The notes under the pieces were generated by a model. It was not told the DNA's origin. It did no database searches and worked only from the letters and a program-made list of their open reading frames with translations. From IMG/VR virus record IMGVR_UViG_3300033388_002544, positions 1 to 45,602 of that record: 45,602 nt of DNA; one strand, written 5' to 3'. The position numbers and the translations under genes are program-made. Shown here one piece after another: positions 1-45,602 of this stretch. Every line of letters begins with the position of its first letter. Position 1 is the first letter of the stretch. The DNA is from a virus.

Positions 1-114
1 ACTCCTTGCGTCTACTCTTTCATCCAGATCTTCCTTCTCCATCTGCACAAGATACCCAATGAGTCCTTGGATCTCACTGGGCTTTCCATCCATCACCAAT
101 TCTCTATCTTTCAA
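1..114. repeat. Terminal direct repeat, left copy
   Basis: These 114 bases are identical to the last 114 bases of the window (45489-45602). The repeat lies inside the terminase small-subunit gene, whose reading frame is continuous across the junction. This is what a circular assembly gives for a circularly permuted genome; a genuine short direct terminal repeat is possible, but one cutting through a gene would be unusual. Confidence 0.97.
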
Positions 115-438
115 TATTTTAAAGGCTGCTACGAGGTCTCTCAGTGGTGCAGCTTCAATTTTATCTTCTGTGATTTGTGCAAGGACTCTTGCCTGGAGAC
201 AAGTTAGTTCGATAGCTTGGACTGCCCTGTACTTAGTAACTACACCTTGTAACTTCCGTAACTCTCCAACTCTTGTCTGCAGAGTCTTAGCAGATATACC
301 AAACTCCTCAGTCATATCTTGTCGGCTTAATCCTGCATCTGCCGCTGACATTAAAGCATAGTAGTCCACATCCACTTTCGGCCTACCAATCTTTTTCACA
401 TTCTTCTGAATTGTTTCTTCTGCCTTGTCAGTAAGCAT
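1..438 (-). CDS. terS: Terminase small subunit (5' part; continues at right end of window)
   Basis: Likely DNA-recognition subunit of the packaging terminase. Joined across the circular junction to 45488-45435 the protein has 163 residues and ends in TAG. Residues 28-60 resemble a helix-turn-helix (SRQDMTEEFGISAKTLQTRV), followed by a helical region containing PLRDLVAAFKILKDRELV, a pattern seen in phage small terminases. It is the first late gene, one small gene ahead of the large subunit. The start at 438 has GGGGAG three bases upstream and lies about 22 nt after the predicted transcription start. The ATG at 459 would sit on the transcription start itself and is less likely. Function is inferred from the helix-turn-helix and position, not strong similarity. 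Confidence 0.75.
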   Translation of the reverse strand, partial: MLTDKAEETIQKNVKKIGRPKVDVDYYALMSAADAGLSRQDMTEEFGISAKTLQTRVGELRKLQGVVTKYRAVQAIELTCLQARVLAQITEDKIEAAPLRDLVAAFKILKDRELVMDGKPSEIQGLIGYLVQMEKEDLDERVDARS

Positions 439-466
439 AAACTCCCCATAAACCACCATTCACCAT

Positions 467-495
467 AGTGTAACAAATATTTCCCCAGGTGTCAA
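467..495 (-). promoter_or_regulatory. Sigma70-like promoter of the late arm
   Basis: On the minus strand TTGACA (495-490) is followed by a 17-base spacer and TACACT (472-467), close to consensus. Transcription would start near 460 and enter the terminase small-subunit gene, whose chosen ATG is at 438. It is the only strong promoter recognised for the late arm. Confidence 0.7.
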
Positions 496-799
496 GAGTT
501 TTCTCACCAGTTACCCAAATAATTTCAGCATATCCTCATTTGGCCCTGTCAGTATTACTATGCTACTCACCCACTTCGTGGCTTCTCCTCTAAAGTATTC
601 TTACAACTAAGTCACTTTGTTTTTTCTTACCTTAGGAGAAAATGTACCAATCAAACTATTACTCCCACCCCCTCTGGGGTCATAGGGGGCCTCCACTATT
701 ACCCATGTATTACTTGTGGATGTGGTAGATTCATTGAATTTACGGGCAGGTCAAGGCAGAGCCGGATTAGTCAATGATTTCGGGTAGTTACGAAAGATG

Positions 800-828
800 T
801 TGACATTTATGGGAAGGTATAGTAGAGT
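800..828 (+). promoter_or_regulatory. Sigma70-like promoter of the early arm
   Basis: TTGACA (800-805), a 17-base spacer and TAGAGT (823-828). Transcription would begin near 835, giving a leader of about 175 bases before the ATG at 1010. A second TTGACA at 854-859 has no -10 box at usable spacing. Confidence 0.6.
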
Positions 829-879
829 GAAAGCTAATAATTAATGATGTTCTTTGACAATTAAATAATGATTTCCGAA

Positions 880-950
880 GCGTCGACCCCAGGTATATTC
901 CTACGGGATGTAAAGGGTAAGGGCGCAAAGGCGAAAGCCAATAACGGAAG
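880..950 (+). other. Candidate structured RNA leader
   Basis: This part of the long untranslated leader holds short helices: AGG-TATATT-CCT nested between CCC and GGG near 889-907, and GGC-GAAA-GCC (930-939), a GNRA-type tetraloop hairpin. It directly precedes the long-range stem at 951-983. I compared it mentally with common riboswitch consensus elements (c-di-GMP, THF, SAM, glutamine, fluoride) and none fitted. A covariance search would decide whether it is a known RNA. Confidence 0.3.
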
Positions 951-1533
951 CTAATGTCTATCTGTAGATAGTACTGATTGCTCATCAAATACCTTTAGGA
1001 GGTAGAACAATGGCAGACCAAATGAGATGGACAATTAGTGATGACTTGAATACCATGTATGCAGGTGGAGTAACATTCCCCCTGAGTGATGCTACAGCTG
1101 AAGCTAAGCGATTTTTCACGAGAATAGGTGCAAAGGTTATGCTCCAGCGTGCGAATGCCGGAAAACAGGCGAAGGCAGGGTATTCTAAGGAAGAGCAAGC
1201 AGCGAATATGAAAAATATGTGGGCACTTTTCTGCCGGGATGACTGCCGGATGACAGTTTCTGAAACTAAGGAATTGCACTGGTTCAATCCGGATAAACCG
1301 AAGGGACTGACTCCGGAGCAGAAGGCGGCCAGAGAGGCACAGAAGGCTAAGGATCGGGCAGTCAGAGCTAACATTGATGCCGCTTTGAAGGCTGGTGACG
1401 TTGACAACCTGACTATGATGAAAAGTCTTGGTATAATCACAGAAGATGAGTTTAACCTGGCAGTACCAAGTAAGCTACGGAAAAAAGCATAACATCAACT
1501 CGGCAGTCAGTACTGTCTGCAGATAGGCATTAG
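951..1533 (+). repeat. Long-range inverted repeat / RNA stem enclosing the first early gene
   Basis: Arms 951-982 and 1502-1533 pair continuously over 32 positions: 27 Watson-Crick pairs and 5 G-U pairs (957-1527, 965-1519, 969-1515, 978-1506, 982-1502). In all five the U is in the left arm and the G in the right, so the pairing survives only in plus-strand RNA. Each arm can also fold alone around CTATCTGTAGATAG or CTGTCTGCAGATAG. The loop carries the ribosome site and all of the 160-residue gene at 1010-1492. No transposase is present, so a plain transposon explanation is not supported. Confidence 0.75.
1010..1492 (+). CDS. Orphan early protein, 160 residues
   Basis: First gene of the early arm; no family recognised. 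The ATG follows TTTAGGAGGTAG with good spacing. The N-terminal half is mixed in composition with one Cys (CRDDCRM, near residue 75, carries two). The C-terminal half is strongly basic and helical (PEQKAAREAQKAKDRAVR) and probably coiled, ending in a KLRKKA tail, so nucleic-acid binding is possible but unproven. The gene lies alone between its own promoter and a hairpin, and inside a long-range RNA stem, so its expression may depend on RNA structure. Host-takeover or replication-control roles are guesses from position only. Confidence 0.85.
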   Translation: MADQMRWTISDDLNTMYAGGVTFPLSDATAEAKRFFTRIGAKVMLQRANAGKQAKAGYSKEEQAANMKNMWALFCRDDCRMTVSETKELHWFNPDKPKGLTPEQKAAREAQKAKDRAVRANIDAALKAGDVDNLTMMKSLGIITEDEFNLAVPSKLRKKA

Positions 1534-1591
1534 ACACGGCTTGGACTAAATGTGTAAATAGTTGCAAATATCGATATGTAACTGTAACTGC

Positions 1592-1630
1592 AACACGGGG
1601 GGGTGGCCCTACCCACAAAAGTGCCGTGTT
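1592..1630 (+). terminator. Possible intrinsic terminator
   Basis: AACACGG (1592-1598) pairs with CCGTGTT (1624-1630), with an inner GGGT/ACCC helix, and is followed by TTTCC. It lies about 100 bases after the 160-residue gene. The U-tract is short, so a purely structural role is possible. Confidence 0.45.
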
Positions 1631-1668
1631 TTCCTACACTTACACCTCCCTTTTCCCTAAGCCACCTA

Positions 1669-1683
1669 CGTCAATTTCTGACA
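1669..1683. promoter_or_regulatory. Dispersed palindrome, site 1 (degenerate)
   Basis: CGTCAATTTCTGACA, followed closely by CTTAG. It matches the GTCAAnnnnTGAC core of the family but has one arm mismatch, and is the weakest of the eight copies. It lies inside the origin-like region. Confidence 0.45.
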
Positions 1684-1710
1684 GGCTTAGCTCCATACTC
1701 AGTGTCCTCT

Positions 1711-1740
1711 TCTAAGTAGTTCTATTCTAAGTAGTTCTAT
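1711..1740 (+). repeat. Tandem 15-bp direct repeat
   Basis: TCTAAGTAGTTCTAT occurs twice in succession (1711-1725, 1726-1740), followed by degenerate relatives up to about 1765. CTAAGTAG is the reverse complement of the CTACTTAG found beside the dispersed palindrome at 18062, so a shared binding protein is conceivable. Confidence 0.7.
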
Positions 1741-2016
1741 TCTTTACTTAGTTTCTCTATGTAGTACTATTGTTATTTATATATATATATTATTATATAA
1801 TAATAAGAAGAAAGAGGTAAAAACTGAAAAAGTGGTAAGTGCTAAAAATAAGGACTTAAGAGAGGATAAGACAGAAAAGTGTCGAAAAAATAGGCGGTTT
1901 TTGACGGTGGTATGGGGCGGGGTGTTGCAGTTACAGTTACACATTGAGGGTGTTCTGTGTTACACATTTATGATGGACTGGGGTTAACCTTTAGATAAGG
2001 GAATGGAGGTAGTGAA

Positions 2017-2085
2017 ATGGATAACTTGAAAATAGTTGTTGACAACTGGGAATTTGTTGTTGACAACTGGGGTGGAATAGTGTAA
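2017..2085 (+). CDS. Possible 22-residue leader peptide
   Basis: The ATG follows GGAGGTAGTGAA; the frame encodes MDNLKIVVDNWEFVVDNW plus GGIV and ends in TAA. The repeated VVDNW comes from a 16-base direct repeat, so the peptide may be an accident of an operator repeat, or the repeat may be coding. It is too short to judge by composition. Confidence 0.25.
   Translation: MDNLKIVVDNWEFVVDNWGGIV
2035..2071. repeat. 16-bp direct repeats upstream of the main early operon
   Basis: GTTGTTGACAACTGGG at 2035-2050 and again at 2056-2071, 21 bases apart (two helical turns). Each has the arms GTTG and CAAC, as operators often do. The second copy contains the TTGACA of the promoter at 2060-2088. Confidence 0.6.
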
Positions 2086-2088
2086 CAT
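2060..2088 (+). promoter_or_regulatory. Promoter of the main early operon
   Basis: TTGACA (2060-2065), 17 bases, TAACAT (2083-2088). GTGTAACATG is repeated at 2080-2089 and 2094-2103, overlapping the -10 box and the start point, and TTGACA lies within the 16-base repeats. This looks like a repressible promoter for the genes from 2139 onward. Confidence 0.5.
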
Positions 2089-2138
2089 GTGGGGTGTAAC
2101 ATGGAGTGAAGGAATTTAGTGGGCTAAGGAGATAAACA

Positions 2139-2255
2139 ATGAAATTATCACCACTGGTTTCTGTTGAGCATACAAAATTAGACTTAGCCAGAAGTATAGC
2201 TGAGTATGAGAGTAAGAAAAGGCAACACGACTGGGAAGTTATCAGTAGAGGTTAA
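2139..2255 (+). CDS. Small orphan protein, 38 residues
   Basis: Starts at an ATG after CTAAGGAGATAAACA, an ideal ribosome site, and ends in TAA. The product is charged and likely helical (LDLARSIAEYESKKRQHDWE). No family recognised. It is the first gene after the promoter at 2060-2088, about 25 bases ahead of the next gene. Confidence 0.65.
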   Translation: MKLSPLVSVEHTKLDLARSIAEYESKKRQHDWEVISRG

Positions 2256-2281
2256 TCCTTAATCTTAAAGGAGGTAATACA

Positions 2282-2491
2282 ATGGAGGGCAGAAAAAATT
2301 GTAACAACTGTGATAAAGGATATTGTTCTATGGCTCGTAGACCTTTAACTATTATATTAGAAAAAGCAGGTAGGCTATCATGTTATATTAAACCAAAAAC
2401 TAAACACTTTAAATTTCCTGAGCTTATTTCAAAAGTAACAATTAAAAATCCAAATAATCCAGCTATCCAATTCATTCTTACCATTAGTTAA
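2282..2491 (+). CDS. Small Cys-rich orphan protein, 69 residues
   Basis: ATG after AAAGGAGGTAATACA. The N-terminus has CNNCDKGYC followed by a second Cys near residue 34, suggesting metal binding. The C-terminal half is beta-like (SKVTIKNPNN, IQFILTIS). No family recognised. Part of a run of small early genes, several with Cys pairs, which are common in phage host-takeover regions; that role is inferred from position. Confidence 0.8.
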   Translation: MEGRKNCNNCDKGYCSMARRPLTIILEKAGRLSCYIKPKTKHFKFPELISKVTIKNPNNPAIQFILTIS

Positions 2492-2517
2492 TCTTTAAAC
2501 AGAGAGGAGATAATAAC

Positions 2518-3351
2518 ATGCAGAAATTAACAGAAGATGCTGCAATTAGGCTATTCAGAAAACAGTGGGATTGGTTGTACCATAATCCTGAAATGGAAAA
2601 GGATGATATTCCACCTGAAATTATTGAAGGCTGGGATATTAGAGATGTAAGCAATGGCTGTTTCCTTTGTGAATATAATGACCAGAATCCCGGAAACTGT
2701 GGTAGTAACTGTTTAGTCAAGTGGCCAGAAAATGATAAGGGCTGTGAGAAGTCACAGGATTCTCCCTGGCAATACTGGAGGCAGGCAGATACTACAGAAG
2801 ACTGTAAAAGGTATGCAAAACTCATTCGTGATTTACCTCGTAGGAAACCAATAACTAAAAAGGATGTAACAAACATGAAAGAATTAGTAGATGGAAGTAG
2901 ACCATTGACAAGAAAAGCAGTAGTTACAGCTATGATAGAGGATGACCTGTTCTTTGATTCCTGTGCCGTGAAACACTGGCAAGGGTTTGAGAACTGGTGT
3001 AGTGAAAGTTTTAGCCCTACAGCAACAATACATTGTCCTGCAGGCAAGAACAAGGCATTTTACAAACGCTATCTCATAGATCGAGTCAGTGTAAAAGAAT
3101 GGCTCGTCAAGCACAACTTTCTGGAGTGGAAAGAGTCTCCTATTCAGTACAGTACAGATGGCAGATCTGGAACAGTGAAGCTTGAGTTGCATGATTATGA
3201 AGATGGTACAGTTCAGGTTCGTGCTCCTGGTAAGGAAAATGGTTGCTTAATTGACTTTAGGGATGGCCGTTATTCCCTCTATGCTGGTACCAGTAAAGAA
3301 GTTGCTGAAGTATCTACTCGGAATAACTGCATTATGAAAAACGGTGACTAA
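2518..3351 (+). CDS. Cys-rich early protein, 277 residues
   Basis: ATG after AGAGAGGAGATAATAAC. The N-terminal part (residues 1-110) is rich in Cys and Trp (CFLCEYNDQNPGNCGSNCLV, then a further Cys), suggesting a zinc-binding module. A helical segment follows (KKDVTNMKELVDG). The C-terminal third contains YKRYLIDRVSVKEWLVKHNFL, which could be a winged-helix-like segment, and a beta-rich end. No named family can be assigned. It is the largest product in the small-gene cluster. Confidence 0.85.
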   Translation: MQKLTEDAAIRLFRKQWDWLYHNPEMEKDDIPPEIIEGWDIRDVSNGCFLCEYNDQNPGNCGSNCLVKWPENDKGCEKSQDSPWQYWRQADTTEDCKRYAKLIRDLPRRKPITKKDVTNMKELVDGSRPLTRKAVVTAMIEDDLFFDSCAVKHWQGFENWCSESFSPTATIHCPAGKNKAFYKRYLIDRVSVKEWLVKHNFLEWKESPIQYSTDGRSGTVKLELHDYEDGTVQVRAPGKENGCLIDFRDGRYSLYAGTSKEVAEVSTRNNCIMKNGD

Positions 3352-3392
3352 CCATTAACATGGAAGCCTTTCAGCTCCCAGGGAGGTAACAA

Positions 3393-3596
3393 ATGTCAGA
3401 TCGACCAAAGTATCTCAGTGAAATTTGTGGCAACTGTGGATTTACACAAGGGTCACACTTAAGCTGTAGTTGTTACAGTAACTTTTATAAACAGTATTTT
3501 CCAGCCCACTACTGCCCTGGGCATGAGAGTAAAATGGACTGGGATAAAGGTCCAGGAACTGTATTTAAACCAACTGGAAAATATAAGGAGGATTAA
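3393..3596 (+). CDS. Small putative zinc-binding protein, 67 residues
   Basis: ATG after CAGGGAGGTAACAA. Cys and His positions (CGNCG, HLSCSC, AHYCPGH) are arranged like a small zinc-ribbon with a CPGHE end. The C-terminus is basic (KPTGKYK). No function can be assigned. Its stop is three bases before the next ATG, with the next ribosome site inside its last codons. Confidence 0.8.
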   Translation: MSDRPKYLSEICGNCGFTQGSHLSCSCYSNFYKQYFPAHYCPGHESKMDWDKGPGTVFKPTGKYKED

Positions 3597-3599
3597 GAT

Positions 3600-3809
3600 A
3601 TGTTCTGCAAAGCAAGGTACTGCCATCAACCAGTAATTTCAATAAAAGCAGATAAAAGTAAACCAGCTGTAAAGTCTGGTTTCGACAGTGACCGTACTCC
3701 ATCATTGATATCCTACAGTTCTACCTATGGTGACTACTGCTACTACCACCAGAAGGTAGTAGATAACCTAATTGAAGGAAGTATTATTGCTAACCAATTC
3801 TATCAATAA
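3600..3809 (+). CDS. Small putative zinc-binding protein, 69 residues
   Basis: ATG after ATAAGGAGGATTAAGAT. It begins MFCKARYCHQP and carries GDYCYYHQKVVDNL near residues 44-57. The CxxxxCH and CxxH spacing suggests one bound metal, a pattern of short phage proteins. Function unknown. Confidence 0.78.
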   Translation: MFCKARYCHQPVISIKADKSKPAVKSGFDSDRTPSLISYSSTYGDYCYYHQKVVDNLIEGSIIANQFYQ

Positions 3810-3822
3810 AGGAGGTTAAGTT

Positions 3823-4059
3823 ATGTCTAATACAATATCTATGCAGCCAGAAGAAAAAGAAGAGAATAAGATAAAAGTAAAGCTTGATGCACTAACAAAC
3901 TTTCATACATTAGATATAGACATTGGAGATACTAAGTTTATTATCTTCTTCCATTCAGTATCTAATATAATTAACTTTAAAAATCAAGTCCTCTGGGCAT
4001 TTAACGCATGGGAAAATAGAGAGAAAAGAAATAGAAAACTACGGGAGGAGGTAGAGTAA
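3823..4059 (+). CDS. Small orphan protein, 78 residues
   Basis: ATG after AAAGGAGGTTAAGTT. Acidic-basic N-terminus, then a beta-like middle (TLDIDIGDTKFIIFFHS) and a charged helical tail (AWENREKRNRKLREEVE). The stop TAA overlaps the next start (TAATG), so the two are translationally coupled. No family recognised. Confidence 0.75.
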   Translation: MSNTISMQPEEKEENKIKVKLDALTNFHTLDIDIGDTKFIIFFHSVSNIINFKNQVLWAFNAWENREKRNRKLREEVE

Positions 4060-4292
4060 TGGACTGGTTTGAGAGAGTGATGTATTGGCTATTTATACTA
4101 ATAACCTTCGGAGGTATAGTAATACTAAACTCACAAATACCAACATCAGCAGTCATTGAAAGCACCACAGTCACCCCAGACTACACCACTTTCCAGATCC
4201 ATCGTGCAACCATTTATGTTGATAATGGAGTATTTCACGTTGAGGGTGGAATGGATATAGTCTCTGATAAAGAACTTTATAAGGAGGAGTAA
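4059..4292 (+). CDS. Small membrane protein, 77 residues
   Basis: The start overlaps the previous stop and follows GGGAGGAGGTAGAG. One N-terminal membrane segment (YWLFILITFGGIVIL, residues 9-23) is followed by a beta-rich domain (TTVTPDYTTFQIHRATIYV) likely outside the cytoplasm. It has no lipobox or cleavage site I can see. A superinfection-exclusion or envelope role is possible for an early phage membrane protein, but nothing proves it. Confidence 0.75.
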   Translation: MDWFERVMYWLFILITFGGIVILNSQIPTSAVIESTTVTPDYTTFQIHRATIYVDNGVFHVEGGMDIVSDKELYKEE

Positions 4293-4293
4293 A

Positions 4294-4518
4294 ATGGAAT
4301 TCAAAGAATTAGAGTCAGGATTTAAGCCTGTGCAAATTACCTTAGAAACACAAGAGGAAGTAAACGAGCTGTTTGCTGTTCTTAATCATACTGCAATAAG
4401 TAGAGTATTACAGAAACGTAATAAAAACTGGTATCATCTATGGAGTTTTTTACATGAGAGTAAGATAACAGAGTATGGTGCACTTCATATGGAATTACAA
4501 ATATCTTTAAATAACTAA
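4294..4518 (+). CDS. Small orphan protein, 74 residues
   Basis: ATG after AAGGAGGAGTAAA. Predicted mixed alpha/beta (PVQITLETQEEVNELFAVLN), resembling small phage proteins with a beta strand followed by a helix. No function assigned. It is followed by a dispersed palindrome at 4522. Confidence 0.75.
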   Translation: MEFKELESGFKPVQITLETQEEVNELFAVLNHTAISRVLQKRNKNWYHLWSFLHESKITEYGALHMELQISLNN

Positions 4519-4521
4519 TAA

Positions 4522-4536
4522 CGTCAAATTTTGACA
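4522..4536. promoter_or_regulatory. Dispersed palindrome, site 2
   Basis: CGTCAAATTTTGACA, with GTCAAA-T-TTTGAC a perfect palindrome, in the 42-base gap between two early genes. It is preceded by CTAATA, as in several other copies. Confidence 0.75.
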
Positions 4537-4560
4537 TAGTGAGCTGAGAGGAGGAAGATC

Positions 4561-4737
4561 ATGGCAAAGGGAACAGTGACACAGCAGATTAAGTATCTTA
4601 CAAGGAAGCTCAGTAGTTTAGAGACTGATTATGCAAAGAACAACAAAGCTTTTCTGAAGCGGGAGAGGATTCTGAAGAAAGCTAAGCAAGTACAGGATAG
4701 ACTTGACCTACTTAAACAGGAGGTGAATACTAAATGA
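4561..4737 (+). CDS. Small coiled-coil protein, 58 residues
   Basis: ATG after GAGAGGAGGAAGATC. Nearly the whole product is charged and helical with heptad-like leucines (YLTRKLSSLETDYAKNN, RILKKAKQVQDRLDLLKQE). Its TGA overlaps the ATG of the next gene (ATGA). The function is unknown; the shape suggests a coiled-coil dimer. Confidence 0.75.
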   Translation: MAKGTVTQQIKYLTRKLSSLETDYAKNNKAFLKRERILKKAKQVQDRLDLLKQEVNTK

Positions 4738-5141
4738 CACCAAAAGAGATTTTCGCTACTGCATTAAATGCGAAACCAGGAGAGAAAATAGTTATTAATT
4801 GTGCAACTATGGAAGAAGCAGACTCACTCAGAACTTCTTTATATCGAGAAAGAGGTAGGTATGCCAAGTATAATCCAGAGGATGCTCAGGCTATTATTAT
4901 TAAACGTAAACAGGATGGAGACTTGGTTAGTATAACTATAAAGAGGGTAGAAAAGACCGCAGTTATATATAAAATATCAGCTGATGGGGAGAAGGAGAAG
5001 TTAGGAATTACTTCTGCAGAAGAACATCCTGATTTATTAAGAGGAATTAAATTAATGAAGGAGGAAGGTGCTCCAGCAGAGGATATTGAGATGTTTAAAG
5101 ATTCCTGGCTTAAGGAGTATAATGATGGCTTGAAATTATAA
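4734..5141 (+). CDS. Orphan early protein, 135 residues
   Basis: The ATG overlaps the previous stop, with AGGAGGTGAATACTAA upstream. The N-terminus (PKEIFATALNAKPGEKIVIN) and helix EEADSLRTSLYRERGRY precede a beta-rich core. The C-terminal segment EEHPDLLRGIKLMKEEGAPAE is similar to EEHDERFRRLTLMKEDGYSLE in the protein at 6755, so the two may be distant paralogues. No function recognised. Confidence 0.8.
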   Translation: MTPKEIFATALNAKPGEKIVINCATMEEADSLRTSLYRERGRYAKYNPEDAQAIIIKRKQDGDLVSITIKRVEKTAVIYKISADGEKEKLGITSAEEHPDLLRGIKLMKEEGAPAEDIEMFKDSWLKEYNDGLKL

Positions 5142-5158
5142 CTGAAAGGAGGTTTGTT

Positions 5159-5560
5159 ATGATAAAGTGGAAAATGGTTACTACCCGTAGAGAGAGCTGG
5201 GGTGCAGCATATGGTAGACTGGGAAAGTTCACACTGCATTACCCAAGCAACACAGAAGTAAAAGCGCCAGATTGGAGTATGGGTATTGCAGTATTTGATA
5301 CAAAGAAGCAGGCAGAATCTTATAGGAGTGGGTGTGCAGACACTGGTACAATAATGATTATTAGAGTTACGCCAACATCAAGAGGCAAACGCCCAAAAAG
5401 AGTACTAAGGTTAGGCTATTGTTTTTTACATGAGGTAGAAAAAGAGATTATATTTGGTGCACTCCGGTACGGAGAAATGTTTGTTAACCATACTGAACAA
5501 GACTTCTGGCCAGTTCCAAAGGGAACAATTTGTTACCCAAGTGTCTATGTAATAGACTGA
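5159..5560 (+). CDS. Orphan early protein, 133 residues
   Basis: ATG after GAAAGGAGGTTTGTT. Mixed alpha/beta; the segment MGIAVFDTKKQAESYRSG looks like a strand followed by a helix. The C-terminus contains WPVPKGTICYPSVYV. No family can be named. It sits in the small-gene run with its own strong ribosome site. Confidence 0.78.
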   Translation: MIKWKMVTTRRESWGAAYGRLGKFTLHYPSNTEVKAPDWSMGIAVFDTKKQAESYRSGCADTGTIMIIRVTPTSRGKRPKRVLRLGYCFLHEVEKEIIFGALRYGEMFVNHTEQDFWPVPKGTICYPSVYVID

Positions 5561-5574
5561 AAGGAGGAAGCAAG

Positions 5575-5793
5575 ATGAACACTATTAAACTATTCTTTAG
5601 TGAAGAAGAGAGAAAGTGGAAGAAAAGAATCTATCATAGGCCACCGCCTAAAGAGACGTTTAAGAGAAAATATGTGACAAAGGCAGGACCTGTAATTTAC
5701 TTAGTAAAGGAGGGAATGATATGCCAATCACAACCTTGGAGTCTGGGGAGCTTGAAGTTCAAGTTGAATGCCCCTACCTTAACAAGCAGGTAG
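5575..5793 (+). CDS. Basic small protein overlapping the next gene, 72 residues
   Basis: The ATG at 5575 follows AAAGGAGGAAGCAAG; an in-frame ATG upstream at 5530 lies inside the previous gene and lacks a ribosome site. The product is strongly basic (KWKKRIYHRPPPKETFKRKY). Its last 24 codons overlap the start of the next gene in another frame. An out-of-frame TAGTAA lies just before the next ribosome site, so the native frame may have ended there and the C-terminus may be frameshifted. Confidence 0.6.
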   Translation: MNTIKLFFSEEERKWKKRIYHRPPPKETFKRKYVTKAGPVIYLVKEGMICQSQPWSLGSLKFKLNAPTLTSR

Positions 5794-6056
5794 CACATAG
5801 TGTAGTGGCTTTTGAGTATACTCCTGGCTCAGAAGCAGATGGAGTAGAGGAGAGTATAAGTGGAATTGAGATACAACCTAATTCTGACTGTAAAGAATGT
5901 ATTAAAGTTGCTCCCAGAGTTAGAGAAGTATGTGAGCTTCTTGTCAGATGTGATGCAGAGGAGAGGGTATGGGATTATATAGCTGAGCAGAAAGAGTTAT
6001 CAAAAGAACAGCACCGAATGGATAACTATGATGAGTATAAGAGGAGGTATTTTTAA
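5721..6056 (+). CDS. Acidic orphan protein, 111 residues
   Basis: ATG after AAAGGAGGGAATGAT. Acidic, with Cys in ECPYL and DCKECIKVA and an amphipathic C-terminal half (ERVWDYIAEQKELSKEQHR). Its TAA overlaps the next ATG (TAATG). It overlaps the basic protein at 5575. No function recognised. Confidence 0.75.
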   Translation: MPITTLESGELEVQVECPYLNKQVAHSVVAFEYTPGSEADGVEESISGIEIQPNSDCKECIKVAPRVREVCELLVRCDAEERVWDYIAEQKELSKEQHRMDNYDEYKRRYF

Positions 6057-6511
6057 TGTCTAAATCCCCAAAGATCTCACAAGATAAGTGGGACAGTTTG
6101 GCTTCTGAGCAACAGGAAATACTCTCTAAACTTGGCTTAAAACCTAAACCACCTATCCAACATAGAACAGCAAAAGTTTTTACCCCAGTGGAATACTACC
6201 TGGAAGCAAAGATATATTGCCAACTCTGTAGATCTATCACCTATGAGTATTACTTTATGTCACTGCTTAAAAGAGGAGACAATAATCCCTTTCTCCACGG
6301 GGAGAGAGTTATCTTTGATAGCAGCATAGAATACGCCAAAGCTGTCTATGTCCGCCCAACTTGCGGAATATGTAAGAGTAGGATACTGACGGAGTGGAGT
6401 AAGGAAGAGGTTGTACATAAATTAATCACAGCTTGGCCAGCATATATGGGCAAAGTAGTACAGAAAAGAATGTTTAACTGTTTTAAACCTAAGGAGGTTA
6501 AAAATGACTAA
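6056..6511 (+). CDS. Putative zinc-binding protein, 151 residues
   Basis: Coupled to the previous gene by TAATG. It has paired CQLC (near residue 55) and CGIC (near residue 103), separated by about 45 residues, consistent with one four-Cys zinc site of zinc-ribbon type. A single Cys lies near the C-terminus. It overlaps the next gene by eight bases. Function unknown. Confidence 0.8.
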   Translation: MSKSPKISQDKWDSLASEQQEILSKLGLKPKPPIQHRTAKVFTPVEYYLEAKIYCQLCRSITYEYYFMSLLKRGDNNPFLHGERVIFDSSIEYAKAVYVRPTCGICKSRILTEWSKEEVVHKLITAWPAYMGKVVQKRMFNCFKPKEVKND

Positions 6512-6737
6512 AGAACAAGCAGAAAAGCAGTTAGTCCAATCACGAAAAGACTTCAATCGCTTTTGTCCAGTTATTAATGGACCTTGCAAAGCTCCAGATT
6601 GTATGAGCTATGTCAAAGGACATATTTACAATTCCACTTCACTAACTACTCCATCACATGATGAACGCTATGCGTGCAGACAAGCTATGTGTAATCATCC
6701 ATTTATTTCAGGGATACTATACACAGATGATTTCTAA
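6504..6737 (+). CDS. Cys-rich small protein, 77 residues
   Basis: ATG after AAGGAGGTTAAAA, inside the end of the previous gene. Five Cys residues (FCPVINGPCKAPDC, ACRQAMC) suggest metal binding, possibly Fe-S. The motif CPVINGPCKAPDCMSY resembles short Cys-cluster proteins found near phage replication genes. The function is unknown. Confidence 0.75.
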   Translation: MTKEQAEKQLVQSRKDFNRFCPVINGPCKAPDCMSYVKGHIYNSTSLTTPSHDERYACRQAMCNHPFISGILYTDDF

Positions 6738-6754
6738 CAAGGAGGAAGATAAGA

Positions 6755-7168
6755 ATGGATGAAATACACATCCGCTGGCTCAAGAAAGCCTACGAACTAA
6801 GCTACACCCAAGAACTCTACATGCCATGTGCTAATATAAAAGAGCAGAAGAAGTTAGTACAGGAGCTTGTAAAAGAGCATATAAAAGTAAGAGATGCTGA
6901 TTCTACAGGGACTCCAAATATATCGATCACTGGAGTCTTTCGAGACGCAAAGCAGTGGATACGATTCAAAAGGGTAGATATAACTATTCATACTGCCTAC
7001 ATCAAAGATCTTAAAACTGGTCTTGTAGAAAAGGTGTCTATGGAAGAGCATGACGAAAGGTTTAGGAGATTAACCTTAATGAAGGAGGATGGGTATAGTC
7101 TTGAAGCTGTTGTAGAGATGGAAGAAGTTCCACTCACGCCAGAGGAGGAAGATATATGGAAGCAGTGA
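6755..7168 (+). CDS. Orphan early protein, 137 residues
   Basis: ATG after CAAGGAGGAAGATAAGA. Helical N-terminus (RWLKKAYELSYTQELYM), central beta-rich part (NISITGVFRDAKQWIRFKR), acidic C-terminus. Weakly similar to the protein at 4734 through the EEHxxxxRxxxLMKEdG segment. No function recognised. It overlaps the next gene by 13 bases. Confidence 0.78.
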   Translation: MDEIHIRWLKKAYELSYTQELYMPCANIKEQKKLVQELVKEHIKVRDADSTGTPNISITGVFRDAKQWIRFKRVDITIHTAYIKDLKTGLVEKVSMEEHDERFRRLTLMKEDGYSLEAVVEMEEVPLTPEEEDIWKQ

Positions 7169-7365
7169 CAGGCACAGACTCAAACAAAGGTGGACTGAAA
7201 TCAGTAGTCTTTGGAGAATCCTCAGCCAAAGATCTTGCTCATAACCTTAACCTTTGGCTGCATGAAAATAAGAATCCGAGGATTATATATACAACACAGA
7301 GTGAATGTATGGGAGTGCATAATCCACATATTACACTTGTAATTTTTTATTACCTTAGTGAATAG
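7156..7365 (+). CDS. Small orphan protein, 69 residues
   Basis: ATG inside the previous gene, after GAGGAGGAAGATAT. The segment DLAHNLNLWLHENKNPRIIY is helical followed by a strand, and the end (HITLVIFYYL) is hydrophobic. It resembles short phage proteins that bind or modify host factors only in size; no function assigned. Confidence 0.72.
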   Translation: MEAVTGTDSNKGGLKSVVFGESSAKDLAHNLNLWLHENKNPRIIYTTQSECMGVHNPHITLVIFYYLSE

Positions 7366-7373
7366 GAGGCTGC

Positions 7374-7463
7374 ATGGCAGAAACACTGCTCTTTATAGTA
7401 ATAATAATGGTATTTCTATGGTGCTGGGATTACTTAAATAATGATAAAGGAGATAAGGGATGA
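7374..7463 (+). CDS. Tiny single-pass membrane peptide, 29 residues
   Basis: ATG after AATAGGAGGCTGC. The peptide has one hydrophobic segment (LLFIVIIMVFLWCW) and a short charged tail (DYLNNDKGDKG). Its TGA overlaps the next ATG (ATGA), so it sits tightly in the operon. Too short to identify; membrane location is clear from the sequence. Confidence 0.65.
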   Translation: MAETLLFIVIIMVFLWCWDYLNNDKGDKG

Positions 7464-7765
7464 AGAAATATGAAAGACTTTCTGAGGTTGGTAAAGCTGC
7501 GATAAGAACCTATCTTACTACAAATACACTCACGCATAAAGAAATTGCTGCTAACTTTAACTGTAAAGCAAGCCTTGTTGGAGATATTTTCAGGCAAATG
7601 ACTGGTAATCATATAGCAATTCTAAGAAAAGTGCAGAAGTTACTTCAACGTTTAGAGACACTTCGTATATGTAAGAATGCACCTATAACTGAGAGACTCG
7701 CAGCAGTATTGAGGGATGAAATTGAAACATACTTGAGCTTTAAAGATAAGAAAGGAGGAAACTAA
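7460..7765 (+). CDS. Helix-turn-helix protein, 101 residues
   Basis: ATG coupled to the previous stop, after AAAGGAGATAAGG. Residues 10-50 look like a helix-turn-helix: THKEIAANFNCKASLVGDIF, where the first helix, the turn at NC and the recognition helix are evident. The C-terminal half is helical and basic. Probably a DNA-binding regulator or initiation factor of the early region; the target is unknown. It lies directly ahead of the ligase gene with one base between. Confidence 0.75.
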   Translation: MKKYERLSEVGKAAIRTYLTTNTLTHKEIAANFNCKASLVGDIFRQMTGNHIAILRKVQKLLQRLETLRICKNAPITERLAAVLRDEIETYLSFKDKKGGN

Positions 7766-8626
7766 ATGCCCACCCGGCCAGAACGATTCGGAATAATGCT
7801 ATGTTACCCTACTGAAGAAGGCAGAGTCCATCGCCTTGGTAACCAGTGTTTCGCCCAACCTAAACTCAATGGAGAACGCTGTCGTGTAGAATGGTTTCAT
7901 GGAGAGCCTATTCTTATCTCCTCCTATGGAAACCAATTCCAATACCTCGACCACATAACTCATACCATTAAAGAACTCTCCAGAAAAGAGGGAGAAGTCC
8001 CTTGGGATGGAGAACTCTATGTTCATGGCTGGCCCAGAGAAAGGATTCACTCTGCTTGCTCCAGGAAGGTTAATGAGAATCCTGATTCTGCTGCTCTCCA
8101 ACTCCATATCTTTGATTACCAGGACAACCTTAACACCCCTCAATGGCAGAGGATTGCCAAGATGAACCACCTAAAAAATACCTATATTGGTGCAGACCCA
8201 CTCCAATTTGTCCACACTAAAGCAATAGACACTATCAACTGGACAGATACTGCTCTAACATACTGTGACCTTGGCTACGAAGGAATTATTCTCCGACACC
8301 TTTTAGGAATCCATATTCTACAGCGAACAGTAACCATGCTCAAATTCAAACCCAGAGAAAAGGATGAGTACACTATCGTTGGAGTAAAGGAAGGAACTGG
8401 ATGGGCTAAGGGAATGCTCGGGGCTTTCATAGTCCAAGGAGAGGACAGCACTGAATTTGCAGTTGGCTCAGGGAAAACCCTTACAAAAGAAAGGAGAGGA
8501 AAGTTTTGGGAGATACGGGGAGAGTTACCTGGTAAAATGTTAGTTGTCAAGCATGAAAAACTTAAAACTGTAGGTGGGATTCCAGTTGCCTGCGTTGCTG
8601 AAGAAGTGAAAGGAGTTAACATATGA
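7766..8626 (+). CDS. ATP-dependent DNA ligase, 286 residues
   Basis: Seals nicks in DNA using ATP through a lysyl-adenylate. Motif I is QPKLNGER with catalytic Lys33, motif III is WDGELYV at 80-86, motif IV is EGIILR at 172-177 and motif V is MLKFKP at 191-196. A C-terminal OB-fold-like part follows (DEYTIVGVKEG, GAFIVQGED). The length suits the small phage and viral ligases that consist only of the nucleotidyltransferase and OB domains. Motif I has Asn-Gly where Asp-Gly is usual (KLNG instead of KxDG), a tolerated variant. It likely serves replication and recombination with the polymerase and nuclease encoded downstream. Its ATGA overlaps the next gene. Confidence 0.92.
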   Translation: MPTRPERFGIMLCYPTEEGRVHRLGNQCFAQPKLNGERCRVEWFHGEPILISSYGNQFQYLDHITHTIKELSRKEGEVPWDGELYVHGWPRERIHSACSRKVNENPDSAALQLHIFDYQDNLNTPQWQRIAKMNHLKNTYIGADPLQFVHTKAIDTINWTDTALTYCDLGYEGIILRHLLGIHILQRTVTMLKFKPREKDEYTIVGVKEGTGWAKGMLGAFIVQGEDSTEFAVGSGKTLTKERRGKFWEIRGELPGKMLVVKHEKLKTVGGIPVACVAEEVKGVNI

Positions 8627-8835
8627 TAGAGACTATGTATTCATTATTTAGAGTAGGAGATTATCTTCGTGGCTTTTGTAATGGTTATTTTGGTCGAGAT
8701 GATTATGCGGATAAGATTTGTATTCAAGTAAGACCAAAGTATGCATTATTTGAGTATGAAGATGGCACAGCCTGTGTACTTAATTTATCTGATAGTAGAA
8801 CATTAACACGGACAAAAATTGCAGCATGGTTATAA
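8623..8835 (+). CDS. Small orphan protein, 70 residues
   Basis: ATG overlaps the ligase stop, after AAAGGAGTTAAC. Contains GFCNGYFGRDDYADKICI and a beta-rich middle (QVRPKYALFEYEDGTACVL). No family assigned. The overlap indicates co-translation with the ligase. Confidence 0.72.
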   Translation: MIETMYSLFRVGDYLRGFCNGYFGRDDYADKICIQVRPKYALFEYEDGTACVLNLSDSRTLTRTKIAAWL

Positions 8836-8845
8836 GGAGGCCAGC

Positions 8846-9151
8846 ATGAACAAGACAGATTACAATCGGTTAGTTAGGCTACATGAAAGTGGCGTTTCAA
8901 GTGAAGTAATTATCTATGCAATCTTAGACTTATGCACCAGTAATGTAGAAGCAGCAAGTGTAATAATGAGATTACTTGATACCTCCTTACTTCCACACCA
9001 TCTGTTAGAGGCTCTTGGAGTTATAAAGAACTTGCTTGTTTCTATTGCTGTTGGTACATCTGAAGACCTTATAGCAAGTAAAAAAACAGCTCAGGATTTC
9101 ACAGATAAAATCCACAACCTGTTAAACAATTCGTCACCAACTGGAAAATAA
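8846..9151 (+). CDS. Helical orphan protein, 101 residues
   Basis: The start at 8846 is chosen for ATAAGGAGGCCAGC just upstream; a longer frame from 8819 lacks a ribosome site. Almost entirely helical (YNRLVRLHESGVSSEVIIYA; LLEALGVIKNLLVSIAV), with no motif I recognise. It is the last gene before the internal promoter at 9155. Confidence 0.75.
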   Translation: MNKTDYNRLVRLHESGVSSEVIIYAILDLCTSNVEAASVIMRLLDTSLLPHHLLEALGVIKNLLVSIAVGTSEDLIASKKTAQDFTDKIHNLLNNSSPTGK

Positions 9152-9154
9152 TTC

Positions 9155-9183
9155 TTGACATCTGGGAACAAAAAGCGTAGTAT
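9155..9183 (+). promoter_or_regulatory. Strong internal early promoter
   Basis: TTGACA (9155-9160), a 17-base spacer and TAGTAT (9178-9183), the best sigma70-type match in the early arm. It lies in the 96-base gap ahead of the ribbon-helix-helix gene, and its -10 box lies inside the first of two direct repeats. Confidence 0.75.
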
Positions 9184-9206
9184 GGTGAAACGATAATATG
9201 GTGAAA
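9178..9206 (+). promoter_or_regulatory. Putative operator: tandem 13-bp repeats
   Basis: TAGTATGGTGAAA (9178-9190) and TAATATGGTGAAA (9194-9206) differ at one position and lie 16 bases apart. They cover the -10 box and start point of the promoter at 9155. Ribbon-helix-helix repressors often bind tandem repeats, and such a gene is the first one transcribed, so autoregulation is the simplest reading. Confidence 0.6.
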
Positions 9207-9247
9207 GGATTTTGGAGCTACTAACTAATAAAGGAGGTGAAAATTAA

Positions 9248-9394
9248 GTGGGTAAGACAGTACAGACTACCCTTTCTAAAGATAACTGGCAACTGCTACG
9301 TACAGAGGCAGGAGAGTTAGAAATCAGTCTGTACGAATTGATCAGAGCAATATTGCTCAAACACATTCAAGATAAGGAGAAACAACATGGCTGA
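9248..9394 (+). CDS. Ribbon-helix-helix DNA-binding protein, 48 residues
   Basis: Starts at GTG after AAAGGAGGTGAAAATTAA. The whole protein fits the ribbon-helix-helix (CopG/Arc) fold: strand VQTTLSK, helix DNWQLLRTEAGELE, turn ISL, helix YELIRAILLKHI. It would act as a dimer, probably a repressor of its own promoter, where two tandem 13-bp repeats lie. It overlaps the next gene by eight bases. Confidence 0.8.
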   Translation: MGKTVQTTLSKDNWQLLRTEAGELEISLYELIRAILLKHIQDKEKQHG

Positions 9395-9806
9395 AAATGA
9401 AGTCCCGGAAGCACCTAAGAAAAACCGAAAGTTACTGAAAGAAGTAAACTATGAAACTGGAGTTATTACTATTGAAGCTGTGGGTGGATCTAAGGGAGTC
9501 ATGACCTTCCCTTTTGCAGATCTCCCTGAAACTATGCAGGCTAAGCTTGGCCCCTTTGGCGCCTCACATAAACTCGGTGACGCAGCCTCCAGTGTCAAAG
9601 GTGTTGAAGCAGAAAATGCTATCCTTCGTGTCTGGGAAGGTATGAAGAAAAACGAATGGAGTACACGTAGTCCATCTACTCCCAAGATTCCGCTGGCTGA
9701 TATCGCTGCGAACTACAAAAACCTTGATCCGAAACAGCAGAAGATCGCCAAACAGACTTTGGAACTCATGGGAATTAAACTGCCACCCGAGTTGATCGGA
9801 GACTAA
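9387..9806 (+). CDS. Orphan early protein, 139 residues
   Basis: ATG after ATAAGGAGAAACAAC, overlapping the end of the ribbon-helix-helix gene. Mixed N-terminal beta region (TGVITIEAVGGSKGVMTFPF), central helices and a Lys/Pro-rich C-terminal part (SPSTPKIPLADIAANYK). No family named. Codon use is slightly richer in GC than its neighbours (AACCTTGATCCGAAACAG), so it may be highly expressed. Followed by a strong stem-loop. Confidence 0.8.
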   Translation: MAENEVPEAPKKNRKLLKEVNYETGVITIEAVGGSKGVMTFPFADLPETMQAKLGPFGASHKLGDAASSVKGVEAENAILRVWEGMKKNEWSTRSPSTPKIPLADIAANYKNLDPKQQKIAKQTLELMGIKLPPELIGD

Positions 9807-9816
9807 TACCTAAACT

Positions 9817-9889
9817 GGAAGCAGGGAAGGAGCTAAACTCTAAACTTCGGATGGGTGGGGAGCAGCTCAGAAAGGTCTTCCCTGCTTCC
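9817..9889 (+). terminator. 13-bp stem-loop, terminator-like
   Basis: GGAAGCAGGGAAG (9817-9829) is perfectly complementary to CTTCCCTGCTTCC (9877-9889). GAGCT (9830-9834) can pair with AGCTC (9864-9868) inside the loop. TTTC follows, a weak U-tract. It may terminate part of the transcripts from the 9155 promoter or protect the 3' end. Confidence 0.6.
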
Positions 9890-9913
9890 TTTCAACTCAC
9901 CAAAACCCAAGCA

Positions 9914-9928
9914 TGTCAATTTTTGACA
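9914..9928. promoter_or_regulatory. Dispersed palindrome, site 3
   Basis: TGTCAATTTTTGACA, followed six bases later by ACTTAG. It lies between the stem-loop and the nuclease gene. Confidence 0.75.
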
Positions 9929-9996
9929 AGCATTACTTAGAACCTCCTCAAGTGGTATAAGACCACACAAGCTTATAAGAAGCGAAGGAGATACAT

Positions 9997-10941
9997 ATGC
10001 AAGACAACAATGAAACCACATCTTTATACAACCTTACCTCCCCACTCCTCATAGATAATTCAAAACGCTCCAACTTTGTAGCATGCCCAATGAAATACTA
10101 CTGGCCATACATACGAGGAATGCATCCTATCAATGGATCAACAGCTCTCCGCTACGGTGTAGTATGGCATAAAGCAATGGAAGCGTTTTATGGTGCTGTG
10201 AAGGAGTTTGGATGGAATTCAGGAACTATTATAGAGAAGGCTATGCTGGCAGCGAAAGCAGAGTGGGAAAGTTACTCTGCTAAGCAGACCTTCTGGGACG
10301 ATTACAGAACTTTAGAGAATCTCATAATTTCTCTTCTTGCCTTTATTGATCATTTTGCTGGGGATGAAGGGATGATTGAGATTATAGAACCTGAAACTAA
10401 GTTCAAGATTTTGATGCCTGCTACAGACGTAGTAGAGGAATTTTACTTCACAGGTAAGATTGATCTTGAGCTTCTGTTGAATGGTAGATTCTGGTTAAAT
10501 GATCATAAAACAACTGGAGCAGCATTATCCCGGCAGACACAATTACTTAATAGATCACCACAATTCATGGGGTATAGTTATGCTGCAGAGAGAGTGATGG
10601 AGCAGAAGCCAGATGGTGCTCTTGTAACCTTCCATCACCTTTCAGCTTACAAATCTAAAAAGACTGGTCTTTACGGCAAGCCAAAGATTGACTTTGCTCG
10701 TATTCCACAAGTCTATTCCCAAGAAGATATTGATGATTGGAAGGATTCTTTCTATGATACTGTCAAACAAATTCAATGGTGCACTGAAAGAAACCATTGG
10801 CCTAAGAGATTTGACTCTTGCTACCAATATGGACTATGCCAGTATGCCTTTCTGTGTGACCAGCATCGAAAAGAAGGGGAAGAGGTTTTAGAAGACCATT
10901 TTTATGTTGATGTTCCTTGGGATGTTTTGAGTGAGGATTAG
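9997..10941 (+). CDS. Cas4/RecB-like PD-(D/E)XK nuclease with Fe-S cysteines, 314 residues
   Basis: Likely a DNA exonuclease for recombination. His58 in VVWHKAME, Asp155 in GKIDLEL and Asp169-x-Lys171 in NDHKTT, and Gln189 in the SPQFMGYSYAAE helix make the active site of this superfamily. One Cys at residue 30 (VACPMKYYW) and three at 275, 281 and 287 (CYQYGLCQYAFLC) are placed as in the 4Fe-4S cluster of AddB/Cas4 proteins. The neighbour at 11298 is a Sak4-like ATPase, so the pair may act as a recombination module. No CRISPR genes are nearby. The start follows GCGAAGGAGATACAT. Confidence 0.85.
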   Translation: MQDNNETTSLYNLTSPLLIDNSKRSNFVACPMKYYWPYIRGMHPINGSTALRYGVVWHKAMEAFYGAVKEFGWNSGTIIEKAMLAAKAEWESYSAKQTFWDDYRTLENLIISLLAFIDHFAGDEGMIEIIEPETKFKILMPATDVVEEFYFTGKIDLELLLNGRFWLNDHKTTGAALSRQTQLLNRSPQFMGYSYAAERVMEQKPDGALVTFHHLSAYKSKKTGLYGKPKIDFARIPQVYSQEDIDDWKDSFYDTVKQIQWCTERNHWPKRFDSCYQYGLCQYAFLCDQHRKEGEEVLEDHFYVDVPWDVLSED

Positions 10942-10944
10942 GTA

Positions 10945-11298
10945 ATGCCTATATATGATTTAAGAAAACTTGCATGGGAAGCGTTGATGAAAGAGTGTGA
11001 TTTGCAAGCTAAAGTAGCGGAAGAGTTGACAGTTAGTATACTTGCTGGTAAATTAGGCTTAAAAGGAGGTGACAAAATGATAGCATATCAATGTGAATGT
11101 GGAGCATTTGCTGATACTATGCCAGATGAGGAAACTTTTCTCTTTCGGCATTCAAATGGAGATCACAAACTGAATGTGCACGTATTCTTTGCTGGCGCAG
11201 ACCCTATGAAGACAGATCTCTGCCTCAAGTGTAAGATGAAATATCTCCGTCTTTCACTTGAACGGCTACAAAAAAGACGAGATAAAGGAGAGGTATAA
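10945..11298 (+). CDS. Putative zinc-binding protein with nested in-frame start, 117 or 73 residues
   Basis: The ATG at 10945 follows GTGAGGATTAGGTA, a moderate ribosome site. A second ATG in the same frame at 11077 follows AAAAGGAGGTGACAAA, a much stronger one. The first 44 residues are helical (YDLRKLAWEALMKECDLQAK). The 73-residue C-terminal part carries CECG, two His (FRHSNGDHK) and CLKC, consistent with a zinc finger, and ends in a basic helix. Both products may be made, or the two parts may once have been separate genes. The stop overlaps the next start. Confidence 0.75.
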   Translation: MPIYDLRKLAWEALMKECDLQAKVAEELTVSILAGKLGLKGGDKMIAYQCECGAFADTMPDEETFLFRHSNGDHKLNVHVFFAGADPMKTDLCLKCKMKYLRLSLERLQKRRDKGEV

Positions 11299-12080
11299 TG
11301 GCAACAACATTTGATCCAAAGAAACCACCTGAGCCATATGCTCTTAAAAGCGCAAAGGATGTTACAATAGATAGTGAGTTCCATAAAACCTTTGTGCTTG
11401 GAGACTACGGTTCTGGTAAGTCAGTATTTGCCAGCACCTATCCTACTCCTGGCTACGTCTTTGACTTCGACAAAGGAATTATGGGGTATAGAGGAAAGGA
11501 TTTTAACTACGACCAATTTGAGTTAAGTCCTAAAGGATGGGTAGAATTTGAAAAGACTTTTTTGTACATAAGGAAGCAGGTAGAAGCTGGAGTATATCAG
11601 ACTGTAATAGTGGACAGTACTACTACTATGACTGACATTGCTATGGAGCGAGCACTTCAGTTAGACCCCAAGAGGACAGATGAAGGTGGACCATTATGGA
11701 ATGTGCATTATCAAATTGTGAAGAATCTGATGGAACCTAAACTCCACGCCCTCATGCGACTCCCTTGTAATGTAGTTATGAATGGTCATTGGAAGGTTAC
11801 AACCGATCAGAAAACAGGTGCTATACTGAGTGTTGATCCATTGTTGACTGGTCAGCTTGCAGAAAAGGTTCCTGGTTACTTTGATGAAGTCTACGCTTCT
11901 TTTGTTAAGACTGTCAATGGACAGCCTAAGTACACTATTAGACTGGTAACTAAAGGATTCTACAAAGCAAGGAGTAGGATAAGTGGTCCAGCAAGACTGC
12001 TTCCTGATGAACTTCCGAATGACTATAATGAGTTAAGGAAAGCCATAAATAAGGCTAAAGAAAAGGAAGGAGGTGAATAA
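11298..12080 (+). CDS. Sak4-like RecA-fold ATPase, 260 residues
   Basis: Walker A is GDYGSGKS (35-42, Lys41) and Walker B TVIVDS (102-107). The arrangement and size match phage RecA-like P-loop proteins of the Sak4 / AAA_24 type, which anneal single strands in recombination and often occur with an ssDNA-binding protein. Here a Cas4-like nuclease lies upstream and an acidic ssDNA-binding-like protein downstream, the usual company. The start follows AAAGGAGAGGTATA and the stop lies close to the next start. Confidence 0.85.
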   Translation: MATTFDPKKPPEPYALKSAKDVTIDSEFHKTFVLGDYGSGKSVFASTYPTPGYVFDFDKGIMGYRGKDFNYDQFELSPKGWVEFEKTFLYIRKQVEAGVYQTVIVDSTTTMTDIAMERALQLDPKRTDEGGPLWNVHYQIVKNLMEPKLHALMRLPCNVVMNGHWKVTTDQKTGAILSVDPLLTGQLAEKVPGYFDEVYASFVKTVNGQPKYTIRLVTKGFYKARSRISGPARLLPDELPNDYNELRKAINKAKEKEGGE

Positions 12081-12081
12081 A

Positions 12082-12267
12082 GTGAAATATCAAATTTTAT
12101 GCGTATTTACACCGACTGGAAAAACATACACATTTAAGAATGCAGATATTATTTGTGATAATGAAACAGTATTACAGTTTAACTATGCTGCTATGTCGGA
12201 TGGTAAAGTTAAGACAGCCACATTCCCAAAAGCTACACTTTGTGGTTGGTCTGTAACTTCAGAATAA
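12082..12267 (+). CDS. Small beta-rich protein, 61 residues
   Basis: A GTG start at 12082 is preferred, since AAGGAGGTG lies six bases upstream; an in-frame GTG at 12073 has weaker signals. The product is beta-rich (KYQILCVFTPTGKTYTFKN). No family recognised. It lies between the Sak4-like ATPase and the ssDNA-binding-like protein, and may take part in the same complex. Confidence 0.65.
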   Translation: MKYQILCVFTPTGKTYTFKNADIICDNETVLQFNYAAMSDGKVKTATFPKATLCGWSVTSE

Positions 12268-12295
12268 TTCACCAACAACTAAAAGGAGAAACAAA

Positions 12296-12781
12296 ATGAC
12301 AGACACAGACACAGAAGCACCTCAGATCAATGCAGACTTTTCCCTGGAAGATGAGTACAAAGAAGATCCTCTTGCACCACAGGGACAGTATTTTGGTAAT
12401 CTTGTCGGAGTAGTAGTGAACTCAGATGCCCAGTGCATTGAATTCAAAGTCGTCCTTGCTGAGAATGGTGGAGTTATGTCTGACGGTGAAACACCAGTGG
12501 ATGGCTCTGAGCATTACAACAGGGTATGGCTGCCGAAACCTGGAGACGAGGATATCCAGTCCAAAGGGGGAAAGGGAAATAAGAGGCAGACTAAAATCAA
12601 CATGATGAAAACATTTGCAGATGGTATGAAGATCAACATGGATTCTCCGAAGGTAATCATGGAGTCTATTGATGAAGGAGTCTGGGTTGGAATTTCTGTA
12701 GTTGTAAAGCTGGATGTTGAGACGTATGAAGGTGTTACCAGGAATGTTGTGAAGAAGATGGTTGTTAATCCAGAAGGGTAG
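12296..12781 (+). CDS. Acidic ssDNA-binding-like protein, 161 residues (or 197 by readthrough)
   Basis: ATG after AAAAGGAGAAACAAA. Acidic N-terminus (SLEDEYKEDPLAPQGQY) and beta-rich core (FGNLVGVVVNSDAQCIEFKV; WVGISVVVKLDVETYEG), as in OB-fold proteins found beside Sak4 genes. The assignment rests on context and fold impression, not a clear motif. Its TAG at 12779-12781 is followed in frame by 35 open codons (KNCAGSIVEFMRQNVAPVDS onward) ending in TAG at 12887, just before the next ribosome site, and by a 15-bp stem starting seven bases after the stop. Confidence 0.6.
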   Translation: MTDTDTEAPQINADFSLEDEYKEDPLAPQGQYFGNLVGVVVNSDAQCIEFKVVLAENGGVMSDGETPVDGSEHYNRVWLPKPGDEDIQSKGGKGNKRQTKINMMKTFADGMKINMDSPKVIMESIDEGVWVGISVVVKLDVETYEGVTRNVVKKMVVNPEG

Positions 12782-12788
12782 AAGAATT

Positions 12789-12876
12789 GTGCTGGCAGCA
12801 TTGTAGAGTTCATGAGGCAGAACGTAGCACCAGTAGACTCCTTCTACCAAAAAGGGATGCGCAATGCTGCCAGTAC
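12789..12876 (+). other. 15-bp stem-loop directly after an in-frame TAG
   Basis: GTGCTGGCAGCATTG (12789-12803) pairs with CAATGCTGCCAGTAC (12862-12876), 14 Watson-Crick pairs and one G-U. The loop is 58 bases with a minor GTAG/CTAC helix. No U-tract follows, so it is a poor intrinsic terminator. It fills most of the gap between two genes and lies seven bases after a stop codon. Confidence 0.7.
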
Positions 12877-12898
12877 TACTCATTCGTAGGAGCACATA

Positions 12899-13114
12899 AT
12901 GTTATTTAAAGATCTGTACCCAAACATCCTTAACATGACCCCAGAAGAATACATAGCTTTCTTCCTTATGTACAGAGAGAAAAGGCATAAGGATTTAATT
13001 GAAACTGAGGTTCTTTTAGTCAAACGTAGGAAGGGAAGTAAAAAGTCATCTAAAGCTAAGATAGGTGTATCTCTTGAACAGTTACAACTTCTTAAGGAGG
13101 TGGGATTGTTATGA
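12899..13114 (+). CDS. Small basic protein, 71 residues
   Basis: ATG after CGTAGGAGCACATA. Helical N-terminus (DLYPNILNMTPEEYIAFFLM), basic middle (KRRKGSKKSSKAK), C-terminal helix. Could bind nucleic acid, but no family is recognised. The end contains the ribosome site of the next gene. Confidence 0.7.
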   Translation: MLFKDLYPNILNMTPEEYIAFFLMYREKRHKDLIETEVLLVKRRKGSKKSSKAKIGVSLEQLQLLKEVGLL

Positions 13115-13464
13115 AGAAATACGTTAATAACTATTGGCCAGGAAACTATATAATAATAGAATCCCCATACCAGGGAGAAATAGAACGAAATATTCTTTAC
13201 GCCAGAAGATGTATGAGAGACTCTATTCATAATGGAGAGTGGCCATTTGCCTCTCACCTGCTATATACTCAAGAAGGTATATTAAATGATTCCATTCCTA
13301 TTGAAAGAGAGATAGGATTAGTATGCTGTGAAATGTGGAGTAGGAAAGCAGATGTAATTGTATTCTATATTGACTATGGAATGTCAGATGGGATGAAGAG
13401 AGCAGAAGAAGCTGCTATTACTAATGGAAGAACTATTGTTTTTAGAAAGATTGGGAGAAAATAA
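13111..13464 (+). CDS. Nucleoside 2-deoxyribosyltransferase-like protein, 117 residues
   Basis: ATG after TTAAGGAGGTGGGATTGTT. The sequence IIIESPYQGEIERNILYARR, then PFASHLLYTQEGILND and EREIGL, followed by ADVIVFYIDYGMSDGM, fits the DUF4406/DUF7768 branch of the nucleoside 2-deoxyribosyltransferase fold common in phages. A role in nucleotide salvage or base modification is plausible, and the neighbouring methyltransferase is compatible with DNA modification, but the substrate is unknown. Confidence 0.7.
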   Translation: MKKYVNNYWPGNYIIIESPYQGEIERNILYARRCMRDSIHNGEWPFASHLLYTQEGILNDSIPIEREIGLVCCEMWSRKADVIVFYIDYGMSDGMKRAEEAAITNGRTIVFRKIGRK

Positions 13465-14775
13465 ATGCCAAATGAATCCAATATGGAACTTACCTTTCTT
13501 GAACCAACTAAAATTACAATCAATCCAATAACAAAGCGTCTTCGCACTGACATGGGAGATATTGCAGAACTTGCAGACTCCATAAAACGCACTCGCCAAA
13601 TCATGCCTATTGCGATTAACAGAAAGAATGAACTCATTGATGGTGGAAGGAGACTGACAGCTTGTATTCTCTTAGGCATAAAAGTCTTTTGTGTTTATCA
13701 AGATACTATTGATGCTTATGAAATGAAAGAGTTAGAAATAGAAGCTAATCTTCATGGAAAGAAGTTTACTCCAGCAGAATACGACCTCGGAGTTAAAGAA
13801 CTTCATGATATGAAACGTCATAGACTTGGAGAAACAACTCCGGGAAAGAAAGGTGGTTGGACATTAGACGACACAGCAAAGATAACAGGAAAGACCAGAG
13901 GATCAGTTATAGCCTCACTTGATAGAGCTGCCCTTGTAGAAGCCTTCCCAGAATTGAGGAATGCTAAGAAGAAAAGTGAAATCACAAAGGCAGGGAAGGC
14001 TTTACGGAAGCTTGAAGAAGTAATGAATAATGTTTCAAAACATGAAGAAGCACTTAAGCAGCACAAGGATTTATTCACTTTAGTTAAACAGGATGCCCTT
14101 CGCCATATGACAGCAATGGAGAATGCCTCTGTAGACATACTTCTAACTGACCCTATTTACGGAATAGATGCTGCAACAATAGCTCAGGGAATAGGAGGAA
14201 AGACTGGTGGAATTACGTCAGCAGGATACCAAATAGATGACTCTATTGATAAGGCATTATTCTACTATGCTGTTCTCGCAAAGGAGAGTATTCGTTTCTG
14301 TAAGAGTAACGCTCATGGATACATATTTCATGCACCTGAACACTTTAATACAGTTAGGCAACTGTTCCTTGACTCTGGTTGGAGAGTGCATGTTAAACCC
14401 ATCATCTGGACCAAGAGAGAAACAGGTCAGTGTAATGTACCTGCCTCCTGGCCAGCATCATGTTACGAAAATGTAATGTATATACGCAGAGATGAATCAA
14501 GGATAGTCAAAGAAGGTCAACCAGATTGGATTCAATGTGATCCAGTAGTGGAAAGTAAACGCCTTCACCCTTATGAAAAACCAGTACCACTTCTTTCTAA
14601 CTTACTTAATCGAGTGGCAACTCCTGGGAGTGTAGTGTATGATCCTTTTGTAGGGTCAGGTTCTTCACTGGAGGCTGCATTGATTCATAAGTGTTTCGCT
14701 ATTGGGTGTGAATTAGAAATGGAGCCTTATGCTTCTGCACTTAAAAGGATGAATGATGTTGTTGAAAAACTGTAG
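13465..14775 (+). CDS. ParB-like domain fused to DNA methyltransferase, 436 residues
   Basis: Residues about 10-100 form a ParB/Spo0J-like N-terminal domain (INRKNELIDGGRRLTACILL). A linker with a helix-turn-helix-like segment (TLDDTAKITGKTRGSVIASL) and a charged coil follows. The C-terminal part is an amino-methyltransferase: motif IV DPIYG (229-233), HPYEKP (368-373) and the AdoMet motif DPFVGSGS (393-400) in the beta-class order. Motif IV has Ile where Pro is usual (DPPY). The enzyme probably methylates adenine or cytosine in DNA, perhaps against host restriction; no restriction gene is present. Fusions of this kind are known in phages. The gene starts one base after the previous stop. Confidence 0.88.
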   Translation: MPNESNMELTFLEPTKITINPITKRLRTDMGDIAELADSIKRTRQIMPIAINRKNELIDGGRRLTACILLGIKVFCVYQDTIDAYEMKELEIEANLHGKKFTPAEYDLGVKELHDMKRHRLGETTPGKKGGWTLDDTAKITGKTRGSVIASLDRAALVEAFPELRNAKKKSEITKAGKALRKLEEVMNNVSKHEEALKQHKDLFTLVKQDALRHMTAMENASVDILLTDPIYGIDAATIAQGIGGKTGGITSAGYQIDDSIDKALFYYAVLAKESIRFCKSNAHGYIFHAPEHFNTVRQLFLDSGWRVHVKPIIWTKRETGQCNVPASWPASCYENVMYIRRDESRIVKEGQPDWIQCDPVVESKRLHPYEKPVPLLSNLLNRVATPGSVVYDPFVGSGSSLEAALIHKCFAIGCELEMEPYASALKRMNDVVEKL

Positions 14776-14828
14776 TAAAGGAATGATTAAACTTATCCCA
14801 TCAATCTTTTCAGTAAAGGAGAACTAAA

Positions 14829-15125
14829 ATGCCTGGATTCCCACCACAGAAAGTAAAGACCCAGATTCTAATAGATGCTCTGCATGAAGCAAAGTGTGTA
14901 TGTGGAGAAACTAACTTCGTACCCGTCTTCAAAGTACGAGTAGCTAATAGATTCCAGTCACCCAGCGGCCAGCCAATGTTAATGCAAATCCCCAATGGCT
15001 TCCTCTGTGCTTCTTGCGGACTCATTAACAACTATGATAAGGATACACAGAAACAGATAGACATGTTTAATAAGGAGGATAAAAGTGGCCCTATCGTGGA
15101 TCAGGGACAAAAGCAAGAGTCGTAA
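14829..15125 (+). CDS. Zinc-ribbon-like protein, 98 residues
   Basis: ATG after AGTAAAGGAGAACTAAA. CVCG (residue 23) and CASCG (residue 60) give a four-Cys ribbon on either side of a beta stretch (FVPVFKVRVANRF). The C-terminal 30 residues are charged and probably flexible. It overlaps the next gene by 41 bases in another frame. Possibly a nucleic-acid-binding or transcription-related protein; no more can be said. Confidence 0.72.
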   Translation: MPGFPPQKVKTQILIDALHEAKCVCGETNFVPVFKVRVANRFQSPSGQPMLMQIPNGFLCASCGLINNYDKDTQKQIDMFNKEDKSGPIVDQGQKQES

Positions 15126-15402
15126 TGAAAAGCTCTGCCTACGGTGTATGGAGTGTTGTAAGATAGTAGCATTTCCACTGGCATTTAAATATGACAACCA
15201 AGATATGCTTGAATTCTACAAAGCGAGAGGTTTCGATGTCAAAATTATACAGGATATCCCTCATATTGCTATTGATAATCCTTGTCCTCACCTGGATTTA
15301 GAGAAAGGCTGTAGGATATATGCAACTCGGCCAAAGTGGTGTAGATTATATGATGGAAGATTTGATCCTTTTGTTAGGGATAAGTGCTTGTGGAATAAGT
15401 GA
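15085..15402 (+). CDS. YkgJ-family Cys-cluster protein, 105 residues
   Basis: GTG start after TAAGGAGGATAAAA. The Cys pattern CLRCMECCK, NPCPHL, GCRIYATRPKWCR and a final Cys near 101 is that of the YkgJ/CxxCxxCC family, presumed to bind Zn or Fe-S. The biochemical role of this family is not established. The gene overlaps the previous one by 41 bases and lies ahead of a small membrane protein and the polymerase. Confidence 0.85.
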   Translation: MALSWIRDKSKSRNEKLCLRCMECCKIVAFPLAFKYDNQDMLEFYKARGFDVKIIQDIPHIAIDNPCPHLDLEKGCRIYATRPKWCRLYDGRFDPFVRDKCLWNK

Positions 15403-15411
15403 AGGAGAGTA

Positions 15412-15642
15412 ATGTTAGAACTATATGCTCAGATATGGATAGGTGTACTTGGTAGTAGTGCAATCTGGCTGGTTGGAAGTTTAGGTAAATGGAAAAGATG
15501 GGGTTATATAGTAGGACTTTGTTCTCAACCAGCATGGTTCTACACAGCTATAATAAATGAACAGTGGGGTATTTTTGCACTTGCCCTGTTTTATACCTAC
15601 TCATGGCTACATGGGGTATATAATTACTGGTTAAAGGAGTAA
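15412..15642 (+). CDS. Small membrane protein, 76 residues
   Basis: ATG after GTGAAGGAGAGTA. Three hydrophobic segments (YAQIWIGVLGSSAIWLVGSL; WGYIVGLCSQPAWFYTAII; WGIFALALFYTYSWLHGVY) with aromatic boundaries, a pattern shared with small PnuC-like membrane proteins of phages. No transport function can be shown. It precedes the polymerase gene by three bases. Confidence 0.75.
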   Translation: MLELYAQIWIGVLGSSAIWLVGSLGKWKRWGYIVGLCSQPAWFYTAIINEQWGIFALALFYTYSWLHGVYNYWLKE

Positions 15643-15645
15643 TCC

Positions 15646-18054
15646 ATGTTCGTAAAAACTGAAGGTCCAACAGATGCAAAAATAATGTTAGTAGGAGAAG
15701 CTCCAGGAGCAGAGGAAAACAGAACAGGTAGACCATTCTGTCCATCAGAGCCTGCAGGACGTACCTTAAACACTCTCCTCTCCAAAGCTAACCTATCTCG
15801 CCAAGAAGTCTCCATTGCTAATGTAGCAAGGGAGCAGCCTCCTGGCAACAAAATGCAGTTCTTCTTTGACGACTACAAACACAGAGTACCGAAAGAGATA
15901 CTTCAGAATTGGATTCAGTACCTCAAGTCAGAGATAGAAGAACGCCAACCTAACATAGTAGTAGCTCTCGGAGCAACAGCTCTATGGGCACTTACTGGGA
16001 ACTATGGTAAGAACAACGGAATAGAGGTCCATCGTGGATACTTAACTGAATCAACTCTAGTTCCAGGAGTCAAAGTCCTACCCACTTGGCATCCGCAGAA
16101 GTGTAACTATGAATACAAACTCCGCTGGTCTGCTATAATGGACCTCCGGAAGGCAGTAGCTAATTCAAACTCCCCTGCCATGCCAGTTGATAATCGTGTA
16201 CTAAACTGTAACTTCTCCAGACGTGAATACCTTGACTGGCTTCAACACGTCTACCACAACCACCAAGGTCCACTCTCAGTAGATATTGAAACAGCTAATC
16301 CTGGTTGCCATATAGACATAATGGGAATTGCTGATTCTCCACTACATGGAGTAGCTTACACTATCCTCAATAGAAGAGAGCCAAAACACAGTCTTGAGAA
16401 AGAAGCAGAGGTCTGGTATTGGATAGCAAAACTGTTTGATAAATTTCCACTGATCCTCCAAAATGCTTCATTCGATATGTGTGTCCTCTGGCTGCACAAC
16501 CATATCCTCTGCCGAAATATTGTCTTCGACACAATGGTAGCAGGTCATGTTTGTTGGCCTGAGTGTCCTCGTTCTCTTGGCTTTCTTGGTTCCGTCTGCC
16601 TAAATGTACCAGAGTGGAAGTCCACATCTGACACATTTCCTGCTCTCTACAACGCTGCAGATGCAGCTAACACATTTGGCATTAGAAATGCTCTTGAAAA
16701 AGAGATAGACAAAACAGGACACAGAGAAGTATTTGAGGATGAAATGTCTCAGCTCTATCCATCTGCTATGCTTCAACTCCAAGGAATAGCTGTTGATGAA
16801 GAATACAGAGCAGGACTACTCAAAGCTACTTCTACCAGGCTAACAGAATTAGAGACTCAACTTGAAACTGACATTGGGAAGAAGATAAACCTTAACTCAC
16901 CTAAACAACTTCAAACTCTCCTCTATGTAGATATGGGTCTACCAACTCAATACAAAAGGAGAAAGAGTGCAAGTGATGAAAAAAAGAAAACAGCTAATGC
17001 AGAAGCATTAGTAAAACTATCCAGGACAACAAACAATCCCATCCTTGATAATATTCTCGAAGCAAAAAAGCTACTAAAATTAAAGAGTTCCTTCCTTGAC
17101 ATCCAACTATCACCAGAAGGAAAAGTTCATACTTCCTACAATATAACTGGTGCCACAATGAAGAAGGAGAAGAAGGGAATCATAATAGATGAAGAGGATA
17201 GCTTCAAATCCTTCGGTCGTTGGTCATCAAGTAAAAGTATAATCCTTACATATGGTTCTGGTAACTTACAGAATATACCAAAGCTTGCTCGTAAAATGTA
17301 CAGGGCACCAAGTGGCTATATGATAACACAAGGAGACTACAAACAAGCAGAGGCAGTAGTAGTTGCTTATGAAATCAGAGACATACTTCTTATAACTCTA
17401 TTCAAAGCAGCATTCGGCCTTTCTGGCCAAGAGTGTGAAGAAAGATTCTTAGATGTCCATAAACTAACAGCTTCCACTATGTTCAACATCCCAATCCAGG
17501 TAGTCACAAAAGATCAAAGAGGAGTTGGTAAAACCATCCGGCATGCGACTAACTACTCAGCAGGTCCAGGAGTAGTAGCCTCTCGTCTCAACTGCCCCAT
17601 GCCTGAAGCTAAACAACACATTAAAAGATTCCACCAAGGTTGTCCACAACTCCACTTATGGCATAAAAAACTTCAACAAGAACTACGACTAACAAGAACA
17701 CTTACTAACCTTCTCGGAAGAGTCCACTACTTCCTGTCCAGATGGGGAGATGAATTATTCCGTAGTGCCTATTCTTACATTCCACAGTCGACAGTTGGAG
17801 GACTACTAAACTCTGCACTAGTCCGCTTCTACCGTTCCTACTGCTCTGACGTAGCCCTTCTTCTTCAACTCCACGACGCAATTTACGTCATGCATAAAGT
17901 AGACGAAGCAAAAGATGTTAGAAAAGCCATGCGAGAAAAGATGCTCTTCCCTATTACCTCATCCTACGGAGAAGAATATACAATAGATGTTGACTTCTCT
18001 GTTGGAGATTCTTGGGGAGAAATGGATACAATTATGGATGAATCTTATAATTAA
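15646..18054 (+). CDS. Uracil-DNA glycosylase / family A DNA polymerase fusion, 802 residues
   Basis: Residues 1-175 match family 4/5 uracil-DNA glycosylases: GEAPGAEEN (17-25), GRPF, NVAREQPPGN and WHPQ (148-151). A 3'-5' exonuclease follows, with DIE (213-215), LQNASFDM (271-278) and YNAADA (335-340). The polymerase part has motif A GDYKQAEA (563-570), motif B QRGVGKTIRHATNY (624-637) and motif C QLHDAIYV (741-748). Motif C lacks the usual Glu after HD (HDA), and the Phe762 position of E. coli Pol I is His633, as in some phage polymerases. The glycosylase may strip uracil from the template as replication proceeds. It starts after TTAAAGGAGTAATCC and is the genome's replicative polymerase. 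Confidence 0.93.
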   Translation: MFVKTEGPTDAKIMLVGEAPGAEENRTGRPFCPSEPAGRTLNTLLSKANLSRQEVSIANVAREQPPGNKMQFFFDDYKHRVPKEILQNWIQYLKSEIEERQPNIVVALGATALWALTGNYGKNNGIEVHRGYLTESTLVPGVKVLPTWHPQKCNYEYKLRWSAIMDLRKAVANSNSPAMPVDNRVLNCNFSRREYLDWLQHVYHNHQGPLSVDIETANPGCHIDIMGIADSPLHGVAYTILNRREPKHSLEKEAEVWYWIAKLFDKFPLILQNASFDMCVLWLHNHILCRNIVFDTMVAGHVCWPECPRSLGFLGSVCLNVPEWKSTSDTFPALYNAADAANTFGIRNALEKEIDKTGHREVFEDEMSQLYPSAMLQLQGIAVDEEYRAGLLKATSTRLTELETQLETDIGKKINLNSPKQLQTLLYVDMGLPTQYKRRKSASDEKKKTANAEALVKLSRTTNNPILDNILEAKKLLKLKSSFLDIQLSPEGKVHTSYNITGATMKKEKKGIIIDEEDSFKSFGRWSSSKSIILTYGSGNLQNIPKLARKMYRAPSGYMITQGDYKQAEAVVVAYEIRDILLITLFKAAFGLSGQECEERFLDVHKLTASTMFNIPIQVVTKDQRGVGKTIRHATNYSAGPGVVASRLNCPMPEAKQHIKRFHQGCPQLHLWHKKLQQELRLTRTLTNLLGRVHYFLSRWGDELFRSAYSYIPQSTVGGLLNSALVRFYRSYCSDVALLLQLHDAIYVMHKVDEAKDVRKAMREKMLFPITSSYGEEYTIDVDFSVGDSWGEMDTIMDESYN

Positions 18055-18061
18055 CTAATAG

Positions 18062-18076
18062 TGTCAAATTTTGACA
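18062..18076. promoter_or_regulatory. Dispersed palindrome, site 4
   Basis: TGTCAAATTTTGACA, a perfect 7-1-7 palindrome between the polymerase and the next gene. It is preceded by CTAATAG and followed six bases later by ACTTAG. Confidence 0.8.
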
Positions 18077-18105
18077 TGCTCTACTTAGTCGAATAGGAGA
18101 TTATA

Positions 18106-18336
18106 ATGCGATTAATATTGTTTGCTAAAGATAGAAGTCAATTGCAGTATTATGTAAAATTACTACGCTTAACACCAGTTGATTATGTATATATTGATAA
18201 ACCAGAACGCCTCTACGGATTACGCTTTGGTTTATACATAAAGTTTCCGGAGTGGAGTGAAAATATGTCATTAAAAGAGGTAATAGAAATTCATGCTCTT
18301 ATTGAATCATCAATAGAATTAAAAATAGCAGAGTAG
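18106..18336 (+). CDS. Small orphan protein, 76 residues
   Basis: ATG after AATAGGAGATTATA. Alpha/beta (RLILFAKDRSQLQYYVKLLR; LRFGLYIKFPEWSEN) with a C-terminal helix. No family recognised. It is the first gene after the palindrome at 18062 and precedes the helicase-like gene. Confidence 0.72.
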   Translation: MRLILFAKDRSQLQYYVKLLRLTPVDYVYIDKPERLYGLRFGLYIKFPEWSENMSLKEVIEIHALIESSIELKIAE

Positions 18337-18340
18337 CCGT

Positions 18341-19546
18341 ATGAGAAAACTTGACAACTGGCTCTCGAAATATATCGAGTATACTAAGGAAACTGAAAGT
18401 GCTCCTATCTTTCACAAATGGACAGCTATTAGTATGATTGCTGCAGCACTTCAGAAGAAGGCTTGGTTTAAACTCGGAAGAATTAGAGTAAACAGTAATT
18501 TATATATTGTCTTAGTGTCAGAACCAGGGGTTGCCAGAAAAACACAAGCTCTTATCTTTGGGGAGGAAATACTTGCAGAAGTGCAAATGATTCATAGATC
18601 AGCTGATGCTACTTCTCAGCCAGCCCTTCTTGATGATATACAATCAGCTCTTGAAGAAGATGGACTTCCTGATGGAAAGATACTAAAACATAATTCTCTA
18701 AACATCGTATCAGGGGAGTTTGAAAGTTTCCTTGGGCAGAAGAAAGAGAATACCAAAATGCTGATTACTCTAACAGATTTATTTGATTGTAAGCAAAGAC
18801 CATTTACCTATAGAACACGACATGCTGGTGATGCTATTATAGCTTCTCCTTGGCTTAATCTACTTGCAGCTACTACACCCAGCTCTCTTGCTAACTGCCT
18901 TCCTGCTCAGGCTGTTGGTGGTGGACTTACATCACGAATGCTGTTCATATGGGCAGAGTGTGGTGGAGCTAAGCAGCCAGAACCAGAAGAGACAAAAGAG
19001 GTTATTGAACTTAAAGAGTTATTAATTTATGACCTCTCTATGATAAGGAAGATTACTGGAGAATATAAATTCTCAGACGCCAGTAGAAAATGGTGGTATA
19101 AGTGGTATGATGAATATGAACAACTTGACCCTGATAGATTATGTAAAGAACCATCTTTCAGTGGTTGGTATAGTAGAAAGCAGATGTTTATCTTAAAGCT
19201 TGGGATGATACTAACTGCTTCAATGCATGATAAACCAGTAGTGGAGGTTGCTGAATTTGAGAAAGCCCTAACTATGCTGGAAGAAGTAGAACTAACAATG
19301 GCTAATACATTTGTTGCTGTAGGAAGAAGTGAATTAGCCTCTGATATAAGTGATGTTACTAAAATTATTAAAGCGCACGAGAGGATATCAGAGAAGGCAT
19401 TGATGAATTTAGTGTGGAAGAATATGGATGTGCAGAGATTTGATCCAGTGATAACTACTATTATAAAGAAAGGAGATGCTAAGAGGGAGTTTAAGGGGCC
19501 AGATGGTAAATCAGGAATATGGTATTTGTGGATTGGAGGAGAATAA
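18341..19546 (+). CDS. DUF3987-type helicase/primase-like ATPase, 401 residues
   Basis: The N-terminus (LSKYIEYTKETESAPIFHKW followed by AISMIAAAL, residues 8-37) and the phosphate-binding stretch VSEPGVARKTQAL (59-71, Lys67) match DUF3987/RepA-like ATPases, which often serve as phage replicative helicases. The rest is helical and ends in a likely winged-helix segment (IISEK-like ALMNLVWKNMDV). It stands with the polymerase as the second core replication gene. The ATG has only a weak ribosome site, so it may be coupled to the previous gene four bases upstream. Confidence 0.75.
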   Translation: MRKLDNWLSKYIEYTKETESAPIFHKWTAISMIAAALQKKAWFKLGRIRVNSNLYIVLVSEPGVARKTQALIFGEEILAEVQMIHRSADATSQPALLDDIQSALEEDGLPDGKILKHNSLNIVSGEFESFLGQKKENTKMLITLTDLFDCKQRPFTYRTRHAGDAIIASPWLNLLAATTPSSLANCLPAQAVGGGLTSRMLFIWAECGGAKQPEPEETKEVIELKELLIYDLSMIRKITGEYKFSDASRKWWYKWYDEYEQLDPDRLCKEPSFSGWYSRKQMFILKLGMILTASMHDKPVVEVAEFEKALTMLEEVELTMANTFVAVGRSELASDISDVTKIIKAHERISEKALMNLVWKNMDVQRFDPVITTIIKKGDAKREFKGPDGKSGIWYLWIGGE

Positions 19547-19547
19547 A

Positions 19548-19904
19548 ATATTTTATGATGCAAAGGGATGTACCAGGTTAGCCAAGTATCTTTGCATAAT
19601 TGAATTACCCGATGGAAGACGACTTGAGTTTAATCTTTGTAAAGAATGCAATAAAATGAACTGGAAAGTTACTACTCAACTTAAGGAGGATAAGATGGCA
19701 GAATTTAAAAAATACAAAAGAAAAGGCTTGAGTGAAATGCGACCTTACATACTTGGTGAGGATATGACAGATATTAGTGTAGCCGCAGTAGATGATCCAT
19801 CAAATGATATGGGAATGATTGCTCGCAATCCAAAGAATCATAATGATCAATGGTATGTAGCAAGAAAGTATTTTGAGGATAATTTCAATCCAGTGTGCTA
19901 TTAG
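19548..19904 (+). CDS. Zinc-ribbon orphan with possible AUA start, 118 residues
   Basis: The open frame has no ATG/GTG/TTG with a ribosome site near its natural beginning. AUA at 19548 lies six bases after GGAGGAG, directly after the helicase stop. If AUA is used, the protein begins with a zinc-ribbon-like part (GCTRLAKYLC, LCKEC) and continues in frame into the 69-residue product that has its own ATG at 19695. The upstream part could instead be a degenerate gene fused to the next. Confidence 0.4.
   Translation: MFYDAKGCTRLAKYLCIIELPDGRRLEFNLCKECNKMNWKVTTQLKEDKMAEFKKYKRKGLSEMRPYILGEDMTDISVAAVDDPSNDMGMIARNPKNHNDQWYVARKYFEDNFNPVCY
19695..19904 (+). CDS. Small conserved-looking phage protein, 69 residues
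   Basis: ATG after TTAAGGAGGATAAG, an ideal site, making this the safest start in the frame. The sequence KGLSEMRPYILGEDMTDISV with IARNPKNHNDQWYVARKYF resembles short proteins seen in many phages, though I cannot name a family or role. It is the last early gene; its TAG overlaps the stop of the convergent late arm, with no terminator between. Confidence 0.8.
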   Translation: MAEFKKYKRKGLSEMRPYILGEDMTDISVAAVDDPSNDMGMIARNPKNHNDQWYVARKYFEDNFNPVCY

Positions 19905-20173
19905 CCATTCCATGTTGATTCCTCCTTTAAATTCCAACTTGACTCCCCGGCCCTGCTGACAGCGATATAATAGGTCATCATGCCATGCAGGGCCACCTCG
20001 TCAAAAAAATCATCCTGTGCATCAATAATCAAGACACCATTAAGCAAGAATAAGGTGTCCACAAATCTCTTGTCTTCCAGCGTCCCACCTTCTCCGTAAC
20101 CATAGTCATGCACTTGGCAAGCTTGGATTATGTTCTGTCCAAAAAGGCTATCAGGAACCAGCCAGTCCCCCAA
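19901..20173 (-). CDS. DUF1353/phospholipase-A2-like small protein, 90 residues
   Basis: Last gene of the late arm. The segment NIIQACQVHDYGYGEGGT, with HDYxY, followed by an Asp-rich helix (DKRFVDTLFLL) and a Tyr/Val tail (YYIAVSRAG), resembles small phage proteins with a DUF1353 or phospholipase-A2-like His-Asp pair. Catalysis is unproven. The start is TTG at 20173, since no ATG or GTG precedes the conserved part; GAGGG lies about ten bases upstream, at the end of the previous gene. It may have a lysis or membrane role. Confidence 0.6.
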   Translation of the reverse strand: MGDWLVPDSLFGQNIIQACQVHDYGYGEGGTLEDKRFVDTLFLLNGVLIIDAQDDFFDEVALHGMMTYYIAVSRAGESSWNLKEESTWNG

Positions 20174-20185
20174 TTTTCCCGGCCC

Positions 20186-20290
20186 TCAACCGTAACTATC
20201 AAGTGTCTCTTGAGGGAGATTGAAAAATGACGGCCTGGCAAGGATGTTGCCAAATTGCTGTAGTTGTATAAATCTGCTAATGAAATCCAT
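20186..20290 (-). CDS. Small protein, 34 residues
   Basis: ATG coupled to the previous stop (TAAATG), after GCAGAGGT. The sequence MDFISRFIQLQQFGNILARP is typical of short phage proteins ending late operons, but no family is known to me. Its stop lies just before the TTG of the next gene. Confidence 0.5.
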   Translation of the reverse strand: MDFISRFIQLQQFGNILARPSFFNLPQETLDSYG

Positions 20291-20407
20291 TTACCTCTGC
20301 CTTGCACCTTTTCTTGTTTTCTTGGGCTTTGCACATCCGCCACGGCCTGCATTAGCTCCAGTTCCTTTGCCGCTTCCATCTCGTTTAGGTACTCCCTTCT
20401 TTGCCAT
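20291..20407 (-). CDS. Gly/Lys-rich small protein, 38 residues
   Basis: ATG after GGAGGGAGGTGAAACAG, a strong site. The N-terminus (RDGSGKGTGANAGRGGC) resembles the Gly-rich DUF5320 pattern (RDGTGPxGxGPxTGRGxGxC), and the C-terminus is basic (KPKKTRKGARQR). Function unknown. Confidence 0.6.
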   Translation of the reverse strand: MAKKGVPKRDGSGKGTGANAGRGGCAKPKKTRKGARQR

Positions 20408-20412
20408 CTGTT

Positions 20413-20760
20413 TCACCTCCCTCCATTATATTGAGCATGTATCCATTCAGCCCGAACAGTCTTTTTGTAATAAAGATAATACATCGGGCCTAAACCTTTT
20501 TGCATACGCTCTATAATTTCATTTCTGTCTATTCCAGGCGCAAGATGGCGAGTCCTGAAATCAAAAGCACAACAGATTAAATGTTTACTATTAAGTTTAC
20601 CACCATCAACTTCTTCCGCCCCTCTGGTAATCCATAGTGGATAATCATGTGGGTAGCATACGCTGGCAGCCTTGATAATAAGACCAACCGGCAGAAAGAG
20701 GAAATGTTCAGGTTTTAGCAGTACGTCCTCTTTTATGTATAAATCTCTGTTGATATTCAT
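20413..20760 (-). CDS. M15-type peptidase, putative endolysin, 115 residues
   Basis: Likely cleaves peptidoglycan cross-bridges (D-Ala-D-Ala carboxypeptidase/L-Ala-D-Glu peptidase fold) for lysis. Zinc ligands would be His60 and Asp67 in SKHLICCAFDFRT and His108 in AEWIHAQY, the M15 pattern (SxHxxxxAxD, then HxQ). The two Cys in place of the common Gly are unusual. It is short, with no separate binding domain. The start at 20760 is chosen for GGTGGAG six bases upstream; a longer frame from 20796 overlaps the previous gene. A membrane protein lies directly upstream. Confidence 0.72.
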   Translation of the reverse strand: MNINRDLYIKEDVLLKPEHFLFLPVGLIIKAASVCYPHDYPLWITRGAEEVDGGKLNSKHLICCAFDFRTRHLAPGIDRNEIIERMQKGLGPMYYLYYKKTVRAEWIHAQYNGGR

Positions 20761-20761
20761 T

Positions 20762-21007
20762 TCAAACTCCACCATTAGTTTTTTTAGTCCGCTCATCTAT
20801 CCGAACAACAGCTTCACCTATCTCTGATAGTTTGTCTGTAACTTTCTCAAACTTCTTATCACCCTTTTCAAGAATGTCTTTGAATGCTTCTAAATGAATA
20901 TCACAGCTCGTTTGATCAACCTTGCAATCAACCTTTTTCTGTTGCATTCTAAACATAAGCCCCACCATTCCTATAACAGTTCCACCTGTAGCTATTTCTG
21001 TCCACAT
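20762..21007 (-). CDS. Membrane-anchored coiled-coil protein, 81 residues
   Basis: N-terminal membrane segment (IATGGTVIGMVGLMFRM, residues 5-21) followed by a charged helix (FEKVTDKLSEIGEAVVRIDE). Such proteins beside the endolysin in phages are often called hemolysin XhlA-like or holin-associated. A lysis role is likely from position but unproven. ATG after TTGGAGAGGTGAA. The stop is two bases before the endolysin start. Confidence 0.68.
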   Translation of the reverse strand: MWTEIATGGTVIGMVGLMFRMQQKKVDCKVDQTSCDIHLEAFKDILEKGDKKFEKVTDKLSEIGEAVVRIDERTKKTNGGV

Positions 21008-21041
21008 TTCACCTCTCCAAGTCAGGGTTAGGTTGCTTCAA

Positions 21042-21122
21042 TTATTGCTTTAAAAATCGGATCTCGGTATCTCCATTTGGCATAATATTTATTATGATGT
21101 CATCCTGGATTATTGCTTTCAT
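21042..21122 (-). CDS. Tiny protein, 26 residues
   Basis: ATG overlaps the stop of the fibre frame (AAAATGA). Product MKAIIQDDIIINIMPNGDTE plus IRFLKQ, beta-like. The coupling favours a real gene; too short to identify. Confidence 0.45.
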   Translation of the reverse strand: MKAIIQDDIIINIMPNGDTEIRFLKQ

Positions 21123-22168
21123 TTTTCTTTCAATCCCCTGCATATTACATTGCTGGGTTTTGGAATCTTTCTCTTGATTGGAGTAACCGTGCCTTTTCCC
21201 ATCCAGGCATCTTCCCAGTCTTCCGGTAAGCCGACTGTAACCTCTTCCTCCGTCCATTGCTTTTCTTTATTCTCATCAACTTCATATTTTTCCAAGAAGA
21301 TCTCAATAAAATCTTTTTGAGCCTTCCCATCCTGTTGATATCCTGTTCCCTGCTTAATGGCCTTAACTTCCTCCTCGGTTGGATTGATAACAATTATTTC
21401 TTCTTCCGATTCATTAAAATCAGAAAAAGGGTGGGGAACCAAAACAGGATCATTCCCATTGCCCATACAAGGGTGGTCGGGAGCTTGCCAAACAGACTTA
21501 ATGTCCTTAGTTGTTTTATCCCGAAGAATAAAAACCCAGTAGATCTCTCCGGATGATTGCACATATCTTTGTTGGGCATAAATATAGCTTGTGCCTTTGG
21601 TTAAACAAACATTTGTGACATAAGAGAAAGTATTATTAAAACCGTTAGCAATTACAGCATCTCCACGGCCTTTAATTTGCGGATAAAACCCATATTGTCC
21701 ACCGGGCAAAGTCATATTTACCGATCCTGGACTGAACTGTGTTATACTCCCAGAAGTTGTCTTTAGCTTTGATTGAGTAATGCTTGAATTAGCTATTCCT
21801 ATCTTGTCATCAACATATTTTTTTGTGGCAGCCTCTTGATCAGCTGTTGGATCAACCACTCCAACTATCTTATGTGTATTCATGTCAAGATTTTCAGCCT
21901 GTGCACCAAGAGTAGTATCACCACCAATAGCGTGTTTCTTTGTAACAGCATCTTCTATATCTGCACCGGCAGAGGTTATATCACTTAACACATTTACAGT
22001 ATCAACTTTTTTAACGAAGGTAGCCTCAAAGGTAGCATCAAGGTCAGTGTCAGTGTTTTGTGTATGGTCAGTGGCATTAGAATGTTTTAAATCTACCGCA
22101 CTTTCAAGCGCTATCTCGGTTATCTTTGCTGTTTGCCTGATAGCCTCACCAGCCGTATCTGGGGCAGA
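21119..22168 (-). CDS. Tail-fibre-like C-terminal part after in-frame TAG, 349 residues
   Basis: Continues the frame of the gene at 22660 after its TAG. No ATG with a ribosome site begins it; the first GTG, at 21991, has no ribosome site and would leave 59 upstream codons unused. Contains EAATKKYVDDKIG near 21810, a fibre-type motif, repeated TDHTQNTDTDLDAT, a central beta region and an acidic stretch (EEEIIVINPTEEEVKA, EENKEKQWTEEE-like). Probably the receptor-facing end of a fibre or its chaperone-like tip. Expression would need readthrough or an unknown start. Confidence 0.55.
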   Translation of the reverse strand, partial: SAPDTAGEAIRQTAKITEIALESAVDLKHSNATDHTQNTDTDLDATFEATFVKKVDTVNVLSDITSAGADIEDAVTKKHAIGGDTTLGAQAENLDMNTHKIVGVVDPTADQEAATKKYVDDKIGIANSSITQSKLKTTSGSITQFSPGSVNMTLPGGQYGFYPQIKGRGDAVIANGFNNTFSYVTNVCLTKGTSYIYAQQRYVQSSGEIYWVFILRDKTTKDIKSVWQAPDHPCMGNGNDPVLVPHPFSDFNESEEEIIVINPTEEEVKAIKQGTGYQQDGKAQKDFIEIFLEKYEVDENKEKQWTEEEVTVGLPEDWEDAWMGKGTVTPIKRKIPKPSNVICRGLKEK

Positions 22169-22660
22169 CTAACCGTTGATTTGTGGAGCAGTTATTTCAT
22201 CAATACTTGTAACCGTCCCCTCAACTCTGAGGTTATTGTCACCTGCATCTGTGTCACTACCTACTGTTACTCCACCATTTACACACAATTCACCGAGAGG
22301 ACTCGTTGTTCCTATACCAACATTTCCGTCTGCATCTACACTCAAAGCAGGATTAGGAGCCCCATCACTTGCGGATAATTCAGAGTGCCTGTGTAAAGCG
22401 TCTGCCATGCTATCATCTGTCAGGGTTTCAAGTTCTGTGCCCGTGGCAGTAGTATCCGAATGAGATGCTATATCATGGCTCTCTGCGTGACCACCAGTAT
22501 CGTCTATATATTTCTTCACCGATTGCTGAGTAGGCACCTTAGTATCAAGGTTGGAGGCCATATCATCCTCGTCTATCACCCAACTTTTTGCAGAAACATC
22601 AGTAGCAGTGTCTAACGTCAGTTCCTCCACATACGCTACGGTTTTCCATGTTTCAGCCAT
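22169..22660 (-). CDS. Tail-fibre-like protein, 163 residues up to TAG
   Basis: Begins MAETWKTVAYVE, shared with the gene at 23389 through a 38-base exact repeat at the 5' ends. Ser/Thr/Asp-rich (HAESHDIASHSDTTATGTEL) with fibre-like KKYIDD. It ends in TAG at 22171-22169, but the same frame stays open for 349 further codons, so the native product may be 512-513 residues. The start follows AAAGAG and overlaps the previous stop. The late-arm position suggests a tail fibre. Confidence 0.75.
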   Translation of the reverse strand: MAETWKTVAYVEELTLDTATDVSAKSWVIDEDDMASNLDTKVPTQQSVKKYIDDTGGHAESHDIASHSDTTATGTELETLTDDSMADALHRHSELSASDGAPNPALSVDADGNVGIGTTSPLGELCVNGGVTVGSDTDAGDNNLRVEGTVTSIDEITAPQING

Positions 22661-22931
22661 CTCTTTTCTCCAAACCTAAACCTTTTAGCTTTTCAGCTCC
22701 TTTGATAACATACTTCTCAAAAGCCTGATCAATGCAACTATTAACAAGCATACCAAGCACTAAATGTATCTGAGTTAATGGCAACCCTGATCTGGAAATC
22801 ATTTCTTCAATTCTACGATATAGAATAACTATCTTAGGTTCTAAAGAATCTTCATAGATTTGGGATAGTTGTTCTATTTTTTGAAGATTAGCTTTTCTGG
22901 CTTCCAATCTCTTCTTATCAAGTTCATCCAT
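22653..22931 (-). CDS. Coiled-coil protein, 92 residues
   Basis: Starts at an ATG overlapping the stop of the previous gene (TAATG) and ends overlapping the next. Two long helices with charged heptads (KRLEARKANLQKIEQLSQIY; IVILYRRIEEMISRSG) and a short basic tail. Possibly a fibre assembly or structural factor; no family recognised. Confidence 0.75.
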   Translation of the reverse strand: MDELDKKRLEARKANLQKIEQLSQIYEDSLEPKIVILYRRIEEMISRSGLPLTQIHLVLGMLVNSCIDQAFEKYVIKGAEKLKGLGLEKRDG

Positions 22932-23389
22932 TATGACGCCACCGTACAGACCTTAATTGCAAGCTCGTCTGTTTGAAAACATACCATACCAACAGATTGT
23001 GTTAGTGTAGCTTTTGCAGCATCGTCCGCCACCACATGAACAACGACATCCTGAATTTCTTGGCCATTAAAGCTAAACGCCGCAGCTGCATCGCCACTTA
23101 GTGCGGCGAGTAATTCCGCATCTGTTAAGCCTTCTAAGCCCGCTGCGTTAAAGATGGCATGTTCAGTGTCATTAGCGGTTCCATCAATCTGGACCATATT
23201 ATTATCCGAAATTCCAATAGTAATACCGTCCACATCTCCACCAGTCAGTCTACCAACCACCTCTTGTTCCGCAACGACCAAAGCAGCAGGGGAATTATCC
23301 GCTACTGATATTAAAACGGACTGGGCATCAAAAAGGGTATTTGATACAACATCCTCCACATACGCTACGGTTTTCCATGTTTCAGCCAT
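22931..23389 (-). CDS. Fibre-like protein with MAETW N-terminus, 152 residues
   Basis: Start at 23389, after AAAAGGAGCTTAAA; an in-frame extension upstream lacks a ribosome site. First 12 residues identical to the gene at 22660. The rest is beta-rich and acidic (VVGRLTGGDVDGITIGISDN; SGDAAAAFSFNGQEIQD). It appears to be a second small fibre or appendage protein carrying the same N-terminal anchor. Confidence 0.75.
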   Translation of the reverse strand: MAETWKTVAYVEDVVSNTLFDAQSVLISVADNSPAALVVAEQEVVGRLTGGDVDGITIGISDNNMVQIDGTANDTEHAIFNAAGLEGLTDAELLAALSGDAAAAFSFNGQEIQDVVVHVVADDAAKATLTQSVGMVCFQTDELAIKVCTVAS

Positions 23390-23390
23390 T

Positions 23391-25148
23391 TTAAGCTCCT
23401 TTTGTACAAACATATACGTTATTGTCATCACTATCATAAAAGATAGCACCCTCAACCGCAGAAATTGCCTCAGCCCGTGGAGTTAAAACTAATTGGGCAA
23501 CTGTAGCAACTTGCTGAGTTGTAATTGCACCATTACTTCCGAGCGTCACATCATCCAACCACTCATTTAGTTCTGTATATTCTGCACTTGCCAGATGATA
23601 ATACTGGTCAGCTATACCGCCCTGCAAACTGCTTAAATCATTATGATTAATGACAGGAGAAGGAATAAAAGTGGTTACATTAACCATTTCAATCCGTTGA
23701 AAAGCAGTTACCCCACCATCTATAATTATCCTACCTATCAATGCACCAAATACGTCTACCAGATCAGGTATGCCACTCGGGATTGGATCTTCTTCGATCT
23801 TCCCAAGCGTATCATTCTCTTGCCCATAAACTACGTAAACATGGCCGTCGTCAGGATGCACAAACACCCAGTCACATTTGTATTTATTGCAATTAGCCAG
23901 GCCCGTTCCAGCGGAGCCGTCATTGTAATTATCTACGTCAATCTCTGTCTGGTCCGCTACATATGTCCAAGTGCCATCAACGTCTTTAACATAGGTGAAC
24001 TTATCTGTGCCACCGGAATCCCAGTCCAAAAAGTCGAAAGAGGTTATGCCTCGAAAGAAATGCCCACCTGCTATCGTGAAAGTTTTATCCCCGTTGTCGC
24101 CTATAGCAATTCCTGTACACATCTCCCAGCTCCGAAGATGCCCCGCCCTGTGATGGAGCTTTGCGATCCCGTCATTCAGCCGATATCCCGCATTGTAGAA
24201 GTGAAAAGTATTGTCCACTTCCCGCAGAACTCGGCCTATATTAATGATGCTTTTACCATTTGCACCAGTAGCGCTGATAATGTACTGGGGATTGCCAGAA
24301 TTGTAGTCACATTGTACAAAATATGATGTATCCGGGTTGGCCAAGGTCAGGTTATCGGTCTCCGCAACAGTACCGTAGAAGAGTGGGTCGGTGTCAGCGG
24401 TGTCAGTACGCAAGAGAAATGTGCCAGCGGCTACCTTTGCCTTGCCTGCCGTGGCTGAAGCCGAAATACCTGCGCCTGAAAGTACCTGGGGAGATAGTGG
24501 CCCATCTATCATTTGAGCTTTGTGGTCATAGGCCCAGTTAGAGCTTATTGGATCTATGGTTGCACCATCTACAGGCGTATCGTCTACGTCTGCCTGATTG
24601 ACTATTGTGCTCGCTGTGATATCTTCGTCGAGCGTAAGTGATCGATCAGCGCCACCAACGAGTATATTAAGGAGGCGATTAGCTGTGTCACCCTCGTTCC
24701 ACTTTAGGTTTAAGTAGTGTGAGCTGTCGGTATCATACAGTCTTGTATCTGTTTCTACGGATACTTCCATGTTGGCGATAAAATCTTCTCTGTAATAATC
24801 AATAACCTTTACAGTACCAGGAACAGAATACCAATACCAGATATAGAATGCTGCACTGTTCCGTGGAGCATAATCTAATGTAACAATTCCTGTAGCAGTA
24901 GCAATTGAAGATACCGTTATTTGATGCCGGGTGATTGGAATTACAGAGTCATAGATTGGCTTTTTATTGCTCTTAGTAATATGTGCTGGCAGTGCATCCA
25001 GTATCTGTGTTGATGCCCAAGCTCCAATATCAAATGTAGCATTGTCTGGACCAGAAAGTGTGAATGTAGTTGTAGAGCCATCTCCAGTAAATGTTTCCCT
25101 GAAAACAAGTCTTGCTGTTTCAATTTTACCAAAGCCAAAAATAGTCAT
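23391..25148 (-). CDS. Large tail-fibre/appendage-like protein, 585 residues
   Basis: Start at 25148 overlapping the preceding stop (ATGA). A beta-rich N-terminal domain (ARLVFRETFTGDGSTTTFTL) and repeated beta regions (VKVIDYYREDFIANMEVS), a segment typical of phage fibre/tail proteins (LDEDITASTIVNQADVDDTP), and SLQGGIADQYYHLASAEYTE at the C-terminal end, a motif common in tail-fibre proteins (GG-ADEYYHL). Probably an adhesin or tail appendage. No enzymatic motif seen. Confidence 0.75.
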   Translation of the reverse strand: MTIFGFGKIETARLVFRETFTGDGSTTTFTLSGPDNATFDIGAWASTQILDALPAHITKSNKKPIYDSVIPITRHQITVSSIATATGIVTLDYAPRNSAAFYIWYWYSVPGTVKVIDYYREDFIANMEVSVETDTRLYDTDSSHYLNLKWNEGDTANRLLNILVGGADRSLTLDEDITASTIVNQADVDDTPVDGATIDPISSNWAYDHKAQMIDGPLSPQVLSGAGISASATAGKAKVAAGTFLLRTDTADTDPLFYGTVAETDNLTLANPDTSYFVQCDYNSGNPQYIISATGANGKSIINIGRVLREVDNTFHFYNAGYRLNDGIAKLHHRAGHLRSWEMCTGIAIGDNGDKTFTIAGGHFFRGITSFDFLDWDSGGTDKFTYVKDVDGTWTYVADQTEIDVDNYNDGSAGTGLANCNKYKCDWVFVHPDDGHVYVVYGQENDTLGKIEEDPIPSGIPDLVDVFGALIGRIIIDGGVTAFQRIEMVNVTTFIPSPVINHNDLSSLQGGIADQYYHLASAEYTELNEWLDDVTLGSNGAITTQQVATVAQLVLTPRAEAISAVEGAIFYDSDDNNVYVCTKGA

Positions 25149-25522
25149 GTAGTCACCCAAGTTCCATGTGCACCAGTAATAAGCCACTGCGTTGCTGATA
25201 CTAATTCTGTAGTGATTGTCGCAATATTATCATCATCGCTATAAATAGTACCACCTGCCGCAGAATCTGCGATAATATCACTATCCGCAGCAGCTATTGT
25301 TAATTTGCCTGTATTAATATTTACAAAAATAAACCATACACCAATATCACCTGTTGTAACAGAAGGGAAAGTAAACACATGGTTAGTAGTATTATTCATT
25401 ACCAGTGTTTGACCCATCTGTGACAGAAGTACAGTATGATTAGCAGTATAAGTAGTTACCAGACTCTGTCCACTACCAGTACCATTTCCTTTACTCCTAC
25501 TATTAAATAATAATCCAAACAT
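25145..25522 (-). CDS. Beta-rich late protein, 125 residues
   Basis: ATG after ATAAGGAGTTATC. The sequence resembles small appendage or decoration proteins (VLLSQMGQTLVMNNTTNHVF; GDIGVWFIFVNINTGKLTIA), with no named family. It is coupled to the 585-residue fibre gene through ATGA, suggesting a joint role. Confidence 0.72.
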   Translation of the reverse strand: MFGLLFNSRSKGNGTGSGQSLVTTYTANHTVLLSQMGQTLVMNNTTNHVFTFPSVTTGDIGVWFIFVNINTGKLTIAAADSDIIADSAAGGTIYSDDDNIATITTELVSATQWLITGAHGTWVTT

Positions 25523-25531
25523 GATAACTCC

Positions 25532-25852
25532 TTATAAGTAGTATGCCATTGTAACAACACATGTCCACGGTGAGATTAGATGTATTATATCCCCCGGCTC
25601 AACAACTCTTACAACAGGATTCAGTTCTCCTGCAGTCCCATCCTCTATATTAGCAGCAGGAACTGTTACAGTATCACCAAGGATAAAGTAAAAGTCAGCT
25701 GTTGCACTAAATAATACAAGTTTAGCTCTTGCAGGAACAGTTGCTTCTCCTTCCGTGCCGGCAGCTAAATACTCTGCATCAATATAATCCGAAGATGGTA
25801 TTCCATAATGTGTCTCCCTATTGGAAGACTTGTGTAACACGAACTTTTTCAT
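25532..25852 (-). CDS. Beta-rich late protein, 106 residues
   Basis: Start at 25852 chosen for GGAGGAAAGAA just upstream; a longer frame from 25888 would overlap the palindrome at 25883. The product (EGEATVPARAKLVLFSATAD, VVRVVEPGDIIHLISP) is beta-rich, probably structural. No family recognised. It follows the palindrome, so it is the first gene of the fibre block after the 1652-residue gene. Confidence 0.7.
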   Translation of the reverse strand: MKKFVLHKSSNRETHYGIPSSDYIDAEYLAAGTEGEATVPARAKLVLFSATADFYFILGDTVTVPAANIEDGTAGELNPVVRVVEPGDIIHLISPWTCVVTMAYYL

Positions 25853-25882
25853 TTTCTTTCCTCCATTAAAGGTAAGTAACTC

Positions 25883-25897
25883 TGTCAAAAATTGACA
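25883..25897. promoter_or_regulatory. Dispersed palindrome, site 5
   Basis: Minus strand TGTCAATTTTTGACA, preceded by TAATAG and followed by GAGTTACTTAC, close to the ACTTAG flank. It lies between the 1652-residue gene and the gene at 25852. Confidence 0.78.
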
Positions 25898-25904
25898 CTA
25901 TTAA

Positions 25905-28900
25905 TTATTCTTCAGTACCAGGTACTGAGAAGAAGTATTGCAGCCAAGAGCCTTTATACGTTTCTGGAATATCATCTTCAGCTCTTCGTATTCCCCTGAA
26001 CAACTTCCACATCGTCATATTCATGTAGCCAGTGGAACTGAAATAGCTTTTGAGAAATCCAGGAATAAAGAATTCCGTATCTTCATCATACTCTCTTGCT
26101 TTTTCTCGTTTATGAAAATTTGTAAGAAAAGCAGAAAGGATAGGATTAACTGCAACTGTTGCCTCAGTAGCTCCATGTTTTTGAAAGGGTAAATGCCAAA
26201 CTTGGGGCATTAAGTCCATACCTACTGCACCACCAGCTCCAAGGATACCACCAGCCAGGATTGCTTCAGTCATTCCCTGTCTGACATATGACCTTCCCAT
26301 TACATCTCGTGATAAAGCATCATAGATCATATTCTGTTTGAATTCAAACTCTTTATTTAACATGTGCTGTCCAAGTTCCTTCAGTTCTTTTAGTAGTTGT
26401 GGTATTTCATGATTCTTTATCCTCCCTGTAATTACTTTACCTACATTAGTAACATCCTTTCCTACATTATAAGCAGTAACTAACCTCCTCTCGAAAATCT
26501 TTTGGGCTGTATTCTGAAAAAGTAGTAAAGCACGAAGAGACGGGTTTCTCATCCACTCTGGATTCATAGATCCAGATAGAAAATTATTCTTAAGTACATT
26601 AGAGTACACAGCATACATTGCCTGGTTTGGAGTCATACCCTTTTTTGCCGCCATAGTCATACCTGCAAGAACTGTATGATGCCGGTCAAGTGCTTCAACT
26701 GCACGAACTGGTACACTACCAACAGAGTTTATTTTCCTCAGTACTCTATCAAATGCTCCACCGAACCCTGCTTTATCTGAAATAGGAGCAACAAGGTCAA
26801 GATCTGCAATCATATTCATTCCACGAGATTGAAAGATAATGGAGTTAATAACATCATCCAGTATCTTCTTTTTCCCCTTTGCAGTAGTAACTCCAAGCTT
26901 TTTGTAGATGTATTCCATCTCAGGAGAATTCTTAGCATTTCTAAATGTCATTCTTGTAGCTTGTGGGATGTGACTTCCAAACTCCCCAATTCCATATACA
27001 GAAGCTGTTCCGATATTCTTAAACCAGTGCTTAAATGGAACAGAGCCAGAGAATCCAAGCAGCCGAAATACTTCAAATGCAGCATAACGATTCATTAATG
27101 TATTCCACTTAGTATCTGCAGGAGGAATCATAGATGTTTCTATTTGTGCCCAGACTTTCTCCAGCACAGGAGAGTTCTTTACAGTAAGACTATTTCTATG
27201 GGCGTACCAAGAATCAGTCTTACCTTTTCCCCAGAATAAATTCCATTGAATCCTTCTTTCAGCATCAAGAATATATTTCTGCTGTGTATAACTAATATCC
27301 GGTACTAACATCTTACTATACTTCTGCCGTCTGAAGAATTTAGAGAATGGAATACCAGATGACTCAAGTCCAAACTCAGCAAGCTTCTGATCAGTTACTT
27401 TAGGATTCCAAGAAGGATGAAATGCATGATGAATATAAGGACCTTTAATAGTATCCATCCCTGCTGCTTCAATCCTCTTAGCATAAGTCTGATTCATTAA
27501 CTTAATATAACTAACAGCTTCAAGTTCATCAGGTTTCATTAATGACTTCAGCCAGGGGTAAACTGTGAAACCTGCAGTATCCTCAGTAGCTAAAGCTATT
27601 CTTGTAGAAGCAAATCTTCTTGCAAGATCTTGATACTTAACAGCTACTTTCTTTTCAAACTCCCTGAAGGCAGGCTCACTTTCAGTTAATGCTTTCTGTG
27701 TCTTAGCTATCTCGCCATCAAGAATGCCAATCTTCTTCAAAGCTCTCTTATTTCTTCTTGCATCTTTTTTTAAACTTTTCTGTCCTTTCGTCAGTTTAGG
27801 AATAAGTCTTTCCATTCTCATTTCAGCTACTCTGTGCACAGCCGGTAACCCATCATACTCCAATGCAAGAGATGTTGTTTCTTCAATAATAGTTCTCATC
27901 GCTTTTTCATTTTTAATAGCTGGAACAAGGTCACATATATTAGCAAAGACTTGAGTATTATCCCTTACCATATTAGCAATAGCACCTTGTCTCATAGCAA
28001 GTTCAGGAGCTGCACTTCTTCCTTGATGGTATGTTAAATCCATTACTGTAAATGGAGACATCTTACTCATCAGTGGAATTACTTGTTTAGTAGTTTTTAT
28101 TATCCCAGAGATTCCTTTTCCTCCAACTTCTTTCATAAATATAGGAGCAGTACTCAATACATTCTGCGCTTTAGCCATTACCTTAGACCCTTCTGGAGCA
28201 CGAATGAATACCATCCCTGCCTCTATCCAGTCACTGATATACGACTTCATTGTTTTATCAACAGTTGCAGCTTTAGCAGCTTTGTTAGCAAGGAGTTTAG
28301 GAACAACAGCCCTGGCCATAGTATCAGCCATTCCAGCTTCAGCAGTATCAGGAGGAGTAAAGAGGGAAAGTAATGGAACAGAAATAAGTCCTATTATTGC
28401 CAAGAGTTTCTTACTCGCTTTACTAACCTCACCCTTTTCCGCTGCAGTAAGAATATCATCTACTTGTGTCTCAAAAGCACCAGTTGATAGTAATGCATCA
28501 TCAACAATAGTAAGCCCTTCAACTTCCTTTCCAATACCTCTGCCTTCCTTCATTAATGATTCATCCAGGAAGGCTTGCCACTGCTCTGGAGTTACATTAG
28601 ACTTAACCTTCTCCATGCTTTTAGAGCCAGCAGTAACCACAGAGTCTTCAAGTTCTCCTAACTGCTTCTCTAACTTATCAAGTTCACCATTGATCTTTCC
28701 TTCCAACTTCTCAACGGACATATCTTTCTTAAAGGTTCTACCAAGAATTGCACTTACATTCTTTGCAGATATTTTATCCCCTGGCTTATAAGACTGAGCA
28801 ATCTTTCCTAAAATTGCTTCATAGCCAGTTAGTTTATCAGTGATATCCAGGACTTTAGAAGTAACATCAGTTGACTTTTGTTTTAGCAGTTCTTCTCCAT

Positions 28901-30863
28901 TAATTCCAAGTTCCTCTGCCCTCTGCACAGCGTAAGCATCGTCAGCTAACTTTTCTACTTCAGCAACTGTAGTCTTCTTTCCTTTCTTTACTGCCTTTGG
29001 AACTTCTACAACTTCTTCAATATCAGTAGCAATAAGTTTACTTATTTCTTCCTTAGTTAGACGCTTTCCTTTATAGTCTTTAGGTAGTTTAGGTGAAGTC
29101 CCTGCAACTTCAGTCTTAACCTTAGCATCCTTCAGAACTCTGGCCTTACCAAAAGTCAACTCTCCTTCAAGTCTCCACTTACCGGCATTAGCTTCAGCAG
29201 GCCTTACCCCATGCAGTGAACCAGTAGTTCCAAGTCTCCACTTCTCCTTACCTGGCCCTCGCATCAGTGAAACAAATCTGTCCTTCCTCACCTTTGACCA
29301 AGGTAGATCACCTTCACCTTTCAAAGAGTTATAAAGTTCTTTAGTGAGTTTAACAATCTTATGCTCTTCACCAGAAGCCCAGGTGTAAGACTCAACTCCC
29401 TTTTCCCCAGCTCTGGCAATCAATGCTTCATTCTTAGCTGGCGCTTCTATACTTGCTATAATACTTTTTTCTGCTTTACCGACACTTGGCTTTACAGCAG
29501 GAATACCTTTTGGTATTCCAATCTTTTCTTGCTTAGCTACCTTTGTAGCAATTCTACTTGCTATTTCTCTTTCCCACATAGACTCTGCAATAGATTTACC
29601 TGTCCTTTTTGCTTCATCAAGTCCATGATTTATTGCTGCTGGAGTAAGCCTTGCTTCACTAATTTTTTCTGCCCGTGTTAAGCCAAATTCTGCTTGTTGC
29701 TTCTGAATAACACCTATTCCATGATATACTCTTTTTGTCTCAGCATCAATTGTAGAAAGCCTTTTGCTTTCAATCTTCCTTAATTCATCTTTAGTATAAT
29801 AAGGCTTAGTAGTATCTATAACTTTACCTGTTTTAATGCTCTGCCTAAAGGCATCTATTTCCATAAGGTGCTCGGTAACTTCCCTTGGTTCAATCTTTTC
29901 TTTCAGAATAGCATCAATTCTACCCGCTTCAATTCTTGCTGCCTTTGAAGTTTCACCAGCAATAATAGCTTTAGCAGCTGTAGGATCTTTCATCATAACT
30001 CTAATCGCAGTTTTAGATAACAACTCCTTCTCGACAGCTTTAGAGATCCCCTTTGTAATCCCCTTATGTATAACAGCTCCACCCATTACACCGCCAAGAA
30101 GAAGGTCAACTCCAATCTTTTCCCAGGTACCTTCTCTTGCCTTACCATAGTCTGTCTTAGCAATAACATTACTTGCAGCATCCCAACCCATGAACATAGG
30201 AATAGCCATGAGTCCTGCACCAACTGCTGCTGCCCAGGGATTTGGAGTAGTAACTAACTTCCTCCCCAGCATAGATATCCCAGCTTTTACCATTCCTTTC
30301 TTAACAGCAGAACCCATCAAGGAAAAACCAGCACCATAGGCAAAGGATTCTCCAGGATGCATCCAATGTGTTTCTCCCGGCCTGTCAGATACCTCTTGCT
30401 TATACTCCTCAAATCCTGGGAGTGCTCTTACATCTTCATCCTCTCCAAGCAACCCAAACAGATTCATCACAGAAGTATCAGCTCTCAACTTAGCAATATG
30501 ACTGGCCTCTAATCTACTAACGCCGTCCTTCCCAGGAGTCAACATCATATTCTTAGTAAGTATCTGTAATATCTGCTTATGGTCAAGACCTCGTAACTTC
30601 GGATCTTTCAAAGCTACTTTATATTGCTCTTGCAGTTCCTCTCCAAATCCACTCATAGGATGCCCAGAAGGAATCCCTGCATCAGTAGCTTCCAATCTGG
30701 TATTATACTTCCGGCTATTAAAAACTTGTTTCCTGGGGTTAGGAGATAACTCTGCAAGAGTTTTAGAAATAGCAGTATCCAGCTTAGTCGAATCAGCAAG
30801 AAGAGCTTCCTTCTTCTCTTTTCTTCTTCCTGCCTCTTTTATGTAATGGCCTATCTCAAACAT
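25905..30863 (-). CDS. Giant putative DNA-ejection/internal virion protein, 1652 residues
   Basis: At 4.96 kb it is about 11 percent of the genome. Charged helical stretches alternate with several hydrophobic or Gly/Ala-rich segments (AVGAGLMAIPMFMGWDAAS; LLAIIGLISVPLLSLFTPP; ILAGGILGAGGAVGMDLMP), as in podovirus internal virion proteins that cross the host envelope during injection. No transglycosylase, polymerase or protease motif was recognised. Position after two other virion proteins and before the fibre block fits. The ATG follows GGGGAAAGTA. The inferred role rests on size, composition and order. Confidence 0.72.
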   Translation of the reverse strand: MFEIGHYIKEAGRRKEKKEALLADSTKLDTAISKTLAELSPNPRKQVFNSRKYNTRLEATDAGIPSGHPMSGFGEELQEQYKVALKDPKLRGLDHKQILQILTKNMMLTPGKDGVSRLEASHIAKLRADTSVMNLFGLLGEDEDVRALPGFEEYKQEVSDRPGETHWMHPGESFAYGAGFSLMGSAVKKGMVKAGISMLGRKLVTTPNPWAAAVGAGLMAIPMFMGWDAASNVIAKTDYGKAREGTWEKIGVDLLLGGVMGGAVIHKGITKGISKAVEKELLSKTAIRVMMKDPTAAKAIIAGETSKAARIEAGRIDAILKEKIEPREVTEHLMEIDAFRQSIKTGKVIDTTKPYYTKDELRKIESKRLSTIDAETKRVYHGIGVIQKQQAEFGLTRAEKISEARLTPAAINHGLDEAKRTGKSIAESMWEREIASRIATKVAKQEKIGIPKGIPAVKPSVGKAEKSIIASIEAPAKNEALIARAGEKGVESYTWASGEEHKIVKLTKELYNSLKGEGDLPWSKVRKDRFVSLMRGPGKEKWRLGTTGSLHGVRPAEANAGKWRLEGELTFGKARVLKDAKVKTEVAGTSPKLPKDYKGKRLTKEEISKLIATDIEEVVEVPKAVKKGKKTTVAEVEKLADDAYAVQRAEELGINGEELLKQKSTDVTSKVLDITDKLTGYEAILGKIAQSYKPGDKISAKNVSAILGRTFKKDMSVEKLEGKINGELDKLEKQLGELEDSVVTAGSKSMEKVKSNVTPEQWQAFLDESLMKEGRGIGKEVEGLTIVDDALLSTGAFETQVDDILTAAEKGEVSKASKKLLAIIGLISVPLLSLFTPPDTAEAGMADTMARAVVPKLLANKAAKAATVDKTMKSYISDWIEAGMVFIRAPEGSKVMAKAQNVLSTAPIFMKEVGGKGISGIIKTTKQVIPLMSKMSPFTVMDLTYHQGRSAAPELAMRQGAIANMVRDNTQVFANICDLVPAIKNEKAMRTIIEETTSLALEYDGLPAVHRVAEMRMERLIPKLTKGQKSLKKDARRNKRALKKIGILDGEIAKTQKALTESEPAFREFEKKVAVKYQDLARRFASTRIALATEDTAGFTVYPWLKSLMKPDELEAVSYIKLMNQTYAKRIEAAGMDTIKGPYIHHAFHPSWNPKVTDQKLAEFGLESSGIPFSKFFRRQKYSKMLVPDISYTQQKYILDAERRIQWNLFWGKGKTDSWYAHRNSLTVKNSPVLEKVWAQIETSMIPPADTKWNTLMNRYAAFEVFRLLGFSGSVPFKHWFKNIGTASVYGIGEFGSHIPQATRMTFRNAKNSPEMEYIYKKLGVTTAKGKKKILDDVINSIIFQSRGMNMIADLDLVAPISDKAGFGGAFDRVLRKINSVGSVPVRAVEALDRHHTVLAGMTMAAKKGMTPNQAMYAVYSNVLKNNFLSGSMNPEWMRNPSLRALLLFQNTAQKIFERRLVTAYNVGKDVTNVGKVITGRIKNHEIPQLLKELKELGQHMLNKEFEFKQNMIYDALSRDVMGRSYVRQGMTEAILAGGILGAGGAVGMDLMPQVWHLPFQKHGATEATVAVNPILSAFLTNFHKREKAREYDEDTEFFIPGFLKSYFSSTGYMNMTMWKLFRGIRRAEDDIPETYKGSWLQYFFSVPGTEE

Positions 30864-30879
30864 TACTTTCCCCTAATAG

Positions 30880-30894
30880 TGTCAGAATTTGACA
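30880..30894. promoter_or_regulatory. Dispersed palindrome, site 6
   Basis: TGTCAGAATTTGACA with one internal mismatch, preceded by CTAATAG and followed by ACTTAG in the plus orientation, opposite to the late transcripts. It occupies the 39-base gap before the giant gene. Confidence 0.75.
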
Positions 30895-30902
30895 TAGCTG
30901 AC

Positions 30903-31589
30903 TTAGTATGGTTGCATCAACCAATCTTTAGCCTTACCAACATTTTTACTTATTCCTTGTTCTAGCCAGTTAACTCCTTTCATTCCACCTTTGAGGAGTC
31001 GATCCATACCTTGTAATCCAGTAAAGTAGCCAAGTCGCGTGCCAGCTCCAGGAAGTGTTAATCTATCAATAGCAGAACTTGTTTCTTCCTCTGTGATAGG
31101 AGGAGCCATAGCCTCAGCAAAGTATTTAGCATGATTAGATTTCATTGCTTGATCTCTACTAAGACGAGCTTCTGGTGATAAAGGAGGTTTCATTACAGAA
31201 TCAGACATTCCGTAACTACCATCTGGATTCTGTACTATTCCTGCTTGTTCTTCTGCTGGAGGAAGTCCTCCTGTTTGTCTCCCTGTCCAAGTGAGGTAGT
31301 CCTGTTCAGACTTTTTTATATCCATCAGTCCTTTAGTATACGCATTAGTCTTACGAACCTGAGCTTCTTTCTGATAGCCTGGAGCAGATATCCTATCTTG
31401 CACCCCCATAGCTTTTTTCCTTGCATCTATACTCATAAGATTTCTAGAGTCTGCTTCTTCTCTAGCTCTGTCCATCCTTTCACTATGAGCAGCTTGCCTA
31501 TCTGCAATTCGACTCATTACATTTTCAGGGAGATTGAATTGCATCGTTCTCTTAGTTTTAACTGGTCTTTGACCACTTCTACTTGCCAT
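30903..31589 (-). CDS. Virion-associated protein, 228 residues
   Basis: ATG after TATAAGGAGAAATC. Mostly charged and helical (SERMDRAREEADSRNLMSID), Pro-rich middle (PPLSPEARL, APPITEEE), and an amphipathic C-terminal helix. Immediately ahead of the giant protein, it may belong to the internal core or ejection apparatus, as in other podoviruses. No family recognised. Confidence 0.7.
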   Translation of the reverse strand: MASRSGQRPVKTKRTMQFNLPENVMSRIADRQAAHSERMDRAREEADSRNLMSIDARKKAMGVQDRISAPGYQKEAQVRKTNAYTKGLMDIKKSEQDYLTWTGRQTGGLPPAEEQAGIVQNPDGSYGMSDSVMKPPLSPEARLSRDQAMKSNHAKYFAEAMAPPITEEETSSAIDRLTLPGAGTRLGYFTGLQGMDRLLKGGMKGVNWLEQGISKNVGKAKDWLMQPY

Positions 31590-31598
31590 GATTTCTCC

Positions 31599-32603
31599 TT
31601 ATAGGGTACCACTATAGTTATGAGATATATCAGGAACAGCTCTATTCTCTTCATGAGTATGACTTTCACTACCACTGAACCCAAGCTGAGCAGCTGTATT
31701 AATACTGGAAAGAGCACTTGCTGCCATCTGTGCACTAACAGTTGCCCCTGCTTTGATTGATTCTTGAATGAGTTGGTATTCAGCAATAGCAGATTTAAGA
31801 TTCCTATCAGCCTCAGCTATTCTAAGTCTAATCAAATTTCCCTCATGCTCTAACTGAACAGCATAGGATTTAGTTTTAGCTTCAATAGTAACACCAGATG
31901 CTTGAACTTGAGCTGCATAACCTCTAACTGTAGCATCATATATATCTATTCTTGCTTGCTGGTTGTACTTTGCAGCCTCAAATAAACGCTGTGCTACTGT
32001 TGCAGCATGAGTCATTTCTGCTTGCTCAATTTGGATACTGGCAGTGAGGAAGAAGTGTGTGTTAGTCTGTGCAAGGCGAGCTTGTTCAATAGAGATTTCA
32101 TAATTCATCTGATTATCAGAACGAGTTCTCTCAGCTACAGCCTCAGCAAGTCTACCAGCAAGTGCTCCAGGTGGGAGAGTGTATCCTCTGGAAGCAAAGA
32201 AGTTCTCAGCTTCATCATATACACTGGCATTGCTGAGATCATTTCTTGCCCTGGCTCTTGCCCAGAGAGCTGCTTCAACAGCAGTACCAAGACCAGTTCC
32301 ACCATTTTGCACTCCAGTAAGAAGAGCTGCTTTAAGTGCGTCTTTCAAGTCCGAGACATAAACTTCTTCATTATAGAAGAATATTATACTTGGTTCTGTT
32401 GGAAGATCATCAGGCATATCAGCATCTACATCTACAATAGGAAATGTGTATACTGTTGTACTGTAAGGAAGGTCATACCCGAAGGTTGGAATCAACTCAT
32501 CAATATACTCCTTAGCTGTAGTCCAAGCATCAGAAGCATACTCTTGTGCTGAGTTAAAACGATCTGATACTATTGTTGCTGCATCATCATATATATCAAC
32601 CAT
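31599..32603 (-). CDS. Virion structural protein, 334 residues
   Basis: ATG after TAAAGGAGAATTCTTAA. An N-terminal globular region, then GLGTAVEAALWARARARND and SRGYTLPPGALAGRLAEAVA, a motif recalling core proteins of podovirus-like phages, and a long alanine/glutamine-rich helix (YNQQARIDIYDATVRGYAAQ). It probably forms part of the tail tube or internal core. The final 35 residues are unstructured. Confidence 0.7.
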   Translation of the reverse strand: MVDIYDDAATIVSDRFNSAQEYASDAWTTAKEYIDELIPTFGYDLPYSTTVYTFPIVDVDADMPDDLPTEPSIIFFYNEEVYVSDLKDALKAALLTGVQNGGTGLGTAVEAALWARARARNDLSNASVYDEAENFFASRGYTLPPGALAGRLAEAVAERTRSDNQMNYEISIEQARLAQTNTHFFLTASIQIEQAEMTHAATVAQRLFEAAKYNQQARIDIYDATVRGYAAQVQASGVTIEAKTKSYAVQLEHEGNLIRLRIAEADRNLKSAIAEYQLIQESIKAGATVSAQMAASALSSINTAAQLGFSGSESHTHEENRAVPDISHNYSGTL

Positions 32604-32960
32604 TTAAGAATTCTCCTTTAACATCTTCCATTCTTTCTTTGGTAAATTAACTGAATAAATACTATTACCGCAAAATTGACAAAACCATTGAGATTTATAA
32701 TCTCCACCTACTTGATTCCTTGGTGTTGTGTTAACTGAATATAAATTCATTGGTTTACCACATTGTAAACAAGGCATTACTTTGCTACTTACTGAGTCTT
32801 TACGTTTTTGCAAATCCAATCCATACATATAATTTAAAAAGGCTTCACCTCCAACACCCATAGAGTAACCATTCTGTTCAAAGTTAATTATGAGGTTACG
32901 AAGTTCTTGGAGTACTTTTCCAGTTTTGGCTTCTGTAAGTTGTTCTATTGTTTTAGGCAT
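32604..32960 (-). CDS. Zinc-ribbon late protein, 118 residues
   Basis: Start at 32960 overlapping the TAA that ends the extended frame of the upstream gene (TAATG). CLQCGKP (about residue 65) and CQFCGN (about residue 95) give a four-Cys zinc ribbon. N-terminal helix EQLTEAKTGKVLQELRN. Function unknown; a structural or assembly role is inferred from its place among virion genes. Confidence 0.75.
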   Translation of the reverse strand: MPKTIEQLTEAKTGKVLQELRNLIINFEQNGYSMGVGGEAFLNYMYGLDLQKRKDSVSSKVMPCLQCGKPMNLYSVNTTPRNQVGGDYKSQWFCQFCGNSIYSVNLPKKEWKMLKENS

Positions 32961-33397
32961 TAAGAACACTCCCATTCGGCATATCTAACCAAATCAACAC
33001 AAAAGCACCAATCTACGTTTCCATCCATACTACAATACGGCTGGCATGGTGTTACATTATAGGTAAGGCAATTATTGCAGTCATTAACTGCTCCATAACA
33101 AATAGTCCCATTTAAACAAACTGCTTCATCGTCTCCACCACAAATGTGATCACCCCTCGAACAATTAAGCTCATCTTTTTGTTTGTACTTCCCTTTAATA
33201 GCGGAATAAAAGCAGGAGTTATTGCATTCTGCAGGGTAACATGCGCCATACCATGAGGTAGCGGCGATTCCTGGCAGTTTACACCCTACTTGGTAATCAC
33301 TCCAATGGCCATTAGATTCATTCCTAATCTCAGCAGTTACTACTGTCCCACAACTATCCGTTATTGTAATTGAGGCGACCGCCCCATAATCTCCACC
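32960..33397 (-). CDS. Cys-rich C-terminal part after in-frame TGA, 145 residues
   Basis: Continues the 34276 frame after TGA (33400-33398). 20 residues after the stop the sequence GAVASITITDSCGTVVTAEI aligns with VLVKVTDTCDTMREIEITNSS of the preceding repeat, without insertion, so the stop falls inside a repeated domain. It then contains about 17 Cys (CKLPG, CYPAECNNSC, CLNGTICYGAV, CNNCL, CQPYC). It ends in TAA overlapping the next ATG, as other late genes do. No start with a ribosome site was found. Likely the missing C-terminus of the upstream gene. Confidence 0.6.
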   Translation of the reverse strand, partial: GGDYGAVASITITDSCGTVVTAEIRNESNGHWSDYQVGCKLPGIAATSWYGACYPAECNNSCFYSAIKGKYKQKDELNCSRGDHICGGDDEAVCLNGTICYGAVNDCNNCLTYNVTPCQPYCSMDGNVDWCFCVDLVRYAEWECS

Positions 33398-34276
33398 TCA
33401 TGTACCTGCTGCACAATCAAGCTGCGCACTTCTAGAACTGGTAGTAAAAGTATTAGTACCACTTCCAGCCCAAGTGTATCCAGTACCACTGACTTCGTAA
33501 GTAAAATCAGCACAACCTTTCAAAACTGATACAGATATACTACTATCAGCTACAATAGTATCTGCTGTATTATCATCATCAAATTCAAGATCATTAGCAG
33601 AATCATCACAATCACAGCAACTTGAATTTGTAATTTCAATCTCACGCATTGTATCACAAGTATCAGTAACTTTCACTAATACTGTAGGACAATCATAATC
33701 TGTTATAGGCTCTCCAATGACACAACCTAACATGTTACTTGATCCAAGTGAAGTAGCACCCCATGGGAATGTGTAACCTTTATTATCTGTTTCCCACTTA
33801 AGTGGTGGGCAACCCATATACGTAAATAGTCCAATCACATTTCCAGAAGTTATTGTATCAAGTGTTGCTTCATCATCAAATGTAAGTTCATCAACTTCCG
33901 GATCATCACAACAACCATTCAAACTTGGTGATTCTACTACATGAATATGTTGTGTAGCAGCTGGGTAAATAATTTCAAGTAGTGCATCAGTCAATGGTGG
34001 TGAACAAGTATGAAAATGTTCACAAGAAGTTGGAACTAATACAGCAAATTTTTTCTTTTCTTCAAATACTTCATCATCTCCTGTAATAACATGAATCCTG
34101 TCTACTCCATAAATTGTCTCAACAAAAACAGTATTCTTTCCATCAAAATGTTTTCGTACTCCAGTAGGTAAAGTACCAAGCTCAGTTTTTAAAGCTGTAA
34201 GTTTATTCTTAGCCCAAATTTGAGATGGGTATGCAGTATATTGATTACCGTATGATGATAAAATTAAAGGGTTCAT
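33398..34276 (-). CDS. Beta-repeat virion protein, 292 residues up to TGA
   Basis: Starts at an ATG overlapping the previous stop (TAATG). The N-terminal part includes VFVETIYGVDRIHVITGDDE. The C-terminal part has repeated beta domains with Cys pairs (SPSLNGCCDDPEVDELTFDD; SSCCDCDDSANDLEFDDDN; SISVSVLKGC). The second domain is cut by TGA at 33400-33398, although the frame continues with the matching half of the repeat. Probably a tail or appendage protein with Ig-like or adhesin-like repeats. Confidence 0.78.
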   Translation of the reverse strand: MNPLILSSYGNQYTAYPSQIWAKNKLTALKTELGTLPTGVRKHFDGKNTVFVETIYGVDRIHVITGDDEVFEEKKKFAVLVPTSCEHFHTCSPPLTDALLEIIYPAATQHIHVVESPSLNGCCDDPEVDELTFDDEATLDTITSGNVIGLFTYMGCPPLKWETDNKGYTFPWGATSLGSSNMLGCVIGEPITDYDCPTVLVKVTDTCDTMREIEITNSSCCDCDDSANDLEFDDDNTADTIVADSSISVSVLKGCADFTYEVSGTGYTWAGSGTNTFTTSSRSAQLDCAAGT

Positions 34277-34701
34277 TAAGTGGGCTCATGTATAATTATA
34301 TTCCAAGCGTCAATAACTAAAGGATCACCTGCTACAAGGCCTGTTCCACTAACTGTAGTTTTATAAAGTAAATCACTTAAACTACAAAGTGCTATAATAG
34401 ATGGAGAACCATCAATATCAACACTTCCAATAGCAACACGAGCTATTTGAACACCTCTTCCAGTATTGTCATATTCTACTTCTTCTTCTGGTTCTTCATC
34501 TGGAGGACCACCAGCACTACCATTAAAGATGGAAGAAAAAGAATAATTATTACTCCTCCAAGATGAGAGAATTTGACATCCTTCTAAACTTATGTCACCA
34601 TATTCTTCTGGGTCTCCAGTAAGTAGATAAAATACTTCAGTTGCACCAGTTAAAGCTCCAAGACAAGCATCTAGCATTCCTGCGTATGACCACTTTCCCA
34701 T
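34276..34701 (-). CDS. Late structural protein, 141 residues
   Basis: The ATG overlaps the previous stop. Contains an acidic, Pro/Glu-rich linker (GGPPDEEPEEEVEYDN) between two beta-like parts (ATEVFYLLTGDPEEYGDISL; GVQIARVAIGSVDIDGSP). No family recognised. A tail or head-tail role is inferred from position. Confidence 0.72.
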   Translation of the reverse strand: MGKWSYAGMLDACLGALTGATEVFYLLTGDPEEYGDISLEGCQILSSWRSNNYSFSSIFNGSAGGPPDEEPEEEVEYDNTGRGVQIARVAIGSVDIDGSPSIIALCSLSDLLYKTTVSGTGLVAGDPLVIDAWNIIIHEPT

Positions 34702-35180
34702 TATGGTAACATTGACCTCCGAGTATTAAGGATAACTGGAAGTACTTCAATCATATCAATGGCAAAGTTACAGCCATCAACATTCTCTACTCTGACATTC
34801 CAGTATCTTCCAATTCCGTCCCTTCCAACATTCACAGTATTTCCATTCTGCCTGTCATAGAGTCTATATGGAAGGGTATAAGATCTCTCATTATCCTCTT
34901 CATTCTTAACCTTAACTGTTAAACTTCCATCAGTTTCGTACCCAATAAATAATTTCCGAATCCTCTTCACATTAGAGATTCCCCAATCACTAAGTATCAA
35001 AGCAAAGATAGCATCAATGTCAGTTCCATTATCATCGTCTCCACCAAGGGTGAAGATTCCATCCGAGTTAGCTCCGAAGTAAGTATCATTAATTTTACAG
35101 AAACTATTAAAATCATAGTTCCCATACTGAGATATTGCTTGGTTTTCAAGTCTAACAACAAGAGCTATACATTTTGCCAT
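34701..35180 (-). CDS. Late structural protein, 159 residues
   Basis: Start overlaps the end of the repeat protein upstream. Beta-rich (YFGANSDGIFTLGGDDDNGT; SLTVKVKNEEDNERSYTLPY), with GIGRYWNVRVENVDGCNFAI near the C-terminus, a pattern seen in phage tail proteins. No exact family can be named. Confidence 0.72.
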   Translation of the reverse strand: MAKCIALVVRLENQAISQYGNYDFNSFCKINDTYFGANSDGIFTLGGDDDNGTDIDAIFALILSDWGISNVKRIRKLFIGYETDGSLTVKVKNEEDNERSYTLPYRLYDRQNGNTVNVGRDGIGRYWNVRVENVDGCNFAIDMIEVLPVILNTRRSMLP

Positions 35181-35764
35181 TATATTATAGTTCCTTCGAT
35201 TTCAATTGTTTTCATTGGAATTTCTGTCAAAATATATCCTACACAATCAGATGAATTATCATATTGAAGAATATATTCTTCACAAGCTCCACTTGTAGCA
35301 CATTCAATTTGTACTTCCATCATTGGCTTAGTGACTGCGACATCACCATCTGGCTGGTCTACCATTACTATTGCAGCAGTCATTATTGGCTTAGTAACCG
35401 CAACAGCAGCCAACTGTACTACATCTCCAACAATAGATATTTGATGAAAAGGCTTCTTTACATCAACAGAAAGAATATTACCCACAGTCCCAGTAATTTC
35501 TACTGTTTTCATAGGCGTTGTACTTTCTATTAAGCCACCACCAAAGATACATACTTCCTTCATTGGTACTGTTACTGCAATACTTGCTGGCTGTTCTGCA
35601 GTACCAACAATTTCAACTGTTTTCATTGGTACTGCTACAGCAACAAATCCGCTACCAATAATAGAGACCTCCATCATCGGTTTAGTAACTGCAATTAATC
35701 CGCTACCAAGAAGACAAGCCTCCTTCATTGGAGTTGTTACTGCAACATTACCTGTTACTGCCAT
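35180..35764 (-). CDS. Repeat protein of VAVTxPMxxVxIxG units, 194 residues
   Basis: Built of about eight copies of a roughly 20-residue unit (AVTTPMKEACLLGSG, AVTKPMMEVSIIGSG, AVAVPMKTVEIVGT, AVTVPMKEVCIFGGG, and so on), each a strand-turn-strand, so a beta-solenoid or sheet stack is likely. It ends in a Cys-containing non-repeat section. It lies among late virion genes and may be an appendage or decoration protein. Ribosome site is weak (GAGCTAAAA). No family recognised. Confidence 0.78.
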   Translation of the reverse strand: MAVTGNVAVTTPMKEACLLGSGLIAVTKPMMEVSIIGSGFVAVAVPMKTVEIVGTAEQPASIAVTVPMKEVCIFGGGLIESTTPMKTVEITGTVGNILSVDVKKPFHQISIVGDVVQLAAVAVTKPIMTAAIVMVDQPDGDVAVTKPMMEVQIECATSGACEEYILQYDNSSDCVGYILTEIPMKTIEIEGTII

Positions 35765-35766
35765 TT

Positions 35767-36483
35767 TTAGCTCGCTGGTTGTGTAATAATATAAGAATCA
35801 ATAGTTGTAGTTGCTGCAAGAACAATAGAAGTAGAGCTAAGAATCATCTGTGCACTGGCAGTTCCTACAGTACCCATCATCCGAACTGAAGAAGTACTAA
35901 GACCTGTAACATAACGATTATCATAATGAACATAGTATCCAGCAGTTCCGGTTGCAATACCAGTATCACTGTAATCCTGCCCTGTTTTCATTGAAAGGAC
36001 ACCAACTGCTATTGCATCAAATTCAAAACCATTAGTTGAGGCACCTTTAGTAAATGTACCTGCACTTGCTGTAAGAGACAAAAGTTTCGTTCCTGTTTCA
36101 AGTTGATCAGCATCACTTGGCATAGCGCCAGAATAGACATCAATGATACTATACTTAAAGAGAGCATCAAAACTCTGGCCATACTCAACAATGGTAACTG
36201 CCTCGCCAGCTGCATCATTAACCAAAGTCGCCTCAACAACCATCTCACTTCCATCAGATTCAATAGAAGTAACTCTGGTAATTTCATTATTAGCAGTGTC
36301 TCCAGTAAAACCTGTTATCTCAATAATACTCCCTGCTCGAAATCCTGCAGCCCAAAGACCATTACCACTGTCAGTAATTTTCGATGTAGCAGCAACTGCA
36401 GCAATAGTATCCTGAGCAGTTATTCCTGCTCCAACTGCCCCCTGGATCGCATTTATCAGTCCTGTACTAAATTTAAGCGCCAT
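35767..36483 (-). CDS. Late structural protein, 238 residues
   Basis: ATG after AATAGGAGAATAAA. Begins MALKFSTGLINAIQGAVG, followed by beta-rich domains with Ala/Gly/Thr-rich turns (FRAGSIIEITGFTGDTANNE). Probably a virion surface or tail protein. No family can be named. Confidence 0.72.
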   Translation of the reverse strand: MALKFSTGLINAIQGAVGAGITAQDTIAAVAATSKITDSGNGLWAAGFRAGSIIEITGFTGDTANNEITRVTSIESDGSEMVVEATLVNDAAGEAVTIVEYGQSFDALFKYSIIDVYSGAMPSDADQLETGTKLLSLTASAGTFTKGASTNGFEFDAIAVGVLSMKTGQDYSDTGIATGTAGYYVHYDNRYVTGLSTSSVRMMGTVGTASAQMILSSTSIVLAATTTIDSYIITQPAS

Positions 36484-36492
36484 TTTATTCTC

Positions 36493-37395
36493 CTATTGTT
36501 GAAGGGTTAAGATATATCTATTATCTTTCACAATCCCAGCACCATACTGAGCATTGGGATAAGTAATTTTCTGCTTTGTAAGCTCTGTAATTTCCCCTGA
36601 TGGAAGACCCAGAAAAATTCCATCATTAGTAGGAATCACTACACATGTTCCCTGAATCTTATCACTAAAAATTCTACCCTGTACCTTTACTGCACCACCT
36701 TCAATCACAGGAATATCAAGTAAAGTTTCATAACTAAACTCCTGTGGATTACTTCCGCCAAGGAATACTAATTGTGAATCTGTCCCCACAAACAGTCCAC
36801 CTTTCACTCCCTGCACCATCTTAAGTCTACTTCCAAGAGGTACGTAATTCCTTGCCATATCAAATTGTGAGTAGGCAAAAGCATTAGAGTACCAAAGAAC
36901 ATCATCCTTTCCAATATACATCCTGCCATTGAAAATCTCTAACAAATGCCCAATAGGTGGATCAGAGACTTGTTTTGTAGTATCTGGACCAACATATGTA
37001 CTCGCTTCCCACACAGAGTACACTCTACTATCCACTATACCTTTCTCATATCCATTACAGTAATACACAGTATCAAAGTGTTTTACATAACTTACTCTAG
37101 CTCCTGCAGTAATAGTAGCTACACTGGTAGTTGAATAATCACTCTCAAAAACCAGTAAGTCTGTCCCTGATACGCATAGGCCATAGTTACCACAGGAAAA
37201 CATACTATGATAGTCACCGGCTGCGACACTTGTAAACCCCTTTCTCCTTGAAGGTCTCCCTGTCTGATCAATGTCAATGTTGTAAGCTATTGACAAATCA
37301 GTAACACCACTTTCAAAGTCAAACTGTAGTCTCACTGGGTCAACTTTATTATTCAATCCAGCAGTTGCTTTAAATACTGTAAATTTCTTTCCCAT
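36493..37395 (-). CDS. Beta-propeller-like tail protein, 300 residues
   Basis: Starts MGKKFTVFKATAGLNNKVDP and includes YNIDIDQTGRPSRRKGFTSV and repeated beta blades (LEIFNGRMYIGKDDVLWYSN; VKGGLFVGTDSQLVFLGGSN). This pattern occurs in phage tail-tube/stabiliser proteins of podoviruses such as the P22 gp10 group, which close the portal and start the tail needle. The match is structural impression, not a certain family. Confidence 0.62.
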   Translation of the reverse strand: MGKKFTVFKATAGLNNKVDPVRLQFDFESGVTDLSIAYNIDIDQTGRPSRRKGFTSVAAGDYHSMFSCGNYGLCVSGTDLLVFESDYSTTSVATITAGARVSYVKHFDTVYYCNGYEKGIVDSRVYSVWEASTYVGPDTTKQVSDPPIGHLLEIFNGRMYIGKDDVLWYSNAFAYSQFDMARNYVPLGSRLKMVQGVKGGLFVGTDSQLVFLGGSNPQEFSYETLLDIPVIEGGAVKVQGRIFSDKIQGTCVVIPTNDGIFLGLPSGEITELTKQKITYPNAQYGAGIVKDNRYILTLQQ

Positions 37396-38051
37396 TAATA
37401 ATTCCAGCAGCTATTTAAATGATGTCTTCGATTCTTACCAACCCAAGCTCTTAACTCATTAATCCCTGATCGTTTATTCCTATCATCAAAAGCAATCCAA
37501 AACTGGTTCTTTGTGTTAGTCTTATCTCCATCTACCCCATCTTCTATCTCATCAAAAATCATATGCCCTGTTCCATTTACAAATAACTTCCTGTGTAAGC
37601 CATCAGGATAGTCACTTGGTTCATCAGCATCTAAAGTAAGTGACGAGGAATTCTTATAGTAAAGCATAGTTAGTGTTTCAGCCGTTGCAGGTATTTTTCG
37701 ATACCACAAAGTTGGCCCTTCAACAGTAACTGCTTCAACATCTCCCGCTTCATCCATATCTCCATCATCCATTAATAACTCAAGGCTTGGGTAAATAGAT
37801 ATCTGGTCACCATCTGCATTCTTAACACGACTAAGCCAACCTCCAAACCCTCCAGTTAGATTAGACGTTAATGAAGTATATGCTACATCAACCACTGTAT
37901 CAATGATTCCAATCGCCTTTAAGCCAGGAAGAGGTACCTGCAGATTCCAGTACTGCAGGCACTCATTAATCTTCCCGTCTATTGTATCATCACTATAAGA
38001 CGTGTCTTGAATCAGATTGATGACCTCTGTACGAATTTCAGAGAGATTCAT
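37395..38051 (-). CDS. Head-tail adaptor-like protein, 218 residues
   Basis: Start at 38051 after GCGAGGAATTT; a longer frame from 38081 overlaps the palindrome. The N-terminus (NLSEIRTEVINLIQDTSYSD, then DTIDGKINECLQYW) resembles phage adaptor proteins that bind the portal. A mixed beta domain follows. No motif proves it. Confidence 0.6.
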   Translation of the reverse strand: MNLSEIRTEVINLIQDTSYSDDTIDGKINECLQYWNLQVPLPGLKAIGIIDTVVDVAYTSLTSNLTGGFGGWLSRVKNADGDQISIYPSLELLMDDGDMDEAGDVEAVTVEGPTLWYRKIPATAETLTMLYYKNSSSLTLDADEPSDYPDGLHRKLFVNGTGHMIFDEIEDGVDGDKTNTKNQFWIAFDDRNKRSGINELRAWVGKNRRHHLNSCWNY

Positions 38052-38075
38052 AAATTCCTCGCCACTTTTTAATAG

Positions 38076-38090
38076 TGTCAAAAATTGACA
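38076..38090. promoter_or_regulatory. Dispersed palindrome, site 7
   Basis: TGTCAAAAATTGACA, preceded by TTTAATAG in the plus orientation, against late transcription. It fills the gap between the adaptor-like gene and the tandem paralogues. Confidence 0.78.
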
Positions 38091-38092
38091 TA

Positions 38093-38647
38093 CTACGCTG
38101 CGGCCACGGTAGGCACTACTGTAATTAGCATGTGGAAATACGCCTCTCCTGCAGTGAGTGTTCCACCGGCAGGATATGCTACAACAGTTGGGACATCAGC
38201 ATCTGCAGGAGTGATGATATACCCTGCACCTCCAACACCCAGGATTCTATCAGCTACCCAGTCACTGCTATTAGTTGGAAAATGCATAGCAGCGGTTGCA
38301 ATAATATCAGCGTCACCGTCAGTGTTTACCCAATACTCATCTACATCTACGTCAGTAGAGGCACCACCTGTGGTAATATCATCAGTTGCAATAGTACCCT
38401 TTCCAATGGTGAATGTGGTACTGTCATCAGTAAATTTTGTAACTACCTCAAAGCAGAGTTCCTGCACAATGATAGTAGTTGTTCCATAGCTTGGAGAGAC
38501 GATACCTGTGATGGGGAAAGAAAAAAGTACCACATCCAAAGCATCATGCTCATATGTAATAGCACCTGAGCTAATCCAGTATGGAGTTTCAAGCACATTA
38601 GAACGTAAATCCGCCCTTCGTGCGTCTTGCATAGTTCCAGTTGTCAT
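38093..38647 (-). CDS. Late protein, tandem paralogue A, 184 residues
   Basis: ATG after GAGGAGTTTAATT. Clearly related to the gene at 39234: DLRSNVLETPYWISSG, LFSFPITGIVSPSYGTT, HFPTNSSDWV and AYFHMLITVVPTVAAA recur there with substitutions. Beta-rich; probably a head decoration or outer tail protein made from a duplicated gene. Confidence 0.8.
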   Translation of the reverse strand: MTTGTMQDARRADLRSNVLETPYWISSGAITYEHDALDVVLFSFPITGIVSPSYGTTTIIVQELCFEVVTKFTDDSTTFTIGKGTIATDDITTGGASTDVDVDEYWVNTDGDADIIATAAMHFPTNSSDWVADRILGVGGAGYIITPADADVPTVVAYPAGGTLTAGEAYFHMLITVVPTVAAA

Positions 38648-38673
38648 AATTAAACTCCTCTTTGGTTAAATGT

Positions 38674-39234
38674 TTATGCTGCAGCTACACTCGGAACCAC
38701 AGATATCAGCATGTGGAAATACGCAGAGCCAGCAGTGATTGTACTGTTAGAAGTGATAACTGCTGTTACAGCCTGTACAGCAGCATCAGCAGGTATAATA
38801 ACATAACCGCTGGCACCACTGGTGCCAACACCAGCTACTCTTGAAGTAACCCATGTGCTTCCATTAGTGGGAAAGTGCCTTCCAACAGCAGCAATATCTG
38901 CTGCACCATCAGTTGCTTCCCAGTAAGCATTTTCATTAACATCAGTAGTTGTACCAGCAGTAGTTACAGCATCAGTAAGGAGAGAACTTAGCCCAATCAT
39001 ACAAGCTAAAGTGCCACCAATAAATGCTGTTACTACCTCCAGGCATACCTCCTGAACAATTATTCTGGTTGTTCCGTAACCAGGAGCAATAGAAGTTGTG
39101 ACAGGAAATGAAAATAATACAGCATCCTGATCATCACATGCTTTAGTCATTTCTCCTGATGTAATCCAATACGGTGTTTCCAGAACATTTGAACGTAAAT
39201 CTGCTTTACGCAGATCAAGACTTGTTCCAGCCAT
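38674..39234 (-). CDS. Late protein, tandem paralogue B, 186 residues
   Basis: ATG after CATAGGAGTTAATT. Shares DLRSNVLETPYWITSG, LFSFPVTTSIAPGYGTT, HFPTNGSTWV and AYFHMLISVVPSVAAA with the gene at 38647. The pair is adjacent and in the same direction, the mark of tandem duplication. Function unknown but likely virion-associated, just after the capsid gene. Confidence 0.8.
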   Translation of the reverse strand: MAGTSLDLRKADLRSNVLETPYWITSGEMTKACDDQDAVLFSFPVTTSIAPGYGTTRIIVQEVCLEVVTAFIGGTLACMIGLSSLLTDAVTTAGTTTDVNENAYWEATDGAADIAAVGRHFPTNGSTWVTSRVAGVGTSGASGYVIIPADAAVQAVTAVITSNSTITAGSAYFHMLISVVPSVAAA

Positions 39235-39255
39235 AATTAACTCCTATGTTAATAG

Positions 39256-39657
39256 TTATTGAATTATCGTATACTGTACAAACGGGTAAAAGACCCCCGC
39301 AGTTAGAGTACCGGACACAGTTACAGTAATTACACCAGAAGCGGAGAGGAAATACTTTCCCTCCCAAGATGCTTCACTGGAATGTATTGAAGACTTCAAC
39401 CCTGCAACTGTACAAGCTGCAACTTCTTGAGTTATAAAGCCTTCGGTCTGTACTGTCTCACCATTACCCAGCCAACCTACTGATACCTTCGGAAGTGTTC
39501 CTGCACAAAGAGTAGTAATATTCAACCACACTTTAGAAACAAACCCATACTTAGGAATCCGAATACAACTATAGGTACCATTGTCTGGTGTATCCATCTG
39601 CAGTCCCCGAACAGTATAGATGAAATCAGACATTTTATGCGTAAACTTATTTGCCAT
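39256..39657 (-). CDS. Late protein after the capsid gene, 133 residues
   Basis: ATG after TCTGGAGGGTATAGAT. Beta-rich (FVSKVWLNITTLCAGTLPKV; ITVTVSGTLTAGVFYPFVQY). Position directly after the capsid gene is typical of decoration or head-completion proteins. No family recognised. Confidence 0.68.
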   Translation of the reverse strand: MANKFTHKMSDFIYTVRGLQMDTPDNGTYSCIRIPKYGFVSKVWLNITTLCAGTLPKVSVGWLGNGETVQTEGFITQEVAACTVAGLKSSIHSSEASWEGKYFLSASGVITVTVSGTLTAGVFYPFVQYTIIQ

Positions 39658-39673
39658 ATCTATACCCTCCAGA

Positions 39674-40747
39674 TTAAACTAATCTATGACCAAAAGTAAC
39701 ACCAGTGACTACACCATAGTCAACACTCTCAAATCTGGTCTTTTTCACCCCCAGAATACCACCACCACGGATCATTACAAAACGATCCGCGTCTTTCTTG
39801 TAGGGAACAAAAGACATAATACTGGACTTAGAGTCTCCAGCACCACCCCAAGCCCAACAAGCTGCCTGACAACCCAGGAGAATACAGCGGTAAGCTCCAC
39901 CAGTGGTATCCACAGTAGCAACTTTCGGCATCCTCTCACTTTTGGAGATCAACATTCCATTGTACTCAATTTCCACATCAGGAACCTTAAGGTCCATCGC
40001 AGCACGTTTGAGATCACCCCATTGACCAGCATTCATATTAGTCCTAAGGTTATCAAAGACGTAGTTATGCAGATACACACGAAAGTACTTTTTTCCTTTA
40101 ACCTTCAAAGGACGCAGTTTATAACAATTATCTCCTGTAGGAACTTCAGCTTTCTGTTTCAGCCTATCCAAAAAATTCAAATCACAAGCACAACTGGAAT
40201 CAATAGCAGCATCTACAGTTGCAACTGCAGTATCATCAGCCTGACCTGCTCCAAGGTAATGATATACATCTGGTTCAGCACAAGCCTGGGCAAAATCTAC
40301 TCCTGCGTGCGTCCAGTCAGAATTCCCTGCCAGGGTATTAATTAGAAGGTCTGAAAGAAACTCTCCCCACCACTCTTGCAGTGCATCACGGCCCATTTGA
40401 TACAAATCATAAGGAATCCTCTGTTCCTCCATCTTACCACCAGTATCAACAGCCTTATTAATTTCTTCAATAGTCATGTCGAAGTCCTTGAAAGACATTT
40501 TCTCTTCATTTCCCTCAACAGTCTTATCACCGATGATACCATCTTCTATTAAAGGCTTCCTGATAGCGAAAGTTATTTTATCCCCTTCACCCTTACCAAG
40601 TTCACTTCTACTATCTACAATAGCAGTTGCTCCCTTACCTACGAGAGCATTAAACTCAACATCAGGCAGGATTCTAATAAACAGATCCTTCGCCCACTGT
40701 TTTCTTGTTAAAGCGTTATCTGTCAAAAACTTAGTTTTTGGTGCCAT
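39674..40747 (-). CDS. Major capsid protein, N4-gp56 family, 357 residues
   Basis: Forms the icosahedral shell. The N-terminus FLTDNALTRKQWAKDLFIRI and the motifs LGKGEGDKITFAIRKPLIED and VEGNEEKMSFKDFDMTIEEI, then GGKMEEQRIPYDLYQMG and LQEWWGEFLSDLL, match the N4-gp56 major capsid family. The length fits. The start follows AGAGGAGAATAACTA. The preceding gene is the scaffold-like protein and the next ones small late proteins, the usual order. Confidence 0.9.
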   Translation of the reverse strand: MAPKTKFLTDNALTRKQWAKDLFIRILPDVEFNALVGKGATAIVDSRSELGKGEGDKITFAIRKPLIEDGIIGDKTVEGNEEKMSFKDFDMTIEEINKAVDTGGKMEEQRIPYDLYQMGRDALQEWWGEFLSDLLINTLAGNSDWTHAGVDFAQACAEPDVYHYLGAGQADDTAVATVDAAIDSSCACDLNFLDRLKQKAEVPTGDNCYKLRPLKVKGKKYFRVYLHNYVFDNLRTNMNAGQWGDLKRAAMDLKVPDVEIEYNGMLISKSERMPKVATVDTTGGAYRCILLGCQAACWAWGGAGDSKSSIMSFVPYKKDADRFVMIRGGGILGVKKTRFESVDYGVVTGVTFGHRLV

Positions 40748-40765
40748 TAGTTATTCTCCTCTACT

Positions 40766-41767
40766 TTAGTCAAGTTCTCCTGCCATATACTTATCATATA
40801 TGTCAGTAGGAACTTTACTTAATTCTTCTTCAGGAAGTGCCAGAATTTTTTCAGTTGTCCAACCACTCTTATTAGCACTTCCACCTCCCATGTCAGCCAC
40901 ACTCCCAGGAGCAGCCTTTATAACTTCTTTGGCTGTCTTTTTCTTACCCTTGGTATCAGAGGATTCTTCATCTTTCTTACTATCCTTTTCATCAGTAGCA
41001 TAGGCAGGATGATATTTCTTGATAAGACCGTATGTGTACTTATAAGGATTTGTTTGCTGCCAGATTCTCAACTGCACAGCCAGTGTAGCTTCTGATATAC
41101 TAATGTTATTCTTCTCAGCAACATCAGTTGCAATCACATCTACTAAGTCATCAAAGTTTGCCTGTGAACAGACATCTTCAACATCTTTGTAGTCTACACT
41201 GTTTTTCATGATTTCAACCATAAGGTTAAAAGGTTCTGCTCTTGTTTCTCGAACAGTATCAATTTTTTCTTGCAACTGTTCTATGCTTGAGAGTTCAACC
41301 TCTTCATCTTTTACAGTTTTCTTATCATCAAAATCTTCAGCATCTTCATCCACTTCCTTCTTAGATGCCTTCAAATCCTTATGACCTTTTTCAAGACGAT
41401 CAAGGCGTTTAGTCAGAATTTCTTCCCTCTGTGCAGATTTCCGAAGCATTGTTTTAAGTTCTCTATTATCATCTGCCATAATTCTTGCAGCTTCTGCAGC
41501 AGCATCTTCCAACTCATCCTTTTTTCCTTCCTCTGCCTTCTCCTCCTCTGTTTTTCCATCTGTAACAGCAGCTTTATCTTCTCCTGTGGAGTCATCTCCT
41601 TCAGCTTTACCATCTTTGGAGTCAGTTTCTTTTTTATCATCTTCATTATCTTTAACCTCACCTTTGTCACTGGTGGCTTCCGTACCACGATGAGAAGCTT
41701 CAAGAGCATTGATTAGTTCATCTCCATCATCAATCTCTTGCACTTCAACGATGCTTGTGTCAGTCAT
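40766..41767 (-). CDS. Acidic scaffold-like protein, 333 residues
   Basis: Very acidic and lysine-rich N-terminal region (SDKGEVKDNEDDKKETDSKD), then a long coiled coil (NRELKTMLRKSAQREEILTK), a helical segment (SISEATLAVQLRIWQQTNPY) and a second flexible Lys/Glu region. Between portal and capsid genes, this is the usual place of the scaffolding protein that templates the procapsid and is later removed. No protease motif is seen. It overlaps the portal gene by eight bases. Confidence 0.75.
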   Translation of the reverse strand: MTDTSIVEVQEIDDGDELINALEASHRGTEATSDKGEVKDNEDDKKETDSKDGKAEGDDSTGEDKAAVTDGKTEEEKAEEGKKDELEDAAAEAARIMADDNRELKTMLRKSAQREEILTKRLDRLEKGHKDLKASKKEVDEDAEDFDDKKTVKDEEVELSSIEQLQEKIDTVRETRAEPFNLMVEIMKNSVDYKDVEDVCSQANFDDLVDVIATDVAEKNNISISEATLAVQLRIWQQTNPYKYTYGLIKKYHPAYATDEKDSKKDEESSDTKGKKKTAKEVIKAAPGSVADMGGGSANKSGWTTEKILALPEEELSKVPTDIYDKYMAGELD

Positions 41768-43625
41768 TAATTTTCTCCCTATTAGGATTGTTCAAAGTTA
41801 CACCTACTTTACTTGCTTCAATTTGAAGTTTAAATAGCTCAAGTTCATACTCACGATCATCCTTCTCTTGTGCTGCTTGCTGCTGCAATTCCCAATGACT
41901 TTTAATTCGTAGTTTAGTAGAGTATGGAATATCTGAGTACTCCAGGATTATATCTGGTGGAATTGCATCCGGGTTATTATGACTGTACTCTGTGAGTAAC
42001 TGGGCTATTCCAGATCTCGTAGTAGCAGTCTCAACATGCTCATCCATAAACAGATCAAATTCACCAGCAGTAATGTCATTGAACCCAGATAACTGTTTGT
42101 TACTCTCTGTATTAATCTGCTGCAGCATAACTCCTTTCTCTCCTTCAATCCGAATAAGCTGTGGCTCAGTGATGTACTGCTGCATCATTCCCATCAAAAT
42201 CTTAGCCCCAGCTATTCGAGAGTCAGAGAAATTCTTAAATAAACTGTAAAGCACAGCTATACCTGTTTGATGCCGGAGACGTATTGATACTCCGGGCTCT
42301 CTTGAAGTAGTCTGCACACCCATCATTTCATTTTGGATACCAGAGGTATCCTTCATCCCCTGACTACATACATCATCAAAGATACTGTAGATGTTAGAGA
42401 TCTGGGGTTGTTTTTCAAACTTATACTTCTCCAATCCACCTTTTTCAAGCTCAAGATGGAAAGTAGGTTCACTACCTTTGTCTTCATATTCATCAATGTT
42501 AAGAATAGCACCAGTTTCGTGAACAAGAATTCCTTTAGGAAGTGTTTGGAGTAGGTGTGAAAGTTGTCTCCGCATAGTATTAAGACTTCTCTGGGGATCT
42601 TTCATCATAGTTACTACACTAAACCAAGCATTCTTATTCTCATTCTTATACGCCCCATACAGTACACTTGGGTATAACTTACCATTCCCCATAGTGTAAG
42701 GACTCTTACCTCCTTCAAGTAAGTGTTCACCAATAAACAGAGCATACCTGATTTCCTTCATGAAAGTGGAGTAGTGTTCTATCGGATCTGTTGTTTGAAA
42801 GACTCTACCACTCTCATCAACTGGAATTCCCTCGGCCAACAACTTGACAAATTTCTTAAACTCGTCAGGAGATAGTTTATCTGGTTTACCAGTCATAGGA
42901 TTCATAAACCAGATAGCATTTATCAGTTCCTTATACCAACCTTCTACTATCCTATATTTGTCATGAGCTTGGTTGAAGAAGTCTGGCATACCAGTATTTC
43001 TACCAAAGGTCTTCACCTGTGCCAGATCAATATCTGGAAAGTAGACTTTTAACTCATCCTCAGTTACCCATTGGTCAATGAAGTAATACCTGTAATCTTC
43101 ATTCAGATCATAACTCTCTCCGTCAGGATCAAGATGGAAATTATCAGTCCTAATCCTCTTAGCTTTAAGCTCAGGTTTAAATGGATTGCTTTTGTTAATG
43201 TAGAAGTGAAGTAGACTCCTACCACTCTTTACTGTATGTGTGAAGCAGTCATATTCTTTTCTTGGAATTCTAACTTGATTCCTGTAATGAACCATTGCTC
43301 CATTCATTAACTCTGCAAGAGCTTCATCCTCAGCTCCGATAGGAAGAACTTCTGGTCTATATACATTCTGCCCAGCCATACCAATTAACATATTAAGCTT
43401 AGGCAGTATTTCATTATAAGTAGTAGCTGGTCTACTAGCATCATCTAACTTCTGCAGATCTTCAATAGTATCTTGTAAGCCAGCATAGAAGTCATAATCC
43501 TCTTCTGCAGACTCCTGATGAGTAGTTTCAGCAGTACTGGATTCAGAGTCACTCAACCACTTATTTAACTTTAGAAGTAGCTTACTTTGCTCTTCTTGCT
43601 GTTTCTTAGTCAGCTTCTTTGGCAT
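41760..43625 (-). CDS. Portal protein, P22-like, 621 residues
   Basis: Forms the dodecameric ring for DNA passage. The N-terminal part (ARPATTYNEILPKLNMLIGM-like RPATTYNEILPKLNMLIGMA, residues about 66-85) and VEGWYKELINAIWFMNPMTG and FRIKSHWELQQQ-type C-terminus, together with EYDCFTHTVKSGRSLLHFYI, fit P22-like portals in sequence order and length. The order terminase-portal-scaffold-capsid supports it. The ribosome site is a modest AAGGAT. Confidence 0.85.
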   Translation of the reverse strand: MPKKLTKKQQEEQSKLLLKLNKWLSDSESSTAETTHQESAEEDYDFYAGLQDTIEDLQKLDDASRPATTYNEILPKLNMLIGMAGQNVYRPEVLPIGAEDEALAELMNGAMVHYRNQVRIPRKEYDCFTHTVKSGRSLLHFYINKSNPFKPELKAKRIRTDNFHLDPDGESYDLNEDYRYYFIDQWVTEDELKVYFPDIDLAQVKTFGRNTGMPDFFNQAHDKYRIVEGWYKELINAIWFMNPMTGKPDKLSPDEFKKFVKLLAEGIPVDESGRVFQTTDPIEHYSTFMKEIRYALFIGEHLLEGGKSPYTMGNGKLYPSVLYGAYKNENKNAWFSVVTMMKDPQRSLNTMRRQLSHLLQTLPKGILVHETGAILNIDEYEDKGSEPTFHLELEKGGLEKYKFEKQPQISNIYSIFDDVCSQGMKDTSGIQNEMMGVQTTSREPGVSIRLRHQTGIAVLYSLFKNFSDSRIAGAKILMGMMQQYITEPQLIRIEGEKGVMLQQINTESNKQLSGFNDITAGEFDLFMDEHVETATTRSGIAQLLTEYSHNNPDAIPPDIILEYSDIPYSTKLRIKSHWELQQQAAQEKDDREYELELFKLQIEASKVGVTLNNPNREKIND

Positions 43626-43638
43626 GTTATATCCTTAA

Positions 43639-45156
43639 CTACGCATACATCCAGTTATTTGAACCCCTGCTCGACCTTGGAAGAGATCCAGGAAGAGGAT
43701 GTTTTCTCTTCTTCCTGCCTTCTCTTTTCTTCTCTGCCCTGCCCCACAGATTAAAAGCAGAACCATAAAAGAATTCACTAATTCCAAGAGCATCAGCAAT
43801 ATTAGGAGAAACTAATCCTCTCCTCTTCAACTCTGGTTTACTCTCAATTTTTATAACCCCTCTCCCACCATGATCAGGATCATATGTAGGCATAGCTAAT
43901 TCATTAGCCAGTTCCTGCCCCATATTCAATGTCAGTCCACCGTACTTTACATCAATATCAGGAAACCAGTACAGTCGGTTCTGACAATTATCTCGCATCT
44001 TCCACCAGAGTTCATCACGAAGTCTATTAAACCTCTTAGGATCAGTGGAGGAGGTAGAAACATTCACTTCATGTGTGAACTTCCGGCCATTCTTTTTCTT
44101 GTAAAGAATATCAGCAACTGGTCCACCAATGCCTATTCCGTCAATCCCAATCCCTTCAGCATTATCATCAATGAATGACTGCATGATATGCCCAGCTAGT
44201 TCCGCAGTATTCATCTTTCTAAAAGTCTTCCAAGGTTCAATCTTAAACTCTTGTCTTGGAAGTATAATACTTGCATCCTCCCCATACCGAGCAATATCAC
44301 AGGAGATATATTTAGGCTCGTCAACATTTACAATGTAACTATTTCCCACACACTCCATTGCCCAGTTCAGAGGAATCAGTGTATTCTCGGCGTCTACTGG
44401 AGGTTCACCAGCAACCCTGATTCTAAAGACATTAGAGTCTTCTCCGTACTTCTCCAAGAAATAATTAATCATTTCTTCAGTTACATTACTAGACTTCCTG
44501 GAGTCCCAATGAAACCGCAGCCACTTACCCATGATCTTAGGATCAAACTGTGTCTCATGGAAGTACCCGCTATTCTTAGTTGGATTTCCAATCAACAACA
44601 CTTTATTATCTTCCTGTGTAAGTGCACCTTCCAGTGGCACAAACACCGGATCATGAACACCAGATGCTTCATCAACAATAATAAATAGATGAGGAGCATG
44701 AAGTCCTGCAAGTGTTTCTGCCTGTGCTTCTTTATTTGCTGACACAGAAGGAGAAAGTGCTCTGCACCACCACTCTCTCGGCGAATCCCGATGGAACATT
44801 TTGTCCTTCTGTATCACAAATTCATCTGCAAAATATAAGTACCTATGCCACTTGGCCAACTCACTCCACAGAATATCATTCAACTGTCTCCCTGTAGGAG
44901 CAGTACAAGCAACTTTTCCATACGCTCTTGTAGTCATGAACCAATAGATTAGCCAAGATGCTAATGCGTCTTTCCCAGTTCCGTGGCCACTTCGAATAGA
45001 AGTTCTTTTAGACTGCCCTATTTCCTTCAGTGCATCTGCTTGTTGACTGGAAGGCCCATCATACCCAGGAACCTTACTCCAATCAAAAGCTTCCATAACG
45101 AAGCGGTAAGGGTCATTCTTCCAGGAGCGTAGTCTGCTGATTATTCCTTGGTCCAA
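43639..45156 (-). CDS. terL: Terminase large subunit, 505 residues
   Basis: ATP-driven DNA packaging motor with a nuclease. Walker A SGHGTGKD (56-63), Walker B LFIIVDEA (157-164), the coupling motif GNPT (190-193) and nuclease acids Asp287 (SCDIARYG), Asp339 (GIDGIGIGG) and Asp455 (NIADALG) are present. The start is TTG at 45156, a few bases after the stop of the 72-residue gene; the ribosome site is GGAAG about nine bases upstream. Confidence 0.95.
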   Translation of the reverse strand: MDQGIISRLRSWKNDPYRFVMEAFDWSKVPGYDGPSSQQADALKEIGQSKRTSIRSGHGTGKDALASWLIYWFMTTRAYGKVACTAPTGRQLNDILWSELAKWHRYLYFADEFVIQKDKMFHRDSPREWWCRALSPSVSANKEAQAETLAGLHAPHLFIIVDEASGVHDPVFVPLEGALTQEDNKVLLIGNPTKNSGYFHETQFDPKIMGKWLRFHWDSRKSSNVTEEMINYFLEKYGEDSNVFRIRVAGEPPVDAENTLIPLNWAMECVGNSYIVNVDEPKYISCDIARYGEDASIILPRQEFKIEPWKTFRKMNTAELAGHIMQSFIDDNAEGIGIDGIGIGGPVADILYKKKNGRKFTHEVNVSTSSTDPKRFNRLRDELWWKMRDNCQNRLYWFPDIDVKYGGLTLNMGQELANELAMPTYDPDHGGRGVIKIESKPELKRRGLVSPNIADALGISEFFYGSAFNLWGRAEKKREGRKKRKHPLPGSLPRSSRGSNNWMYA

Positions 45157-45157
45157 G

Positions 45158-45376
45158 TTATCTACTTCCCATCAAAGCTATGTTCTTCTTCTTTCTTGCT
45201 GCATACCCCTTCAGAAAAGGTCCCCAATTAGTAGGATCAGTCAGTATATCATTCTTCTTCCTACCCTGCCCTTGTCTTGCTCTAACAGCATCTTCCAATG
45301 CTGGTAATGCTTCTGTTAGTAATTCCTTCGGGATATGTCTGTATCTACCTACTGCTGCATACGTTTTCCCTGGCAT
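45158..45376 (-). CDS. Small basic protein between terminase subunits, 72 residues
   Basis: ATG after GTGAGGAGTAAAGT. N-terminus GRYRHIPKELLTEALPALED is helical, the middle basic (RARQGQGRKKND), and the end ARKKKN. It occupies the gap between the two terminase genes, where some phages have a DNA-binding accessory packaging factor; this is inference only. It is followed by the palindrome at 45408 and the terminase small subunit upstream in transcription. Confidence 0.75.
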   Translation of the reverse strand: MPGKTYAAVGRYRHIPKELLTEALPALEDAVRARQGQGRKKNDILTDPTNWGPFLKGYAARKKKNIALMGSR

Positions 45377-45407
45377 ACTTTACTCCTCACTACGTCTAAG
45401 TCAACTG

Positions 45408-45422
45408 TGTCAAATTTTGACA
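45408..45422. promoter_or_regulatory. Dispersed palindrome, site 8
   Basis: TGTCAAATTTTGACA; extended by one base on each side it is a perfect 17-bp palindrome (45407-45423). On the minus strand it is preceded by CATAG and followed by ACTTAG (about 45399-45394). It lies between terS and the 72-residue gene. Confidence 0.8.
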
Positions 45423-45434
45423 CTATGAGTTTTG

Positions 45435-45602
45435 CTACAGATCTGGAAGCTTCTCCTCCACTTCTGTTGGAGTTACATCAATAGCTTCACTCCTTGCGTC
45501 TACTCTTTCATCCAGATCTTCCTTCTCCATCTGCACAAGATACCCAATGAGTCCTTGGATCTCACTGGGCTTTCCATCCATCACCAATTCTCTATCTTTC
45601 AA
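45435..45602 (-). CDS. terS: Terminase small subunit (3' part; continues from left end of window)
   Basis: C-terminal part of the gene described at 1-438. Reading from 45602 down, the sequence repeats the segment already present at 114-1 and then ends with EAIDVTPTEVEEKLPDL and TAG at 45437-45435. The frame matches across the circular junction. Confidence 0.8.
   Translation of the reverse strand: MKDRELVMDGKPSEIQGLIGYLVQMEKEDLDERVDARSEAIDVTPTEVEEKLPDL
45489..45602. repeat. Terminal direct repeat, right copy
   Basis: Exact copy of bases 1-114. See the left copy. The unique genome length is therefore 45,488 bases. Confidence 0.97.

Follow-up and report, generated by a model that had tools for sequence, protein, structure and literature searches.

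An in-frame UGA predicted to encode selenocysteine in an Ig-like, cysteine-rich virion protein of an uncultured phage

In bacterial selenoproteins that depend on a bacterial SECIS element (bSECIS), such as E. coli FdhF, an in-frame UGA replaces the cysteine (Cys) of homologues, as it appears to do in the phage virion gene described here. The published bSECIS model describes a hairpin within the coding sequence, directly downstream of the UGA, with a loop of 3-9 nt, a stem of 4-16 bp, a G in the first two loop positions, a spacing of 16-37 nt and a minimum free energy of at most -7.5 kcal/mol (PMC13188914). A 2026 inventory of 119 prokaryotic selenoprotein families and subfamilies (PMC13188914, Table 1) includes selenocysteine (Sec) and Cys forms within families, as predicted for the family reported here, and contains no phage or virion protein and no TUGxDY motif. 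Known prokaryotic selenoproteins are mostly cellular redox enzymes. The protein studied here differs from those of the FdhF type in that it is neither a redox enzyme nor a thioredoxin fold, but what appears to be an Ig-like, Cys-rich phage structural domain. NCBIfam, which holds many selenoprotein families, gave no meaningful match, and no phage selenoprotein was found in a full-text search of open-licence papers, outside which an earlier report is possible.

In the eukaryotic poxviruses, viral selenoproteins are acquired glutathione peroxidases (PMC8310308). These DNA viruses rely on the Sec machinery of the host, as proposed here, but they do so with captured host enzymes and eukaryotic SECIS elements, whereas the present case concerns a phage structural gene with a putative SECIS of the bacterial type. 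Readthrough of the Qbeta type (mentioned in PMC8310308) likewise involves a stop within a virion gene and yields a C-terminal extension; there, however, the inserted residue is incidental, whereas the site described here is invariably Cys or predicted Sec. Hoc-like proteins (phrog_2973) and the decoration protein 5lxk are comparable to the present protein in its apparent Ig-like beta fold and in having a late structural gene, but lack its Cys-rich C-terminus and predicted Sec, and the profile matches (phrog_2973, matched by 2 of 14 members with E 0.005 at best; 5lxk, E 0.24) are too weak for membership.

The DNA analysed here (the window) is a whole virus record of 45,602 bp, which is probably a complete genome because it carries an exact 114-bp direct terminal repeat (positions 1-114 and 45489-45602). 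Its genes include those for a phrog_156 portal and a PF13252 capsid protein. On its minus strand, a frame that starts with the ATG at 34276 runs for 292 codons to a TGA (33400-33398) and then stays open for another 145 codons to a TAA (32962-32960), which shares one base with the next ATG (TAATG). The interrupted frame comprises 438 codons including the UGA, with the predicted Sec at residue 293. As the gene adjoins a virion structural gene, it can be placed in the late structural cluster. The features of the locus are:

34701-35180, minus strand: virion structural gene (phrog_26502), neighbour of the UGA gene
33401-34276, minus strand: part before the UGA, 292 codons by translation, with the N-terminal segment, Ig-like repeat 1 and the first part of repeat 2
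33620-33916, minus strand: Ig-like, Cys-rich repeat 1, residues about 121-219, with the ordinary Cys retained (..DYDCPTVLVKVTDTC)
33287-33616, minus strand: Ig-like repeat 2, residues about 221-330, containing the UGA (from AlphaFold and alignment)
33398-33400, minus strand: UGA codon, predicted selenocysteine; Cys in 15 homologues and UGA in 7 others
33371-33386, minus strand: SECIS-like hairpin UGGGGC-GGUC-GCCUCA, 6 bp with a 4-nt loop
32960-33397, minus strand: downstream part, 145 codons plus the TAA, with 16 Cys and a conserved C-terminal W-x-C
32604-32960, minus strand: next gene after the UGA gene, encoding a small zinc-ribbon-like protein with a weak match to Pfam Zn_ribbon_11

Translation confirmed what the first-pass annotation had read from this locus, namely the open frame beyond the TGA, the TAATG overlap and an alignment without gaps between repeat 2 around the UGA and the preceding repeat 1 (VTDTCDTMREIEI / ITDSCGTVVTAEI). 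The peptide across the predicted Sec reads GT-U-GGDYGAVASITITDSCGTVVTAEIR. In 20,000 mononucleotide shuffles of this downstream sequence, the 145 codons stayed open only once. Near the N-terminus, the protein shares a DG..V motif with its syntenic counterpart in phage L010, in a weak alignment (26%). The AlphaFold model consists entirely of beta strands over residues 231-320 (repeat 2), where pLDDT is mostly 89-96, against a mean pLDDT of 52 for the whole model, and Foldseek returned matches to Ig-like proteins, at low TM because of the low confidence of most of the model. Based on this modelling, the UGA-containing repeat is described as resembling an Ig-like domain.

With the window protein alone as query, neither named phages nor IMG/VR yielded a relative. 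Terminase relatives (52-69% identity) led to syntenic phages, identified via the terminase and a 334-aa gene (L005/L010, L011, L012 and L014); since their C-terminal modules at the UGA-gene locus are unrelated, these phages could not test the UGA site. In L010 (1837-3129) and L011 (2242-3633) the syntenic gene has a completely different C-terminal part, and because of such differences the virion gene looks modular, with exchangeable ends. Domain relatives in phages were reached with a profile of the Ig-like repeat. Two rows of the profile alignment A3 were invented sequences that served as search aids and were excluded from the data, and in alignment A4 and one of the domain queries a Cys was put in place of the UGA purely for the search; queries with the L024 and L030 domains gave no match in named phages. 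Phage L033 was found by a DNA pattern that required the loop motif. Chromosomal copies were reached by a profile search of bacterial genomes, with a class search of 85 genomes, in which every internal stop reported was a single TGA; a first scan of genome contigs gave no match, and phylum-wide and second-class searches added no further UGA members to those from the first class. The named genome match, L051 (G015), is a Deltaproteobacteria metagenome-assembled genome.

Among the resulting 23 members, which come from IMG/VR phages and bacterial genomes, the UGA column contains Cys in 15 and UGA in 8 (the window included), with no Trp, Gly, Arg, TAA or TAG; an in-frame UGA aligned to the Cys of homologues is a criterion for bacterial selenoproteins. 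In the alignment of the 14 phage domains, all members have Cys (10, encoded by TGC or TGT) or UGA (4, TGA) at this column, followed by an invariant Gly. The comparison with related phages that the first-pass annotation had called for thus revealed TGA at the same column in three other phages. The contexts of the four UGA codons, each marked by an asterisk, are CAAGT*GGDYGAVAS in the window, SDAGT*GSDYDAVAS in L018, CASGT*GTDYDAVAS in L024 and EGGG*GVDYDAVAV in L033. The remaining four UGA genes are chromosomal (L062 and L064, both in G015; L059 in G086; L061 in G071) and belong to Deltaproteobacteria-like genomes; bacterial genomes also supply Cys forms. As homologues in three phages and three bacterial genomes share the TGA column, the TGA is not a sequencing error or a chance occurrence. 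In a tree calculated with the UGA site masked, a branch with 98/95 support separates 11 members (8 UGA and 3 Cys) from 12 members that all have Cys. Because all eight UGA members fall into one clade together with three Cys members, the UGA is, judging from these sequences, old and maintained. Known Sec/Cys families exhibit the same pattern, with Cys variants inside the UGA clade.

The stem of the window hairpin starts 11 nt after the UGA and its loop 18 nt past it (17 nt between), and with a G in the first two positions of the 4-nt loop and -7.8 kcal/mol the hairpin falls within the limits of the bSECIS model. Counting the window, 7 of the 8 UGA members fit the model, L059 being the exception (-6.5 kcal/mol against the limit of -7.5), and none of the 3 Cys members of the UGA clade does. 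Taken alone, the window hairpin proves little, since such short hairpins fit the model at 65 of 400 random codon positions in window genes (16%). The loop following the UGA reads NGU[U/C] in all UGA members, as GGUC, AGUU or UGUU. The hairpin is GAUGC-AGUU-GCAUC in L018 and L024, GAUGC-GGUC-GCAUC in L059 and L061, and GGC-AGUU-GCC, extended past a bulge, in L062. In L064, GGC-AGUU-GCC is less clear, the best-scoring fold having a different loop, and in L033 the best pairing lies around a second AGUU loop shifted 6 nt downstream. The window loop GGUC is that of E. coli fdhF; the E. coli SECIS has a bulged U, which is absent from the window hairpin.

In a gapless alignment of the eight UGA members, 83% of the cells are paired, compared with at most 60% when the rows are slid. 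One pair exhibits a compensatory change (U-A in five members, G-C in three), and covariation amounts to 0.268 versus 0.133 in shuffles, 6 of 500 of which were as high. RNAalifold retains the three inner pairs only, the window segment that contains the UGA is hardly more stable when folded than its shuffles, with an alternative fold that pairs the UGA at -9.0 kcal/mol, and Rfam gave no match at the UGA site. Overall, pairing and covariation provide moderate evidence. A Val codon dictates the GU of the loop as well. All UGA members carry this codon, and the three Cys members of their clade (AFAK, ISCA and AYCT) lack it; without L033, which was selected by pattern, the Val codon is found in 7 of 7 versus 0 of 3 members (chance 1/120).

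In agreement with the first-pass annotation, which had considered TGA a normal stop elsewhere in this genome, TGA ends 11 of the 48 predicted window genes of at least 90 aa. In the other three phage contigs, TGA ends 12 of 32, 16 of 44 and 11 of 60 predicted genes, and in all four contigs long open stretches lie behind few, if any, of the other TGA stops. TGA being an ordinary stop there, the four phages use the standard code. The genomes G015, G071 and G086 each encode a SelB scoring over the cut-off and a 73-bit tRNA-Sec; SelB is common in this bacterial class (66 of 85 genomes), and its presence in all three genomes with UGA copies is therefore weak evidence by itself. Among the phages, no tRNAs were found in the window, L018 and L024 contigs, and the eight tRNAs of the L033 contig do not include tRNA-Sec. 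Without a tRNA-Sec in any of the four, the Sec machinery must be host-encoded, and the window phage would infect a Sec-decoding, Desulfobacterota-like bacterium.

Several other explanations for the interrupted frame were weighed. Truncation by a fresh nonsense mutation, which the first-pass annotation had offered as one possibility, or by a sequencing error would be simple to obtain, as TGA is one base change away from TGT and TGC, the Cys codons used by the relatives. The same TGA, however, is conserved in seven other phage and bacterial genes separated by long branches, with downstream coding conserved in all of them, and truncation was rejected as extremely improbable. An arrangement of two genes, with the C-terminal part translated from its own start, would fit the short frames, which are individually open. 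Yet no in-frame ATG, GTG or TTG occurs after the TGA before an ATG at codon 124, which bears out the earlier observation that a new start with a ribosome site is lacking, and a restart can therefore not explain the downstream part; moreover, the domain is continuous within one protein in the Cys relatives. This arrangement was likewise rejected and has next to no chance of being correct. An altered code in phage or host, with UGA read as Trp or Gly, has nothing in its favour beyond the UGA site itself; it is contradicted by the TGA stops common in all four phage contigs and by the aligned residue, which is Cys and not Trp or Gly, and was dismissed as having a negligible probability.

Decoding by a near-cognate tRNA (for example that for Trp), which would set a fixed ratio of short to long virion protein irrespective of the inserted residue, is somewhat less remote but still very unlikely. 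It would accommodate the open and conserved downstream frame, and a mixture of short and long products is possible with any inefficient recoding. Against it, the 15 relatives without the UGA all have Cys at this column and never Trp, Arg or Gly, which argues that the identity of the residue matters, and the SECIS-like hairpin of the UGA members is missing in Cys members of the same clade. Of the programmed UGA readthrough suggested by the first-pass annotation, the programmed decoding is thus supported, whereas generic readthrough is disfavoured by the Cys column and the hairpin.

Given the invariant Cys column in which the UGA stands and the SECIS-like hairpin behind it, we favour Sec insertion over generic readthrough. 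On the available sequence evidence, the UGA at 33400-33398 is very probably decoded as Sec within a virion protein, through SECIS-directed insertion by host-encoded machinery, with some termination. The gene (34276-32960) would give rise to a single protein of 438 residues, and the mRNA hairpin at 33386-33371 would function as the bacterial SECIS, whose GU-containing loop would be bound by host SelB with Sec-tRNA(Sec), bringing Sec to a ribosome that has paused on this codon. The Sec would take the place of the conserved Cys in the Ig-like, Cys-rich, putative surface domain, where it would probably serve in a selenylsulfide cross-link or a redox-sensitive contact on the particle exterior. Termination may also yield a shorter product, in that ribosomes missing the insertion would release a 292-residue form without the Cys-rich C-terminus. 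We infer the incorporation of selenium, the location on the particle and the role of selenium from these comparisons.

The carriers of the domain are diverse. L024 and L033 are tailed phages with phrog_156 portals, neither of which was found with the window portal in a direct search, and L018, likewise a tailed phage, differs in its major head protein and has a phrog_332 head-tail adaptor. In bacteria the copies are surrounded by ordinary chromosomal genes, and by eye a hydrophobic N-terminal segment like a signal peptide is visible in L064, L059 and the Cys copy L054, which suggests that the domain is probably extracellular in bacteria too. At L072, L073 and L074, the UGA copies stand alone on the chromosome; some begin like signal peptides, and their neighbours by eye include toxin-antitoxin-like, RHS-like or transporter-like genes; these are candidates for secreted bacterial selenoproteins.

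We consider it likely that this is a family of Sec-containing virion surface proteins that unrelated podovirus-like phages share with proteins secreted by Sec-decoding Deltaproteobacteria-like bacteria, and that Sec has a non-enzymatic role in it as a structural or redox-switchable cross-link. This would be the first phage protein family described as containing selenium. If so, bacterial viruses would depend on the 21st amino acid of their hosts, their infectivity would be tied to selenium supply and host SelB, and the use of selenocysteine would extend to a surface Ig-like domain. Furthermore, the likely hosts of these uncultured phages would be restricted to Sec-decoding bacteria. Additional phage selenoproteins may be hidden, because gene callers split such genes in two.

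A homologue of the zinc-ribbon-like protein also adjoins the UGA gene in L024 (4658-5041; 35% identity over 105 aa, E 2e-15), and the motif VGGDYKSQWFC is common to the window and L024 proteins; the match in L018 is weaker. Based on this shared neighbour, the two genes may travel as a cassette, and the zinc-ribbon-like protein is a possible partner of the predicted Cys-rich selenoprotein. Elsewhere in the window, tandem paralogous structural genes of about 185 aa each (38093-38647 and 38674-39234) follow the capsid region, and an exact 38-bp repeat (22623-22660 and 23352-23389), which looks like a duplicated module head, gives two tail-region genes the same peptide start (MAETWKTVAYVE). The window also encodes, on the plus strand (15646-18054), an 802-aa family A DNA polymerase that carries a uracil-DNA glycosylase domain at its N-terminus (PF03167, PF01612 and PF00476).
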